Origin: Alistipes sp.
Lineage (GTDB): Bacteria > Bacteroidota > Bacteroidia > Bacteroidales > Rikenellaceae
NCBI GenBank assembly: GCA_017403125.1
Contig: JAFQOR010000028.1
Span: 1-57,560 of the forward strand
Reading direction: 5' to 3'
DNA: 57,560 nt
Shown here: positions 1-57,560 of the stretch, piece after piece
Position numbering within the stretch: the first letter of the stretch is position 1
Layout: each line of letters opens with the position of its first letter
Notes under the pieces: generated by a model
What the model was told of the DNA's origin: nothing
The model's input: the letters and a program-made list of their open reading frames with translations, nothing else
The model's database searches: none
Program-made: the position numbers and the translations under genes

Positions 1-72
1 CCCGACCGTTTGGAGCGTAAGAAGTACAATCCTTACTTGAAGCGAGTAACTTTACACCGTGAGATTAAGTAA
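1..72 (+). CDS. rpmG: 50S ribosomal protein L33, 3' end only
   Basis: The window opens inside this gene. The last 23 codons read PDRLERKKYNPYLKRVTLHR then EIK and a TAA stop, the typical C-terminus of L33 (a YNP-x-LKR/K-x-T-x-H-x-E pattern). L33 is a small protein of the large ribosomal subunit near the E site. It is followed after 20 nt by a DUF4295 gene; the order rpmB-rpmG-DUF4295 is common in Bacteroidota. The start lies outside the window. Confidence 0.9.
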   Translation, partial: PDRLERKKYNPYLKRVTLHREIK

Positions 73-92
73 TTTTAACAAGAAGGTAAAGT

Positions 93-251
93 ATGGCAAA
101 GAAAGTAGTTGCAACCCTTAAAACGGGTACAGCAAAGAAGTACACAAAGTGTATCAAGATGGTGAAGTCGGAGAAGACCGGTGCTTACGTATTCCAGACA
201 CAGAACATCTTGGAGGACGAGGAGATTAAGAACTTCTTCGCACAGAAATAG
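93..251 (+). CDS. DUF4295 family small basic protein
   Basis: This 52-residue ORF begins MAKKVVATLKTGTAKKYTKC and ends NFFAQK. It is lysine-rich. DUF4295 proteins are short, nearly restricted to Bacteroidota, and usually sit directly after rpmB and rpmG, as here, so a ribosome- or translation-linked role is likely but unproven. The ATG follows an A/G-rich stretch (agaaggtaaag) that could bind the ribosome. A strong intrinsic terminator lies 26 nt downstream, so this is the last gene of its transcript. The ftsY gene often found next in other genomes is absent. Confidence 0.88.
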   Translation: MAKKVVATLKTGTAKKYTKCIKMVKSEKTGAYVFQTQNILEDEEIKNFFAQK

Positions 252-277
252 TTTGCATTAGTTCACTGCGAACTAAT

Positions 278-313
278 ACAAAAGGCAACCCGAGGGTTGC
301 CTTTTGTGTTTTT
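278..313 (+). terminator. intrinsic terminator after DUF4295
   Basis: A perfect 13-bp stem (acaaaaggcaacc / ggttgccttttgt) with a 4-nt cgag loop is followed by gttttt. It ends the rpmG-DUF4295 transcript. Confidence 0.9.
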
Positions 314-325
314 AGGCGTGTGGGT

Positions 326-437
326 AGGAAAAGTAGGGGAAGTAGAAAAGTTAAAGAAATTAGGGAGGTTAGGGAGAGTGATTCTATTATAGCACTCCCT
401 AATCTCCCTAATCTCCCTCATCTCCCCTACTTTTCCT
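326..437. repeat. purine/pyrimidine long hairpin, copy 1
   Basis: The 5' arm is almost all purine (units such as ttagggaggttaggga) and the 3' arm almost all pyrimidine (ctccctaatctccct). The outermost 15 bp are perfectly complementary (aggaaaagtagggga at 326-340 with tcccctacttttcct at 423-437), and agggagagtg pairs with cactccct near the tip. It lies between two convergent genes. Related copies lie near 10156, 26536, 33001, 50965 and 57104. Confidence 0.75.
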
Positions 438-454
438 CAACTCACTCTCCCGCA

Positions 455-501
455 CCACAAAACAAGCAGCTCGGACGGAGCGCCTCCCCCATCCGAGCTG
501 C
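455..501 (-). terminator. probable terminator of the phosphate transporter
   Basis: Read on the minus strand, a 10-bp perfect stem (gcagctcgga / tccgagctgc, 466-501) is followed by ttgttttgtgg, a moderately U-rich tail. It starts 29 nt after the transporter stop codon. Confidence 0.6.
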
Positions 502-529
502 AAGCAACCCTGCGACCGAAACCTCGCCG

Positions 530-2749
530 CTATTCGGCAGAGTGAACGAAGTGCTCCAACGACTTCATGATATTACGCGAGTGAAGCACCATGGTCTTTG
601 TCTCGGTAAGAATATTGAAGAAGAGCATGTTCGCCGACGATGAGCCACCCGTATCGCGCAGACGACGTAGCTGATTCTGCATAACCTCGTCGATAAAGTC
701 GAAGAGTTCGTCGCGCTTGTTCATAACACTCTCCATATTTTCGAATGAGCGCGAGCGCAACATATCGTTAATCATCGAGAATATCTCCTCTACCCTATCG
801 TTTATCTGTTTCAGGTCATAGACCTGCTCCTTGCTCAATCCCGTATGGTTATTGTCGATATGCTTAAAGCAGGGACGCGTGATGTGCAACAGCGCCTTGC
901 TTGTCTCCGAGATGTAATCGACAACCTGAACATAGAAGTGTCCGGTGCTCACATCGCTATCTTCGAGGTTACGCAACATCGGCATGATGTCATACTTCTG
1001 CTTGCGCGTAGCATGAAAGAAGTCCTCCGACTCCTTGACCATATCTTTAAGCACCTTGCGATTCTCCTTGAACACCGCCACAATAGTACGGTCGTAGATA
1101 TGCGTTACGCGCTCCATCGACGCACACACCTGCTCGGTATAGTCGATGAGCGTTTCCTCGGGACTACGCTTCAAGTCGTCACCTGATACCGATGCCGGCA
1201 CATCCTCCTCCTCGTCGGCAGGTGTTTTTGACTTGATATTACTCTTTATAATAAGGTATCCACAAATTATCGTCACACCGACAATTGCAACAGGACCTCC
1301 ATAGATGAGTATCAACGTCACCACCAGCGCAATGAGGAATCCACCAAGAGCCGTTACGAACCATCCCGTGATAACGGTCATAACACCCGTGATACGATAT
1401 ACGGCACTCTCACGACCCCACGCACGGTCGGCAAGCGACGAACCCATGCTGACCATGAACACCACATAGGTCGTTGATAACGGAAGTTTTAGCTGCGTAC
1501 CTATCGAGATAAGGATAGCTGCCGCTGTAAGATTCACCGTGGCGCGTATAAGGTCGTAGTTTGCATCGCCACGCTCCTCCTCGGGGAGCTGCTCGAAACG
1601 ATGTGCGATACCTTCGCGCACCCTATTTGGGGTGAATCGGGCGAGCGTATTATTGAAGCTGCGCACGCCACGTACTATGCCGCGCGAAGCGTTGGTAGCC
1701 TCTGCCGAGAGGGGTGCCGTCTCGTTCTGCGACGATAGCTTACGCTCGGTCTCGATAACGCGCATAGCCTTCTTCGACATAAAGAGCGTTACGACCATCA
1801 CCAAACCCGCAGCCATCATTATCCAGAAGTTTGCCTGCGTGGGCTCCGACAGACCCTCCATCGATTCCAGAGGGGCATCGGCAGCATGCGCCAATACATA
1901 TGAGTCGTAGCCTGCGTAGGGCACACCAATAAAGTTTACAAGGTCGTTACCGGCAAATGCCAATGCCAAGGCGAAGGTGCCGGCAAGAATCGACGCACGC
2001 AAGATATTTACGTTCAGACGCTGCAATATCCACAACAGCACGGAGCTCGCCGCCCATAGGATAAGCAGAGCCATCAACGTATTCTCGTTTACGAAATCCT
2101 TAATACTGTCCGGTATTATATTCGTGCTCTTCAAGCCCTTGAACACCGTAAAGTAGATGATACCCGCCAACGTAACGCCACACCACATAGCACCGAAACG
2201 GCGGAAAATCTTGTGGTAACGGAAGGTGAATATGAGTCGCGATACATACATCAAAAGGTGTCCCGTGATGAATGCCAAAGCCACCGACACCAAGATACCT
2301 GACACGATAGCGAGTGCATTGCCCGAATTTATAAAGCTGCTCAAACCGGCATCCGTCGTGCCGCCCCAGATGTTGTAGAGCGCGACAGCCATGGCGGAGC
2401 CCAACAATCCGAATACCAACGATACGGTAGTAGATGTGGGTAATCCCAACGAGTTATATATGTCGAGGAGGATGATGTTAGACAACATCATGCCGAGGAA
2501 GAGCACCATGATTTCGTTATAGGAGAACATCTCGGGATGGAACACACCACTTCGCGCCACGTCCATCATACCACTCGACGTCATAACACCCACGATAACA
2601 CCTATACCCGCTGTGGTAAGGATGACTCGCTTCGAGGCCACCTTCGAGCCGAATGCCGAATTAAGAAAGTTCACCGCATCATTCGACACACCTACAACAA
2701 TACCGATAACTGCCAACAGGGCAAGAGTGATAACTATAAACAGATCCAT
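530..2749 (-). CDS. PiT-family inorganic phosphate transporter with PhoU-like C-terminal domain
   Basis: This 739-residue protein has two PiT signatures: GVSNDAVNFLNSA near residue 20 and FAGNDLVNFIG near 265, matching the duplicated G-x-N-D-x-x-N motif of SLC20/PiT symporters. Many hydrophobic segments span residues 1-500. The last 200 or so residues are hydrophilic and helical and resemble PhoU, as in many Bacteroidota long-form PiT proteins. It should import phosphate across the inner membrane using a cation gradient. It is divergent from a PhoB/PhoR-like two-component system, and the shared upstream region contains a Pho-box-like array, so phosphate control is likely. The ATG at 2749 is the first codon before the predicted membrane segment. 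Confidence 0.92.
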   Translation of the reverse strand: MDLFIVITLALLAVIGIVVGVSNDAVNFLNSAFGSKVASKRVILTTAGIGVIVGVMTSSGMMDVARSGVFHPEMFSYNEIMVLFLGMMLSNIILLDIYNSLGLPTSTTVSLVFGLLGSAMAVALYNIWGGTTDAGLSSFINSGNALAIVSGILVSVALAFITGHLLMYVSRLIFTFRYHKIFRRFGAMWCGVTLAGIIYFTVFKGLKSTNIIPDSIKDFVNENTLMALLILWAASSVLLWILQRLNVNILRASILAGTFALALAFAGNDLVNFIGVPYAGYDSYVLAHAADAPLESMEGLSEPTQANFWIMMAAGLVMVVTLFMSKKAMRVIETERKLSSQNETAPLSAEATNASRGIVRGVRSFNNTLARFTPNRVREGIAHRFEQLPEEERGDANYDLIRATVNLTAAAILISIGTQLKLPLSTTYVVFMVSMGSSLADRAWGRESAVYRITGVMTVITGWFVTALGGFLIALVVTLILIYGGPVAIVGVTIICGYLIIKSNIKSKTPADEEEDVPASVSGDDLKRSPEETLIDYTEQVCASMERVTHIYDRTIVAVFKENRKVLKDMVKESEDFFHATRKQKYDIMPMLRNLEDSDVSTGHFYVQVVDYISETSKALLHITRPCFKHIDNNHTGLSKEQVYDLKQINDRVEEIFSMINDMLRSRSFENMESVMNKRDELFDFIDEVMQNQLRRLRDTGGSSSANMLFFNILTETKTMVLHSRNIMKSLEHFVHSAE

Positions 2750-2880
2750 AAGTAAATAATTTTCGCGTGTAACTTGCTCTGACCCAAAATAAAAAATAGC
2801 TCACCACGGAGTATTGGTCCGCAGCAAGCCAAAGCCACTATAAGTCTATTGCGCTACACACATAATTATAACAGTTGGTG

Positions 2881-2946
2881 CAAATATACAAAATTCATGT
2901 TACATTTTTGTTACATAATTGTTACAGCTTTAATAATTTTGTAACA
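2881..2946 (-). promoter_or_regulatory. candidate Pho-box array and promoter for the phosphate transporter
   Basis: TGTTACA occurs at 2898, 2909 and 2920, an exact 11-bp period, and its inverse TGTAACA lies at 2940-2946. On the minus strand a TATATTTG -7 element (2881-2888) lies just downstream of the array, and the array covers the place where the -33 element would be; no good TTTG is seen there. This layout fits an activator-dependent promoter. PhoB-type regulators bind direct repeats with 11-bp spacing. The regulator assignment is inference. The rest of the 374-nt gap (2750-3123) holds A/T-rich sequence, the regulator promoter and one more TGTTACG at 2998. Confidence 0.6.
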
Positions 2947-3016
2947 TTCCATTACTCAATATCGCACCATATATCAGCAAATAAAAGTGTTACGCACGAA
3001 AAAAAAGAGATAAAAG

Positions 3017-3048
3017 GTTGCAATATTACTAAATTTACGTTAAATTTG
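3017..3048 (+). promoter_or_regulatory. candidate promoter of the response regulator operon
   Basis: TAAATTTG (3041-3048) matches the TAnnTTTG -7 element and GTTG (3017-3020) is a three-of-four match to the -33 TTTG with a 20-nt spacer. A TGTTACG copy of the putative Pho box lies at 2998-3004, just upstream. Confidence 0.55.
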
Positions 3049-3123
3049 TAGATGTCATCACGTGGTCATAATGAAAACCACCTTTGCTACAAGCATAAAA
3101 CGACAAAAACAGAGTTTTAAGAG

Positions 3124-3822
3124 ATGAACAAATACCACATTCTCGTAGTCGATGACGAGGAGTCGTTGTGCGAGATACTAAAATTCAACCTTACGCGCGA
3201 GGGTTACGACGTCACGACAGCCAATAGTGCCGAGGAGGCATTAACGCTCGACGTAGGCAAGTTCGACCTCGCGATATTGGATGTTATGATGGGAGAGGTT
3301 AGCGGCTTCTCTCTTGCCAAGATTCTGCGCAAACGTAGCGAGACGAGCAACATGCCGATAATCTTCTGCACCGCACGCGATGCCGAGGAGGATAAAGTTC
3401 GAGGCTTGGACCTTGGCGCCGACGACTACATTGCCAAACCCTTCTCCGTGGCCGAGGTCATGGCGCGCGTGCGCTCGGTCTTGCGTCGCACACAGCGCAA
3501 CCTCGATGCCGAGCCACAGACCGATGACGAGAACATAATAAGCTACGAGGGGCTTGTCATCAACAATCTGAACAAGAGCTGCCGCATCGATGGCGAGGAG
3601 ATACAACTCACGCGCAAGGAGTTCGACATACTGTTACTGCTGCTCACAAACCGCGGAACGATACTCTCGCGCGAACAGATTATGAAACGCGTGTGGCGAG
3701 AGGAGGTCATTGTCTTGGACCGCACCATCGATGTGAACATCACGCGCATGCGCAAGAAATTGAAGCAATATGGCAACCACATTATAACACGTACGGGATA
3801 TGGCTATGGATTCGAAGAATAG
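3124..3822 (+). CDS. OmpR/PhoB-family response regulator
   Basis: This 232-residue protein has a receiver domain (about 5-118) and a winged-helix DNA-binding domain (about 135-231). The acidic pocket is D10/D11, the phosphoacceptor D53 (LAILDVMMG), the switch threonine T83 (FCTARD) and the conserved lysine K105 (AKPF). The C-terminal domain has the PhoB-type signature ILSREQIMKRVW...RTIDVNITRMRKKL. It overlaps the kinase gene by 23 nt, so they are cotranslated partners. Its position opposite a phosphate transporter, with 11-bp-spaced repeats between them, suggests a PhoB-like role in phosphate response, but the family alone does not prove the signal. Confidence 0.93.
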   Translation: MNKYHILVVDDEESLCEILKFNLTREGYDVTTANSAEEALTLDVGKFDLAILDVMMGEVSGFSLAKILRKRSETSNMPIIFCTARDAEEDKVRGLDLGADDYIAKPFSVAEVMARVRSVLRRTQRNLDAEPQTDDENIISYEGLVINNLNKSCRIDGEEIQLTRKEFDILLLLLTNRGTILSREQIMKRVWREEVIVLDRTIDVNITRMRKKLKQYGNHIITRTGYGYGFEE

Positions 3823-4906
3823 AGGTTTGACCTATCGCGGAGGTATGTACCTACTTCTGGCGCTACTCATTTTGCTCCTTGCGGGCGGCCTTATCGGCTA
3901 TCGCTACTCGCTGTTGAGCCACATATCTTCTGCGAACAGCATCGACGAGGGCATCTTCTACGCCATCATTGGTGTTGCCGCCCTTGCATCGATTATCGCG
4001 CTACTGCTTGCCATGCGCATCAACCGCAACATACGCAACCTGAAACGTGTTGCCGAGGCCATGGAGCGAGGTGCCGACATTGAGTCGATACCCGACTTTG
4101 CACACGACGAGATTGGCGATATTTCGCGCCACATTATAGATCTGTATAAGCGTCTGCAACAGGCATCGAGCGACGTCGAGCGCGAGCATGACAAGGCGAT
4201 GCACGAGCATCAGGAGAAGCTGCGCATCAAGCGACAGCTTACGAACAACATCAACCACGAGTTGAAGACTCCCGTAGCAGCCATTCAGGGCTACCTCGAA
4301 ACCATCACTACAAACAAAGACCTCACCGACGATGAGCGCAACTCGTTTATCAGCAAGTGTTACGCCAACAGCCAACGCCTGACACAACTATTGCAGGACG
4401 TATCTACGATTACTCGATTGGAGGATGGCAGCAGTCGCATCGAGTGCGAGAATACCGACCTGTGCGCCATTATCGAGGAGATACGCTCCGATGTTGCTCT
4501 GTTGCCCGAGGAGGCACGCATGCGCCTTAATATCAATCTGCCGAAGCCGATGATGGTGTGCGCCAACCCCACGCTGCTGATGTCCATATTCAAGAATCTC
4601 ACGGACAATGCCCTCGCCTACTCCGGCGGACGCGACATCTATATCAACGCCACGGTCAATAACGGCATGTATCACATAACGTTCGCCGACAACGGTATAG
4701 GCATCGACGAGGAGCACTTGTCCCACATCTTCGAGCGTTTCTACCGCATAGATAAGGGGCGTTCGCGCAAACTTGGCGGCACGGGTTTAGGACTCTCGAT
4801 AGTTAAGAACGCCATACTCTTCCACGGTGGCGACATCTCGGTGAAGAATCGCACCTCGGGAGGCTTGGAGTTTATGATGACACTCCCCATTGCCAAGCAG
4901 GCATAA
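3800..4906 (+). CDS. PhoR-like sensor histidine kinase with HAMP
   Basis: This 368-residue protein has two membrane segments (about 16-33 and 51-71) separated by only a short extracytoplasmic loop, then a HAMP linker (about 72-125), a HisKA domain with phosphoacceptor H153 in NINHELKTPVAAI, and an HATPase_c domain with the N box NLTDNALAY, G1 box DNGIGID and G2 box GGTGLGLSIV. The tiny periplasmic loop suggests that it senses membrane or cytoplasmic cues or a partner rather than binding a ligand outside. In PhoR systems the transporter and PhoU relay the signal, which would fit the PhoU-like tail of the neighbouring transporter. The start at 3800 overlaps the regulator; a second ATG lies two codons later. 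Confidence 0.92.
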   Translation: MAMDSKNRGLTYRGGMYLLLALLILLLAGGLIGYRYSLLSHISSANSIDEGIFYAIIGVAALASIIALLLAMRINRNIRNLKRVAEAMERGADIESIPDFAHDEIGDISRHIIDLYKRLQQASSDVEREHDKAMHEHQEKLRIKRQLTNNINHELKTPVAAIQGYLETITTNKDLTDDERNSFISKCYANSQRLTQLLQDVSTITRLEDGSSRIECENTDLCAIIEEIRSDVALLPEEARMRLNINLPKPMMVCANPTLLMSIFKNLTDNALAYSGGRDIYINATVNNGMYHITFADNGIGIDEEHLSHIFERFYRIDKGRSRKLGGTGLGLSIVKNAILFHGGDISVKNRTSGGLEFMMTLPIAKQA

Positions 4907-4978
4907 ACGCTGCGGCGGCAAAGATAAAAACCACATTTATAGGACATCACTCAAAAAAAACAAAAGTATCAAAGCATT

Positions 4979-5929
4979 ATGAAGAATCTTATAATTGGCG
5001 TTGGAGAGGCTTTATGGGACTGCTTCTGCGACATGAATGATGTAATCTCTGCCGAGAAACTTGGTGGTGCGCCTGCTAATTTCGTCTTCCACGCAACCCA
5101 ATTGAACATGAACGCAGTAGTCGTAAGTGCAGTTGGCAACGACGAAAAGGGACGAAAACTTATAAACGAGCTTGAAGCTCGTGGGATTAAGTTGCTCATA
5201 AAGGTTCAGAACGACTACCCAACCGGCATGGTAAAGGCGCGTTCTATGGCTAATGGCGATGTCGAGTATGATATTATCGCAAAGGTTGCTTACGACCACA
5301 TACCCTTTACGCCGGAGCTCGAAACCCTTGTGCCCGAAATTGGAGCTGTATGCTTCGGAACTTTGGCACAAAGGGAGAATGGGGAGAGCGCAGCGACAAT
5401 CAGAAGATTGCTTGGGATGCTCGACGACGACGTATTAAAGGTATATGACATCAATATGAGACCGACATGCGACGTTGGCGAGGCAGACGACATCTTCAGG
5501 GCCAACCTTGAATTAGCAAATGTACTGAAAATAAATGAGCCCGAGCTCCATAAACTTGCTGGACTTTATGGAGTGAGTGAGCTTTCTGACGAAGATATAT
5601 GCAAATTTTTCATAGAAGAGTGCAATCTAAAAATGCTGATTCATACCTTGGGCGAAAAGGGAAGTATAGTATATTATAAAGAGGGTCAGCAAATTCTGAA
5701 AAATCATTGCTGTAATCGGATAGACGAACTGCTTTCGCAACTTGGTATTGCCAAAGATGCAAATAGCGACTTCGTAGGTGCCGGGGACTCCTTTACCGCA
5801 GCATTCATATCTGCCCTACTTAAAGGCAGGTCTGTAACAGAGGCACATCAGCTCGCCTCAACGCTCGCTACTTATGTTTGCACGAAGCAGGGTGCTATGC
5901 CATCAATGGACAAAAGAGTATTATTCTAA
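4979..5929 (+). CDS. PfkB-family carbohydrate kinase (fructokinase-like)
   Basis: This 316-residue protein has the ribokinase/PfkB fold signatures: the N-terminal GGAPANFVFHATQL substrate-binding segment (about 29-42) and the C-terminal GAGDSFTAAF motif with catalytic D270. The opening IGVGEALWDCF resembles bacterial fructokinases, so ATP-dependent phosphorylation of fructose or a related sugar is the best guess; the exact substrate cannot be read from the sequence. It follows the histidine kinase after 72 nt and is ended by a strong terminator. Its base composition is slightly more A/T-rich than its neighbours. No transporter or glycosidase for the sugar is adjacent. Confidence 0.85.
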   Translation: MKNLIIGVGEALWDCFCDMNDVISAEKLGGAPANFVFHATQLNMNAVVVSAVGNDEKGRKLINELEARGIKLLIKVQNDYPTGMVKARSMANGDVEYDIIAKVAYDHIPFTPELETLVPEIGAVCFGTLAQRENGESAATIRRLLGMLDDDVLKVYDINMRPTCDVGEADDIFRANLELANVLKINEPELHKLAGLYGVSELSDEDICKFFIEECNLKMLIHTLGEKGSIVYYKEGQQILKNHCCNRIDELLSQLGIAKDANSDFVGAGDSFTAAFISALLKGRSVTEAHQLASTLATYVCTKQGAMPSMDKRVLF

Positions 5930-5970
5930 TGTTAATTACACTAAAATATCAAAGTATCATGACACACAAA

Positions 5971-6008
5971 TAGAATCAGGGAGCTAAAAAGCTCCCTGAT
6001 TCTATTTT
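5971..6008. terminator. bidirectional intrinsic terminator
   Basis: A perfect 15-bp stem (tagaatcagggagct / agctccctgattcta) with an aaaa loop is followed by tttt. It separates the convergent sugar kinase and GH84 genes and can serve both strands. Confidence 0.88.
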
Positions 6009-6087
6009 GTAATTATCTGCCTTCGGCATCTAAAACCGGAGTGCCATGCCGAAAGGATGGAGTGAACACTGGAATCTTCCCCATCTC

Positions 6088-8655
6088 CTATCGTTGTGCA
6101 AGATTGCCATGGCTTGCTACATTCAAACCATCTTGGTTTTGGATTACCTCGCGCTTGAAGATTGCCTCGTAGATGCACTCTACGCCCGAAATCTCGATAC
6201 GCGCCACCTTACCATCCGTGGTGAGGAGCCAATCCGAAGAGGTTATCAAACCCTCGCCAACGACATTACCCGCCTCATCGAGCAGACGATAGTAGGGCGC
6301 AAGCTCAACCATAAGCTTACCCAAGAGCAGATGACAGTGTGTAGCCTCCGCTGGCACATCGATGGTTGCACCTACTCCAACAGGCAACGATGTGAAGGGG
6401 TTGCCATCGATATGGTACTCCGATGTGGGTACGGGATTTATCTCGAACGAACGCACAGCCAACCAATTTGTCTTCGACGACTCCAACTTGCGCAGGCGCA
6501 CATAGCGCGCATCAACAGCCTCGCCACGCCACATCACATCATAGACACCCACCATAGGCTCGCCTAATGCCATCCACGTCTCGCCATCCAACGAGTACTC
6601 CAAGATAGCATGGTCGAAGTAATCGACATCATCGACCGAGTTGCGACCCTGAATAACATTTACTGCCGAGACGCTGCGCACACACTGCATATCTACTCCC
6701 ACCCAATGGTCGGTGCGTTGCGCCACACCCGAGTGATAGTAGGTTTCGGGTTCATTGTCGAACATAGCCTTACTCTGTGTTGAGTATATCGAGCGATAGG
6801 TACCACAAGCATTGAGTGTCGATGCCAACTCTCCGGTGAGGCTGAAATAGTATGCTGCCGCCATGTCATCCATGACATTCTCGTAGAATGGCTGCAACTT
6901 CATCGTACCGCAACAGTGCGCCAGATAGGAGTCCTCGTCTGCCTTGGACATTTTGTTGGCTATGTAGGCATCCCAAAATCCGGCAAACTTATTATATGGT
7001 GCGCTATGGTAGTTTATGAGCATCTCCAACGCCTTGCGGCAACGTGTACCCAGCTTTCCGAACTCGTAGAGCCACGGTGCAAGCTCTCCGAGCAACGCCT
7101 TATTGTTGCAATTGAGCATTGCATGCGGCACCTCCTCAATCGCCTTGAACTCCTCCATAAGCTTCGCCGCAAGCTCGGGCGTATATTCGTTCATGCGGAA
7201 GGTCTCCGTCAGCCACGACTCCAATCTTCGATACCCTGTCTCGGTATCGCACGAGTGTATGGCAAAGAGCTGATATGCCTCCTTAACCTCGGGCGCCACA
7301 GCCGAAAAGGCACGATACCAGCTATCCATAGGATTGTACTTCTCGACATTCCATGCATAGTCCGCTACGCTGAACATCGCTAACTTCGACGCCTCGCCAT
7401 GCTCCATAGGGTTCGTAACAATGCCACGTGCATAATCATCGTCGATATCCGCGCTTAAACCATATACAGGGCCCTGCATGACGATATGACGCGCATAGTC
7501 GGTAACGGGGAAGTTCCACCAGAAGAGCGCCGGACGCTGAATACGCGAATTTACCCACTCCATAGTCGATGTCGTCATGTTGCTACAAACAGCATCTCCC
7601 GTCCAAAATACGTCGATTGAGGGGTGAAGCGTCTCGCCATAACGCACAAGACTTCCGCGCTCGGTGGGGTTTGCCCATAGGCGTGTATAGTCCGTGGGGC
7701 AGACTATGAGCGATGCCACATCACGCTTCGCTGCCACAAACTCCTCGTTCAGGCGATTCAGCAACTCTGTCTGCTTCAATGGGTTTGCACCCTCACCAGA
7801 GATGTCGTCGAAGTGTATGGCAAAGGCACGCACGCCAAGCTCATACATACTCTCGAACTTCGACAACAGGTTGTTGTAATCCTCCTCGTTCCACTTTATA
7901 TCGGCACCCGGATGTATCGCCCACACGAAGTTCACGCGATTGCGACGACACGCCTCAACCAACTCATGAATGTTCTTCGCCTCATCGTCGGGATAGGGCA
8001 AACGCCAATTAGGACAGCTGTGATATGGGTCATCCTTGGGACCGTAGATATAGTAGTTCATCTTATACCTGCCATAGAAGTCGATAAGCGATAGACGCGT
8101 CTCGTGCGACCACGGCTCACCATAGAAACCCTCGACAACGCCACGGTATTTCAGGTTGGGATAGTCATAGACCGTTACCTCGCGAACCCCTCCATCGTGG
8201 GCATCTTCGCTCTCGATTATTTGACGCAGGGTCTGTATGGCGTAGAATACGCCCGTATCATCTGCTGCGGTAATAGTGACACCCGCTTTCGACACCTTTA
8301 ACATGTAGGTGCCAACAATCTCCTCCATGTCGAGTTTATCGGCTGCGCGCTCCGAGCATACAATATTTATGGGCAGACCACGCTTATCTATTTTCAAAAA
8401 GCCGAGCTCCTCGGCATAGCCCTTCGCCTTGCCACGCAGAGCAAAGCCGCGCGTTATATCCACCTCCTCGAACATGCGCTCGACATGCTGGGGTATGGGA
8501 TTGAGCATTAGTCCATCATGGTCAAGTACCTCTCCCGGGACCTTATCTACGCTCTGCGACTCACCACGCTGCGACTGCAAATCCTGGGCTCCTGCGACAG
8601 ACACACCAAAGAGTGTCACCGCAATAAAAATAGTAGTTTTAAGTATTCTGTTCAT
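6088..8655 (-). CDS. GH84 beta-N-acetylglucosaminidase (O-GlcNAcase-like), secreted
   Basis: This 855-residue protein has a signal peptide (about 1-23), an N-terminal GH20-like domain (about 40-165), and a GH84 catalytic barrel containing YRGVVEGFYGEPWS (170-183), YYIYGPKDDPYHS and the catalytic Asp pair D283/D284 in HFDDISGEG. The C-terminal part has an F5/8-type (CBM32-like) region around 610-745 and a final beta-sandwich-like tail. GH84 enzymes of gut Bacteroidales remove beta-linked GlcNAc by substrate-assisted catalysis and probably act on host glycans in the periplasm or outside. There is no SusC/SusD pair nearby, so it stands alone rather than in a polysaccharide utilisation locus. Confidence 0.92.
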   Translation of the reverse strand: MNRILKTTIFIAVTLFGVSVAGAQDLQSQRGESQSVDKVPGEVLDHDGLMLNPIPQHVERMFEEVDITRGFALRGKAKGYAEELGFLKIDKRGLPINIVCSERAADKLDMEEIVGTYMLKVSKAGVTITAADDTGVFYAIQTLRQIIESEDAHDGGVREVTVYDYPNLKYRGVVEGFYGEPWSHETRLSLIDFYGRYKMNYYIYGPKDDPYHSCPNWRLPYPDDEAKNIHELVEACRRNRVNFVWAIHPGADIKWNEEDYNNLLSKFESMYELGVRAFAIHFDDISGEGANPLKQTELLNRLNEEFVAAKRDVASLIVCPTDYTRLWANPTERGSLVRYGETLHPSIDVFWTGDAVCSNMTTSTMEWVNSRIQRPALFWWNFPVTDYARHIVMQGPVYGLSADIDDDYARGIVTNPMEHGEASKLAMFSVADYAWNVEKYNPMDSWYRAFSAVAPEVKEAYQLFAIHSCDTETGYRRLESWLTETFRMNEYTPELAAKLMEEFKAIEEVPHAMLNCNNKALLGELAPWLYEFGKLGTRCRKALEMLINYHSAPYNKFAGFWDAYIANKMSKADEDSYLAHCCGTMKLQPFYENVMDDMAAAYYFSLTGELASTLNACGTYRSIYSTQSKAMFDNEPETYYHSGVAQRTDHWVGVDMQCVRSVSAVNVIQGRNSVDDVDYFDHAILEYSLDGETWMALGEPMVGVYDVMWRGEAVDARYVRLRKLESSKTNWLAVRSFEINPVPTSEYHIDGNPFTSLPVGVGATIDVPAEATHCHLLLGKLMVELAPYYRLLDEAGNVVGEGLITSSDWLLTTDGKVARIEISGVECIYEAIFKREVIQNQDGLNVASHGNLAQR

Positions 8656-8675
8656 AATTCTTCATGTTGTAGGGA

Positions 8676-8683
8676 CAAAGATA
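8676..8683 (-). promoter_or_regulatory. -7 element for the GH84 gene
   Basis: On the minus strand TATCTTTG lies 20 nt before the start codon, an exact match to the Bacteroidota -7 consensus. No clear TTTG is seen at the -33 position, which overlaps the end of the upstream gene. Confidence 0.6.
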
Positions 8684-8717
8684 TGAAAAATAATGTAAAT
8701 AAAGAAATAAAAATGGA

Positions 8718-8745
8718 AAACGCCCACTTATCACAGCAGGCGTTT
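8718..8745 (-). terminator. weak terminator of the aldehyde dehydrogenase gene
   Basis: On the minus strand a 7-bp stem (aaacgcc / ggcgttt) overlaps the stop codon and is followed by ttccatttttatttc, a U-rich tail. The loop is large (14 nt), so efficiency is doubtful. Confidence 0.4.
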
Positions 8746-10116
8746 AACATACTTAAACCATTTATATGGCATATACCTAAACGGCAGGTCGAGCCATGTG
8801 GACGTAGAGAGCACCGAACGACGATGCGAAAATGCGTATAGCGAATCTCGCCCGTGGTAGCGACCCATGCCCGAGTTTCCCACGCCTCCAAAGGGCATCT
8901 TCTCGTTTGCAATGTGCATTATAACGTCGTTTATGCACGCTCCGCCCGATGACGTGTGGTCGATAACACGCTGTGCCACACGCTTATCGGCAAAGACATA
9001 GAGCGCCAAGGGCTTCTCTCGTCTATTTATAAATGCTATCGCCTCATCTATGCTATCTATGCCCATCATCGGTAGAACCGGACCAAAAATCTCCTCACGC
9101 ATAACGGGGCTATCCTCCGCCACATCGTCCAGTAGCGTAGGCTCGATATAGCGCTCCTGGGCAACCACCCTGCCGCCACAACGCACCCTACCCCCATCCA
9201 TATAGCTCTTTACACGCTCAAAAGCGCTATCCGACACCATGCGTACGTAGTGTTTGCTTTGGCGCGCATCCTCGCCATGCAGCATACGAAGTGCCTCGAT
9301 ATACGCCTCGATAAAGCGCTCCTTGATGCTATTGTCGATAAGCAGATAGTCTGGCGCTATACATGTTTGCCCGGCATTGAGCGTCTTACCCCATGCCACG
9401 CGCTTTGCCGCAATCTTCACATCTGCCGTCTTGTCGATAACTACGGGACTCTTACCTCCAAGCTCCAATACCACGGGCGTCAGGTTCTCCGCCGCTGCAC
9501 GCATCACAACACGCCCCAAATAGGGTGAGCCGGTGAAGAATATTATATCGTAGCGCTCTTTGAGCAAAGCACTATTTACCTCACGATTTCCCTGCACCAC
9601 AGCCACATACTCCTCGTCGAAGCACTCCTCGATGAGTTGTTGCAACACCAACGCCACATGTGGCACATAGGGCGAAGGCTTCAACACCGCCGTACACCCC
9701 GCAGCAATAGCACCCACCAACGGATTAAGCAGTAGCTGCACGGGATAGTTCCATGGAGCAATGATGAGCGATACGCCAAGTGGCTCGGTGAGGATATAGC
9801 TCTTCGAGGGGAAGAGTTTCATCGGCGTCTTACGCTTCGAGGGGGCAGCCCAACGTTTCAGGTGCTTCAAGAAGTTATCTATCTCGCCCAAGACGATGCT
9901 TATCTCGGTGAGATATGCCTCCTCGTAGCTCTTATTCAGGTCGGCGTATAGCGCCTGCGTAAGCGCCTTCTCGTATCTAACAATAGCGATGCGCAACCTG
10001 CGCAATGCCTCCAAACGATACTCAACATCGAGCGTACGATGCTTCGCAAAGAAGCTGCGCTGCGTAGCTACAATAGACGTTATACGGTCATTTGTGGTGT
10101 TTACTATCTCTGCCAT
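8731..10116 (-). CDS. NAD(P)-dependent aldehyde dehydrogenase, class 3-like
   Basis: The protein has 461 residues from the ATG at 10116. It has the ALDH fold markers: the LELGGKSPVV glutamate motif, the NAGQTCIAPDY catalytic-cysteine motif, EIFGPVLP, and the C-terminal MPFGGVGNSGMGRYHG typical of ALDH3-type enzymes. Hydrophobic residues after the last motif (LPFRYMPY) resemble the membrane-proximal tail of ALDH3. It would oxidise fatty or aromatic aldehydes. The open frame extends 29 codons further upstream, but that part is translated from the purine/pyrimidine repeat (SLPKLSDFPNF and so on), so the internal ATG before AEIVNTTNDR is preferred. Confidence 0.88.
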   Translation of the reverse strand: MAEIVNTTNDRITSIVATQRSFFAKHRTLDVEYRLEALRRLRIAIVRYEKALTQALYADLNKSYEEAYLTEISIVLGEIDNFLKHLKRWAAPSKRKTPMKLFPSKSYILTEPLGVSLIIAPWNYPVQLLLNPLVGAIAAGCTAVLKPSPYVPHVALVLQQLIEECFDEEYVAVVQGNREVNSALLKERYDIIFFTGSPYLGRVVMRAAAENLTPVVLELGGKSPVVIDKTADVKIAAKRVAWGKTLNAGQTCIAPDYLLIDNSIKERFIEAYIEALRMLHGEDARQSKHYVRMVSDSAFERVKSYMDGGRVRCGGRVVAQERYIEPTLLDDVAEDSPVMREEIFGPVLPMMGIDSIDEAIAFINRREKPLALYVFADKRVAQRVIDHTSSGGACINDVIMHIANEKMPFGGVGNSGMGRYHGRDSLYAFSHRRSVLSTSTWLDLPFRYMPYKWFKYVKRLL

Positions 10117-10155
10117 AGCGCAAGAAAGATTATGGTAATTAGCGAGGTTAGAGAA

Positions 10156-10244
10156 GTTAGGGAAGTCGGAGAGTTTAGGGAGGCTAAGGAGATAGTAATG
10201 CATAGACTCTCCCTAAACTCCCTAAACTCATCAAGTTCCCTAAC
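10156..10244. repeat. purine/pyrimidine long hairpin, copy 2
   Basis: The 5' arm is purine-rich and the 3' arm pyrimidine-rich. Pairings include gagtttagggag (10171-10182) with ctccctaaactc (10209-10220) and gttagggaa (10156-10164) with ttccctaac (10236-10244). It lies directly before the stem-loop repeat beginning at 10264. Confidence 0.75.
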
Positions 10245-10263
10245 CTCCCTATCGTATAATAGT

Positions 10264-10538
10264 ACCGCAGCAGGTCGCCTTTACATCGGGCTGATAGCGG
10301 ATATAAAGGATGAAATGCAAGACTTGCGAAGTTTGCAAAAGCGCAGCATACTTGTGCGTATGTGAGCATTTTGCAAACGAGCATAACGCAGCAGTTCGCC
10401 TTTACGTCTGGTTAATAGCGGATATAAAGGATGAAATGCAAGGCTTGCGAAGTTTGCAAAAGCGCAGCATACTTGTGCGTATGTGAGCATTTTGCAAACA
10501 AGCATAACGCCGCAGGTCGCCTTTATATACGCTATTAA
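10264..10538 (+). repeat. tandem stem-loop repeat, two units plus a leading fragment
   Basis: A fragment (accgcagcaggtcgccttta) is followed by two full units with a 121-nt period (ataaagg at 10303 and 10424). Each unit has the core from ataaaggatgaaatgcaag to gagcataacgcngcagntcgcc. Inside each, gtttgcaaaa pairs with ttttgcaaac (10331-10340 with 10369-10378 in unit 1) around a catac/gtatg tip. In unit 2 the outer arms 10412-10430 and 10520-10538 pair at 18 of 19 positions, and the right arm includes the deoD stop codon. Unit 1 has a weaker outer stem with one mismatch and wobbles. A related unit lies at 26676-26796. Confidence 0.85.
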
Positions 10539-11248
10539 ATGATGTTAAATGCGATTTCCATCATATTAGTAAACGACGTCTGACGCTCCTCTGCCGTACA
10601 AGCGGTGCCATGAACGAGAGAGTCGGAGATGGTGCAGATGCAAAGTGCACTCTTGCCGGCACGTGCTGCGTTCATATAGAGGGCGGTAGCCTCCATCTCA
10701 ACAGCCATGACACCCATCTTCTGCCACTGTTTCCAGCCATCGGGGTCATCGCCATAGAATACGTCGCTGGCAAGAATGTTACCCACCTTATAGCTTATGC
10801 CCAACTCCTCGGCCTTCTGGGCGGCACTGCGTAGCAACTCAAAATCGGCAATAGGAGCAAAGGTGCCGGGGAGGTTGAACTGTGCACCGTAGTTAGAGTC
10901 GGTACACGAGCCCATGCCGAACACTACATCGCCCAACTTCAACGATGGGTCGTAGGCACCTGCCGAGCCACAACGTATTATGCGCTGCACGTCGTAGAAG
11001 TTGAAGAGCTCGTAGGTGTAGATACCTATCGATGGGATGCCCATGCCATGCCCCTGAACCGAGACACGCTTACCCTTGTATGTACCCGTATATCCGAGCA
11101 TACCTCGCACGCCGTTATACTGCACGGGGTTCTCCAAGAAGTTCTCCGCCATGAACTTTGCACGCAACGGGTCGCCTGCCATTATTACCTTGTCGGCGAT
11201 TTCGCCATACTGTGCTCCGATGTGTGGAGTGGGGGTCTTTCCTGCCAT
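10535..11248 (-). CDS. deoD: purine-nucleoside phosphorylase, DeoD type
   Basis: This 237-residue protein is close to the usual length of hexameric DeoD enzymes. It has the phosphate-binding [10 protein letters not shown] (23-32) and RCGSAGA (92-98), the nucleoside-binding VEMEATALY (183-191) and the catalytic aspartate D209 in ISDSL. It cleaves purine ribo- and deoxyribonucleosides with phosphate in the cytoplasm for purine salvage. The C-terminus ends about five residues earlier than the E. coli protein, and the stop codon lies inside the outer arm of the adjacent stem-loop repeat, so the repeat may have reset the gene end. A full promoter precedes it. Confidence 0.95.
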
Positions 11249-11293
11249 AATCTTATAGTCTTTTCGAGTTAATAAATTCAGTTTTCTATCTTA

Positions 11294-11324
11294 CAAAGAT
11301 ATGCAAAATAGTTATGACCTCAAA
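11294..11324 (-). promoter_or_regulatory. promoter of deoD
   Basis: On the minus strand TTTG (11321-11324) is followed after 19 nt by TATCTTTG (11294-11301), a full match to the Bacteroidota promoter consensus, 46 nt before the start codon. Confidence 0.85.
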
Positions 11325-11437
11325 ATTTGACTAACAAAAATTTTACCGCAACACCACGCATTTAAGCGCCATGAAAGGGCTGCGTCCGCCATTATCAAAC
11401 ATAGACAACATCGTCACGTAAAAAAACTCAACATAAT

Positions 11438-11468
11438 TTTGTGGTTTTAGGAAAAAGCACTATCTTCG
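11438..11468 (+). promoter_or_regulatory. promoter of the cysteine desulfidase-like gene
   Basis: TTTG (11438-11441) is followed after 19 nt by TATCTTCG (11461-11468), one base away from consensus, with the start codon 48 nt further on. Confidence 0.7.
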
Positions 11469-11515
11469 TAGGGGTGAATTGTACCTATACCAACCGAAAC
11501 TAAAAATATGACAAT

Positions 11516-12823
11516 ATGAACAACCAATTTACTGCCGAGGAGCGTAAGGAGATTATCGCCCTCATGAATCGCGAGATTATACCCGCCATAGGTTGTACCG
11601 AGCCCATCGCCGTCGCACTCTGCGTTGCCAAGGCTACCGAGGCACTCGGAGAGCGTCCCGAACATATCGAGGCACGTTTGAGTGCCAACGTCCTGAAAAA
11701 TGCCATGGGTGTGGGTATTCCCGGCACCGGCATGACAGGTCTGCCGATAGCAATGGCTCTTGGAGCCTTGATTGGTAAGTCGGAGTATGAGCTCGAAGTA
11801 TTGAAGGACCTGACACCCGATGCTGTTGCAGAGGGTCGTCGCTTTATCGACGAGAAGCGCATATCGGTAACGCTCAAACAAGATATAACCGAGAAGCTAT
11901 ATATCGAGGTAGAGGTTAAGGCGGGCAGCAATAGCGCCGTTGCTATAATCTCGGGCGGACACACACGTTTTGTATGGGTATCGCGCAATGGTGACACACT
12001 CTTCAACGAACAGGGTGGTAACAGCAGCGATAATACGCAGGCTACTACACAGCGCGACCCCGAGCTTACGATGCGTCGCGTATGGGATTTCGCCATGACA
12101 GCCCCCCTCGACGAGTTGCGATTCATCCTCGATGCTCGCCGTCTGAATATGAACGCTGCCTACGAATCCCTCAAAGGCGACTACGGACACGCCATAGGTA
12201 AGCTCTTCCGCTCGGAGTCGGAGCGCAACATCATGGGCGACACCCTACATTGCCAGATTGTCGGCATGACAGCTGCGGCGTGTGATGCCCGTATGGCGGG
12301 CGCCATGATTCCCGTTATGAGCAACTCGGGTAGTGGTAATCAGGGTCTTACCTCGACAGTCCCCGTCGTTGTCTATGCCGAGCAGTCAAAGGCGTCGGAG
12401 GAGCAGACCATACGCGCACTTATATTGAGCCACCTCACGGTGATATATATCAAGCAGAGCCTTGGACGTCTATCGGCACTTTGTGGCTGTGTAGTTGCAG
12501 CTACGGGTTCGAGCTGTGGCATTACCTACCTTATGGGAGGTGGCTACCAGGAGGTTACACGCGCCGTAAAGAATATGATTGCCAACCTTGCAGGTATGAT
12601 TTGTGACGGTGCCAAGCCCTCATGCTCAATGAAGTGCGCCTCGGGCGTTTCAACAGCTGTGGTATCGGCACTTATGGCCATTCACGAGCGCTGTGTAACA
12701 TCTGTCGAGGGCATTATCGACGACGATGTAGATCGCTCGATACGCAACCTCACGGACATAGGTCGCGATGCTATGACGCACACCGATGCCATGATTTTGC
12801 ATATCATGACCAACAAGAGCTAA
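11516..12823 (+). CDS. UPF0597 / L-cysteine desulfidase (CyuA/YhaM)-family protein
   Basis: This 435-residue protein has the family signature near the N-terminus (IPAIGCTEPIAVAL, about 23-36), SGSGNQGLTSTVPV near 265-278, CGCVVAATGSSCGITYLMGG near 323-342 and GMICDGAKPSCSMKCASGV near 360-378. The conserved cysteines are those expected to hold a [4Fe-4S] cluster, as in the related serine dehydratase alpha domain. Members such as E. coli CyuA degrade L-cysteine to pyruvate, sulfide and ammonia in the cytoplasm; serine-type substrates are an alternative. It is a single-gene transcript with its own promoter and terminator. Confidence 0.88.
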   Translation: MNNQFTAEERKEIIALMNREIIPAIGCTEPIAVALCVAKATEALGERPEHIEARLSANVLKNAMGVGIPGTGMTGLPIAMALGALIGKSEYELEVLKDLTPDAVAEGRRFIDEKRISVTLKQDITEKLYIEVEVKAGSNSAVAIISGGHTRFVWVSRNGDTLFNEQGGNSSDNTQATTQRDPELTMRRVWDFAMTAPLDELRFILDARRLNMNAAYESLKGDYGHAIGKLFRSESERNIMGDTLHCQIVGMTAAACDARMAGAMIPVMSNSGSGNQGLTSTVPVVVYAEQSKASEEQTIRALILSHLTVIYIKQSLGRLSALCGCVVAATGSSCGITYLMGGGYQEVTRAVKNMIANLAGMICDGAKPSCSMKCASGVSTAVVSALMAIHERCVTSVEGIIDDDVDRSIRNLTDIGRDAMTHTDAMILHIMTNKS

Positions 12824-12849
12824 ACTGCCACAACGCAGAGCACAGAATA

Positions 12850-12887
12850 TATGGCGCTCCCATTGTTCGGAGCGCCATACGTTTTTT
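12850..12887 (+). terminator. intrinsic terminator
   Basis: A perfect 11-bp stem (tatggcgctcc / ggagcgccata) is followed by cgttttttt. It ends the UPF0597 gene. Confidence 0.9.
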
Positions 12888-12937
12888 TGTGGGAACGGGT
12901 GTGATTATGCGCAGCTGACGCCGCTTGTATTCCTTTT

Positions 12938-12981
12938 CGCTACTCTTTTGCTACCCTTTTGCTACCCTTAACTACCCTTTT
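12938..12981. repeat. 11-bp tandem repeat
   Basis: Four near-identical units of period 11 occur: GCTACTCTTTT, GCTACCCTTTT, GCTACCCTTAA and a final CTACCCTTTT. They lie between a terminator and the tRNA-Asp terminator, outside any gene. No function is evident. Confidence 0.6.
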
Positions 12982-13002
12982 CCAAGCACCACCGATATAA
13001 AC

Positions 13003-13032
13003 AAAAAAAGGATAACTATTTCAAGTTATCCT
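13003..13032 (-). terminator. terminator of tRNA-Asp
   Basis: On the minus strand a 9-bp stem (aggataact / agttatcct) is followed by a run of seven T. It starts four nucleotides after the tRNA 3' CCA. Confidence 0.85.
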
Positions 13033-13035
13033 CTC

Positions 13036-13112
13036 TGGCGGTGCGTAGGGGACTCGAACCCCTGACCCCGTGCGTGACAGGCACGTATTCTAACCAGCTG
13101 AACTAACGCACC
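13036..13112 (-). tRNA. tRNA-Asp (GTC anticodon)
   Basis: On the minus strand the acceptor stem GGTGCGT pairs with ACGCACC, followed by discriminator G and an encoded CCA. The D arm is GTTCAGCTGGTTAGAAT, the anticodon arm is CGTGC-CTGTCAC-GCACG with anticodon GTC, and the T arm is AGGGG-TTCGAGT-CCCCT. All four arms pair fully. It has its own promoter and terminator and is not in a tRNA cluster. Confidence 0.97.
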
Positions 13113-13157
13113 AATTTTAAGAACCATCAACCTCAACTATTTGTCTCGATTGCGATG

Positions 13158-13188
13158 CAAAGGTACTACATTTTTTTGAATGTGCAAA
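13158..13188 (-). promoter_or_regulatory. promoter of tRNA-Asp
   Basis: On the minus strand TTTG (13185-13188) and TACCTTTG (13158-13165) are separated by 19 nt, a full consensus match, 45 nt before the mature tRNA 5' end. Confidence 0.85.
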
Positions 13189-13218
13189 TATTTTATCAAC
13201 TTTTTTCAAGAAAAAATA

Positions 13219-13752
13219 TCACTTTCTGAAAAACGAAAATTGAACGCTGCCATAACTCCTTAATTGCCAAAACTTTTCGTGCGACGAAAAGTCCTGCTCT
13301 TTGGAGTGCTCAAAAATCAGAATACCCTCCTCGCGGAGTAGATTGCGCTCGAAAACCAGCTTTACGACCTCCTCGCTCCCCTCCAAGTCGTAGGGGGCAT
13401 CGGAGAATATAAGGTCAAACTGCTTGGTGCAGCTCTTCAAATAGAGAAAGACATTTGCGTTTACAGCATAGAAGTTCTCGAAGCGGAGCTCTCTGGCTGT
13501 CTGGCGAATAAAGTTATGGTGCACGCGATTTATCTCGACGCTTGTCACGCTACGTGCATCGCGCGATGCGAACTCATAGCTTATCGAACCCGTACCGGAG
13601 AAGAGATCGAGGACGTCTATCTCCTCAAAATCTACTATATTGACAAGCACATTAAAGAGGTTCTCCTTTGCAAAGTCGGTCGTAGGACGTGCACGCAGGT
13701 TGCGTGGAGGGTTTATCATCCTACCTCTATATCTTCCACTTATTATTCGCAT
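13219..13752 (-). CDS. rsmD: 16S rRNA (guanine966-N2)-methyltransferase RsmD
   Basis: This 177-residue protein starts MRIISGRYRGR and has RPTTDFAKENLFNVL (about 22-36), the SAM-binding motif VLDLFSGTGSISYEF (about 47-61) and the acidic SVEINRVHHNFI. It would methylate G966 of 16S rRNA during 30S assembly. The catalytic motif IV, normally DPPY in this family, reads DAPY here (IFSDAPYDL). The gene overlaps the preceding DUF3822-like gene by 10 nt, a pairing common in Bacteroidota, so the two are one transcription unit. Confidence 0.9.
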   Translation of the reverse strand: MRIISGRYRGRMINPPRNLRARPTTDFAKENLFNVLVNIVDFEEIDVLDLFSGTGSISYEFASRDARSVTSVEINRVHHNFIRQTARELRFENFYAVNANVFLYLKSCTKQFDLIFSDAPYDLEGSEEVVKLVFERNLLREEGILIFEHSKEQDFSSHEKFWQLRSYGSVQFSFFRK

Positions 13753-14345
13753 GATATATGCTTGAATAGGCGCTTGGCTACGGGGCGAAGACGCTTGACA
13801 TCCCCGCGCACGTGCGCGCGCGCATTATTAAATATGGCATAGACCTCGTCGATCGAGGCAAGATAGTAGATAATATCGGCATCGCTCTTTGCGGCAACAG
13901 CCTCGGCGAGCAGCATCCTGCCACCTGCATAAAGGCGAATGTATAACACATCGTGGGCAAGACGAAGAGTTACACCATCCGACACCGCATCATCCATGAA
14001 CATCGGCGAACGGTACTCTACCTTACCACCATAGCACGCCTCAATCTCATCATGAAGACTTCGCTCCAAAGCCATAAGCACGACAACACCCTCGGTCGGA
14101 CAATCCACAACGATACACTCCTCGGCAGATGGTGCGCTACCCAACGCTGCAAGATGCTCCGCAGCAGATGCCTCGGAATATTGCTCGGCGGGCACAGCCA
14201 CAGACTTCGACGTAGGCACATAGATAGTAATATGCTCTGCGGCATCGAGCTCCGTAAGACGTGCTGCTATCTGCTTCGAAAAAGAGTGTCCACCCAACAG
14301 TAGTTGAATGGACACGTTATTGTTGTTTTGTAGTGTGTCAGCCAT
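13743..14345 (-). CDS. DUF3822-like protein of unknown function
   Basis: This 200-residue cytoplasmic-looking protein has an N-terminus (NNNNVSIQLLLGGHSFSKQI) that resembles the LSIQ-x-x-x-G-F-S-F opening of DUF3822 proteins, which in Bacteroidota regularly precede rsmD. It is shorter than typical members (about 260 residues), so the assignment rests mainly on context and this opening. Its start overlaps the stop of the upstream gene as TAATG, suggesting translational coupling. A 21-bp alternating purine-pyrimidine tract (13805-13825) lies inside the coding sequence. Confidence 0.6.
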   Translation of the reverse strand: MADTLQNNNNVSIQLLLGGHSFSKQIAARLTELDAAEHITIYVPTSKSVAVPAEQYSEASAAEHLAALGSAPSAEECIVVDCPTEGVVVLMALERSLHDEIEACYGGKVEYRSPMFMDDAVSDGVTLRLAHDVLYIRLYAGGRMLLAEAVAAKSDADIIYYLASIDEVYAIFNNARAHVRGDVKRLRPVAKRLFKHISCE

Positions 14346-15205
14346 TACTGTGCGCCACCCGATTTCCAGTTACAAGACTCGTTAGCAACGTTTTCGAGGC
14401 TACCGAATGTCAAACCGAAGTACTCGATATCGAAGGGGATGGGGTTGTTGTCACCCATGAGATACTTGGGCTCGAACTTACCGGGGATAACCTCACCCTT
14501 CTCGTTTGTTGCAGGCTTCTGGCCGAAGCACTCCTTCAAGCCCTCCGACTTCATCTTCTTGAACTGCTCGCTTGCCTCCGAGTTGTTTACCAAGAACTCA
14601 AACTCGTCGTTGAGCATATTCCAAATCTCCTGATTGAACTCATCCATGCTGAGGAAATCAACATAGGGAGCGTGGCAACGAATAAGGTGGAACGTTGTGT
14701 TACCACTCTGCATAGATGCAGTATCGAGTATGAACTCCTTATCGTTTGAGTTGGGGATGTAACGCAAATCGCGAATCTCGGCTTCGGTGAGCATTGCACG
14801 ACCGTGAACATCATCGAAGAGAGTATCACGAGCAGCTACACGCACCACGCGATCGTTGGTCCAATTGGGATCCTTAGCCTTCATTGCCGCCTCAATCTCG
14901 GGATACTTAAGGTTGTTCTCATCGTAGATCTTGCTGCGATACTCGATGGTACCATTCAACGCAAAGTTGATAAGAGCATCCCAATCTGTTGTGTAAAGCT
15001 TCGCTGTGTCAGCATCGCGATAAGCACGTGTAAGCGGAATGAGATACTTCTCCATGTGATTCTTCACAGCCTCCATGCGTGACTCCTTGTACGCCTCGAA
15101 TCTCACAGGCTTCTCGATTAGCGAGTAGTTCCAGTAGAGCACGAAGACTACACCGACAGCCAAGAGGCCCTGCAAAGACAACAAAATAGTGTTTCTCTTT
15201 TTCAT
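14345..15205 (-). CDS. membrane-anchored protein of unknown function
   Basis: This 286-residue protein has one N-terminal hydrophobic segment (about 6-25), then a charged extracytoplasmic region with no recognised domain. There is no lipobox cysteine, so it is probably a signal-anchored periplasmic protein. It is the first gene of a three-gene unit with the DUF3822-like gene and rsmD, joined by a TAATG overlap. I do not recognise the family. The start is the only ATG before the hydrophobic segment. Confidence 0.7.
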   Translation of the reverse strand: MKKRNTILLSLQGLLAVGVVFVLYWNYSLIEKPVRFEAYKESRMEAVKNHMEKYLIPLTRAYRDADTAKLYTTDWDALINFALNGTIEYRSKIYDENNLKYPEIEAAMKAKDPNWTNDRVVRVAARDTLFDDVHGRAMLTEAEIRDLRYIPNSNDKEFILDTASMQSGNTTFHLIRCHAPYVDFLSMDEFNQEIWNMLNDEFEFLVNNSEASEQFKKMKSEGLKECFGQKPATNEKGEVIPGKFEPKYLMGDNNPIPFDIEYFGLTFGSLENVANESCNWKSGGAQ

Positions 15206-15222
15206 TTTTGATTATTTGTTAT

Positions 15223-15230
15223 TAAGTTTG
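15223..15230 (+). promoter_or_regulatory. possible -7 element for the helicase gene
   Basis: TAAGTTTG matches TAnnTTTG and lies 37 nt before the helicase ATG, but no -33 element is seen at the right distance. Confidence 0.35.
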
Positions 15231-15266
15231 TATCGTTATTTATCGATTTACATAAAACGCCACACT

Positions 15267-16694
15267 ATGCATAGCGCACATATTTCGCATCAAATTTACG
15301 CAAAATTATCGTTCGACGCAACAAATAATCAAAAAAAAATTATTGAACAGCTATCTTCATGGCTCTCGGACGATGACTTTGGACGCATATTTATACTGAA
15401 TGGCTATGCCGGTACGGGCAAAACAACAATCATCGCAGCCGTAGTAGATGCCCTCAAAACATTGGGTATCAAAACCATACTTTTAGCCCCCACGGGACGT
15501 GCTGCCAAGGTGCTCTCGCACTATGCCTCGCAGGATGCCTTTACGATACACAAGCGCATATATCGCGAGCGCAGCATCACCGATTACGAGTCGAAATTCA
15601 GCCTTGACTACAATCGCGAGAAGGGCGCAGTATTCATCGTAGATGAAGCGTCGATGATATCGGCAAGCTCGGGCGAGGTGTCGGCATTTGGCTCGGGAAA
15701 CCTCCTCGACGACCTTGTGCAATATGTTCGTTCGGGCAAGCAGTGTCGTCTGATGTTTGTGGGCGATGATGCGCAGCTGCCCCCCGTAGGCGACGAGTTC
15801 AGCCCGGCACTCGACGCAAGGGAGATGCTCCCCTATGGCGACGTAGAGTTTGCTACGATGAACGAGGTTGTAAGACAGTCGCACGACTCGGGCATACTCT
15901 TCAACGCCACGGTGGTGCGCTGCATGCTCGAAAACAATATTTGGGAGTACCCGCGCTTCGACACCTCCTACGCCGATTTCAAACGCATCAGCGGAGGGGA
16001 ACTTCTCGAAGCTCTGCAAGAGTGCTACGACAGATATGGCAGAGATGAGACCATAGTCATCACACGCTCTAACAAACGCGCAAACCGCTACAACGAGGGC
16101 ATACGTCGCTATAACCTATCGGCCGAGGAGGAGATCGAGAGTGGAGACATGCTGATGATCGTAAAGAACAACTACTTCTATGCCGAGAACGACGAACATG
16201 CCCCCATGTCGTTCATCGCTAATGGAGATGTGGCACGCCTAAAACGCATACGTCGCTTCGAGGAGTTCTACGGCTTCCGCTTTGCCGACGCCCAACTGCA
16301 ATTTCCGGACTACAACGACTATATGCTCGACGCCAAGATCTTGCTCGACACCATATCTTCGGAGTCGCCGTCGCTCACACGCGAGCAAAGCCGCAAGCTC
16401 TTCGAGGAGGTTGAGCGCGACTACGACGACATAAAGGCAAAGGCGAAGCGCTATAAAGCCGTACGCGAGAATCAGCACTTCAATGCCATACAGGTGAAAT
16501 TTGCCTATGCCGTGACATGCCACAAGGCGCAGGGCGGACAGTGGAAAGCAGTATTCATCGACCGCTGCACCTTTGGCGACGAGCCCATGACAAGAGATAT
16601 GTTACGCTGGCTCTATACGGCAATTACACGCGCCACGGAGCGCGTCTATTTAGTAAACTTCGACGATGGGTTCTTTGACAATAGTCCGAGGTAG
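15267..16694 (+). CDS. RecD/Pif1-type superfamily 1 DNA helicase
   Basis: This 475-residue ATPase has Walker A GYAGTGKTT (about 46-54), Walker B VFIVDEASMI, motif III GDDAQLPPVG, and the C-terminal UvrD-like motifs VTCHKAQGGQWKAVFID and LYTAITRATERVYLV. This arrangement is that of RecD2/Pif1-like 5'-3' helicases, commonly annotated in Bacteroidota as exodeoxyribonuclease V alpha-like. No RecB or RecC is adjacent, so a stand-alone repair or replication role is likely. The frame extends 26 codons upstream into the start region of the divergent gene, but the ATG before HSAHISHQIYAKL is preferred because the family begins there. The mutS gene follows. Confidence 0.88.
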   Translation: MHSAHISHQIYAKLSFDATNNQKKIIEQLSSWLSDDDFGRIFILNGYAGTGKTTIIAAVVDALKTLGIKTILLAPTGRAAKVLSHYASQDAFTIHKRIYRERSITDYESKFSLDYNREKGAVFIVDEASMISASSGEVSAFGSGNLLDDLVQYVRSGKQCRLMFVGDDAQLPPVGDEFSPALDAREMLPYGDVEFATMNEVVRQSHDSGILFNATVVRCMLENNIWEYPRFDTSYADFKRISGGELLEALQECYDRYGRDETIVITRSNKRANRYNEGIRRYNLSAEEEIESGDMLMIVKNNYFYAENDEHAPMSFIANGDVARLKRIRRFEEFYGFRFADAQLQFPDYNDYMLDAKILLDTISSESPSLTREQSRKLFEEVERDYDDIKAKAKRYKAVRENQHFNAIQVKFAYAVTCHKAQGGQWKAVFIDRCTFGDEPMTRDMLRWLYTAITRATERVYLVNFDDGFFDNSPR

Positions 16695-16696
16695 CG

Positions 16697-16728
16697 TTTG
16701 CATTTTCCATCAATTTTGAGTATCTTTG
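16697..16728 (+). promoter_or_regulatory. promoter of mutS
   Basis: TTTG (16697-16700) and TATCTTTG (16721-16728) are separated by 20 nt, a full consensus match, with the mutS start 23 nt further on. It begins right after the helicase stop codon. Confidence 0.85.
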
Positions 16729-16751
16729 CATGATTATATCCTTTTTGGAAG

Positions 16752-19451
16752 ATGAGCAAGAAGAGAGCAGACATAAAATCGAACAACGACGATAAGCCAC
16801 AAGCAAAGAGGTATGCCGAGACACCGCTGATGAATCAATACTACGAGATTAAGGCGGTACATCCCGATGCCATACTCCTATTCCGCGTTGGCGACTTCTA
16901 CGAGACCTTTGGCGATGACGCCATCGAAGCCAGCAGCATACTTGGCATAACACTCACACGACGAGCCAACGGCGCAGCGTCGTACGTGGAGCTGGCGGGC
17001 TTCCCACACCATGCTCTCGACACCTATCTGCCCAAACTCGTGCGCGCAGGCAAGCGCGTTGCGATATGCGAGCAGTTAGAAGACCCGAAGATGACCAAGA
17101 AACTCGTGCAACGCGGTGTTATCGAGCTCGTTACACCGGGTGTTGCGATGGGTGACAACATCGTATCGAGCAAGGAGAACACCTTTCTCGCATCGGTATA
17201 TTTCGGCAAGCATACCATGGGTATTGCCTTTCTCGATCTCTCGACGGGCGAGTTCTATGTCGCCGAGGGCAGCGCCTCGTATCTCGATAAGCTTATATCG
17301 AACCTGCAACCCAAGGAGATAATCTTCCAGCGCGGCAAAGAGGAGCTCTTCAACGAACTCTTTGGCACGAAGCACTACACCTATCGTTTGGACGAATGGG
17401 TATTCTCCGAGAGCGTCAATCGCGATAAGCTATGCAAGCAACTCAACGTGCACTCGCTCAAAGGGTTCGGCATAGAGAACATGACAGCGGGCATCTCGGC
17501 TGCGGGAGCCATACTCTACTACTTGGAGTTCACCGAACATAAGTTCACGGCACACATATCATCCATCACACGCATCGAGCGTGGCGACGCCGTGTGGATT
17601 GACAAATTCACCATACGCAACCTCGAACTCTTTGCCTCAAACGCCTCGGTCGAGCACCGCAGCTTCTCGGAGGTCGTGGATCGCACGCTTACGGCGATGG
17701 GAGGCCGTCAGCTCAAACGTTGGATAGCGATGCCGCTGATGGATATCGAGAAGATAAAGCGACGTCAGGATATTGTCGAGCTCCTTACGACCGATGCCGA
17801 CTATGCAGCGGCGCTACGAGAGCAGATAGCGTTGGTTGGTGACTTGGAGCGCATAGCCTCCCGCATAGCCACGCAGCGCATACTGCCGCGTGAACTCATA
17901 CAACTAAAACACTCGCTCTCTGCCATCGAGATTCTCAAAGCCCTCATGGAGTCGTCGGCGAGCGATGCCATGCACCGTATCGCCACAGCCGTCGAGCCCC
18001 TGGTCGAGGTGCGCGAGCGCATAGCTCACGACATCTACCCCGACCCCGAGAGCAACCAGATACAAAAAGGCGGCATCATCGCCGATGGAGTGTCTGCCGA
18101 GTTGGACGATTTGAGGCGCATAGCTCGTCATGGCAAGGACTTCTTGCAGTCGCTGCAACAGCGCGAGAGTGAGATGACGGGCATACCGTCGCTCAAAGTG
18201 GGATACAACAACGTCTTTGGCTACTACATCGAGGTACGCAACACCCACAAAGATAAGGTTCCCGAGAGTTGGATACGCAAGCAGACCCTAACCGGTGCCG
18301 AGAGATATATCACCGAGGAGTTGAAGGAGTACGAGCAGAAGATTTTGGGTGCCGAGGAGCGCATACTGCAAATCGAGGCCACGCTCTACGCCGAACTCGT
18401 CGCCTACATAGCACAACACATCCAAGCTATCCAGCGCAATGCACGCGTTGTAGCACGCATCGACTGCTTGCAATCTTTTGCCCGCCTTGCTGTCGAACGC
18501 CGCTATGTTCGTCCAACGGTAGATGAGAGCACCACAATAGAGATTAAGCAGGGACGCCACCCCGTCATCGAGACGTTGATGCCCCTGGGCGAGGAGTATA
18601 TCCCGAACGACGTGAAGCTCGACAACGACAACCAACAGATAATCATCATCACAGGTCCCAACATGTCGGGTAAGTCGGCACTACTAAGACAGACGGCACT
18701 GATAGTGCTTATGGCACAGATGGGCTCGTTCGTACCTGCCCGCAGCGCTCGCATAGGTATCGTCGATAAGATTTTCACACGTGTAGGAGCATCGGACAAC
18801 CTCTCCGAGGGCGAATCCACCTTTATGGTCGAGATGTTGGAGTCGGCAAGCATTCTCAACAACATATCGCCCCGCAGCCTTGTCATCCTCGATGAGATTG
18901 GTCGTGGCACAAGCACCTACGACGGCATATCAATAGCATGGGCTATGGTCGAGTATCTGCACAACAACGCACAGGGTGCTGCCAAAACGCTCTTTGCCAC
19001 ACACTATCACGAGCTCAACGAGTTGGAGAATATGTTGCCACGCGTCAAGAACTACCACGTCACGGTTAAGGAGATAGACAAGAGCATCGTCTTTTTGCGC
19101 AAGTTGGAACGCGGAAGCACCGAGCACTCGTTCGGCATCCACGTAGCACGTATGTCGGGTATGCCGACCTCGGTCGTAGGTCGCGCCGAGGCTATACTTG
19201 CCAACTTGGAGAAGGTCTATGGCTCGGGCGAGATTGTGCCAAGCAGTTCGCTGCGTCAGCGCAAAGCCAAACACGCCGTAGCCACCTCTGCCATCGAGAG
19301 CAAAGATAACATCCAACTCTCGATGTTCCAGCTCGACGACCCTGTTCTTGTCGCCATACGCGACCAAATCAAGGGTTTAGATATCAACTCCCTGACGCCC
19401 CTTGAAGCACTAAACAAGCTCAATGAGATAAAACGCATTACGGGTTTGTAG
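16752..19451 (+). CDS. mutS: DNA mismatch repair protein MutS
   Basis: This 899-residue protein is of normal length. The mismatch-contacting F-x-E motif is in FRVGDFYETF (about 43-52), followed by connector, lever and clamp domains. The ATPase domain has Walker A GPNMSGKS (about 635-642), Walker B LVILDEIGRGTSTYDG and the signature DNLSEGESTFMVEM. It recognises mismatches and recruits MutL. The C-terminal helix-turn-helix dimer region (LTPLEALNKLNEIKRI) is present. It has its own promoter downstream of the helicase gene. Confidence 0.97.
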   Translation: MSKKRADIKSNNDDKPQAKRYAETPLMNQYYEIKAVHPDAILLFRVGDFYETFGDDAIEASSILGITLTRRANGAASYVELAGFPHHALDTYLPKLVRAGKRVAICEQLEDPKMTKKLVQRGVIELVTPGVAMGDNIVSSKENTFLASVYFGKHTMGIAFLDLSTGEFYVAEGSASYLDKLISNLQPKEIIFQRGKEELFNELFGTKHYTYRLDEWVFSESVNRDKLCKQLNVHSLKGFGIENMTAGISAAGAILYYLEFTEHKFTAHISSITRIERGDAVWIDKFTIRNLELFASNASVEHRSFSEVVDRTLTAMGGRQLKRWIAMPLMDIEKIKRRQDIVELLTTDADYAAALREQIALVGDLERIASRIATQRILPRELIQLKHSLSAIEILKALMESSASDAMHRIATAVEPLVEVRERIAHDIYPDPESNQIQKGGIIADGVSAELDDLRRIARHGKDFLQSLQQRESEMTGIPSLKVGYNNVFGYYIEVRNTHKDKVPESWIRKQTLTGAERYITEELKEYEQKILGAEERILQIEATLYAELVAYIAQHIQAIQRNARVVARIDCLQSFARLAVERRYVRPTVDESTTIEIKQGRHPVIETLMPLGEEYIPNDVKLDNDNQQIIIITGPNMSGKSALLRQTALIVLMAQMGSFVPARSARIGIVDKIFTRVGASDNLSEGESTFMVEMLESASILNNISPRSLVILDEIGRGTSTYDGISIAWAMVEYLHNNAQGAAKTLFATHYHELNELENMLPRVKNYHVTVKEIDKSIVFLRKLERGSTEHSFGIHVARMSGMPTSVVGRAEAILANLEKVYGSGEIVPSSSLRQRKAKHAVATSAIESKDNIQLSMFQLDDPVLVAIRDQIKGLDINSLTPLEALNKLNEIKRITGL

Positions 19452-19518
19452 CACAATATAGATTTCGCATAAGCGTTCATAGATTATAGAGATAACATTT
19501 TCAAAGATAGCGACATCG

Positions 19519-20259
19519 ATGACAACGCAGGAACAGTACATAGAGCGACTCAAAGAGCTTGTAAGCGAGAAGTTTGGGCAAGCCATAAGTAGCAAGGAGA
19601 CGTGCGAGGCACTCGCCAATGCCATCTTCGAGGAGGTTGGCACAACGTGCGACAGCACAATTCTCGAAGAGCTCTACGGCATAGGCTCACACCCCGTGCG
19701 CACATTGCGCCCCGCAACCCTATCTACACTCGCACGCTACATCGGATATAGCGGATGGAGCAGCTTCTGCACATCGAGCGAGATACTCCCCGCCATCGAC
19801 ACCGACATCATTCCCGTTCGTCGCCGCTGGGGCACGGTAATACTCACCCTCGCCGCCATCGTCGTTGTCATCATAGCCATTGTCATGCTGTTGCGTAGCG
19901 ACCTGCTATCATCCAACGAGGAGCCGACTACGCCCGCCGCTACAACAGCAATCGTCGATAGCGATGTGCAGGATGTATATGAGAGCTGTGTAGCTGCTGC
20001 CAACGAACATTGCAACGCTCTGCGCGAGTATATCATGACCGACACCGAACGTATCGTAAGCGAGATAGAGAGCGAGATGGCGACACTCGCCGAGCGCATC
20101 GAGCAAGATGTCATTGCGCATTACGAGGCAAACGGCACCACCTTCGACGAGGCGCGTGTCAAGCGCAACAGCGATGCTATATTCGAGTGCTGCACCGATA
20201 TCTACAACTCGCTGCTTGCCGAGTTAGACCGCACCAACGTTAGCGAGGCACAGGAGTAA
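19519..20259 (+). CDS. single-pass membrane protein with regulator-like N-terminal domain
   Basis: This 246-residue protein has three parts. Residues 1-90 contain SSKETCEALANAIFEEVG, then SILxELYG-like and ATLSTLARYIGYSGWSSFC segments; this resembles a cytoplasmic N-terminal domain seen in many Bacteroidota putative regulators (the LxRLFGF...T-x-x-L-A-x-Y-x-G-Y-x-x-W-x-x-F pattern). A membrane segment follows (about 105-125). Residues 130-246 are acidic and helical with heptad-like character, probably outside the inner membrane. The topology would suit a membrane-tethered one-component sensor, but no classic HTH family can be named, so this is inference. It is the last gene before a strong bidirectional terminator. 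Confidence 0.6.
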   Translation: MTTQEQYIERLKELVSEKFGQAISSKETCEALANAIFEEVGTTCDSTILEELYGIGSHPVRTLRPATLSTLARYIGYSGWSSFCTSSEILPAIDTDIIPVRRRWGTVILTLAAIVVVIIAIVMLLRSDLLSSNEEPTTPAATTAIVDSDVQDVYESCVAAANEHCNALREYIMTDTERIVSEIESEMATLAERIEQDVIAHYEANGTTFDEARVKRNSDAIFECCTDIYNSLLAELDRTNVSEAQE

Positions 20260-20291
20260 TCGGACCAACGCAGGCCCGAAGCAGTTTTTTT

Positions 20292-20340
20292 GATGCACAA
20301 GTGGCGCCACACGCATGAGCATTTTGCATCACCACCAATA
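20292..20340. repeat. imperfect hairpin resembling the stem-loop repeat tip
   Basis: gatgca (20292-20297) pairs with tgcatc (20335-20340) around the palindrome gtggcgccac (20301-20310). The 3' side gcatgagcattttgca resembles gtatgtgagcattttgca of the repeats at 10264 and 26676. It may be a degenerate relative. Confidence 0.35.
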
Positions 20341-20348
20341 AAACACGC

Positions 20349-20376
20349 GGGGTGCTCAAAAGTTTTTGAGCACCCC
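20349..20376. terminator. bidirectional intrinsic terminator
   Basis: A 9-bp GC-rich stem (ggggtgctc / gagcacccc) is extended by aaaa/tttt at the tip. It lies between the convergent membrane-protein gene and ssb. The flanks are A-rich rather than strongly U-rich. Confidence 0.65.
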
Positions 20377-20438
20377 AAATCTTTACCTCCAACTATATAA
20401 CACGCTCTGCCTACTCGATTAAGGAGCGTTGCGGCAAA

Positions 20439-20942
20439 TTAGAAGGGCAAATCTTCGGCATCATCCTGCGGCATAGCAGGCGCCGCAGGCATGGGCACAG
20501 ATGGCTGATACTGTGGCTGCTGCGGTTGTTGGTACTGTGGCTGCTGATATTGCGGCTGTTGCGGTTGCTGGTAGCCTCCGGCCATGGGCTGCGACATCTG
20601 CGGTGCAGCACCCTCCTGACGGCGGCCAAGGAGCTTCATATCATCGGCAATGATATCAACGCCATAGTGCTTCACGCCATCCTTCTCCCAATCACGATAG
20701 CGAATACGACCCTCGATATAGAGCTGCGAGCCCTTGCGCACATACTTATCCACAACATCTGCCAAACCGCGCCACAGCGTAACGCTATGCCACTCGGTAT
20801 GCTCCGTGGTCTCGTTCGTCTGACGATTGAATATGCGCTCGGTTGTAGCCAAACGGATACGCGCCGACTTAACACCACTCTCCAACGTTCTTATCTCGGG
20901 GTCTTGACCCACATTTCCAAGAAGTATAACCTTGTTTATCAT
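20439..20942 (-). CDS. ssb: single-stranded DNA-binding protein
   Basis: This 167-residue protein has an OB fold (about 1-108) opening MINKVILLGNVGQDPEIR, with WHSVTLWRGLADVV and KGSQLYIEGRIRYRDWEKDG. A disordered linker rich in Q, P, Y and G carries tandem QYQQPQ-type units. The acidic tip is DDAEDLPF, the usual docking peptide for replication and repair partners. It binds ssDNA as a tetramer. The linker is encoded by a repetitive stretch at about 20500-20580, which could vary by slippage. It lies 77 nt downstream of lpxK. Confidence 0.96.
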   Translation of the reverse strand: MINKVILLGNVGQDPEIRTLESGVKSARIRLATTERIFNRQTNETTEHTEWHSVTLWRGLADVVDKYVRKGSQLYIEGRIRYRDWEKDGVKHYGVDIIADDMKLLGRRQEGAAPQMSQPMAGGYQQPQQPQYQQPQYQQPQQPQYQPSVPMPAAPAMPQDDAEDLPF

Positions 20943-21019
20943 ATATCTCTACTCTTTCTTTTATTCAACATTATCTCTACCCGAGTATCTCCTCACTCCC
21001 CCCCTGCATCACTCCAACA

Positions 21020-22081
21020 CTACCTCGGTTCGCCGCCATACTCATTCCTACTCTCGATTTCGTCAATCAACCGACCAACAAAGTCGCGGTCGGGACCCTC
21101 GATAAACTCCATCTCGATGGGCTGATAGTACATCGCCTTACGCATCAACGAGGGCACCTTGCTCATACGGCGCAACTTAACAGCATCCTTCTCCGTCATA
21201 AGAATTATGGCTCGCGGATGGCTCTTCAACTTCGCATAGAGCATCTGCATATCCTCGATGGTATAGCGATGGTGGTCGCCAACAACCATCTTATCCACCA
21301 CGTTGAATCGCTCCTCGGCAGACTTTATGTAGGGGCGCGGGTTGCCGATACCGCAAAGCAGTATCGCCTGCTGACCATAGGCAACATCCTCTCTGTCGGG
21401 GCACTCGAAGAGTGGCTCGATATGGCGCAGTCCTATATTCGAGAAATAGACCTTCTGATATGCCATGCTTCGCAGCTTCTTGCTCCATAGACGTCTGTCG
21501 AGAGGTGTCATAGTTTCGGGACACTTCGTAACGATAAAGAAGTGACCCTCCTTAACCCTTGAACGAAGGTCGCGAAGACGTCCTGCGGGCAGATACCTAT
21601 CGTTCTCGATAGGTCGTGTTGCATCCATAATGAGGATATTGACTTTCGCCTTGACACTGCGATGCTGGAAGCCATCGTCCATCAGGATAAGCGTCACCTC
21701 GGGATGCTCTCGGCGTATGCGCTCGATGCCCGCCACCCTATCCTCCGCGACGACGACCACCGTGTTCGGGAACTTCAACTTCATTTGTAGCGGCTCGTCA
21801 CCCACGTCGAGGTAGGAGTCATCGACACCAACCTCACGGTAGCCCTTCGTGCGACGACCATAGCCTCGCGAGAGCAGTGCAATGTTGTAGGTAGCCGATA
21901 GTTCCGACAACAAGAACTCTGCCGTGGGCGTTTTGCCCGTGCCACCAACGGTGATGTTGCCTATGCATACAATCGGAATATCGAAGGTGCGACTCTTGAA
22001 CACACCCCAGTCGTAGAGGCGATGGCGCAAGGCTATCACCGCTACGTATATCCACGATAATATGATTCGTACTACCTTCAT
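21020..22081 (-). CDS. lpxK: tetraacyldisaccharide 4'-kinase
   Basis: The protein has 354 residues from the ATG at 22081. It has an N-terminal membrane-associated helix (about 5-20), the P-loop GNITVGGTGKTPTAEFLL, SRGYGRRTKGY, GDEPLQM and the LMDDGFQHR motif characteristic of LpxK. It phosphorylates the 4' position of the lipid A disaccharide at the inner membrane. The open frame extends 33 codons upstream, but the promoter (TATCTTTG at 22178-22185) lies at the far end of that extension, so it is untranslated leader. Confidence 0.94.
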   Translation of the reverse strand: MKVVRIILSWIYVAVIALRHRLYDWGVFKSRTFDIPIVCIGNITVGGTGKTPTAEFLLSELSATYNIALLSRGYGRRTKGYREVGVDDSYLDVGDEPLQMKLKFPNTVVVVAEDRVAGIERIRREHPEVTLILMDDGFQHRSVKAKVNILIMDATRPIENDRYLPAGRLRDLRSRVKEGHFFIVTKCPETMTPLDRRLWSKKLRSMAYQKVYFSNIGLRHIEPLFECPDREDVAYGQQAILLCGIGNPRPYIKSAEERFNVVDKMVVGDHHRYTIEDMQMLYAKLKSHPRAIILMTEKDAVKLRRMSKVPSLMRKAMYYQPIEMEFIEGPDRDFVGRLIDEIESRNEYGGEPR

Positions 22082-22177
22082 ATTCAATACAATACGCAAA
22101 CATTCATTGTGTCTTCCGATACTAAAAACACAATAAACACCTCGCATATCTGCCAACCTCGCGGTCGGCATCAGCAT

Positions 22178-22209
22178 CAAAGATAGATATAAAATTCCGA
22201 TTAGGCAAA
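22178..22209 (-). promoter_or_regulatory. promoter of lpxK
   Basis: On the minus strand TTTG (22206-22209) and TATCTTTG (22178-22185) are separated by 20 nt, giving a leader of about 90 nt. This helps decide the lpxK start. Confidence 0.8.
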
Positions 22210-22467
22210 TATTTTCACGAAATTAGCGTTCGACACAATAAATATGCGATGTTGTTTCGTTCTACGTATTGCTCATCATTGGCGAGTATAACGCTTTTTT
22301 TTAGCAGATATGCGCAGCACGTAGCCAATCATGTGAACGCGACTATGCCCACGAATGTGAGAAGGCGCACGTGCGGCACTGATGGAGTTGGCGGTAAAAG
22401 AGAAAAAAAATAGATGTTACTTTGCATATTTTGCGGATAAAATAGTTATAAAACAATAAAAAATTCA
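22210..22467. other. divergent intergenic region, little recognisable
   Basis: Between the lpxK promoter and the M23 gene there is A/T-rich sequence with a run of eight T after gcgagtataacgc (about 22283-22303), a weak hairpin at best. No ORF with a plausible start, no tRNA and no copy of the repeat families is seen. Confidence 0.5.
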
Positions 22468-22475
22468 TATCTTTG
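22468..22475 (+). promoter_or_regulatory. -7 element very close to the M23 lipoprotein start
   Basis: TATCTTTG is a perfect -7 match but ends only six nucleotides before the ATG, which would give a leaderless or almost leaderless mRNA. No TTTG is found 19-21 nt upstream, so this may be chance. Confidence 0.4.
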
Positions 22476-22481
22476 TCAGAT

Positions 22482-23822
22482 ATGAAACAGCTGTCGAAAT
22501 TGACCCTTCTACTGCTCGCAACATTGGGCATAGCATGTGGCGGAGGCTCGACCGAAAACGGGCAAATTAGCGATAATAACACATCAGCCGCAACCATCGA
22601 GGAAGAGGTGGTGCGCGAGCCGGAACTACTCTACGGCATCGACGTCGAGGGCTACACCATAAAGAACGACACCATACGTTCGGGCGAGTCGTTGGGCGTG
22701 ATTTTGGGACGCCGAGGCATCTCGGCGGTCAAGGTCGATAAGCTCGATAAGATGAAGGTCGAGGGTTTCTCCCCGCGCAGCATACGCGCCGACAACGCCT
22801 ACACCACATTCACACGCACCGTGACCGATTCGACAGGCAGCCGCGAGGTACTCGACTACATGGTATATCACAAGAACGCCATAGATTACGTTACATTCGC
22901 CTTCGTTGGCGACTCGGTGAACATGACACTGGGCACTCGTCCGGTGGATATCGTGCGTCAGCGCAACGAATCGGTTATAACCTCATCGCTCTGGGGCTCT
23001 ATCATGGAGCAAGACCTACCCTATGCTCTTGCCGCCGAGTTCGAGGACATATATCAGTGGACAGTTGATTTCTTCGGCATACAGGAGGGTGACAGCTTCA
23101 CGGTAATCTTCGACCACAAGATGGTAGATGGCAAGTCGGTGGGTATAGGTCGCATCTGGGGCGCAAAGTTCAAGCATGGCGACAAGGAGTACTATGCCAT
23201 ACCCTATGCGCAGGAGGAGGGCAAGCTCCGCTACTGGGAGTACAACGGCGAGTCGTTGCGCAAGCAGCTGCTCAAAGCACCGCTCAAATATACGCGCATC
23301 AGCTCGAAGTTTTCGAACTCGCGACTACACCCCGTACACAAGGTATATCGCCCGCACCACGGCGTGGACTATGCCGCTCCTATGGGCACCGAGGTACACT
23401 CGGTAGCCGACGGCAAGGTGATATTCTGCGGATGGGGAGGTGGCGGTGGTAACACCATCAAGATTCAGCATGCGGGCAACCTTAAAACCGGATACCTGCA
23501 TTTGAGCAAGTTTGCCAAGGGCATCAAGGTGGGTACGGTCGTAAGTCAAGGACAGCTTATCGGCTACGTAGGCTCGACGGGAACATCGACAGGGCCACAT
23601 CTCGACTATCGCATCTGGAAGAATGATACCCCCATCGACCCATTGAAAATCCCACAGGAGCCGGCAGAGCCTATCGACGACAAGCATCGCGCAGCCTTCG
23701 AGGCGGTGCGCGACCGCGTAGTTGCCGAACTTGATGGCACGACGGAGGATTTCGAGCCTATCACCGACGACGACATCTTTGGTAGAACAACCGAGGAGGA
23801 GGCACCCAAAGCCGAGGAGTAG
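22482..23822 (+). CDS. M23-family peptidase, lipoprotein
   Basis: The protein has 446 residues. It starts with a lipoprotein signal (lipobox LGIAC, C19). The middle domain is OapA/LysM-like. The C-terminal LytM domain has the zinc motif HHGVDYAAP (H292, D296) and GPHLDYRIW (H373, D375). In LytM the second motif is HxH, where the second His binds zinc; here it is Asp, and many Bacteroidota members also deviate at this place. It is probably a peptidoglycan endopeptidase or an amidase activator in the periplasm. The TTG at 22473 is rejected as start because the signal peptide begins at the ATG. It is followed after five nt by the next gene. Confidence 0.87.
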   Translation: MKQLSKLTLLLLATLGIACGGGSTENGQISDNNTSAATIEEEVVREPELLYGIDVEGYTIKNDTIRSGESLGVILGRRGISAVKVDKLDKMKVEGFSPRSIRADNAYTTFTRTVTDSTGSREVLDYMVYHKNAIDYVTFAFVGDSVNMTLGTRPVDIVRQRNESVITSSLWGSIMEQDLPYALAAEFEDIYQWTVDFFGIQEGDSFTVIFDHKMVDGKSVGIGRIWGAKFKHGDKEYYAIPYAQEEGKLRYWEYNGESLRKQLLKAPLKYTRISSKFSNSRLHPVHKVYRPHHGVDYAAPMGTEVHSVADGKVIFCGWGGGGGNTIKIQHAGNLKTGYLHLSKFAKGIKVGTVVSQGQLIGYVGSTGTSTGPHLDYRIWKNDTPIDPLKIPQEPAEPIDDKHRAAFEAVRDRVVAELDGTTEDFEPITDDDIFGRTTEEEAPKAEE

Positions 23823-23827
23823 TAGCC

Positions 23828-24253
23828 ATGGAGAGCACTCTCGACCCACGTTTTGGCAAGTTCATAGCGAAGCACCATGTGCTTACGCTTGCCACGCTCT
23901 CGGATGATGGCGAGCCCTATGTCGCCAACTGCTTCTATGCCTACGACAGCAAGCGTAACTACTTTGTATTTACCTCCGACGACACCACTCGTCACGGTGG
24001 CGACATGGCACGCAACAACCATGTTGCAATGAGCATAGTGCTCGAAACACGCATCGTAGGGCGCGTCCAGGGCTTACAGATTCGTGGCATTGCCCAGCGT
24101 GGCGACGACGAGGCACGCAAGCGCTACATAAAGCGTTTCCCCTATGCTGCTGTGGCTCCCCTGACGCTATGGATGGTGCGCCCCACATACCTAAAACTCA
24201 CGGATAACACTCTTGGATTTGGTAAAAAACTGATATGGCAAAGCGCGGAGTAA
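23828..24253 (+). CDS. PNPOx-like split-barrel flavin-binding protein (UPF0306/YhbP-like)
   Basis: This 141-residue protein opens FIAKHHVLTLATLSDDGEPYVANCFYAYD, the pattern of small pyridoxamine 5'-phosphate oxidase-like split barrels such as E. coli YhbP. These bind FMN or related cofactors; the substrate is unknown. TRHGGDMARNNHVAMSIV matches the second core strand pair. It is cotranscribed with the M23 gene (gap five nt) and overlaps ispD by 19 nt, so all three share one transcript. Confidence 0.75.
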   Translation: MESTLDPRFGKFIAKHHVLTLATLSDDGEPYVANCFYAYDSKRNYFVFTSDDTTRHGGDMARNNHVAMSIVLETRIVGRVQGLQIRGIAQRGDDEARKRYIKRFPYAAVAPLTLWMVRPTYLKLTDNTLGFGKKLIWQSAE

Positions 24254-24915
24254 TAATCGTTGCCGGAGGCATGGGAAGTCGCATGCACTCTGCCATCCCC
24301 AAGCAGTTCCTTATGCTTGGCGGCATGCCCGTATTGGCACGTACGATAAATCTGTTTGCCGAGGCGCTACCCTCGTCCGACATCGTAGTGGTGCTTCCCG
24401 AGGCCTACATAGCTCTGTGGAACAACCTCGCAGCACGCTTCGATATTGCACCCCACCGCACGGTAGCCGGGGGTAAGGAGCGTTTTCACTCGGTAAGGTG
24501 TGGCATCGAGGCCCTCGGCAGCGAGGTCGAGTATATCGCCGTACACGATGCCGTGAGGGCGTTAGCCACCAAGCGCCTTGTGATACGCGCCATGCTGGAT
24601 GCCGAAAAGAGTGGTGCAACAGTACCCGTAATAGAGGTTAGCGACTCGTACCGCGCCATGGAGACCGACGGAGGCTCGCATATCGTGCCACGCAGCAGAC
24701 TGCGCATAGTGCAGACTCCGCAGATATTCAGCGCCCCGCTGCTTCGTAGTGCCTATGAACAGCCCTACACCCCGTCGTTTACCGACGATGCTTCGGTGGT
24801 GGAGGCTATGGGCAAGCGCATATCGCTGGTCGAAGGTGAACGCAGCAACATAAAGCTTACTACACCCGAAGACATGGAGTACGCCGAGTGGCTATTGCAG
24901 CGCGAGGAGGAGTAA
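24235..24915 (+). CDS. ispD: 2-C-methyl-D-erythritol 4-phosphate cytidylyltransferase
   Basis: This 226-residue protein has the CTP-binding IIVAGGMGSRMHSAIPKQF (about 7-25), VAGGKERFHSVRCG, the VHDAVRALAT motif and QTPQIF and LTTPEDM near the C-terminus. It makes CDP-methylerythritol in the MEP isoprenoid pathway. The lysine of PKQF and the GG-x-G-SRM loop are intact. It overlaps the previous gene by 19 nt and is followed by terminator hairpins. Confidence 0.94.
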   Translation: MAKRGVIIVAGGMGSRMHSAIPKQFLMLGGMPVLARTINLFAEALPSSDIVVVLPEAYIALWNNLAARFDIAPHRTVAGGKERFHSVRCGIEALGSEVEYIAVHDAVRALATKRLVIRAMLDAEKSGATVPVIEVSDSYRAMETDGGSHIVPRSRLRIVQTPQIFSAPLLRSAYEQPYTPSFTDDASVVEAMGKRISLVEGERSNIKLTTPEDMEYAEWLLQREEE

Positions 24916-24941
24916 AAACCGTTGAGTTATACCGAAAGATT

Positions 24942-24963
24942 AAAAAGCGGCGCTTTTTGCATC
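24942..24963 (+). terminator. intrinsic terminator of ispD
   Basis: A 7-bp stem (aaaaagc / gcttttt) with a three-base loop ends in five T, 27 nt after the ispD stop. Confidence 0.6.
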
Positions 24964-24978
24964 ATTACCTATAATATT

Positions 24979-25013
24979 ATGGGCAGACCGAAACCAAATT
25001 TCGGTCTGCCCAT
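24979..25013. terminator. bidirectional hairpin between convergent genes
   Basis: A perfect 15-bp stem (atgggcagaccgaaa / tttcggtctgcccat) with a five-base loop lies between ispD and the Sel1 gene. There is no strong T run on either side. Confidence 0.6.
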
Positions 25014-25034
25014 CTGCGTTTCGTTACGTAGCAT

Positions 25035-26432
25035 CTAACCCTTCCACCTCTCGCCCAACGTGAAGAGTGCGTTTATAGCATCCCTGTTGCCTTGGACCGC
25101 AGCCTTGCGATACCATCTCGCCGCCTCGGAGTAGCTCTTCTGCACCGCCAGGCCACGGTGATAGAACATGCCTATACAATATTGCGCCACGGGGTGCTTC
25201 TCCATCTCCGCCAATGCCATAAACCATCGTAATGCCTCGCCATATTGCCCGGTTGAGGAGTATATTATGGCGGCGTTCAATTGCGCCTTGCCCTCGCCCA
25301 TCGTTGCCGCCTTGACATACAACTGCAACGCCCTGTTGATATCGCGCACTACGCCATCGCCCTCATAGTACTTTGCTGCCATACGCATAATCTCCTCCAC
25401 ATCCTCCTCACCACTATTGTTCTTCTCCTCTCCCCTCGGTGCCGACACTACAACCACACTCGGCATCCTCTGCAAGTGCTCCTTTGCCTTTTCGTGTCCT
25501 CGCTCTGCCGCCATGCGGTACCACTTTGCCGCCTCTTTGTAATCTATCGCAGCACCCCTACCACTCTGATAGCAGATGCCGAGGCCATACATCGCATTCT
25601 TGTGCCCATAGTCGGCAGCCATACGCCACCACTTTATCGCCTCCGGATAGTTTTGCTCGACACCTTGCCCCTTGAAATAGCATATTCCTATGTCGTACAT
25701 CGCCGAGGGGTGGTTATGTCGCGCCGCATCTCTAAACCACACCAATGCCATCTCATAATCTTGTGGGACATCGTGTCCTATGTAATGTTGCACACCGGTG
25801 TTGTATAGCGCCTGCGCCTCCTCGGTTATGAGCGATAGGTCGTAACCAAGATCCTCGTCGGCATCCGCCTCATCAGAGTAGCCGAGCGCAATGAGAAGTT
25901 CATCTGCATAGGGGGAACCAAGTGTTTTTGCCTTACGCAGCCACTTTATAGCCTCCGACTTGTCGATTTCCACTCCAAAACCGTTATAGTAGCATATGCC
26001 AACTTTCAATGCTGCATTGGAGTGATTCTTCGTAGCAGCCTTACGCATAAGCGTAATGCCTAACTCGTAATTGGGCTTTACGCCAATGCCCGACAGGTAG
26101 CATATGCCGAGGTTATACTGCGCTTCGGTATGCTCACTCTCCGCCGCCATCGTAAACCACCTCACTGCCTCCTCGGCATCACTATCAACGCCTTTACCAC
26201 GGACATAGGAGAGTCCCAAACAGTATTGAGCACCGGCGTGACCCTGCACCGCAGCCATGCGAAACCAGCGCACAGCCTCAACGTAATCTCTCTCAACGCC
26301 CGTACCATTGGCATAGTACAGACCTAAATTGTATTGTGCGGATGCGACGCCCTGCAAAGCAAGCGAACGCAACTCCTCAACAGACTGAATATATACAGCA
26401 TTGTCGGCATGAGGATTGTCATTGGGGCTCAT
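25035..26432 (-). CDS. Sel1-like (tetratricopeptide-type) repeat protein
   Basis: This 465-residue protein has about ten Sel1-like repeats of 36 residues, for example AQYNLGLYYANGTGVERDY followed by EAVRWFRMAA. Repeats 1-4 and 5-7 are separated by an acidic linker (about 190-215) and repeats 8-10 follow another low-complexity linker (about 335-355). There is no signal peptide, so it is probably cytoplasmic. Sel1 arrays form superhelical scaffolds for protein-protein contacts; the partner is unknown. It is a single gene bounded by a terminator hairpin and its own promoter. Confidence 0.88.
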   Translation of the reverse strand: MSPNDNPHADNAVYIQSVEELRSLALQGVASAQYNLGLYYANGTGVERDYVEAVRWFRMAAVQGHAGAQYCLGLSYVRGKGVDSDAEEAVRWFTMAAESEHTEAQYNLGICYLSGIGVKPNYELGITLMRKAATKNHSNAALKVGICYYNGFGVEIDKSEAIKWLRKAKTLGSPYADELLIALGYSDEADADEDLGYDLSLITEEAQALYNTGVQHYIGHDVPQDYEMALVWFRDAARHNHPSAMYDIGICYFKGQGVEQNYPEAIKWWRMAADYGHKNAMYGLGICYQSGRGAAIDYKEAAKWYRMAAERGHEKAKEHLQRMPSVVVVSAPRGEEKNNSGEEDVEEIMRMAAKYYEGDGVVRDINRALQLYVKAATMGEGKAQLNAAIIYSSTGQYGEALRWFMALAEMEKHPVAQYCIGMFYHRGLAVQKSYSEAARWYRKAAVQGNRDAINALFTLGERWKG

Positions 26433-26475
26433 AACTATATAGGTTTAGGGGTTTTACTCTCTCGATAGCCACAAA

Positions 26476-26483
26476 CAAAGTTA
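26476..26483 (-). promoter_or_regulatory. -7 element of the Sel1 gene
   Basis: On the minus strand TAACTTTG lies 43 nt before the start codon; CTTG, 20 nt further upstream, is a three-of-four match to the -33 element. Confidence 0.55.
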
Positions 26484-26535
26484 AGGAGAATTTTGCAATA
26501 TAGCAAGCACCTACGGCAGAACATGGTAATAGAAG

Positions 26536-26630
26536 AGAGAGTTTAGGGTGGTTAAAGAAGTTAGGGAGGTTAGGAATGGTGAGGTTTTCTCACCAAATTC
26601 CCTAATCTCCCTATACTCTCTAAACTCTCT
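26536..26630. repeat. purine/pyrimidine long hairpin, copy 3
   Basis: The outer arms agagagtttag (26536-26546) and ctaaactctct (26620-26630) pair perfectly and the tip ggtgag/ctcacc (26578-26583 with 26589-26594) closes a five-base loop. The purine arm is on the 5' side. It is followed directly by a stem-loop repeat, as at 10156. Confidence 0.75.
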
Positions 26631-26641
26631 AATAGAGATGT

Positions 26642-26796
26642 GTAACGCAGCAGTTCGCCTCTGCGCGAAAGCCGACGAACGATTATAAAGGATGAAATGC
26701 AAGGCTTGCGAAGATTGCAAAAGCGCAGCATACTTGTGCGTATGTGAGCATTTTGCAAACGAGCGTAACGCAGCAGTTCGCCTTTATAATCGTTCG
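26642..26796 (+). repeat. stem-loop repeat, single unit plus leading fragment
   Basis: A fragment (aacgcagcagttcgcct, 26644-26660) precedes one full unit. The outer arms cgaacgattataaagg (26676-26691) and cctttataatcgttcg (26781-26796) pair at all 16 positions. The enclosed core (89 nt) is nearly identical to those at 10303-10530, but the arm sequence beyond tataaagg differs from that locus. The inner stem gattgcaaaa/ttttgcaaac has one mismatch. Confidence 0.85.
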
Positions 26797-26803
26797 ACAG
26801 CTG

Positions 26804-27427
26804 TTATTTGCGGCGCACAAACACCCCCGCACCATATATCTGCGAGAAGTTATCCAATATGCCCTCGGCAATAGATAGTGCCGAGCTATCGGTATCACCG
26901 GGACGGAGGCTCTTATACGCCTCAACGACATCGTTGGCATCGATAAGCACCGTAAGCGTATCGCCCGACAGACGGACAAAGCCATCACACTTGACCTGCT
27001 TACCCTCAATCTCGGCAATAATTTGCAACGAGCCATTGCTATCGTCATAGACATACTTGCCACTCAACGTCTCATCCTTCCACTTAATCTGGGCATTGCC
27101 ATTGCGCTTTATGGTCATGACAGCCGAGCCGGGCGTCACCCCCGCCTTACGCACCTCCGAGAGAGCATAGCTCTTCGCCTCCGAGATAGCGTAGTCTGCC
27201 AAAACATTGCTTCCGAAGTACTCTATATCGGCACCGTTATAGACCCAAGTACCCACTACATCGCTTGCCGCAGGGGCATTCTGCGCTATGAGCTCATAGG
27301 GCGTAGGCTCGTCGTCGCCTCCGATAAGAGATTTGAACGCCTTGCCCAAATCGAATTGTGCCGAGACATGCGTCGGCAACGCCATGCTGGCAACAAATGC
27401 CAACATAAGGATAGTTAATCTCTTCAT
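26804..27427 (-). CDS. DUF4923 family secreted protein
   Basis: This 207-residue protein has a signal peptide (about 1-23, ending THVSAQ), then a sequence resembling DUF4923 lipocalin-like proteins of Bacteroidales: VVGTWVYNGADIEYFGSNVL (about 57-76), AVMTIKRNGNAQIKWKDETL and GSLQIIAEIEGKQVKCDGFV beta-strand patterns. The function of the family is unknown; a periplasmic or outer-membrane-associated beta-barrel is plausible. The stop codon lies eight nt from the end of the adjacent stem-loop repeat. No consensus promoter is seen in the 155 nt upstream, so it may be read through from nadE. Confidence 0.72.
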   Translation of the reverse strand: MKRLTILMLAFVASMALPTHVSAQFDLGKAFKSLIGGDDEPTPYELIAQNAPAASDVVGTWVYNGADIEYFGSNVLADYAISEAKSYALSEVRKAGVTPGSAVMTIKRNGNAQIKWKDETLSGKYVYDDSNGSLQIIAEIEGKQVKCDGFVRLSGDTLTVLIDANDVVEAYKSLRPGDTDSSALSIAEGILDNFSQIYGAGVFVRRK

Positions 27428-27582
27428 AAAAATCTGTATTACGATACACAGGGTTTAATATGCGCCAATCGACTCACTCTCCACACACACTCCACTGACG
27501 ACGACACATAATATAAACTACCCTATACCTATTTTTATTATGCTACGTAGCGCAAAACATGTCCGAGCAGGTAGAAAGAACT

Positions 27583-29535
27583 CTACCAGCCCAGACTATT
27601 GAGTTGCTCCTCGACCTCCTCGACCTCGGCGAGCCATGCGCGCTCCTGTGCATCACTCGGCATGCGCAAATCGCCTCGCGGCGAGAGACCCACCACGCCA
27701 ACCTTTGGTCCATCGGGCATCGCCGAACGCTTGAACTGCTGACCAAAGAAGCGATGGAAGAAGACTTTGAGCCAACGTAGGATGGTCTTCTTGTCATAGA
27801 CGCCCTCGAAGGCAATAGAGGCGAGCATAGCTATCTTTGCCGGCGAGTAACGACGACGTAGCGCACAGTAGAGGAAGAAGTCGTGAAGCTCATAGGGCCC
27901 TACAACCTCCTCGGTACGCTGCGCTATGCTACCATCTTCGCATGCGGGCAAGAGCTCCGGACTCACGGGCGTTGCAACGACATCGAGCAAGACATCACGC
28001 AACACGCCCTCGGCGCGGTTGCTGGCATACCAATCTACCATGAAGCGTATGAGGGTCTTGGGCACCGACGAGTTGATACCATACATCGACATCTGGTCGC
28101 CATTGTAGGTAGCCCAGCCCAATGCCAGCTCACTCATATCGCCCGTACCTACGACCATGCCGCCACACATGTTGGCAACATCCATGAGTATCTGTGTACG
28201 CTCGCGTGCCTGCGAATTTTCGTATGCCACGCCACGCTCGTTAGCATCCAAGCCTATATCCTCGAAGTGCTGCTCACACGCCTTGCGGATAGATATTTCG
28301 CGCAACGTACAGCCCAACGCCTCGACCATCTTCACCGCATTATGATAGGTGCGGTCGGTAGTGCCGAAGCCCGGCATCGTAACACCGATGATACCCTTGT
28401 GGTCGAGCCCCAATAGGTCGAAGGTATCGCATACGGCCAACAACGCAAGCGTAGAGTCCAACCCTCCCGAGATCCCCAAAACAACATTCTTGCACGACGT
28501 ATGTTCGAGACGCTGCGCCAAGCCTGCACTCTGAATGGCAAAGACCTCGCGACAGTGAATATCGCGTGCAGCCTCATCCTCGGGCACGAAATACAGAGGC
28601 TCGATATGACGGCGCACGTCGCCATGATAGCAAATCTCATCTACGGCAAGCTCTACGATACGCATCTCCGGTGCATCGGGATAGTAGAAGGTGTTGCGCG
28701 CCGTACGACGGGTCGAGATATACTCGATATCGATATCACTTATGACCATGCGACTATTTCGCACGAAGCGCTCACTAACACCAAGTACACGACCCAGCTC
28801 TGCGATGATTGCGTTACCGGCAAACACCAAGTCACTCGACGACTCGCCATGACCTGCCGAAGCATAGACATAGGCAGCCATAGTTCGCGATGACTGCTCG
28901 GCAATAAGCGATTTAAGGTAGTCGTGCTTGCATACCGACTCGGGTGATGCCGAGAGGTTGAACAGTAGTTTGGCACCCTGCACCGCCTGCATCGACGATG
29001 GAGGTACCGGAACCCACATATCCTCGCATATCTCAATGCCAAACTGCACGCCGTGCAGCTCGAACATAAGGTCGCTACCGAAGCAACATTCATGACCCGC
29101 ATAGCGCATGGTGCGGTCGGTAATACCAAATCCCGACACCCACCAACGAAGCTCCGAAAACTCGCCATAGTTGGGGATGTAGCACTTGGGGACAATGCCC
29201 CACAACTCGCCCTGCGCAAAGACCGCAGCACAATTGTAGAGGCGGTCGGCATAGACCACCGGCAGACCTACAATGCCCACCGTGGGGATGTCGGCACACT
29301 CCTCCATAAGCCACTCCAACGACTTCTCGGCATCGCTCAACAGCTTCTTCTGCAAAACCATATCGCCACAAGTATAACCCACAAGCGACAACTCGGGCAT
29401 AACCACAATCTCGACACCCTCGGCAAAGGCATCCTGCATGATTTTAAGAGCCTCCTCGGCATTGCGTCGCGCATCGGCGATGTGCACGCGCGGAACTGCC
29501 GCAGCAACTCTCATGTATCCATATTGGTTGTTCAT
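27583..29535 (-). CDS. nadE: glutamine-dependent NAD(+) synthase
   Basis: The protein has 650 residues from the ATG at 29535. An N-terminal nitrilase-type amidase domain (about 5-290) has the catalytic Glu in [14 protein letters not shown], Lys in [12 protein letters not shown] and Cys in [11 protein letters not shown]. The C-terminal synthetase domain has the PP-loop [13 protein letters not shown]. It converts NaAD to NAD using ATP and glutamine-derived ammonia in the cytoplasm. The upstream 14-codon extension is rejected because the family starts at [14 protein letters not shown]. It lies 92 nt after pepT and may share its transcript. Confidence 0.95.
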
Positions 29536-29627
29536 ATCTAAAATCGATGTTTTTAGGTTACGACATGCGGTGACCAATGCCCTACATCTGCATCATGACA
29601 CCGCACGTCTATACCCATACAACTACT

Positions 29628-30845
29628 CTACTCCGCCCAGATACGTGCAAGGTTGATAATGGTGTTCATCGCCTTGTTCATCGTCGTAAGCGACGCATAC
29701 TCATAACGACCGTGGAAGTTCATACCGCCCGTAAAGAGGTTGGGGCAGGGAAGACCCATGAACGATAGACGCGAGCCATCGGTACCACCACGTATGGGCT
29801 TAACCAGCGGCTTAACACCCGCCTCCAACATAGCCTTCTTCGCCTTCTCGATAAGACGCGGATGCGGCTCAACCATCTTGCGCATGTTGTAGTATTGGTC
29901 GCGCATCGAGAGTGTCAAAACCTCCTCGCCATACTTGCGCTGCAAGAAGTTCACAACATCCCACATAAGTTGCTTGCGGTGCTCGAACTTATCGCTATCG
30001 TGGTCACGAATGATATAGCTTATCTCTGCCTGCTCGACAGTGCCACTGATGCCTACACAGTGGAAGAAGCCCTCGTAGTCCTCGGTATGCTGGGGACGCT
30101 CCGCTGCGGGGAGCAGACCATTGAGCTCCGCCACGATGTCGATGGCGTTTATCATCTTATTCTTGGCAGCACCGGGGTGTACGTTACGGCCCTTAACCGT
30201 AATCTTGGCGCCGGCAGCATTGAAGTTCTCGTACTCCAACTCGCCCTCCATACCGCCATCGACGGTATATGCGAAGTCGGCAGCAAACTTCTCGACCGAG
30301 AAGAAATCTACACCACGCCCAATCTCCTCGTCGGGCGTAAAGCCCACGCGAATCTTGCCGTGTGCCACCTCGGGGTGAGCCACAAGCCACTCCATGGCGG
30401 TGACAATCTCGGCTACACCAGCCTTATCGTCGGCACCAAGCAACGTTGTGCCATCGGTGTGAATGAGCGTGTGGCCCTTGAAGAACGAGAGCTCAGGGAA
30501 CTCCTCGACCTTCATCCAGATGTTATTGCCGAGCAGAATATCACGGCCATCGTAGTTCTCGATAAAGCGGGGATGGATATTCGCTCCGCTCATGTCGGGC
30601 GATGTATCGACATGCGAAATGAAGCCGATGGTCGGAGCACCCTCCTTACCCGGGGTAGCGGGCAACGTAGCCATAACGTAGCCATACTCATCCATCGTAA
30701 CCTCTTTCAGACCTATTGTCTCCAACTCCTCCTTTAAGTAGCGCAACAGCGTGAGCTGCTTATCGGTCGAGGGGAACGACTCGCTCATCTCCGACGACTG
30801 TGTGTCGAACGAGACATATTTCAAAAATCTATCTTTTAACTCCAT
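29628..30845 (-). CDS. pepT: peptidase T (tripeptide aminopeptidase)
   Basis: This 405-residue M20B metallopeptidase has FISHVDTSPDMSG with the first zinc His/Asp, LLGADDKAGVAEI with the bridging Asp, and FTPDEEIGRG with the catalytic Glu pair, then RGGTDGSRLSFMG. It removes N-terminal residues from tripeptides in the cytoplasm. It is preceded after 29 nt by an OPT-family peptide transporter on the same strand, a logical import-and-cleave pair. Confidence 0.96.
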   Translation of the reverse strand: MELKDRFLKYVSFDTQSSEMSESFPSTDKQLTLLRYLKEELETIGLKEVTMDEYGYVMATLPATPGKEGAPTIGFISHVDTSPDMSGANIHPRFIENYDGRDILLGNNIWMKVEEFPELSFFKGHTLIHTDGTTLLGADDKAGVAEIVTAMEWLVAHPEVAHGKIRVGFTPDEEIGRGVDFFSVEKFAADFAYTVDGGMEGELEYENFNAAGAKITVKGRNVHPGAAKNKMINAIDIVAELNGLLPAAERPQHTEDYEGFFHCVGISGTVEQAEISYIIRDHDSDKFEHRKQLMWDVVNFLQRKYGEEVLTLSMRDQYYNMRKMVEPHPRLIEKAKKAMLEAGVKPLVKPIRGGTDGSRLSFMGLPCPNLFTGGMNFHGRYEYASLTTMNKAMNTIINLARIWAE

Positions 30846-30874
30846 AGCGATATTTTAGTTTTAGGTTTTACACG

Positions 30875-32857
30875 TTATTCTCCAATCTTTGCACGACGCG
30901 AGTGCCATATGAAGTAGGCAACGATTGCCGCATACATAAACAGACCCAACCACTCGGCACCCGACGTACCTGCCCAACCTGTGAGCTGCCAATTTACGCC
31001 TATGAATGCCAAAATAGCACTTACAACACCCATCAACGCTCCACCTGCGATAAAGCCCGAAGCGATGAGCGTACCTCGATTAGTGTTAGCCTTTGCCTGC
31101 TCCTTATCCTTGTGGCGAGCCACAGCCCAAGCTACCAAGCCACCCACCACGAGCGGAGCATTGAGCTCCATGGGGATAAACATACCGAGGGCGAAGGGGA
31201 GCGCCGGCACCTTCAAGAAGGTGAGCAACAGCGCCAACACCGCACCAATACCGTAGAGCAACCACGGTGTGGCACCACCCGACATCAGGGGCTTAATTAC
31301 GGCTGCCATGGCATTAGCCTGCGGAGCAACCAACGCACCGTCACCCGTGAAGCCATAGGTCTTGTTCATGATAATCATCACACCCGCAACCGTAGCTGCC
31401 GACACGAACGTGCCGACGAACTTCCATGTCTCCTGCTTACGCGGCGTTGTACCCAGCCAATAGCCGATTTTCAGGTCCGTAATGAAGCCACCCGCCATAG
31501 ATAGTGCGGTACATACCACACCACCGATAACCAACGCTGCAACCATACCCTGTGTGCCGGTAAGACCGATGGTTACGAGCACCAACGACGAGAGGATGAG
31601 CGTCATGAGCGTCATGCCCGACACGGGATTCGAGCCCACAATAGCGATAGCATTTGCCGCAACGGTAGTGAAGAGGAAGGCTATGATGAATACAATGAGT
31701 AGTGCAACGATTGTCTGGAACCAGTTATTAAGCACACCAAATTGGAAGAAGATAAGCGTCGTGATAAGCGTAGCAACCAGAATCGTCATGATGGTCTTCA
31801 TGCGAATATCCTGCTGCGTACGCTCCTCCTTAACCGCAGCGCCCTTGCCACCGAGCTCATTCTTTGCCAACGACAATGCCGACTTGATGATGCCCACCTG
31901 ACGGATAATACCAATAAGACCCGCCATGGCGATACCGCCAATACCGATGGGGCGACCCACCTCCTGGAAGATCTCTTGTGCCGACGAGTCGGCAGTGATG
32001 TTTATACCCATGCTGTTGATAGTCTCGTATATCGAGGCATCGAACATCGAGAGCAGCGGTCCCACCATAGGAATAATCACAAACCAAATCAACGCCGAGC
32101 CGGCCGCAATAATCAACGCATACTTCAAACCGATGATAAAGCCCAAGCCGAGCACCGCAGCCGAGGTGTTTACGCCAAACGTAAGTTTAGCCTTTGCAGC
32201 AAGGTTCTGACCCCACTCCCACATCTCGGTAGATATCGACGAGGTCCACGCTCCGAAGGTCGATACGATAAAGTCGTAGAGACCACCGATAAGACCTGCA
32301 ACAACCAAAATCTTTGCCTGCGAGCCACCCTTCTCACCCGATACAAGCACCTCCGTAGTTGCCGTAGCCTCGGGGAAGGGATACTTACCATGCATCTGCT
32401 TCACGAAATACTTGCGGAAGGGTATCAGAAGCACGATACCCAAAATACCACCCAACAGCGACGATAGGAATACCTGATAGAATTGAGCATCCAAGCCAAG
32501 GATGTAGAGCGCCGGCAGAGTGAAGATTGCGCCTGCCACAATCACGCCCGACGAAGCTCCAATCGACTGAATGATAACGTTCTGCCCAAGCATGTTTTTC
32601 TTGCCGCGAATCTGACCCAGACCTACGGCGATGATGGCAATGGGAATTGCCGCCTCAAATACCTGACCCACCTTCAAACCAAGATAGGCAGCCGCCGCCG
32701 AGAAGATGACCGCCATAAGGAGGCCCATCGACACCGAGTAGGGCGTAACCTCCGCAGGGCTCTGTTCAGGGCCCATTATTGGCTTGTACTCCTCGCCCGG
32801 TTTCAGCTCACGATAGGCGTTGTCGGGTAGAGATGTTTTTACCTGTTCCTGTTCCAT
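30875..32857 (-). CDS. OPT-family oligopeptide transporter
   Basis: This 660-residue polytopic membrane protein has about 14-16 hydrophobic segments. Family features include SAAAAYLGLKVGQVFEAAIP (about 54-73), KYPFPEATATTEVL and SNPVSGMTLMTLI. OPT proteins use the proton gradient to import small peptides or metal chelates; the pairing with pepT favours peptides. The start is the first ATG after a consensus -7 element. Substrate range cannot be read from sequence. Confidence 0.9.
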   Translation of the reverse strand: MEQEQVKTSLPDNAYRELKPGEEYKPIMGPEQSPAEVTPYSVSMGLLMAVIFSAAAAYLGLKVGQVFEAAIPIAIIAVGLGQIRGKKNMLGQNVIIQSIGASSGVIVAGAIFTLPALYILGLDAQFYQVFLSSLLGGILGIVLLIPFRKYFVKQMHGKYPFPEATATTEVLVSGEKGGSQAKILVVAGLIGGLYDFIVSTFGAWTSSISTEMWEWGQNLAAKAKLTFGVNTSAAVLGLGFIIGLKYALIIAAGSALIWFVIIPMVGPLLSMFDASIYETINSMGINITADSSAQEIFQEVGRPIGIGGIAMAGLIGIIRQVGIIKSALSLAKNELGGKGAAVKEERTQQDIRMKTIMTILVATLITTLIFFQFGVLNNWFQTIVALLIVFIIAFLFTTVAANAIAIVGSNPVSGMTLMTLILSSLVLVTIGLTGTQGMVAALVIGGVVCTALSMAGGFITDLKIGYWLGTTPRKQETWKFVGTFVSAATVAGVMIIMNKTYGFTGDGALVAPQANAMAAVIKPLMSGGATPWLLYGIGAVLALLLTFLKVPALPFALGMFIPMELNAPLVVGGLVAWAVARHKDKEQAKANTNRGTLIASGFIAGGALMGVVSAILAFIGVNWQLTGWAGTSGAEWLGLFMYAAIVAYFIWHSRRAKIGE

Positions 32858-32896
32858 AAAATTTATCTTTAATTATTTGATTTGCGTATAATCATA

Positions 32897-32904
32897 CAAA
32901 GGTA
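32897..32904 (-). promoter_or_regulatory. -7 element of the OPT-pepT unit
   Basis: On the minus strand TACCTTTG lies 39 nt before the OPT start; TTCG, 19 nt upstream, is a weak -33 element. Confidence 0.6.
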
Positions 32905-33000
32905 ACCAAATTCCCCGAAATAACGAAACCTCGATGACAAAAAATCGCATTTTACCATATAAAAAAGGATTTTCGCCAAATAGCACACACATTTTTATGG

Positions 33001-33113
33001 AGAGATTAAGGAAATTATAGCGGCGAAACAAACTCCATTATATTCATTTTTTCTCACTATCCTCTCTTCCCTAATCTCTCTAAACTCTCTAATTTCCCTA
33101 ACCTCCCCACCCT
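33001..33113. repeat. purine/pyrimidine hairpin, degenerate copy 4
   Basis: The pyrimidine arm (ctaatctctctaaactctct and so on, about 33062-33113) is well kept, while only agagattaaggaaatta (33001-33017) remains of the purine arm; agagatta pairs with taatctct at 33072-33079. It is part of a 488-nt gap between the OPT and valS genes. Confidence 0.55.
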
Positions 33114-33127
33114 ACCACTACGCCTAA

Positions 33128-33175
33128 ACCGCAGTTTACTCTGCGTAAATGAGGATTTCCCGAACGAGCATAACG
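33128..33175 (+). repeat. degenerate stem-loop repeat remnant
   Basis: A small hairpin (cgcag-tttact-ctgcg) is followed by aacgagcataacg (33163-33175), which matches the 3' part of the stem-loop core at 10377 exactly. It follows the purine/pyrimidine copy, the same order as at 10156 and 26536. Confidence 0.45.
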
Positions 33176-33219
33176 ACAAAGTAGCCTTGTTAGACAAGCT
33201 CTTTTTTTGAAGGAAGTTA

Positions 33220-33250
33220 ATTGCTAATTACAATTTGTTTCGTATATTTG
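33220..33250 (+). promoter_or_regulatory. candidate promoter of valS
   Basis: TATATTTG (33243-33250) matches the -7 consensus and ATTG (33220-33223) is a three-of-four -33 match with a 19-nt spacer. The leader would be about 90 nt. Confidence 0.55.
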
Positions 33251-33345
33251 CACGAATATATGCCTATTTTTGGAAGATGTGTGTTGTAAGTACTGAATAC
33301 ACACACCATAATACGACAATAAAAAACTTTAACATACAGCACATT

Positions 33346-35970
33346 ATGCAGTTAGCAGACAAGTATTCACCCGAAAATCTCGAACAGAAGTGGTATGACT
33401 TCTGGATTGAAAATAACCTTTTCCACTCGGAGCCTGACGAGCGCGAGCCCTATACTATTGTTATTCCGCCCCCCAATGTCACAGGCATGCTGCACATGGG
33501 CCACATGCTCAACAACACGTTGCAGGATGTGTTGGTACGTCGTGCCCGCATGCAGGGCAAGAACGCCTGCTGGGTGCCGGGAACCGACCACGCATCAATT
33601 GCTACGGAGGCAAAGGTCGTAGCAAAGCTCAAAGCCGAAGGTATCGACAAGTCAACTCTCACACGCGAGGAGTTTCTGGCTCACGCATGGGAGTGGAAGG
33701 AGAAGCACGGTGGCATCATATTGCAGCAGTTGCGCAAGTTAGGCGCCTCATGCGACTGGGAGCGCACGTGCTTCACGATGGACGAGGCTCGCACGGCGGG
33801 CGTAATCAAGGTCTTTGTAGATCTCTTCCGCAAGGGACGCATCTACCGCGGCGTGCGCATGGTAAACTGGGATCCATCGGCTCTTACCGCCCTCTCGGAC
33901 GAGGAGGTAATATACAAGGAGTCGCAGGGCAAGTTGTACTATTTGCGCTACATGATTGAGGGTAGCGACAAATATATCGTTGTTGCCACCACACGCCCCG
34001 AGACCATTCTCGGCGATACGGCATTGTGTGTCAATCCCAACGACGAGCGTTACAAGTGGTTGCCCGAGGATGCTCGCGTCATCGTGCCCCTCGTAGGTCG
34101 CTCGATACCCATCATCCGCGACGAGTATGTCGATTTGGAGTTTGGTACAGGCGCCTTGAAGGTAACTCCCGCGCACGACGTAAACGACTATATGCTTGGC
34201 GAGAAGTATGGCTTGGAGAGCATCGACATCTTCAACGACAACGGCACAATCAACGACAAGGTGGGATTGTACGTCGGTGTCGAGCGTTTTGAGTGCCGTC
34301 GTATCATCGAGGGCGACCTCACCGCAGCCGGTCTTATGGAGAGGGTTGAGCCATATACCAACAACGTTGGCTACTCGGAGCGTACGGGTGTAGCTATCGA
34401 GCCCAAGCTCTCGATGCAGTGGTTCCTCTCGATGGAGGAGCTGGCAAAGCCCGCTACGAAGGCTGTATTGGAGGATATCATCAAGTTTGTTCCTGCAAAA
34501 TATAAGAATACCTACCGTCACTGGATGGAGAACATCAAGGATTGGTGTATCTCGCGCCAGCTGTGGTGGGGACAGCGCATCCCGGCATACTATCTACCCA
34601 AGGGAGGATATGTCGTAGCCGAGACCGCCGAGGAGGCCTTGGCACTTGCACGCGAGAAGGATGCCTCGCTCACCATGGCAGATTTGCGCCAGGACGAGGA
34701 TGTGCTCGACACGTGGTTCTCGTCGTGGCTCTGGCCAATCTCGGTATTCGACGGCTTGCGCTATCCCGACAACGACGAGATAAAGTACTACTACCCCACC
34801 AACGACCTCATCACCGGTCCCGACATCATCTTCTTCTGGGTAGCACGTATGATTATGGCGGGTTATGAGTATCGCAACGAGAAGCCCTTTGGCAACGTAT
34901 ATTTCACAGGTATCGTGCGCGATAAGCTCGGGCGCAAGATGTCGAAACAGCTTGGCAACTCACCCGACCCGCTCGACCTCATTGCCAAGTATGGCGCCGA
35001 TGGCATGCGCGTAGCCATGCTTATGTCCACCTCGGCAGGCAACGATGTGATGTTCGACGAGGGACTATGCGAGCAGGGCCGAAACTTCTGCAATAAGATA
35101 TGGAACGCCTACCGCTTGGTGAACATGTGGTCGGTAGATGAGACGCTGCCCCAGAGCGACGCTTGCCGCGAGGCTATCGAGTGGTTCGACGAGGTTATGA
35201 CCGAGCGCATTGCGCGCATCGACGACGAGATGCGCCAGTACCGCATATCGGACGCCTTCATGGAGCTTTACCGCCTCTTCTGGGACGATTTCAGCGGCTG
35301 GTATTTGGAGATTATAAAGCCCGCATATCAGGCACCCGCCGATGCAAAGACCATAGCTCGCACCAAGTACTACTTCGACCAGCTGTTGCGTCTGCTCCAC
35401 CCCTTCATGCCGTTTGTTACGGAGGAGATATGGCAGGACTTGAAGCCCGAAAAGAGCTGCATATCTATCGTTGTTGCGCAGCAGCCCAAGAGCGAGCGCA
35501 AAGCCAACGAGCAGATTCTCGCCCGCTTTGCCGTAGCACAGGAGGTTGTCTCTTCAATACGTAACATCCGCAAGCAGAAGAATATAGCACAGAAGGAGAG
35601 CATCACGCTCAACTACATAGCCGACGACAACTATCCATTGGAGTACGAAGCCGTTATTGCCAAGATGGGCAACATCTCTTCGATTACGGCAACGACCGAG
35701 AAGGATGCTACGGCTGCCGCATTCATGGTAAAGACCACGCAGTATTTCGTACCGATGGAGGGCAAGATTGATAAGGAGGCAGAGTTGGAGAAGCTGCATG
35801 CCGACCTCGAATACCTCGAAGGCTTCCTCGCCTCGGTAATGAAGAAGCTGTCGAACGAGCGTTTCGTAAGTTCAGCCCCCGAGAAGGTTGTAGCCAACGA
35901 GCGCGCCAAGCAGGCTGATGCCGAGGCAAAGATTGCTGCTATCAAGGAGCAAATCAAGGCTTTGGCATAG
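33346..35970 (+). CDS. valS: valyl-tRNA synthetase
   Basis: The protein has 874 residues from the ATG at 33346. It has the class I signatures HMGHM (in GMLHMGHML, about residue 50) and KMSKQ (about 531), the editing domain with [12 protein letters not shown], and a C-terminal coiled coil (about 805-874) rich in Lys, Glu and Ala. It charges tRNA-Val and hydrolyses misacylated Thr-tRNA. The open frame extends 37 codons upstream, but family members start at [17 protein letters not shown]. It is followed after three nt by rnhA. Confidence 0.96.
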
Positions 35971-35973
35971 GCT

Positions 35974-36429
35974 ATGGCGGCAGATATCACAATCTATACC
36001 GACGGCTCGGCTCTGGGAAATCCGGGGCCGGGCGGTTATGGTGTGGTGATGCTTTCGGGCCCCTACCGCAAGGAGTTATCGCAGGGTTATCGTCTTACAA
36101 CAAACAACCGCATGGAGCTTATGGCGGTGTGCGTGGCATTGGAGTCGTTGCGTTTTGCCGGCAGCAATGTCACACTTTACTCCGACTCGAAGTATGTTGT
36201 CGAGGCAGTAAACCAGCGCTGGGTGCTAAATTGGGAGAAGAGCAACTTCCGCGGCAAGAAGAATCCCGATCTGTGGATGCGTTTCTTGCGCATATACCGC
36301 CGACACAACGTGCGTTTCGTGTGGGTCAAGGGTCACGCCTCGACCATCGAGAACAACCGTTGCGACCACCTCGCTGTGGCAGCAGCACAATCGGGCAACT
36401 TGTTGGAAGATACGGGTTATAGCGAGTAA
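35974..36429 (+). CDS. rnhA: ribonuclease HI
   Basis: This 151-residue protein has the catalytic carboxylates D10 (IYTDGSALGNPG), E48 (NNRMELMAV), D71 (LYSDSKYVV) and D131 (NNRCDHLA), with H121 in the flexible KGHAS loop. It cuts the RNA of RNA:DNA hybrids using Mg ions. The basic handle region WEKSNFRGKKNPDLW is present, as in the E. coli type. It is cotranscribed with valS (gap three nt). Confidence 0.95.
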   Translation: MAADITIYTDGSALGNPGPGGYGVVMLSGPYRKELSQGYRLTTNNRMELMAVCVALESLRFAGSNVTLYSDSKYVVEAVNQRWVLNWEKSNFRGKKNPDLWMRFLRIYRRHNVRFVWVKGHASTIENNRCDHLAVAAAQSGNLLEDTGYSE

Positions 36430-36471
36430 CGACCGAAGCATCGAGCCGACACAATAATTTTAGGATTTAGG

Positions 36472-37098
36472 ATGGATAGCCAAACGAAGAGTTTTACGAA
36501 GCAGTCGTGGAAGCCGGGAACACTCATCTACCCTCTTCCCGCGGTCTTGGTTAGCTGCGGCGCCTCGCCCGAGGAGTATAACATGCTCACCATAGCGTGG
36601 ACCGGCACGGTTTGCACCGAGCCTCCAATGTGCTATATCTCGGTACGCAAGCAGCGACACTCCTACGACATTATACGTCGTACAGGCGATTTTGTCATCA
36701 ACCTCACCACCGAGGAGATGGCACGCGCCACGGATTGGTGCGGCGTGAAGTCGGGGGCACAGGTAGATAAGTGGCAGGAGATGGGTCTTACGCCCATGAC
36801 ATGCGACCATGTGTCGGCACCCATAATTGCCGAGTCGCCGCTGTCGATATGCTGCAAGGTGCGACAAGTCATCGAGCTCGGGACACACGATATGTTCCTT
36901 GCCGACGTCGTAGGCATCGAGGCCGACGAGCGATATATCGACCCGGAGACGGGGAAGTTCTCGTTGGAGAGGGCTCACCCCATAGTCTATTCACACGGCG
37001 AGTACTTCACCTTGGGCAAGCTCATAGGGCACTTCGGATGGTCGGTACGCAAGCGCACCATGAAGCGACATAAGAGAATCGAAAAAACAAAGAGATAG
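36472..37098 (+). CDS. flavoredoxin-like flavin reductase family protein
   Basis: This 208-residue protein opens with WKPGTLIYPLPAVLVSCG and has YNMLTIAWTGTVCTEPPMCYISVRKQRHSY cut across strands typical of the FMN-binding split barrel of flavoredoxins, then GDFVINLTTEEMARATDWCG. Family members bind FMN and reduce flavin or accept electrons in anaerobes; the partner is unknown. The C-terminus is basic (RKRTMKRHKRIEKTKR). It is 42 nt after rnhA and two nt before the next gene, so the run valS-rnhA-flavin reductase-hypothetical may be one operon. Confidence 0.85.
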   Translation: MDSQTKSFTKQSWKPGTLIYPLPAVLVSCGASPEEYNMLTIAWTGTVCTEPPMCYISVRKQRHSYDIIRRTGDFVINLTTEEMARATDWCGVKSGAQVDKWQEMGLTPMTCDHVSAPIIAESPLSICCKVRQVIELGTHDMFLADVVGIEADERYIDPETGKFSLERAHPIVYSHGEYFTLGKLIGHFGWSVRKRTMKRHKRIEKTKR

Positions 37099-37100
37099 AT

Positions 37101-37676
37101 ATGAACGAACAACAACACGACCTGCTAAACAAATACGAGGAGGCACTACGCAAGACTCTTACGGAGCGCCTTACCGAGGGTAAATGGTTGGAGGGTCGCC
37201 TTTTGGAGGTTGAGGAGCTCAACGAGAAGTGGCATGCCGCAGCACCCTCCTACATGGCAGATGCCGTACCCGAAATTGCAAAATACCCGCTTGTAGCCAT
37301 AGCCTGGGCAATGTATGAAGGCATGGCTGCCGCCACGCTCTGGGACAAGGAGTGGAGCCGTTATGAAGGTGTAGAGGATATTCACAAGATGCTTACCGAG
37401 CCTCGTGGCTTCGACTGCATGGACGAGTACATAACCGAGATATTGCTCGCCCTGCCCCTCGGTTCGCAGGAGGCGGAGCGCATCGAGGATATGATACGCT
37501 CGACGGCAGAGACTGCGCAGATGCTCATACGCAAGGAGGGCATCGAGGCGCAGAGCGTCATGGCGTTCCACATCTTTGCCCGCACTACGAAGGTTATGTT
37601 CGAGGCGGGTGTTGCGGTGCAGTTGCGCCGTTTGGGCTACAACTATGTTAAGGTTAATGCCGAGGTCGTAAGCTAA
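37101..37676 (+). CDS. conserved-looking hypothetical cytoplasmic protein
   Basis: This 191-residue, mostly helical acidic protein has no signal peptide or membrane segment and no motif I recognise. Stretches such as SYMADAVPEIAKYPLVAIAW and ILLALPLGSQEAERIEDMIR suggest a helical bundle. It starts two nt after the flavin reductase stop and ends at a strong terminator, so it is the last gene of that operon. Confidence 0.65.
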   Translation: MNEQQHDLLNKYEEALRKTLTERLTEGKWLEGRLLEVEELNEKWHAAAPSYMADAVPEIAKYPLVAIAWAMYEGMAAATLWDKEWSRYEGVEDIHKMLTEPRGFDCMDEYITEILLALPLGSQEAERIEDMIRSTAETAQMLIRKEGIEAQSVMAFHIFARTTKVMFEAGVAVQLRRLGYNYVKVNAEVVS

Positions 37677-37708
37677 AAAGCGAGGGACGACAAGAGGAAT
37701 AGGACTAC

Positions 37709-37750
37709 GGGCGAAGAGCACGATACATAGTTGCTCTTCGCCCATTTTTT
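37709..37750 (+). terminator. intrinsic terminator
   Basis: A perfect 12-bp stem (gggcgaagagca / tgctcttcgccc) with an 11-base loop is followed by atttttt. It ends the valS operon. The rest of the 367-nt gap holds the rplM promoter and no ORF. Confidence 0.9.
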
Positions 37751-37954
37751 ATTGGAGCCGAGGCGGGGCGCCAACCCCCAAATATTCAGACCATCGCCCA
37801 GCATCGAACAGACGACATTACTATACCCGCCCAACGCCCCATCGTTTACTGTTTTTGGGGAGTGGCAACAAAAAAAATACCACCTCGAAATAACGTTATC
37901 TCACTAATTACTAACACATTGACAGTTGCTCTAAAAAAAGTATTTTACGAAAAA

Positions 37955-37984
37955 TTTGTGGATGCTGAAAAATTAGTATCTTTG
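37955..37984 (+). promoter_or_regulatory. promoter of the rplM-rpsI operon
   Basis: TTTG (37955-37958) and TATCTTTG (37977-37984) are 18 nt apart, slightly short of the usual spacer. A small hairpin (ctctt-aa-aagag) sits at the 5' end of the leader, which runs about 50 nt to the rplM start and could be part of a ribosomal-protein control element. Confidence 0.75.
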
Positions 37985-38043
37985 CACGCTCTTAAAAGAG
38001 TATTGGATTACAATTAGTATTTATAAATTAAACGTAAAGTAAA

Positions 38044-38505
38044 GTGGATTCAAAGAGTTACAAGACAATCTCGGTCAAGGCAGAGGACGCTCAGAAGGAG
38101 TGGTTCGTGATTGACGCTACGAACGAGATTTTGGGACGCCTTGCTTCGCAGGTGGCAAAGATCCTCCGCGGCAAGAACAAGCCCAGCTACACTCCCCACA
38201 CTAACTGCGGTGACTTCGTTATCGTAATTAATGCGGACAAGGTGAAGCTTACGGGCGCAAAGATGACCGATAAGGTCTATACACGCTACACCGGTTTCCC
38301 CGGCGGTCAGCGTTTCGCTACTCCTGCCGACTTCCTCACTACCGACAAGAAGCCGGAGTTTGTTGTTGAGCACGCAGTACGCGGCATGTTGCCCAAGACC
38401 CGTTTGGGCGAGGCAATCATGAAGAATTTGAAGGTTTATGCAGGCGCCGAGCATCCTCACGCTGCACAGAACCCCAAGGAGATTAAGTTAAACGAGATTA
38501 AGTAA
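38044..38505 (+). CDS. rplM: 50S ribosomal protein L13
   Basis: This 153-residue protein has the L13 core EWFVIDATNEILGRLASQVA (about 20-39), NCGDFVIVINADKVKLTG and VRGMLPKTRLG. The start is a GTG at 38044; no in-frame ATG nearby fits the family N-terminus MDSKSYKTIS. L13 is an early-assembly 50S protein. It is five nt upstream of rpsI, the usual order. Confidence 0.96.
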   Translation: MDSKSYKTISVKAEDAQKEWFVIDATNEILGRLASQVAKILRGKNKPSYTPHTNCGDFVIVINADKVKLTGAKMTDKVYTRYTGFPGGQRFATPADFLTTDKKPEFVVEHAVRGMLPKTRLGEAIMKNLKVYAGAEHPHAAQNPKEIKLNEIK

Positions 38506-38510
38506 GAGTT

Positions 38511-38897
38511 ATGGAAGTTGTAAACACCGTAGGTCGCCGTAAGGCAGCTGTGGCTCGCGTATTCGTGAAGCCGGGCAATGGTAAGATTACAATCAACCAC
38601 AAGGAGTTGGAGGTTTACTTCCCCTTGCACATTCTTCAGTATGAGGTTAAACAGCCCTTGCTCGTAACCAATACATTGGAGAACTACGACGTTACTATCA
38701 ACCTCGTAGGTGGTGGTATCAAGGGTCAGGCCGAGGCTGCCCGCATGGGTATCGCTCGTGCACTCTGCCAGATCGATGCAGAGATGCGTCCTGTATTGAA
38801 GAAGAACGGCTTCCTCATGCGTGACTCACGCGAGGTTGAGCGTAAGAAGCCCGGTCAGCCCGGAGCACGTCGTAAGTTCCAGTTCAGTAAGCGTTAA
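38511..38897 (+). CDS. rpsI: 30S ribosomal protein S9
   Basis: This 128-residue protein has the S9 signature GGGIKGQAEAARMGIARALC and the basic tail KKPGQPGARRKFQFSKR, whose terminal Arg reaches the P-site tRNA. VNTVGRRKAAVARVFVKPG opens the domain. It follows rplM after five nt. Confidence 0.96.
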   Translation: MEVVNTVGRRKAAVARVFVKPGNGKITINHKELEVYFPLHILQYEVKQPLLVTNTLENYDVTINLVGGGIKGQAEAARMGIARALCQIDAEMRPVLKKNGFLMRDSREVERKKPGQPGARRKFQFSKR

Positions 38898-38929
38898 TCC
38901 TTACCGACCGACTTCGGCAAAACAAAAAG

Positions 38930-39100
38930 GCACAATCAGGGTTCGAAACCTTTGGGACTACACCTATTATTATATATCGCGCGAGCGATGGCGAAAAGGG
39001 GCATAGGCCTACAATACTTCTCGCGGTGTGCTGCCCAAGTGGTTGCCCGGTTGCGGAAAACCGGCAAGAACACTCCAAACATAAGAGTGCTACTTGCAGG
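38930..39100 (+). ncRNA. candidate structured leader of rpsB
   Basis: The 243-nt rpsI-rpsB gap is rich in nested pairings: aaagg/ccttt around gggttcgaaacc (about 38935-38953); cgcgag (38980-38985) with ctcgcg (39020-39025) enclosing the palindrome taggccta; and a three-way-junction-like fold with caagt (39036-39040) pairing acttg (39092-39096), enclosing ttg-c-ccggtt/aaccggcaa (39043-39067) and cactc/gagtg (39071-39089). It ends at an A-rich ribosome-binding region. It may be a ribosomal-protein autoregulatory leader; no known motif is claimed. Confidence 0.5.
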
Positions 39101-39140
39101 TTGATAAAAAGAGTAAAAAAACAAAAAAAACAAAACAGTC

Positions 39141-39992
39141 ATGTCACGTACAGATTTTAATACACTTTTGGAGGCCGGTGTACACTTCGGTCACTTGAAG
39201 CGTAAGTGGAACCCTAAAATGGCTCCCTACATCTTCATGGAGAAGAACGGCATCCACATCATCGATCTTCACAAGACCGTAATCAAGCTTGATGAGGCAG
39301 CTGCTGCCATGAAGCAGATCGTAAAGAGCGGTCGTCGCGTATTGTTCGTAGCAACAAAGAAGCAGGCAAAGGAGATCGTTGCCGAGAAGGTAGCAGCCGT
39401 AGGTATGCCTTACGTTACAGAGCGTTGGGCTGGCGGTATGCTTACAAACTTCCCCACTATACGTAAGGCCGTTAAGAAGATGGCTACCATCGATAAGATG
39501 ACCAACGACGGCACTTTCGACAATTTCTCAAAGCGCGAGAAGCTCCAGATTGCACGTCAGCGTGCAAAGTTGGAGAAGAACCTCGGTTCAATCGCCGACC
39601 TTAACCGTCTGCCCGCAGCTCTCTTCGTTATCGACGTACAGAAGGAGCAGAACGCCGTTAAGGAGGCAAAGCGTTTGAGCATCCCCGTATTTGCTATGGT
39701 AGATACTTGTTGTGATCCAACCGACATCGATTACGTTATTCCGGCAAATGACGACGCTCAGAAGTCTATCGCTACCATCCTCGATGTAGTATGTGCTGCT
39801 ATCGCAGAGGGTGCCGAGGAGCGCAAGTTGGAGAAGGAGAAGGAGGCTCAGGAGGCAGAGGCCCAGGAGGCTGCTTCGAAGAAGGAGGCAAAGCCCCGCA
39901 TCAAGAAGGCTGTTAAGGCTGCTGTTGATACCGAGGAGCAGGTTCTCGCCGAGGTAGTAGCTGCTACCGAGGAGGGTGCCAAGGAGGAGTAA
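39141..39992 (+). CDS. rpsB: 30S ribosomal protein S2
   Basis: This 283-residue protein opens MSRTDFNTLLEAGVHFGHL with RKWNPKMAPYIF, and has VLFVATKKQAKEIV, TERWAGGMLTNF and PVFAMVDTCCDPTDIDYVIP. The C-terminus (about 225-283) is a Lys/Glu/Ala-rich extension common in Bacteroidota. S2 joins the 30S late and holds bS1. It is 116 nt upstream of tsf, the usual order, with a large hairpin between them. Confidence 0.96.
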   Translation: MSRTDFNTLLEAGVHFGHLKRKWNPKMAPYIFMEKNGIHIIDLHKTVIKLDEAAAAMKQIVKSGRRVLFVATKKQAKEIVAEKVAAVGMPYVTERWAGGMLTNFPTIRKAVKKMATIDKMTNDGTFDNFSKREKLQIARQRAKLEKNLGSIADLNRLPAALFVIDVQKEQNAVKEAKRLSIPVFAMVDTCCDPTDIDYVIPANDDAQKSIATILDVVCAAIAEGAEERKLEKEKEAQEAEAQEAASKKEAKPRIKKAVKAAVDTEEQVLAEVVAATEEGAKEE

Positions 39993-40026
39993 TCCTGCTA
40001 TCCTAAACCAATTCTCAAAAGCTTTT

Positions 40027-40068
40027 AACCTTATGGGCGGGCAGACAGTGGTCCGCTCGCCCAAGGTT
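40027..40068 (+). promoter_or_regulatory. hairpin between rpsB and tsf
   Basis: aacctt (40027-40032) pairs with aaggtt (40063-40068) and encloses an imperfect GC-rich stem (gggcgggc / gctcgccc) with a loop of about ten bases. It lacks a T run, so partial termination, mRNA processing or translational control are all possible. Confidence 0.5.
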
Positions 40069-40108
40069 TATTAAACAGTTATTAACGATTAAAACAGATT
40101 CATATATT

Positions 40109-40939
40109 ATGGAAATCAAAGCAGCTGATGTAATGAAGCTCCGCAAGATGACCGGTGCAGGTATGATGGATTGCAAGAAGGCCTTGCAGGAGGCTGAGGG
40201 CGATTTCGACCGCGCAAAGGATATCATCCGCGAGAAGGGTAAACTTATTGTTGCAAAGCGTTCGGATCGTACAGCTACCGAGGGTGTTGTTGTAACCAAG
40301 ATTGTTGGCGAGAAGGCATACATCCTTTGCCTCGCTTGCGAGACTGACTTCGTAGCCCAGAACGTTGAGTTCGGTGCTTCGGCAAACGCTATGTTGGAGG
40401 TTGCTGTTGCAGCTGACGCTGCTGACCGCGAGACACTTATGGGTGTTAAGGACAGCGAGGGTCACACCGTAGAGGAGATGGTTACCGAGAAGTCGGGTCA
40501 GACTGGCGAGAAGGTGGAGTTGGCATACTATGCACGCATCGAGGCTCCCTACTGCGTGGCTTACGTTCACTTCAACAAGAAGCTCGGCACCATCCTTGGT
40601 TTCAACAAGCCTATCGCCGAGGAGGTAGCAAAGACTGTTGCTATGCAGGCTACCGCCATGGCTCCTATATCTATCGACGAGAACGACTGCCCCGCAGAGG
40701 TTGTTGAGAAGGAGAAGGCTATCGCTTTGGAGATGATGAAGCAGGATCCGAAGAACGCTAACAAGCCCGAGGCTATCTTGGAGAAGATTGCAGAGGGTAA
40801 GATGCGTAAGTTCTTCGAGGAGAACACTCTTCTCAACCAGTGCGTTGTTGGCGAGAAGGAGTCTATCCGCGAGCTCATCAACCGCACAGAGAGTGGTGCT
40901 ACGGTTGTTGCTTACAAGCGTTTCGCTTTGGAGGCATAA
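40109..40939 (+). CDS. tsf: elongation factor Ts
   Basis: This 276-residue protein opens with the UBA-like domain and signature LRKMTGAGMMDCKKALQEA (about 11-29), then IIREKGKLIVAKRSDR and CETDFVAQN. EF-Ts exchanges GDP for GTP on EF-Tu. The length matches the common form with two core subdomains. It ends at a strong terminator. Confidence 0.96.
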   Translation: MEIKAADVMKLRKMTGAGMMDCKKALQEAEGDFDRAKDIIREKGKLIVAKRSDRTATEGVVVTKIVGEKAYILCLACETDFVAQNVEFGASANAMLEVAVAADAADRETLMGVKDSEGHTVEEMVTEKSGQTGEKVELAYYARIEAPYCVAYVHFNKKLGTILGFNKPIAEEVAKTVAMQATAMAPISIDENDCPAEVVEKEKAIALEMMKQDPKNANKPEAILEKIAEGKMRKFFEENTLLNQCVVGEKESIRELINRTESGATVVAYKRFALEA

Positions 40940-40957
40940 AAAGCCAAAGTATCCTAA

Positions 40958-41000
40958 AACAAACAACTCCGCAACCTGTCTGGTTGCGGAGTTGTTTGTT
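40958..41000. terminator. bidirectional intrinsic terminator
   Basis: A perfect 19-bp stem (aacaaacaactccgcaacc paired with its inverse) and a five-base loop lie between tsf and the convergent nucleosidase gene. Confidence 0.88.
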
Positions 41001-41080
41001 ATATAGATAAAGTCATTTGCGTATGCTCGAACGCCCCTCTTGCGCTGCAAGCCAACCGACAGAGCAGGGGGATAGTCTGG

Positions 41081-41671
41081 TTAGACGAGTTCCAACTTTT
41101 CGAGCAGCGGCGTGAAGTCCGAGTGAGCATTTGCAAACTCCTCGTACGAGAGCTCGGAGTGCCCCTCCTCCGGGACATCCGACACATACTTTACGGCTAC
41201 AACCGGCAGATTGTCATATAGTTCGGCAACCTGACATATAGCCGCAATCTCCATATCGAAGAGCGCACGCTCCACGCCAAAACGAGCCTTAACCTCTCGC
41301 ACAATATCGCCATTAACGAACGAATCGCCTGTGAAAACGACCTCTTCGTCGCCACCTCGCAGGCTACGCGGGTCGGTAATCTCGGGGCAGAAGCCCTCGG
41401 GAATTATGGCATCGTGGTGTATTGCCTTGCAAGGCATGACAATATCGCCCTGCTTGCGACCTATGGCAGCTGCCGCAAAGCCTATGACAGCAAGCATATC
41501 GTATTTACACTCGGCGAGGGTCAGCGCACGCGACACTCCTGCCGACGACAAAGCCTTGCCTATGCCTACCTCCACAAGGTCGTAGCTGTTGCGTAGCGAC
41601 TGCGCCCTATCCAGAGCATAGCGCATGGCGCGATACTCGCGCGCCGTAGGAGCACATATCAACACCTTCAT
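41081..41671 (-). CDS. mtnN: 5'-methylthioadenosine/S-adenosylhomocysteine nucleosidase-like
   Basis: The protein has 196 residues from the ATG at 41671. It has the phosphorylase-superfamily pattern: EVGIGKALSSAGVSRAL, FTGDSFVNG, DMEIAAICQVAE (the VEMEA-like Glu motif) and VKYVSDVPEEGHSELSYEEF with the catalytic Asp of SD. It cleaves adenine from S-adenosylhomocysteine or methylthioadenosine. It starts one nt after the luxS stop, so the two successive steps of AI-2 formation are in one operon. It is shorter than the E. coli enzyme (232), so futalosine-type substrates remain an alternative. A nine-codon upstream extension would overlap luxS and is rejected. Confidence 0.85.
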   Translation of the reverse strand: MKVLICAPTAREYRAMRYALDRAQSLRNSYDLVEVGIGKALSSAGVSRALTLAECKYDMLAVIGFAAAAIGRKQGDIVMPCKAIHHDAIIPEGFCPEITDPRSLRGGDEEVVFTGDSFVNGDIVREVKARFGVERALFDMEIAAICQVAELYDNLPVVAVKYVSDVPEEGHSELSYEEFANAHSDFTPLLEKLELV

Positions 41672-41672
41672 A

Positions 41673-42185
41673 CTACCACCAACGCTTGTAAACATCACCT
41701 ATACCAAGCTCCGCCGCCTCATCTGCCGTAAAGAGTGTGCGCATATACTCCGCCATGGCGGCATTTGTAGTGTCGATGGCATAGAGACCGGGATTACCGC
41801 ACTGAATCTCGTTTAGGCCCACGACATCCGCTGCCGACTTCAAGGGGAATGCCTGCTTGTAGGCATTTGCCAACGCGCGACGTATATCCTCTGCCTCGAC
41901 ATCCTGCATCGTCGAGAGGTAGAAACCCGTCTTACAACCCATGGGGCAGAACGACACTATGCTCTTGCCAATCTTCTCGTCGAGACGCAGATAGTACGCC
42001 ATGAGGTGTTCGATGGTGTGCACCTCACCCGAGCCAAGAGGCGCATGCGCCATAGGGGCACGGAAGCGCAAGTCCCACGAACGCACCTGAAACTCATCGT
42101 TAATCGTATATACCGAGCGAAGATAGAGCCCCGCATCGAGTGTTCTGTGATCTACATCAAAAGATGAAACTACACCCTTTTTCAT
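41673..42185 (-). CDS. luxS: S-ribosylhomocysteine lyase LuxS
   Basis: This 170-residue metalloenzyme has the zinc ligands H56 and H60 in HTIEHLMAYYLR and C129 in NEIQCGNPG, and the catalytic cysteine C84 in CPMGCKTGFY. It splits S-ribosylhomocysteine into homocysteine and DPD, the precursor of autoinducer 2. The downstream gene is the nucleosidase that makes its substrate. It has its own promoter. No AI-2 receptor or Lsr import gene is nearby, so methyl-cycle detoxification may be the main role. Confidence 0.95.
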   Translation of the reverse strand: MKKGVVSSFDVDHRTLDAGLYLRSVYTINDEFQVRSWDLRFRAPMAHAPLGSGEVHTIEHLMAYYLRLDEKIGKSIVSFCPMGCKTGFYLSTMQDVEAEDIRRALANAYKQAFPLKSAADVVGLNEIQCGNPGLYAIDTTNAAMAEYMRTLFTADEAAELGIGDVYKRWW

Positions 42186-42220
42186 AATTTGTAATATGTT
42201 AAGTTCAATTTAGGATGTTG

Positions 42221-42253
42221 CAAAGTTAATAATTTTTTCGACTTTCGCACAAA
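42221..42253 (-). promoter_or_regulatory. promoter of luxS
   Basis: On the minus strand TTTG (42250-42253) and TAACTTTG (42221-42228) are separated by 21 nt, 36 nt before the start codon. Confidence 0.75.
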
Positions 42254-42259
42254 ATATAC

Positions 42260-42267
42260 TATCTTCG
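42260..42267 (+). promoter_or_regulatory. -7 element of the GSCFA gene
   Basis: TATCTTCG is one base from consensus, 29 nt before the ATG. TTCG at 42237-42240 is a weak -33 element with a 19-nt spacer. It interleaves with the divergent luxS promoter. Confidence 0.5.
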
Positions 42268-42296
42268 CGGAGTACAAAACAACATATTGTGAGAAT

Positions 42297-43268
42297 ATGA
42301 ACTTTCGCACCGAGATAGACATCGATAGATGGCAACACCCTATCGACTACCACCACAATATTTTAAGCCTCGGCTCATGCTTCGCCGACAACATTTCGGC
42401 AAAACTACGCGAAAATAAGTTTCGCGTTACGGCATCACCAACGGGCATACTCTTCAACCCCGCATCCATAGCCTCGGCGTTGGAGCGCATCGTTGAGTGT
42501 CGAGAGGTTAGCTCCGACGAACTAATCCTCTGCGATGGTCGCTACGTAAGCTACGACTTTCACTCGTCGCTTGGTGGCGAAAGTCCGGAGAGCGCACTGC
42601 AAATAATGAACAAGGCAATAGGTCACGCACACAGAGCCCTACAAAGTACTGACTTTCTGATTCTCACACTTGGCACAGCATGGGTCTATCGCCTTAACGC
42701 AAACGGAGACATCGTAGCCAACTGCCACAAGCAACCACAACGACTCTTCCACCGCGAGATGCTTGGCGTAGAGGAGATTGCAGATATTATGAGCCGCGCT
42801 ATCGAGCAACTTCCACGCCCGATGCACATCACACTTACCGTAAGCCCCGTACGCCACTTGGGCGACGGCCTCGCGGGTAACTCATTAAGCAAGGCGACAC
42901 TGCGTCTTGCCATCGAAGAGCTCACCAAACGCCACGACAACGTTGGCTACTTCCCATCGTACGAAATTCTCATGGACGACCTTCGCGACTATCGCTTCTA
43001 CGCCGAGGACATGACACACCCCTCGCCCACCGCCATAGAGTATATCGCCAAACGCTTCTTTGATGCCGCTCTCTCGCCCCGCGCCAAGGAGCTTATGCCA
43101 CAAATACGCCAAATAGTGCGTGCAGCACAACATCGACCTCTAAATCCCAAAAGCGAGGAGCATAAGGCGTTTTGTCGCAAACAGCTCGCAGCCATTGAGC
43201 AACTCGCCGAGATAGATTTTTCGGAAGAAAAGAGGATGTTTGAGCGTATATTACAAATAAATTTGTAA
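42297..43268 (+). CDS. GSCFA-domain protein
   Basis: This 323-residue protein contains the domain-naming LGSCFADN motif (about 26-33) and further SGNH-hydrolase-like features such as LTLGTAWVYR and HPSPTAIEYIAKRFFD, so it probably belongs to the SGNH/GDSL esterase superfamily. GSCFA proteins are common in Bacteroidota; acyl or acetyl ester hydrolysis is inferred. The gene ends 25 nt before the phosphatase-like gene. Confidence 0.87.
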   Translation: MNFRTEIDIDRWQHPIDYHHNILSLGSCFADNISAKLRENKFRVTASPTGILFNPASIASALERIVECREVSSDELILCDGRYVSYDFHSSLGGESPESALQIMNKAIGHAHRALQSTDFLILTLGTAWVYRLNANGDIVANCHKQPQRLFHREMLGVEEIADIMSRAIEQLPRPMHITLTVSPVRHLGDGLAGNSLSKATLRLAIEELTKRHDNVGYFPSYEILMDDLRDYRFYAEDMTHPSPTAIEYIAKRFFDAALSPRAKELMPQIRQIVRAAQHRPLNPKSEEHKAFCRKQLAAIEQLAEIDFSEEKRMFERILQINL

Positions 43269-43273
43269 TTTTG
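43266..43273 (+). promoter_or_regulatory. possible -7 element of the phosphatase-like gene
   Basis: TAATTTTG fits TAnnTTTG, 20 nt before the start; TTTG at 43239-43242 is 23 nt upstream, longer than usual. It overlaps the end of the GSCFA gene. Confidence 0.35.
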
Positions 43274-43293
43274 TAGATTATTTGACGCTACGA

Positions 43294-44952
43294 ATGAAGA
43301 TATTCTCGACATACCTCGTTGCAATATGCGTTGCTGCGCTCTGCTCTATGGGCAGTGTGTGGGCTACGTCACATGCCGACGCAGATGTGCAAATAGCTGA
43401 TAGTGACAACAAAAGCCATCGCCCTCGACTTGTCATCAACATCGTTGTAAGCTCGATGCGCGCCAACGACCTCGACCGCTATGCCGCAAACTTTTCCGAC
43501 GGCGGCTTCGAGCGACTACGCAACGGTGGCGCCCACTTCACAAACGCACACCTGGGCTACCTGAATACCTCGACCCCCGCAGGCTTGGCAACAATTACCA
43601 CAGGCGCACAACCCTCGGAGCATGGCGTCGTAGGCACACATTGGTGGAACTTTGTGGATGGTACACGCGTGGAACTTATCAACGACAATAAGAGCTACTC
43701 GGTAGATTTCAGCACCGGTAGCGGCAACTACTCGCCCCACCGCCTTGTAGCACCTACGTTGGGCGATATGCTCATCGCAGATGATTCGCGCAACAAGCAG
43801 ATAACCATAGCCATAGACCCGGTATCGGCAATAACCATGAATGGCAAATCGGGCGTAGCATATTGGGCGGAAACGAATCAGACACATTGGACAACATCAT
43901 CGGCATATACCAACAAGCTGCCCAAGTGGGTCAAGGAGTATAACCAGAGCGATACCAACTCTTACTACACGCTGTCGCGCTGGACAACACTCTATAACGC
44001 CACATCGTATCGCAACGACGAAGTGGCTGTTGTTGAGGGTATCAGTGGCAAGAGCACTCGTCTGTTAAGCGATATCAACCTCAACCTTGCCAAGGATATA
44101 TATGGCAAGATGCGCTACACACCGGCAGGTAACACCATGCTTTTGAAGTTCGCCGCAAGTGCTATTGCACAGGAGAAGTTGGGGCAAGATGACGCCCCCG
44201 ACATTCTAAATATATGCCTCGACACACCACGATACGTCGCCGAGACCTATGGGCCGGAGTCGATGGAGTATGAGGATATGCTCTATCGCTTGGACAAGGA
44301 TTTGGAGGAGTTCCTGCTCTATGCCTATGCACAGGTAGGCGATGCGTCGGACATCGTGGTTGTACTATGCTCGGACCACGGCACATCGCCCTCGTATAAC
44401 CCCGTTGGTGGCGACGAGCGCGAGAGGTTCAACACACGACAGATGGAGGTCATCGTAAACGCCTTCCTTGGCGCAAAACATGGCTCCGACAACTATATTT
44501 TAGGCTTTGCCAATAATGCTATATACCTGAATCACACGCTCATCCGCGACAAGGACCTATCGATAGACGCCATACGCGACGAGGTGGCAGTATTTGTGCT
44601 ACAACTTCGAGGCGTAGCCACGGCACGTTCGACAACAGCACTGCGCAACACTTCGTTTGAGGAGGGTCGCGGACGCATGATGCAACGCAGTTTCTACGCC
44701 ACACGTTCGGGAGATATAGTTTTGGACCCTCTGCCGGGATGGATTATCGAGAATGGCGACTACCGCTCGACATCGCTGTCGGGCTATAACTACGATAGCC
44801 ACATACCTTTGATAATCTATGGCGGAGGCATCGAGGCACAGACCATCGAGCGCGAAACCGACATCACACAACTGGCAGCTACGATTAGCCATCTGATAGG
44901 CATCGGGACGCCGTGGGCAGCATCGGGGCACCGTATAGTTGAGATTGAGTAA
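43294..44952 (+). CDS. alkaline phosphatase (PafA)-related protein, probably degenerate active site
   Basis: The protein has 552 residues with a signal peptide (about 1-26). The alkaline phosphatase fold is clear: RPRLVINIVVSSMRANDL, TGAQPSEHGVVG, GPESMEYEDMLYRLDKDL, VVVLCSDHGTSPSY and YNYDSHIPLIIYGG. Compared with PafA, the first metal Asp (VVDQMR) is Ser53, and the STDYVGH ligand pair is replaced by R313 and E317, while D361, H362 and the later His of DSHIP remain and a Thr near the nucleophile site (NTSTPAG, T92/T94) is kept. These comparisons come from recalled family sequences. It may have another function or be inactive. The TTG at 43282 is rejected as start. Confidence 0.8.
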   Translation: MKIFSTYLVAICVAALCSMGSVWATSHADADVQIADSDNKSHRPRLVINIVVSSMRANDLDRYAANFSDGGFERLRNGGAHFTNAHLGYLNTSTPAGLATITTGAQPSEHGVVGTHWWNFVDGTRVELINDNKSYSVDFSTGSGNYSPHRLVAPTLGDMLIADDSRNKQITIAIDPVSAITMNGKSGVAYWAETNQTHWTTSSAYTNKLPKWVKEYNQSDTNSYYTLSRWTTLYNATSYRNDEVAVVEGISGKSTRLLSDINLNLAKDIYGKMRYTPAGNTMLLKFAASAIAQEKLGQDDAPDILNICLDTPRYVAETYGPESMEYEDMLYRLDKDLEEFLLYAYAQVGDASDIVVVLCSDHGTSPSYNPVGGDERERFNTRQMEVIVNAFLGAKHGSDNYILGFANNAIYLNHTLIRDKDLSIDAIRDEVAVFVLQLRGVATARSTTALRNTSFEEGRGRMMQRSFYATRSGDIVLDPLPGWIIENGDYRSTSLSGYNYDSHIPLIIYGGGIEAQTIERETDITQLAATISHLIGIGTPWAASGHRIVEIE

Positions 44953-44994
44953 GCAAAATAGTTTGATATTGAAGTAAAAACAAGATTGAGATAT

Positions 44995-45420
44995 ATGAGT
45001 AAGGATGCAATACAGGATGCCATAATCGAGGAGTTCGAGCTCTTCGACGATTGGCTCGACAAGTATGACTACCTCATCGGATTGAGCGACTCGCTGCCCA
45101 TGATCGAAGCTGCGAAGCGCACCGAGGGCAACCTCATCGAGGGTTGTCAGTCGCGCGTATGGGTAGCCTCGGAGCTACGCGACGGCAAGGTCTATTTCAC
45201 GGCAGACAGCGATGCCATCATCACCAAGGGCATCATTGCTCTGCTCATTAGAGTTATGAACGGGCGTAGCGCCGAGGAGTTGGCGCATATCGACCTCTAC
45301 TTTATCGACGCCATAGGTCTTGGCGAGAACCTATCGCCAACACGTAGCAATGGCCTTCGCTCGATGATAAGTCGCATGAAGCTCGATGCTTTGCGATACT
45401 CTGTAATTCAAAACGCATAA
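44995..45420 (+). CDS. sufE: SufE-family cysteine desulfurase partner
   Basis: The protein has 141 residues from the ATG at 44995. The sulfur-accepting cysteine C51 is in EGCQSRVWV, followed by TKGIIALLIRVMNGRSAEEL and a C-terminal helix with SPTRSNGLRSM, all typical of SufE. It takes persulfide from SufS and passes it to the Fe-S scaffold. No suf structural genes are adjacent, but a DUF59 protein follows after 12 nt, a common pair in Bacteroidota. The TTG three codons upstream is not preferred. Confidence 0.93.
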   Translation: MSKDAIQDAIIEEFELFDDWLDKYDYLIGLSDSLPMIEAAKRTEGNLIEGCQSRVWVASELRDGKVYFTADSDAIITKGIIALLIRVMNGRSAEELAHIDLYFIDAIGLGENLSPTRSNGLRSMISRMKLDALRYSVIQNA

Positions 45421-45432
45421 ACAAGGTCAATC

Positions 45433-45753
45433 ATGACACCCGAAGAGATACTCGCAGTTGAGAAGAATATCGTTCTCACACTAAAAAACATCTATGACCC
45501 GGAGATTCCGGTCAATATCTACGACTTGGGGTTAATCTACGAGATTAACTACGATCCGTCGGGTACGGCAGACATCATCATGACACTCACCGCCCCCAAC
45601 TGCCCCATGGCGGACCAGCTGCTTGCCGACATCAACCGTGAGGTAGGCAAGGTTGCAGGCGTGAATAAGGTGAATATTACGCTCACGTTCGAGCCACAGT
45701 GGGACAAGTCGATGCTTTCGGAGGAGGCGCTCTTGGAGCTTAACCTATTTTAG
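45433..45753 (+). CDS. DUF59 (MIP18/SufT-like) iron-sulfur cluster assembly protein
   Basis: This 106-residue protein has the DUF59 pattern LKNIYDPEIPVNIYDLGLIYEI (in two parts, about 17-38) and the conserved cysteine in LTAPNCPMADQLL. Family members act late in Fe-S cluster maturation or delivery. It follows sufE after 12 nt and precedes the DUF2851 gene by five nt. Confidence 0.9.
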   Translation: MTPEEILAVEKNIVLTLKNIYDPEIPVNIYDLGLIYEINYDPSGTADIIMTLTAPNCPMADQLLADINREVGKVAGVNKVNITLTFEPQWDKSMLSEEALLELNLF

Positions 45754-45758
45754 GATGC

Positions 45759-46718
45759 ATGATGCTTTGTAAATCGGAGAGGTTATACACATTAGAGGAG
45801 CTAAAAGCCGGATGTAGCACTGGTCTATGTCAATATATTGTCACGACCATGGAGGGCGTATATCGCTCGTCGATTTACAACACACTCGCCTACGAAAGGC
45901 TGAATCGCAAGAATCGAGATGTAAACGCCATACATAAAGAGTCGTTGGGCGATTGGTCACAAACGCTTCATGTGTTGCTCTTCCGCATGTTGGGAGGTAG
46001 CGACAACCAGAAGCCCTTCGACAAACTTGCGCACCTCGTGCCCCACGACATCATTGCACGCGAAGGCAGCTCCGTAGTATCTATCGAGTCGCTGTTGCTC
46101 GGAGCGTCGGGTCTGCTGAACATATTCCGAAAGGATGACTACATCGGTCGTCTCAAAGCCGAATACCAACACCTTGCCACCAAGTACAATATCCAGAGCA
46201 TGGATGCAAGCGAATGGCAGCTGACACACATCTACCCCAACAATCACCCGGCACTACGCCTCGTGCAGATTGCAGCCTGCTATCATAGTCGCAAACTCTC
46301 GATTCACAGCGTCACGGCATGCAGGTCGCGCCAAGATTTGCATAAGATATTCAAGGTTCCAACATCGGAGTACTGGATAAGGCGCATCATGCCCAATGCC
46401 AATGTCGATAGACTATCACGACACATCGGCACACTCAAAAGCGACATCCTGGGCATCAACGTTGTAGCACAGATAAACTACGCCTACGGCAGATTTTTAG
46501 GTTCGGATACGATAATCGAGAGTGCTACCAACCTCTTGGAGGATATTCCTGCGGAGGACAATCGCTACATCAAGGGTTGGAATCACTATGAACGCATAGC
46601 CGTTACAGCCTTCGAGTCACAAGCGCTACTCCAACTCTCCAAGGAGTACTGCGAGAAGGGAGCATGCCAGCGTTGCCCCTTTGCTCGCCACCTCACAGGC
46701 TATCCCGACGAGGATTAA
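45759..46718 (+). CDS. DUF2851-like protein
   Basis: This 319-residue protein has the pattern of DUF2851: AYERLNRKNRDVNAI (about 44-58), GDWSQTLHVLLFRMLG, PFDKLAHLVPHDI, IESLLLGASGLL and NNHPALRLVQIAA. The C-terminus carries CEKGACQRCPFARHL, a cysteine cluster also seen in the family. It is shorter than typical members (about 420) at the N-terminus. Function is unknown; a nucleic-acid or metal-binding role is only a guess. It is the last gene of the sufE unit. Confidence 0.72.
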   Translation: MMLCKSERLYTLEELKAGCSTGLCQYIVTTMEGVYRSSIYNTLAYERLNRKNRDVNAIHKESLGDWSQTLHVLLFRMLGGSDNQKPFDKLAHLVPHDIIAREGSSVVSIESLLLGASGLLNIFRKDDYIGRLKAEYQHLATKYNIQSMDASEWQLTHIYPNNHPALRLVQIAACYHSRKLSIHSVTACRSRQDLHKIFKVPTSEYWIRRIMPNANVDRLSRHIGTLKSDILGINVVAQINYAYGRFLGSDTIIESATNLLEDIPAEDNRYIKGWNHYERIAVTAFESQALLQLSKEYCEKGACQRCPFARHLTGYPDED

Positions 46719-46785
46719 AAGACTACATTCCACACCCATCACCCACCTTTGCGCCCCATTTTGTAGTCAAAATAGGGCGTATCGT

Positions 46786-46816
46786 TTTGATATATCGCAA
46801 AATTATCATATCTTTG
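46786..46816 (+). promoter_or_regulatory. promoter of secA
   Basis: TTTG (46786-46789) and TATCTTTG (46809-46816) are 19 nt apart. The expected start site falls in a 19-bp alternating purine-pyrimidine tract (46821-46839), and the leader then forms the hairpin cacggtg-tag-caccgtg (46846-46862). Confidence 0.8.
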
Positions 46817-46914
46817 CGTGATATATGCGCGTGCGCGCGAGTAGGCACGGTGTAGCACCGTGAATATTGCACCACACATAGGTGATGATTAAAAATATAA
46901 CAACATAGAATACG

Positions 46915-49900
46915 ATGGATTTAGTATCGAAATTTATTAAGATTTTCTTTGGCTCGAAGGCCGATAAGGACCGCAAGGAGATTCTTCCCTACGTAGAGAA
47001 GATTAAGAGCGTCTATGCCACAATGGCACAGTTGTCTAACGACGAGTTGCGTGAGCGTTCGGCAGCATTGAGCAAATCTATTGCCGACTTCATTGCCGAG
47101 GACGAGCAGCACATCGTCGAGCAGAAGGCAAAGCTCGAACTTCCGACAACATCACTACAAGATAAGGAGCGTATTTCGAAGGATATCGACGACACCACAA
47201 AGCGTATCGACGAGAAGATTGAGCAGAAGCTCGAAGAGATTCTTCCCGAGGCATTTGCCATCATGAAGGATACGGCACGCCGCTTCGCCGAGAACGAGGA
47301 GATTGTGGTTACGGCAACCGACTTCGACCGCAACCTTGCTACCGAGCGTCAGGATTTGGTATATATCGATGGCGACAAGGCGGTATATAGCAACCACTGG
47401 ACTGCCGGCGGTAACGACATCAAGTGGGATATGATACACTACGATGTACAGCTCTTTGGTGGCGTGGTACTGCACAAGGGCCGCATCGCCGAGATGGCGA
47501 CGGGTGAGGGTAAGACCCTTGTAGCTACCCTTCCCGTATTCCTCAACGCTCTTGCCCACAAGGGTGTACACGTGGTTACGGTGAACGACTATCTGGCACG
47601 ACGCGATGCCGAGTGGATGGGTCCCATGTATCAGTTCCATGGTCTGTCGGTAGCATGTATCGACAACACACGCCCCAACTCTCCGGAGCGTCGCAAGGCC
47701 TACATGGCAGATATCACCTTTGGTACCAACAACGAGTTTGGCTTCGACTATCTGCGCGATAACATGGCATCAGCTCCCAAGGATTTGGTACAGCGCAAGC
47801 ACCACTTCGCCATAGTCGATGAGGTGGACTCGGTGCTTATCGATGATGCACGTACGCCGCTCATTATATCTGGTCCCGTACCCAAGGGTGGCGACCAACT
47901 CTTTGCCGAGTATCAGCCCGCAGCCAAGTATATCTACGACTTGCAGAGCAAGATGTCGTCGGCAGATGTTGCCGAGGCAAAGCGCCTCTACAACGCCGGT
48001 AACACCGAGGAGGCGGGTAAGTTACTTCTTCGCGCCCACAAGGCTATGCCCAAGTACAAGGCGTTGATTAAGTTCCTCTCTGAGCCGGGCGTCAAGGTAT
48101 TGTTGCAGAAGACCGAGAACTTCTATATGCAGGACAACGAGAAGCGCATGCACGAGATTACCGACGACAACTTCGTAATCCACGACGAGCGCATGAACTC
48201 ATTGATTCTCACCGACAAGGGTCACGAGATTGCCTCGAAGCGCTTTGGCGAGGAGGGATTCTTCATCCTGCCCGACATCGGTGCTTGCATCGCCGAGATT
48301 GAGCACAGCGACGCTTCGGTCGAGGAGCGAGCACAGCGCAAGGATGCTCTGTTGAGCGACTACGCCGTGAAGTCCGAGCGCGTTCATACCATGAATCAGT
48401 TGTTGAAGGCATACTTCATGTTCGAGAAGGAGGTTGAGTATGTGCTTATCGACAACAAGGTAAAGATTGTGGACGAGCAGACGGGTCGTATCATGGAGGG
48501 TCGCCGCTACTCGGATGGTCTGCATCAGGCTATCGAGGCGAAGGAGAACGTAAAGGTGGAGGATGCAACACAGACCTTCGCAACCATCACCTTGCAGAAC
48601 TACTTCCGTATGTATCACAAGCTTGCCGGTATGACTGGTACGGCAGAGACCGAGGCATCGGAGTTTTGGAGCATCTATAAGCTCGACGTTGTGGTCATCC
48701 CCACAAACAAGCCGGTTATACGTGACGACCGTCAGGACTTGGTCTATAAGACGGCACGCGAGAAGTATAACGCCGTAATTGCCGAGATTGAGCGCCTTGT
48801 AGAGGAGGGTCGCCCCGTATTGGTAGGTACGACGTCAGTCGAGATTTCGGAACTTTTGAGCCGCATGCTCAAACTTCGCGGCATCAAGCATAACGTATTG
48901 AATGCCAAGCAGCACCAGTTGGAGGCACAGATTGTTGCCGAGGCAGGACGTCGCAGTCAGGTCACCATTGCTACCAACATGGCGGGTCGTGGTACCGATA
49001 TCAAACTCTCGCAGGAGGTCAAGGAGCTTGGAGGTTTGGCCATCATCGGCACCGAGCGTCATGAGAGTCGCCGCGTAGATCGCCAGCTTCGCGGTCGTTC
49101 GGGACGTCAGGGAGACCCCGGTTCATCACAATTCTTCGTCTCGTTGGAGGATAACCTCATGCGTCTCTTTGGCTCGGAGCGTATCGCACGCCTCATGGAT
49201 CGTATGGGTCTGAAAGAGGGTGAGGTAATCCAGGCAGGCATGATGACCAAGGCCATCGAGCGCGCACAGAAGAAGGTTGAGGAGAACCACTTTGGCGTGC
49301 GTAAGCGCCTGTTGGAGTACGACGATGTTATGAACTCTCAGCGTGAAGTTATCTACACACGTCGCCGTCATGCCCTCTATGGCGAGCGTATCGACATCGA
49401 CATGAACAACCTGCGTTACGACTACGCCACCAAGTTCGTAGAGGCTCACGAGGGGTGCTCTTACGACGAATTCCGCATTGACCTTATGCGCGAAGTGGCT
49501 ATCGAGACATCGCTCAGCGCCGAGCAGTTGGAGGCAAAGAAACCGTTGGAGATTATCGACTCTATCGTCGAGGACCTCGCAGCCCACTTCGAGCGCAAGG
49601 CAAAGAGCATTGCCGACATCGTACGCCCCACCATGACACGTATCTACGAGGAGCGCAAGGAGCAGATGGATATGCGCATCGCCTTCCCGCTTACGGATGG
49701 ACGTCTGCGCTACTCTATTCCCGTTGAGTTGCAGAAGTGCAAGGATACCGACGGTGCCGAGATATATCGCGTATTTGCCAAGGTAGCACTGTTTACGACC
49801 ATCGACGATGCATGGCGTGAGCACCTGCGCGAGATGGACGACCTGCGCCAGAGTGTTCAGAATGCGACCTACGAGCAGAAGGACCCGCTCCTTATCTACA

Positions 49901-50211
49901 AGTTGGAGTCGTTCCAGCTCTTCTCGAAGATGTTGGAGCAGATAAACCGCGACGTGCTTGCCATACTCAACAAGTCGTCGATTGCCGTACGCGACAACAA
50001 TGCCGAGGCTATACAGCGTAATCAGGAGCAGAAACAGAAGATTGACGTGAACAAGTTGCAGGCATCGCGCATGGCAGCGGCAGCGGCAGCAGGTCAGGGC
50101 GACAAGGGCAAGACCTCGCCTATCAAGGTCGATAAGACGGTAGGTCGCAACGACCCATGTCCCTGCGGCTCGGGCAAGAAGTACAAGCACTGCCACGGCA
50201 AGGGCATGTAG
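46915..50211 (+). CDS. secA: protein translocase subunit SecA
   Basis: This 1098-residue protein is long, as in other Bacteroidota. It has Walker A in [12 protein letters not shown] (about 195-206), the DEAD-type [16 protein letters not shown] (about 302-317), the preprotein cross-linking domain, [14 protein letters not shown], and [10 protein letters not shown] with [18 protein letters not shown]. The C-terminal zinc knuckle is [20 protein letters not shown]. An extra N-terminal helical stretch (about 60-115) is typical for the phylum. It drives secretion through SecYEG with ATP. It has a separate promoter. Confidence 0.97.
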
Positions 50212-50242
50212 TTATTAACGTGAGAAGTACCTTTTTTGGAAC

Positions 50243-50677
50243 ATGGGATACAAGGAGCAGAAACAGCGTCAGTTCGACATGCGCTACTTGCAGATGGCGC
50301 GCGTATGGGCCGAGAACTCATACTGCGTACGACGCAAGGTTGGGGCACTATTGGTCAAGGACAACATGATTATCTCGGATGGCTACAACGGCACACCCGC
50401 AGGCTTCGAGAATGTATGTGAGGATGATATGGGTCAGACCAAGCCCTATGTTCTGCATGCCGAGGCGAACGCCATCACGAAAGTTGCCAAGAGTGCCAAC
50501 AACTGCGACGGCTCGACACTCTATATCACCGCTTCACCCTGCATCGAGTGTGCCAAACTTATCATTCAGGCGGGCATCAAACGTGTGGTATATAGCGAGT
50601 CATATCGCTTGGAGGAGGGCTTGAATCTTCTACGCAAGGTAGGCATCGAGTGTGTACACCTACCCCTTGACGAGTAG
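50243..50677 (+). CDS. deoxycytidylate (dCMP) deaminase
   Basis: This 144-residue zinc enzyme has the ligands in HAEANAI (His and catalytic Glu) and SPCIECAKLII (Cys-x-x-Cys), and the substrate-loop sequence GYNGTPAGFENVCED typical of dCMP deaminases. It makes dUMP for thymidylate synthesis. The protein starts MGYKEQKQRQFDMRYLQMA. It lies 31 nt after secA and is ended by a terminator. Confidence 0.92.
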   Translation: MGYKEQKQRQFDMRYLQMARVWAENSYCVRRKVGALLVKDNMIISDGYNGTPAGFENVCEDDMGQTKPYVLHAEANAITKVAKSANNCDGSTLYITASPCIECAKLIIQAGIKRVVYSESYRLEEGLNLLRKVGIECVHLPLDE

Positions 50678-50730
50678 TAATCGTGCGATAACAAGCGTCG
50701 TTGGCGAACACAAGTCGCCACTATGCAAAA

Positions 50731-50776
50731 AAAGAGATAGCCACAGCATAGAGATATGCGTGGCTACCTTTTTTTT
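50731..50776. terminator. bidirectional intrinsic terminator
   Basis: tagccac (50738-50744) pairs with gtggcta (50760-50766), with an inner gcata/tatgc stem, flanked by a run of A upstream and eight T downstream. Confidence 0.85.
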
Positions 50777-50852
50777 GTAGGAAGACCATCTATCGGGAGC
50801 ACATACGAGGGGGCGTAAGACAGGCTGCGCGAGAGAGGGAGCATACGAGAGA

Positions 50853-50880
50853 GTACGTGCAAGAAGGTACGTGCGAGAAG
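50853..50880. repeat. 14-bp tandem pair
   Basis: gtacgtgcaagaag is followed directly by gtacgtgcgagaag, with catacgagaga-like sequence before it. This is part of the 378-nt gap 50678-51055, which otherwise holds the terminator, a purine/pyrimidine hairpin and no ORF. Confidence 0.5.
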
Positions 50881-50964
50881 GTGTAAACGCGCTAACAAGC
50901 ACAAAACGCAACCTCAAAGTAGCGCTACTCCCGCGTCCATACGCTTACAGCGCGCCATACGGAA

Positions 50965-51034
50965 ATTGGGGAGGTCAGGGATAGTGGCAAGGCATAACAC
51001 CCTAAAACTCACTACGTTCCCCACCCTCCCCAAT
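50965..51034. repeat. purine/pyrimidine hairpin, copy 5 (short)
   Basis: attggggagg (50965-50974) pairs perfectly with cctccccaat (51025-51034). The inner part (gtcagggatagtgg ... ccctaaaactcacta) pairs only partly. It lies just downstream of the small basic ORF on the minus strand. Confidence 0.65.
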
Positions 51035-51055
51035 ATCAGCTAAATGCCATAGTCT

Positions 51056-51190
51056 CTACACCTCGATGTCGGGATCCTTACCCGGCGTGCGTACCTTCCA
51101 GAAACGAAGTTTCGAGAACGACCACCGTAGTCTAAATATCGAGAAACCGCCCAAAAGGCGCGAGAAGAGGCTCTTTCTATTTGCATCCAT
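51056..51190 (-). CDS. small basic ORF (44 residues) downstream of the DPP-IV-like gene
   Basis: An ATG at 51190 opens a 44-residue frame, MDANRKSLFSRLLGGFSIFR then a basic aromatic stretch LRWSFSKLRFWKV and an acidic tail DPDIEV. Its start is six nt after the stop of the peptidase gene on the same strand. It has ten Lys/Arg and four acidic residues, and could form an amphipathic helix. I do not recognise it. The tight spacing and balanced composition support a real small gene, but no homology is known to me. Confidence 0.5.
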   Translation of the reverse strand: MDANRKSLFSRLLGGFSIFRLRWSFSKLRFWKVRTPGKDPDIEV

Positions 51191-51196
51191 AGCCCA

Positions 51197-53323
51197 TTAC
51201 AAGTTTTCAAGACAGTAGTCCACCATCTTCTGACGCACGTTATACATATCGTCGGGACGCATCGAGTGATTCTGATCGGGATATACCATCATATCATACT
51301 GCTTGCCCGCGCGATTCAGCGCACGACACATCTCTATCGTATTCTGGAAATGTACGTTATCATCAGCCGTACCGTGGATTATAAGCAGACGCGTATTGTT
51401 GCTCAAACGGTCAGCGAAGTTGATAGGCGAGTTATCGTCATAACCTGCTGGGTTATCCTGTGGCAGACCATTGTATATCTCGGTATAGATTGAGTCGTAG
51501 AAACGCCACGATGTTACGGGAGCCACGGCAATAGCCATCTTAAAGAGACCATTACCCTTCAAGGCACAACCCAAAGCCATGAAACCACCATACGACCAAC
51601 CATAGATACCTACACGCTCCCCATCGATGAAGGACAGCGATGCCAGATGACGTGCAAACGAGAGCTGATCCTCAACCTCGGCTTTACCAAGATTTGCGTA
51701 GGTAACCTTCTTAAACTCCTCGCCACGGAAACCCGTACCACGAGCATCGCAGCATGCCACGATATAGCCGTTACGAGCCAACGTCTCCTCCCAATCCGTA
51801 ACATAGCGGTTAGCAATCTCCTGCGAGCCGGGGCCCGAATATTGTGTCATAAGCACGGGATACTGCTTGTTGGGGTCGAACTTCTCGGGGTAGATAAGGA
51901 AGTAGCTCAACTCGTCGCCACGCTCGGTTTGGAACGTATAGTAGTTGCGCTGATAGGCGGGCACAGCGGTCGAGGGTTCGCCCTGCATCAAGCTGCGCAC
52001 CTGCTTGCCCTTGCTATTATAAACGGCAGCCGTAGGATAACAATCTGTTGCCGAGTGCTCGGCAGCGAAGTAACGCATATCCGCCGAAGGATATACACGC
52101 CAATAGCCGGGCTTCGAGAGTAGGCACTTCTTATCCTTACCGTCGATAGATATCGAATAGAAGTGACGCTCAACAGGCGACTTCTCGGTGGACATATAGT
52201 ACACCGTCTTCTTGTTAGGCGAGACGCCAACCAACTGCGTTACCTCCCACTCGCCCTCGGTGATAGCATAAAGACGCCCCTCATCCACCGAGTGCAGATA
52301 GAGGTGGAACCATCCGGCCGATGTCTCCTCGCGAACGATGAAGCGGCTCTCGTCAATAAAGGTGATGGTTGCCACGCTCGGACGCTCAACATAGCGCTCG
52401 TCGTGCTCGTCGTAGATAACACGCTGCGTGCCATCTCGCTCGACCATAACCACCTCAAAGTGGTTTTGCAGACGGTTCACACGATAGTAGAAGAGGTTGC
52501 CAGCGGGCGTATAGTCAATGCGCGGGATATACTGGTCGTTCTCGGCGCCTACCTCGATTTCACGCGTCTGACCACTCGTCATATCATACACGTGCAGCGT
52601 AACGATGGAGTTCTCCTCGCCCGCCTTGGGATACTTGAAACTGTATGCCGAGTTATAGAGTGCACCATCGAAGCGCATCATCTCAAACTCCTTAACGCGG
52701 CTCTCGTCAAACTTCAAGTAGGCGAGCTCACGACCGTCGGGCGAGAACTGATATGCCTTCGTAAAGCCATACTCCTCCTCATATACCCAATCCGTCGTAC
52801 CATTGATGATGTGATTCCACTCACCATCATCGGTGATGTTGTAGATATCGTTTGTCGTGAGGTCGTAGAGGAAGATATCGTTGTTGTATGCCATTGCCAG
52901 GAACTTGTTGTCGGGCGAGAACGAAATGTCGCGCACATCGTCAATCTTTATGGTCGAGCCATCGGCACATGCGATGTAGTAGTCCGACGTGAACGAGTGG
53001 CGATATATCTCCTTGCGGGGCGAACAACCCTCCCACTTCTCATATATTGCCATAGTGCCGTCGGGCGACTTCTTGTAGGACATTAGAACGTTGTCGCTCG
53101 TAAACTCGACACGTCCCTCCGAGCTTTTGGCATAGTCGTACATCACTACGCGCTTACCATCGAGCTCCATATACTTATCAGTCCCATCAACGGGCGTAAG
53201 TAATGCGGGATTGATGTAGGAGGTCGCAGGCTCACGCGCCTCAACCATCTCCAAATAGCTAACCTGCGCCTCTGCCGTAGCCATCGAGGCAAGTGCAACT
53301 ATCGTAAATATCAGTTTTTTCAT
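51197..53323 (-). CDS. S9 family peptidase, dipeptidyl peptidase IV-like, secreted
   Basis: This 708-residue protein has a signal peptide (about 1-19), a beta-propeller domain (about 40-460) with the substrate-binding Glu motif in WVYEEEYGF, and an alpha/beta-hydrolase domain with the nucleophile in GWSYGGFMALG, the Asp in HGTADDNVHFQN and the His in YPDQNHSM. It removes dipeptides (usually X-Pro) from peptide N-termini in the periplasm. The dipeptides could feed importers such as the OPT protein elsewhere in the window, though that link is inference. Confidence 0.94.
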   Translation of the reverse strand: MKKLIFTIVALASMATAEAQVSYLEMVEAREPATSYINPALLTPVDGTDKYMELDGKRVVMYDYAKSSEGRVEFTSDNVLMSYKKSPDGTMAIYEKWEGCSPRKEIYRHSFTSDYYIACADGSTIKIDDVRDISFSPDNKFLAMAYNNDIFLYDLTTNDIYNITDDGEWNHIINGTTDWVYEEEYGFTKAYQFSPDGRELAYLKFDESRVKEFEMMRFDGALYNSAYSFKYPKAGEENSIVTLHVYDMTSGQTREIEVGAENDQYIPRIDYTPAGNLFYYRVNRLQNHFEVVMVERDGTQRVIYDEHDERYVERPSVATITFIDESRFIVREETSAGWFHLYLHSVDEGRLYAITEGEWEVTQLVGVSPNKKTVYYMSTEKSPVERHFYSISIDGKDKKCLLSKPGYWRVYPSADMRYFAAEHSATDCYPTAAVYNSKGKQVRSLMQGEPSTAVPAYQRNYYTFQTERGDELSYFLIYPEKFDPNKQYPVLMTQYSGPGSQEIANRYVTDWEETLARNGYIVACCDARGTGFRGEEFKKVTYANLGKAEVEDQLSFARHLASLSFIDGERVGIYGWSYGGFMALGCALKGNGLFKMAIAVAPVTSWRFYDSIYTEIYNGLPQDNPAGYDDNSPINFADRLSNNTRLLIIHGTADDNVHFQNTIEMCRALNRAGKQYDMMVYPDQNHSMRPDDMYNVRQKMVDYCLENL

Positions 53324-53410
53324 GGTAGTTATTAGGTTTTAGTTAGTATCACAGCTAAAAACATAGGGCTCGCCACGCACTCTAAAAGCACAACGCGGAG
53401 TGCAAACCCC

Positions 53411-54091
53411 CTAAATATCGTCTATCGAGAAGTCGTAACTGAGGCGCTTACCCGTCGTAAACTTCGAGTTGTCGAGCTTCGAGTTAAACTGATCCACCGT
53501 AACACGAATATTCTCCTCGTAGGGGGGCATCAGTAGGTCGAAATTCAACGCATAGTTTATCGCTGTCTCGATGATGGCTACAAGTGCCTCACGATCGATC
53601 TTGCGCGTACCGAATGTCATGGGGCGCACCAAGGTCTGTCGCTTACCCTCGACCCAGAAGCACTTCTCGCGGTTGATGAAGATGCGACCAATGAGATAGC
53701 CCTCGTCGGCATTACGATTGTACTTCAACGAGTCAGAAAGGAAGTTGTAGATGTTGATAACGCCGATGTAGGAGTTATTATGGTCGCTCTGCACATAGTT
53801 GTTCTGCCAGATAATATGGTTCGAGTCGAACTCGAAGATATCGGTATGCATCTGGAACAGAAGTATGTCGCTTGCCAACTGCAACTGCGCCTCGAACTTA
53901 CCACGGTCGCGATACTCGATGCGCACGCGCCTATCGAGCTTACCGTCCAACTCGTCGTCAATCTCCGATGCCATCTCGAAAAGCGTCTCTTTGAGCTCGT
54001 TGAATGTCGAGAAGGTGTTGTCGAAGATCTGCTGTTTGAGTGTCGATTTACGTACTATCGACTCCAAGATTTTCTCACGTAGTGTACCCAT
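53411..54091 (-). CDS. hypothetical protein
   Basis: This 226-residue protein has no signal peptide or membrane segment. It begins with helices (REKILESIVRKSTLKQQIFD) and then has a mixed domain with IFEFDSNHIIWQNNYVQ and GYLIGRIFINREKCFWVEGK. I do not recognise the family. It is 87 nt upstream of the peptidase on the same strand and may be cotranscribed; no terminator is seen between them. Confidence 0.65.
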   Translation of the reverse strand: MGTLREKILESIVRKSTLKQQIFDNTFSTFNELKETLFEMASEIDDELDGKLDRRVRIEYRDRGKFEAQLQLASDILLFQMHTDIFEFDSNHIIWQNNYVQSDHNNSYIGVINIYNFLSDSLKYNRNADEGYLIGRIFINREKCFWVEGKRQTLVRPMTFGTRKIDREALVAIIETAINYALNFDLLMPPYEENIRVTVDQFNSKLDNSKFTTGKRLSYDFSIDDI

Positions 54092-54218
54092 GTCTTATGG
54101 TATATTTAAGTGATATTCAAAAAAACGTTTAGTAAACAAGTTTTTTTAGCCGAGCGATTCAATTTCGGTTACCTCGCGAAAATCGGCTCTAACCAATTTT
54201 ATAGCCCCTCCAAATTTA

Positions 54219-55340
54219 TTATCGTAATTTGATGGTCTGCCCCTCAACCAGCGGAGAGGTTGGACGTATGCGATTCATCTTTGCAAGCTGGTCCATGCGT
54301 ATGCCATAGATTTGCGAGAGCATATACATATCCTCACCCTTGGCAACGACGTGTACCATATTAGCGCCACTCCAACGCGCCGACTTACGGTCGATATAGA
54401 CGATATCGCCCGCTGCGGGCTGTGTCTTTGCCTCACGGTCATTGAAGCGACGCAGGGTCGATGCCGACACTTCGAAGAGCTTGCCCAACTTCTCGTAGCT
54501 GTCGCCCTCGCGTGCAATAACATAGTGTGAGCCATTGGTCATATAGACGTTATAACCACCATGGGCATTTATCGTCACACGGAAGTTATTCGGGTCGATA
54601 CCTCGGTCGGCATAGGCGGTTGTCATGTCACGCGGCGTGATTACCTCATCCGACGGCTCTATGGCACTCTGATTCGAAGTTGAATCCGTATCGTTCTGCT
54701 CCACAACCGGTCCAACGACTATACCCAACTCCTCTGCCATAAACTTATCGTGCAGAGCCAAACCATTCTCCTGGTCGAGTAGGTCGAGGCGCGAATTTTC
54801 GATAACACGTATCAGGCGCTCGGCATAGTCTGAAGCTGTGGCATATCCGGCCTTTTTCAGACCCTTTGCCCAACTCTTATAGTCGGTGATGTCGTAGGCA
54901 AAGAGGAAATCATAGCGCGAGCCGTTGCACAGAAACTCGGCATGATCTCTAAACGACTCCTCGACACTATCATATACGCGGAAACAGTCATCGGGGTTAT
55001 CATCCTCGTGTGTTATGGTAGGTCCCGTCCACGAACTCTTGCACTTTATGCAGAAGTGGTTGTTTGCCACGCGCGCGAGGTAGCCATTGCCAAAGCCCGA
55101 CTCCAAGATAGCCTGTCCCATGGTAATACTTGCAGGGATGCCATATACCTCCATATTGTCTATTGCCAAGCCACGCCACTTTACGATATACTCCTCGCGT
55201 GTCATCTTCACCCAACCCTCGACCGGCTCCTTCGCCTTTATGTCATCGGGTTCGGCAACCTGTGCCTCTGCCACACCCGCCATGCATAGCTGAAAAGCTA
55301 TAAATAACACGCCAAAAATTGTTTTACGGGAAAAATTCAT
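54219..55340 (-). CDS. glucosaminidase (FlgJ/GH73-like) with C-terminal LysM domains
   Basis: This 373-residue protein has a signal peptide (about 1-26), a GH73-type glucosaminidase domain (about 47-200) with the catalytic Glu in MGQAILESGFGNGYLA and NNHFCIKCK, and two LysM modules near 275-320 and 328-373 (EGDSYEKLGKLFEVSASTLR; EDMYMLSQIYGIRMDQLAKM). It cuts the glycan strand of peptidoglycan and binds it via LysM. It is a cell-wall remodelling enzyme. Its promoter overlaps the divergent DUF4254 gene region. Confidence 0.9.
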   Translation of the reverse strand: MNFSRKTIFGVLFIAFQLCMAGVAEAQVAEPDDIKAKEPVEGWVKMTREEYIVKWRGLAIDNMEVYGIPASITMGQAILESGFGNGYLARVANNHFCIKCKSSWTGPTITHEDDNPDDCFRVYDSVEESFRDHAEFLCNGSRYDFLFAYDITDYKSWAKGLKKAGYATASDYAERLIRVIENSRLDLLDQENGLALHDKFMAEELGIVVGPVVEQNDTDSTSNQSAIEPSDEVITPRDMTTAYADRGIDPNNFRVTINAHGGYNVYMTNGSHYVIAREGDSYEKLGKLFEVSASTLRRFNDREAKTQPAAGDIVYIDRKSARWSGANMVHVVAKGEDMYMLSQIYGIRMDQLAKMNRIRPTSPLVEGQTIKLR

Positions 55341-55383
55341 TATATTTGTATAATTATTTGTGGAACTTACACTCGCAAAGATA
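55341..55383. promoter_or_regulatory. divergent -7 elements for the glucosaminidase and DUF4254 genes
   Basis: On the minus strand TATCTTTG (55376-55383) is a perfect -7 element 35 nt before the glucosaminidase start. On the plus strand TATATTTG (55341-55348), with ATTG at 55318-55321 and a 19-nt spacer, could serve DUF4254. The two transcripts would overlap at their 5' ends. Confidence 0.5.
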
Positions 55384-55420
55384 TAATTTTATACTCAAAT
55401 AATCAACAAAAACTACTACT

Positions 55421-56026
55421 ATGTTTACGGAAAATGCAAACAACATCTTCGTTCGTTCGATTGAGGATTACCACAAGTGGGACAATGTGGACCAGCCTAT
55501 GGCTAACCCCTACGAAGCAGGCTCACTAAACGCTTTGCTCTACGAGAAGAATTGGATTGATGCCGTGCAGTGGCACTTGGAGGACATCATCCGTGACCCA
55601 AATATCGACCCCGTAAAGGCGTTGGAGATTAAGCGCCGCATCGACCGCTCGAATCAGGTACGTACCGACATGGTGGAGTATATCGACTCTTACATGCTCG
55701 ACAAATATAAGGATATTGTTCCCGCCAAGGATGCTCGCCTCAACACCGAGACTCCGGCATGGGCTATCGACCGCCTATCGATTCTCGCACTCAAAATATA
55801 CCACATGCACTGTGAGGTTGTCCGCACCGACGTTGATGACGCTCACCGCGAGGCTTGCCAGAAGAAGCTGGATACGCTATTGCAGCAGCGCGTCGATCTC
55901 TCGACAGCCATCGAGGAGCTTATCGAGGATATTGAGGCCGGTCGTAAGTACATGAAGACCTACAAGCAGATGAAGATGTACAACGACCCATCACTCAATC
56001 CTGTGCTCTATGGCAACAAGCAGTAA
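55421..56026 (+). CDS. DUF4254 domain protein
   Basis: This 201-residue helical protein fits DUF4254: NPYEAGSLNALLYEKNWIDA and DAVQWHLEDIIRDP near the N-terminus, IKRRIDRSNQVRTDMVEYID, and INTETPAWAIDRLSIL-like sequence in the middle. DUF4254 genes regularly sit next to a family 9 glycosyltransferase in Bacteroidota, as here (17-nt overlap), so a role tied to cell-surface glycan assembly is likely but undefined. Confidence 0.85.
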   Translation: MFTENANNIFVRSIEDYHKWDNVDQPMANPYEAGSLNALLYEKNWIDAVQWHLEDIIRDPNIDPVKALEIKRRIDRSNQVRTDMVEYIDSYMLDKYKDIVPAKDARLNTETPAWAIDRLSILALKIYHMHCEVVRTDVDDAHREACQKKLDTLLQQRVDLSTAIEELIEDIEAGRKYMKTYKQMKMYNDPSLNPVLYGNKQ

Positions 56027-57041
56027 AAAGATTCGATACCGCCACATATTGTTGGTGCGCCTCTCGGCGTTGGGCGACGTTGCAATGTTGGCCCACACCG
56101 TGCGCGCCTTCAAAGAGGCGTATCCCGAAGTTAAGGTCACGGTACTCACGCGCGAGTTCCTACGCCCCATGTTCGATGGCCTCGACGTAGATTTCATCTT
56201 CGCCGACACCAAGGGCAAGCACAAGGGCTTTTGCGGCATTTGGCGCCTTGCCGGCGAAGTTAAGCGCGCCGGCGTAGATGCCATAGCCGACACGCATGGC
56301 ATGTTGCGTTCGCGCACGCTGCGCTGGATGTGTTGGTTGCGAGGTCTAATCCCCTTCAAGGCTATCCGCAAGGGTCGTGTCGAGAAGTGGTTCCGTCTCG
56401 GCTATAACCGCGCGAGCGCCGTGCAACTGAAACACACTGTTGTTCGCTACAACGACGTCTTGCGTCGCCTGGGCTTCGATTTCGACGACCCCGCACCCGC
56501 AACCAAACCCTCGCTCCCCTGCCCCATGGGCACGAAGGAGGGACGCTGGGTGGGCTTTGCACCATTCTCGGCACACGAGGGCAAGACCTATCCTGCGGAT
56601 ATGCGTGCAGAGCTCGTACGCCTACTTGCCGAGCGCTACGACAGGGTCTTTATACATAGTGGCGGAGGCGACGAGGCAGCCTTTGCCGAGCAGATGGAGG
56701 CTACGTATCCCAATGTCACAGCTCTCTGGGGCAAGGTGAAGCTACGCGAGGAGCGCGACCTTATCTCACACCTTGATGGCGTCGTCACCATGGACTCGCT
56801 TGTTATGCACCTTGCGTCGCTCGTTGCCACACCCACCGTCTCGATTTGGGGTGCTACACACCCACAACTCGGATTTATGGGCTACGGCATGGGAGATAGA
56901 GGCATCCTACAAGCCGAGATGCCGTGTCGTCCCTGTTCAGTATATGGCAATAAGAGGTGTAAATTTGGCGACTATCGCTGTCTGCGTGCCATAACTCCCG
57001 ACATGGTTATAGAGCGTCTCGACGAGATTCTCGAGAAGTAG
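56010..57041 (+). CDS. glycosyltransferase family 9 (heptosyltransferase-like)
   Basis: This 343-residue GT-B enzyme starts with HILLVRLSALGDVAMLAHTV (about 13-32), has VGFAPFSAHEGKTYP, SGGGDE, and the nucleotide-sugar site VTMDSLVMHLASLVATPTVSIWGAT (in two parts, about 270-295). A CRPCSVYGNKRC motif near 310-321 occurs in many members. It probably adds a sugar to the lipooligosaccharide core at the inner membrane; the donor sugar cannot be read. It overlaps the DUF4254 gene by 17 nt. Confidence 0.9.
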   Translation: MATSSKKIRYRHILLVRLSALGDVAMLAHTVRAFKEAYPEVKVTVLTREFLRPMFDGLDVDFIFADTKGKHKGFCGIWRLAGEVKRAGVDAIADTHGMLRSRTLRWMCWLRGLIPFKAIRKGRVEKWFRLGYNRASAVQLKHTVVRYNDVLRRLGFDFDDPAPATKPSLPCPMGTKEGRWVGFAPFSAHEGKTYPADMRAELVRLLAERYDRVFIHSGGGDEAAFAEQMEATYPNVTALWGKVKLREERDLISHLDGVVTMDSLVMHLASLVATPTVSIWGATHPQLGFMGYGMGDRGILQAEMPCRPCSVYGNKRCKFGDYRCLRAITPDMVIERLDEILEK

Positions 57042-57061
57042 GCAGTGACACATAACACTAC

Positions 57062-57096
57062 AATGCCCCAAGAGTTTAGTAAACTCTTGGGGCATT
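57062..57096 (+). terminator. hairpin after the GT9 gene
   Basis: A perfect inverted repeat with 17-nt arms (aatgccccaagagttta and its inverse) around a single G lies 20 nt after the stop codon. There is no clear T run, so it may act with the downstream hairpins. Confidence 0.65.
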
Positions 57097-57103
57097 TGCT
57101 TTG

Positions 57104-57187
57104 AGAGGGAGGGTTAAAGAGTTTAAGGAGTTTAGGGAGAGCCCCCCCCTATTCTCCCTATTCTCCCTATTCCCCCTATTCCCCCTT
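57104..57187. repeat. purine/pyrimidine hairpin, copy 6 (imperfect)
   Basis: A purine arm (agagggagggttaaagagtt and on, to 57141) is followed by a run of C and a pyrimidine arm with repeated attctccct units (57151-57187). Pairing is partial. It lies between convergent GT9 and rplT genes. Confidence 0.6.
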
Positions 57188-57198
57188 CACCCACCACA

Positions 57199-57232
57199 AA
57201 AAAAATAAGGGACAGGCTCGAAGCCTATCCCT
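57199..57232 (-). terminator. intrinsic terminator of rplT
   Basis: On the minus strand an 11-bp stem with one wobble (agggataggct / agcctgtccct) and a three-base tcg loop is followed by tattttttt. It starts 24 nt after the rplT stop. Confidence 0.9.
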
Positions 57233-57255
57233 CACATCTTCCAGAGTGGAAGCGA

Positions 57256-57560
57256 CTATTTAACTGCATTAACAATTGCCTCGAATGCCTTGGGCTCGTT
57301 GAGTGCGAGGTCAGCCAAAACCTTACGGTTGAGGGCGATACCCTTCACATTCATCTTACCGATAAACTCCGAATAGGTCATACCGTACATGCGAACCGCA
57401 GCGTTGATACGAACGATCCACAACGAACGATAAGTTCTCTTCTTCTCACGACGGTGTGCATATGCAAACTGCAAACCCTTCTCGACAGTATTTTTCGCAA
57501 CTGTCCATACGTTTCCCCTTGAACCAAAGTTACCCTTGGCAAGTTTCAAAACCTTCTTTC
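57256..57560 (-). CDS. rplT: 50S ribosomal protein L20, 5' end outside the window
   Basis: The visible part (101 codons plus the stop, cut by the window edge) reads [20 protein letters not shown], then ALWI-like [20 protein letters not shown] and [19 protein letters not shown], the standard L20 sequence. The N-terminal 10-15 residues lie beyond 57560. The apparent start at a TTG (57549) is an internal codon, not the real start. L20 assembles early into the 50S subunit. The rpmI and infC genes usually lie upstream, beyond the window. Confidence 0.96.

What the first reader, a model, noticed from the sequence alone, without database searches (positions are those of the whole stretch)
10264..10538. 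Dispersed stem-loop element with self-complementary outer arms that differ between loci
Three full units occur (two in tandem here, one at 26676-26796). The core is nearly identical, while the outer arms beyond ataaagg differ between loci yet stay paired: 18 of 19 positions for 10412-10430/10520-10538 and 16 of 16 for 26676-26691/26781-26796. An inner stem gtttgcaaaa/ttttgcaaac is also kept. A normal mobile element would carry identical ends in each copy; locus-specific paired arms suggest selection or a copying process that keeps a cruciform or RNA hairpin. I know of no named family, though I have not searched.
Basis: partly seen in the sequence, partly recalled or inferred. Interest (0 to 1): 0.8.

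Follow-up and report, generated by a model that had tools for sequence, protein, structure and literature searches.

The report
Widespread mobile hairpin with co-varying arms
A 120-base hairpin found just after gene ends in a gut bacterium belongs to a widespread family of small mobile DNA pieces whose centre stays nearly the same while the two outer arms change together so that they still pair.

Summary
The window holds two complete units, one unit without its outer right arm, and a fourth, half-deleted copy; the own genome gives 21 BLAST matches and 26 covariance-model matches. In 50 of 51 nonredundant copies the outer arms pair over at least 25 nt on each side, while arms swapped between copies do not; 35 of 44 base pairs show double-sided changes. 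Arms are typical of subfamilies rather than strictly of loci.

The element is mobile. In other Bacteroidales it is bounded by inverted repeats and 4-bp target duplications, as in a MITE. In the window's genus no target duplication was detectable, and copies sit near stop codons in a preferred orientation. BLAST-chosen copies of two genomes do carry broken pairs, so pairing seems kept in mobile lineages more than at each locus.

A core (CAAGGC ... sCGsAG-TTTAC-loop-GTAAA-TGAGs ... AACGCAG) recurs in other Bacteroidota, Pseudomonas and Halomonas with other, again paired, arms. Rfam holds only a sub-threshold relative, sX9. No transposase was identified; Y1 (RAYT) is absent in 61 of 61 genomes searched. 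Best reading: an ERIC-like MITE family with an unusually conserved structured core.

The parts
10294..10404 (+). unit A of the tandem pair: left arm and core; right side runs into the spacer, so no outer right arm of its own
   Evidence: sequence; BLAST match to unit B, 96%
10412..10538 (+). unit B, complete hairpin; its right arm overlaps the 3' end of the phosphorylase gene on the - strand (10535-11248)
   Evidence: CM match 118.4 bits; ORF, PF01048
10412..10430 (+). outer left arm of unit B
   Evidence: 18 of 19 complementary to 10520-10538
10520..10538 (+). outer right arm of unit B
26674..26798 (+). unit C, complete hairpin, 6 nt from the stop codon of the DUF4923 gene on the - strand (26804-27427)
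   Evidence: CM match 119.3 bits; distances; PF16270
26676..26691 (+). outer left arm of unit C
   Evidence: 16 of 16 complementary to 26781-26796
26781..26796 (+). outer right arm of unit C
10266..10284 (+). partial copy of the element's right end upstream of unit A
   Evidence: sequence; same arrangement in L003-L006, L011, L012; end points by eye
26645..26662 (+). partial copy of the element's right end upstream of unit C
   Evidence: sequence; end points by eye
33126..33204 (+). left-truncated copy of another subtype (apical core and right arm)
   Evidence: CM match of the apical core, 33126-33158, 34 bits, E 6e-7; sequence, right end by eye

Best explanation
A non-autonomous, MITE-like mobile palindrome that works much as ERIC elements are described to. 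Step 1 (target duplications shown outside the window's genus, inferred inside it): a trans-acting transposase recognises the inverted ends and inserts the 120-165-bp unit, duplicating 4 bp of mostly A/T-rich target. Step 2 (shown): copies lie at gene 3' ends, mostly with the right arm beside the stop codon. Step 3 (inferred from covariation and an excess of G.T over A.C mismatches): at some step of the mobile life cycle the strand antisense to the neighbouring gene must fold as a single strand, so a change in one arm is matched in the other before a lineage spreads; conserved unpaired motifs in the core suggest that a protein reads the fold. Step 4 (shown in two genomes): individual copies then also collect one-sided, pair-breaking changes, and some acquire inserts that spread with them.
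For: Copies: 21 BLAST matches and 26 CM matches in the own genome; 40 separate loci each in G107 and G082 by my merging of the rows (69 and 49 match rows). Distribution by CM: 83 of 121 genus genomes, 75 of 295 order genomes in 57 of 184 genera, 48 of 395 phylum genomes in 8 of 171 genera, 40 of the 48 in one unnamed family. Ends: identical 4-bp flanks in 16 of 20 loci of G171 and G234 chosen for their inverted repeats and, by eye, in 5 of 5 loci of G205; other interiors share the ends (L330, L355, L375). Structure: 87.0% of cells paired against 65.0% shuffled and 33.8-48.4% slid; 35 of 44 pairs with double changes; 0 of 500 shuffles reach the covariation score; arm pairing score 15.3 own against 3.7 swapped. 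Strand: G.T 95 against A.C 33 over the structure, 43 against 5 in three inner helices (48 nonredundant copies). Context: right end faces a gene 3' end in 61 of 77 loci with both neighbours, left end in 43 of 77; an ORF of 130 or more codons ends near the right end in 131 of 176, 113 of these at -3 to +25 nt. Decay: BLAST-chosen copies show 22 one-sided breaks against 28 double changes in G107 (30 copies) and 22 against 8 in G082 (19 copies; 7 of the 8 at least in one divergent copy, L456).
Against: No transposase with matching ends was found in the loci looked at; Y1_Tnp is absent from 61 of 61 genus genomes. In the window's genus the best offset gives equal 4-mers in only 10 of 173 copies (background 2.2), so insertion there may differ or the ends have been remodelled. 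The strand excess is reversed in one helix (arm_H2, 9 against 14). A DDE transposase acting on double-stranded DNA would not need a folded strand. The loci were picked by their inverted repeats, the script preferred end pairs with equal flanks, and most G171 copies carry a variant core.
Confidence: 0.7

Rival explanations
1. A structured RNA with a local function at gene 3' ends (terminator, mRNA stabiliser or antisense RNA), kept at each locus by selection.
For: Strong folding and covariation; position beside stop codons; a C-G to A-T compensated change between orthologous copies L023 and L053; the same gene carries an element with other arms in three species (L005, L042, L043).
Against: The G.T excess points to the strand antisense to the neighbouring gene; BLAST-chosen copies in one genome carry many one-sided breaks; 38 of 121 genus genomes gave no match (strict filters, so a lower bound on presence); copies spread within genomes.
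Confidence: 0.15
2. Insertion of a shorter element into the loop of native terminator hairpins, so that the outer arms are the host's own stem.
For: Gene-end position and fixed orientation; no target duplication in the genus; several single copies differ from their subfamily in whole blocks of outer pairs.
Against: Arm length is nearly constant, mostly 26-31 nt; identical outer arms recur at many loci (28 and 21 copies of two types); target duplications outside the arms in other genera.
Confidence: 0.08
3. Arms kept alike by a mutational process (template switching inside quasi-palindromes) without selection.
For: Compensated double changes among young copies of G107.
Against: Mismatch and bulge positions recur at the same places (A.G at arm position 11/48 in 13 of 48, bulged base at 19), which such correction would erase; one-sided breaks are common.
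Confidence: 0.05

Closest known systems
ERIC and other palindromic MITEs (review PMC10969869; passages read)
   Same: short imperfect palindrome (ERIC 127 bp in the table of PMC2267715, passages), dozens of copies, stable hairpin; gene 3' ends reported for ERIC in Yersinia and for QMITE2; elements inserting into one another reported for BOX, RUP and SPRITE
   Different: homology to ERIC not tested directly; co-varying arms; a core shared between phyla; 4-bp duplications here
Rfam RF02228 sX9, Xanthomonas sRNA
   Same: matches one side of the apical hairpin plus the adjoining inner part on the strand opposite to the one I call +: 31.3 bits on L489; E below 1 in 7 of 9 loci. A survey (PMC9029176, section 2.2 and Table 3 legend passages read) lists sX9 among its top 20 most prevalent sRNA families
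   Different: below the gathering score of 44; not matched by the window nor by 8 other relatives; filed as an sRNA, not as a mobile hairpin. That the original Xanthomonas locus is such an element is my inference (paper not held)
REP/BIME/REPIN elements with RAYT
   Same: dispersed palindromes near genes; G.T pairs in stems (PMC3733652, passages)
   Different: about 120 bp instead of 20-40; no Y1 transposase in 61 genomes; no constant GTAG or CGTC tag in 6 sequences
Integron attC sites (recalled)
   Same: imperfect single-strand hairpin after a stop codon, fixed orientation, variable sequence
   Different: no constant R-box pair in the arms; dispersed, not a cassette array; integrase not searched

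Membership tests
MITE | short, non-coding, multi-copy, dispersed | tested here: met
MITE | terminal inverted repeats | tested here: met
   (other Bacteroidales); in the genus the arms themselves
MITE | target-site duplication, other Bacteroidales | tested here: met
   16 of 20 chosen loci, and 5 of 5 in G205 by eye
MITE | target-site duplication, window's genus | tested here: not met
   best offset 10 of 173, background 2.2
MITE | autonomous partner with the same ends | tested here: inconclusive
   none seen in the loci or among IR pairs of two genomes; assemblies often break in these repeats
REP/REPIN with RAYT | Y1 tyrosine transposase in the genome | tested here: not met
   0 of 61 genus genomes; positive in 5 of 14 control genomes
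REP/REPIN with RAYT | GTAG or CGTC tag | tested here: not met
   6 sequences; GTAG only in the Pseudomonas one, CGTC only in L484
Rfam sX9 | gathering score of 44 bits | tested here: not met
   best 31.3 bits
ERIC | sequence homology to ERIC | not tested
   only a Pseudomonas core query against E. coli genomes, no match
integron attC | conserved R boxes and an integron integrase | not tested
   arms show no constant box; integrase not searched

The most novel reading that the evidence does not exclude
One old single-strand hairpin module (CAAGGC ... sCGsAG-YwTAC-loop-GTAwr-TGAGs ... AACGCAG), shared by Bacteroidota and Gammaproteobacteria and partly captured in Rfam as sX9, rides in MITEs with quite different ends. 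The core rather than the ends is what is conserved, so it would be read by a widespread host or transposon factor, and the arms are free to be re-invented as long as they pair.
Probability: 0.35. Interest if true: 0.85.

Novelty: new variant of a known kind. Interest (0 to 1): 0.62.

Why it matters
Small palindromic repeats are usually described species by species by their sequence. Here the sequence of the arms is nearly free while their pairing and a few unpaired core letters are kept, from one gut genus to other phyla. That makes the family findable by structure, gives a direct test of which strand and which factor read such hairpins, and may explain why an sRNA family such as sX9 is annotated so often. 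It also shows that covariation alone does not prove a local RNA function: it can reflect selection on a mobile lineage.

Tried and rejected
RAYT/REP partner: rejected, no Y1_Tnp in 61 of 61 genus genomes. Rfam family: none at threshold; weak matches are chance. IS630 beside the P. amygdali copy as partner: rejected, it has ends of its own. Hairpin-correct young copies: first count was biased because loci had been picked by covariance-model score; redone on BLAST-chosen loci, where 30 of the listed G107 and 19 distinct G082 copies could be placed (three BLAST-chosen G107 loci, L417, L444 and L452, one G082 locus, L462, and six CM-chosen G107 loci were not placed). Search for an autonomous element by paired ends: nothing recognisable. 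Phage records: no match; viral contigs: none with the first two patterns, four with a shorter one. Literature: ten searches found no paper in the held library that I recognised as describing this element; no hit held the four Pseudomonas-type strings, and the hits looked unrelated by title.

Full report
What is there. A tandem neighbour at about 10294-10404 lacks an outer right arm, and a left-truncated copy of another subtype lies at 33126-33204. Upstream of units A and C there is a partial copy of the element's right end, an arrangement also seen in L003-L006, L011 and L012.

How many and where. A DNA search with unit B gives 21 matches in the own genome and matches in 27 of 36 congeneric genomes but 0 of 24 genomes of other families. 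A covariance model (R1) built on 49 copies (A1) finds 26 matches in the own genome and matches in 83 of 121 genus genomes (at most 29 candidates were scored per genome, so counts of 29 are lower bounds), in 75 of 295 genomes of the order (57 of 184 genera) and in 48 of 395 genomes of the phylum (8 of 171 genera; 40 of the 48 in one unnamed family).

Arms. Of 121 distinct pattern matches, 112 had 50 nt on both sides; 51 of these were nonredundant by left arm. In 50 of 51 the arms pair, 26-50 nt on the left and 25-49 on the right, mostly 26-31; the exception is L157. The mean score is 15.3 for own arms and 3.7 for swapped arms; 0.7% of swapped pairs reach the own median. On A1, with the structure I named, 87.0% of cells are standard pairs (65.0% after shuffling, 33.8-48.4% after sliding), 35 of 44 pairs change on both sides, and all 24 pairs of the outer helix do. 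The structure was derived from these sequences, which favours it over the slid versions. Helix 2 changes through G.U only.

Which strand. In 48 copies nonredundant at 80%, G.T outnumbers A.C 95 to 33 over the whole structure and 43 to 5 in three inner helices, but not in arm_H2 (9 to 14). A.C on the + strand would be G.U on the other, so the fold seems to be kept on the + strand, which is antisense to the neighbouring gene. RNA and single-stranded DNA cannot be told apart by this.

Gene context. Among 77 loci with both neighbours within 500 bp (10 more were too far), the right end faces a gene 3' end in 61 and the left end in 43. An ORF of 130 or more codons ends at -13 to +65 nt from the right end in 131 of 176, 113 of them at -3 to +25; at the left end 76 of 167, typically 55-78 nt away. 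In 29 loci of other families the right end has such an ORF end in 15 of 28 and the left in 11 of 25; within -5 to +8 nt, 9 of 28 against 0 of 25 (my count of the rows). ORFs were called by length alone.

Mobility. In G082, G107, G101 and G105 near-identical copies lie in unrelated flanks, often with a short terminator-like hairpin in front. Rows merge, by my count, into 40 loci each in G107 and G082. Six G082 copies carry the same 70-nt insert and five copies in G082 and G107 carry a second hairpin family inside the internal loop, so composites spread too. In other Bacteroidales the unit is bounded by inverted repeats (AGTGTYTGTCYATAAWGT) with equal 4-bp flanks: 4 of the 29 loci L298-L326 showed such a pair with equal flanks (most of the others do not have this end sequence), 16 of 20 loci of G171/G234 chosen by their repeats (3 unequal, 1 cut by a contig end), and 5 of 5 copies of G205 with another end sequence, by eye. 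Unrelated interiors share the same ends. In the window's genus no offset gives more than 10 of 173 equal 4-mers. No transposase was recognised, and Y1_Tnp is missing in 61 of 61 genomes.

Pairing in young copies. A first count on copies chosen by CM score showed almost only compensated changes, which is biased. On BLAST-chosen copies, G107 (30) has 22 one-sided breaks and 28 double changes, some inherited within subfamilies, and G082 (19) has 22 and 8. Single copies therefore decay. One compensated change between orthologous copies (L023/L053) speaks for some selection in place. Apical loops vary more than stems: 20 loop types in 58 copies of one type, 11 in 30 copies of G107.

Beyond the phylum. 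With a G107 copy as query, plasmid records of Halomonas (E 1e-6), Pseudomonas veronii (2e-4) and Haliscomenobacter (8e-3) match the apical core; further Pseudomonas plasmids match the Halomonas and P. amygdali copies, and four viral contigs hold the core. In 24 of 29 chosen loci in which a core was recognised, 17 have both CAAGGC-like and AACGC/AACGA motifs at the same distances (-19/-20 and +13 to +15); the misses include P. veronii, P. amygdali, P. tremae and Haliscomenobacter. Arms there differ and pair. Three Pseudomonas/Halomonas loci look flanked by TA (by eye, not tested).

Known names. No Rfam family reaches threshold. sX9 (RF02228) matches 7 of 9 phylum loci at E below 1 and L489 at 31.3 bits, always on the strand opposite to the element's + strand, but none of 8 other relatives. 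A survey lists sX9 among the most prevalent sRNA annotations (PMC9029176, section read). I infer, without having seen the Xanthomonas work, that sX9 annotations partly mark this family. The closest well-described kind is ERIC (PMC10969869, passages).

Verdict. A MITE-like mobile hairpin family with a structured core conserved far beyond the window's genus and with co-varying arms: a new variant of a known kind. What reads the fold, and what moves it, is open.

Noticed in passing
window 10153-10247 and 26530-26632: A second, larger palindromic repeat made of AGGGA/TCCCT words (GTTAGGGAGGTTAGG ... CCTAACCTCCCTAA) lies beside the element at both loci, and similar words lie beside L005-L008, L010 and L012 and near 33090.
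   Followed up: partly
L170, L173, L175, L206, L207; inserts in L425, L431-L434: A second hairpin family (TAATTTnTTGTGATAAG ... GTACGTTTnAGTACT ... CTTCTGACAAnAAATT), beginning at the stop codon, with arms that again vary and pair; related sequences sit inside copies of the first family.
   Followed up: partly
L330 (163 bp), L355 (236 bp), L375 (432 bp): Other short elements with the same inverted ends and AATT duplications but unrelated interiors.
   Followed up: no
L278-L282, L258-L265 and similar: A short terminator-like hairpin precedes many copies and shares its WAACAAG or TAAAAAG word with both arms; the word changes together in all three places between types.
   Followed up: partly
L033 and L034: At the same locus of two species the tandem remnants and the complete unit have exchanged arm types, as if units of an array had been swapped.
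   Followed up: no
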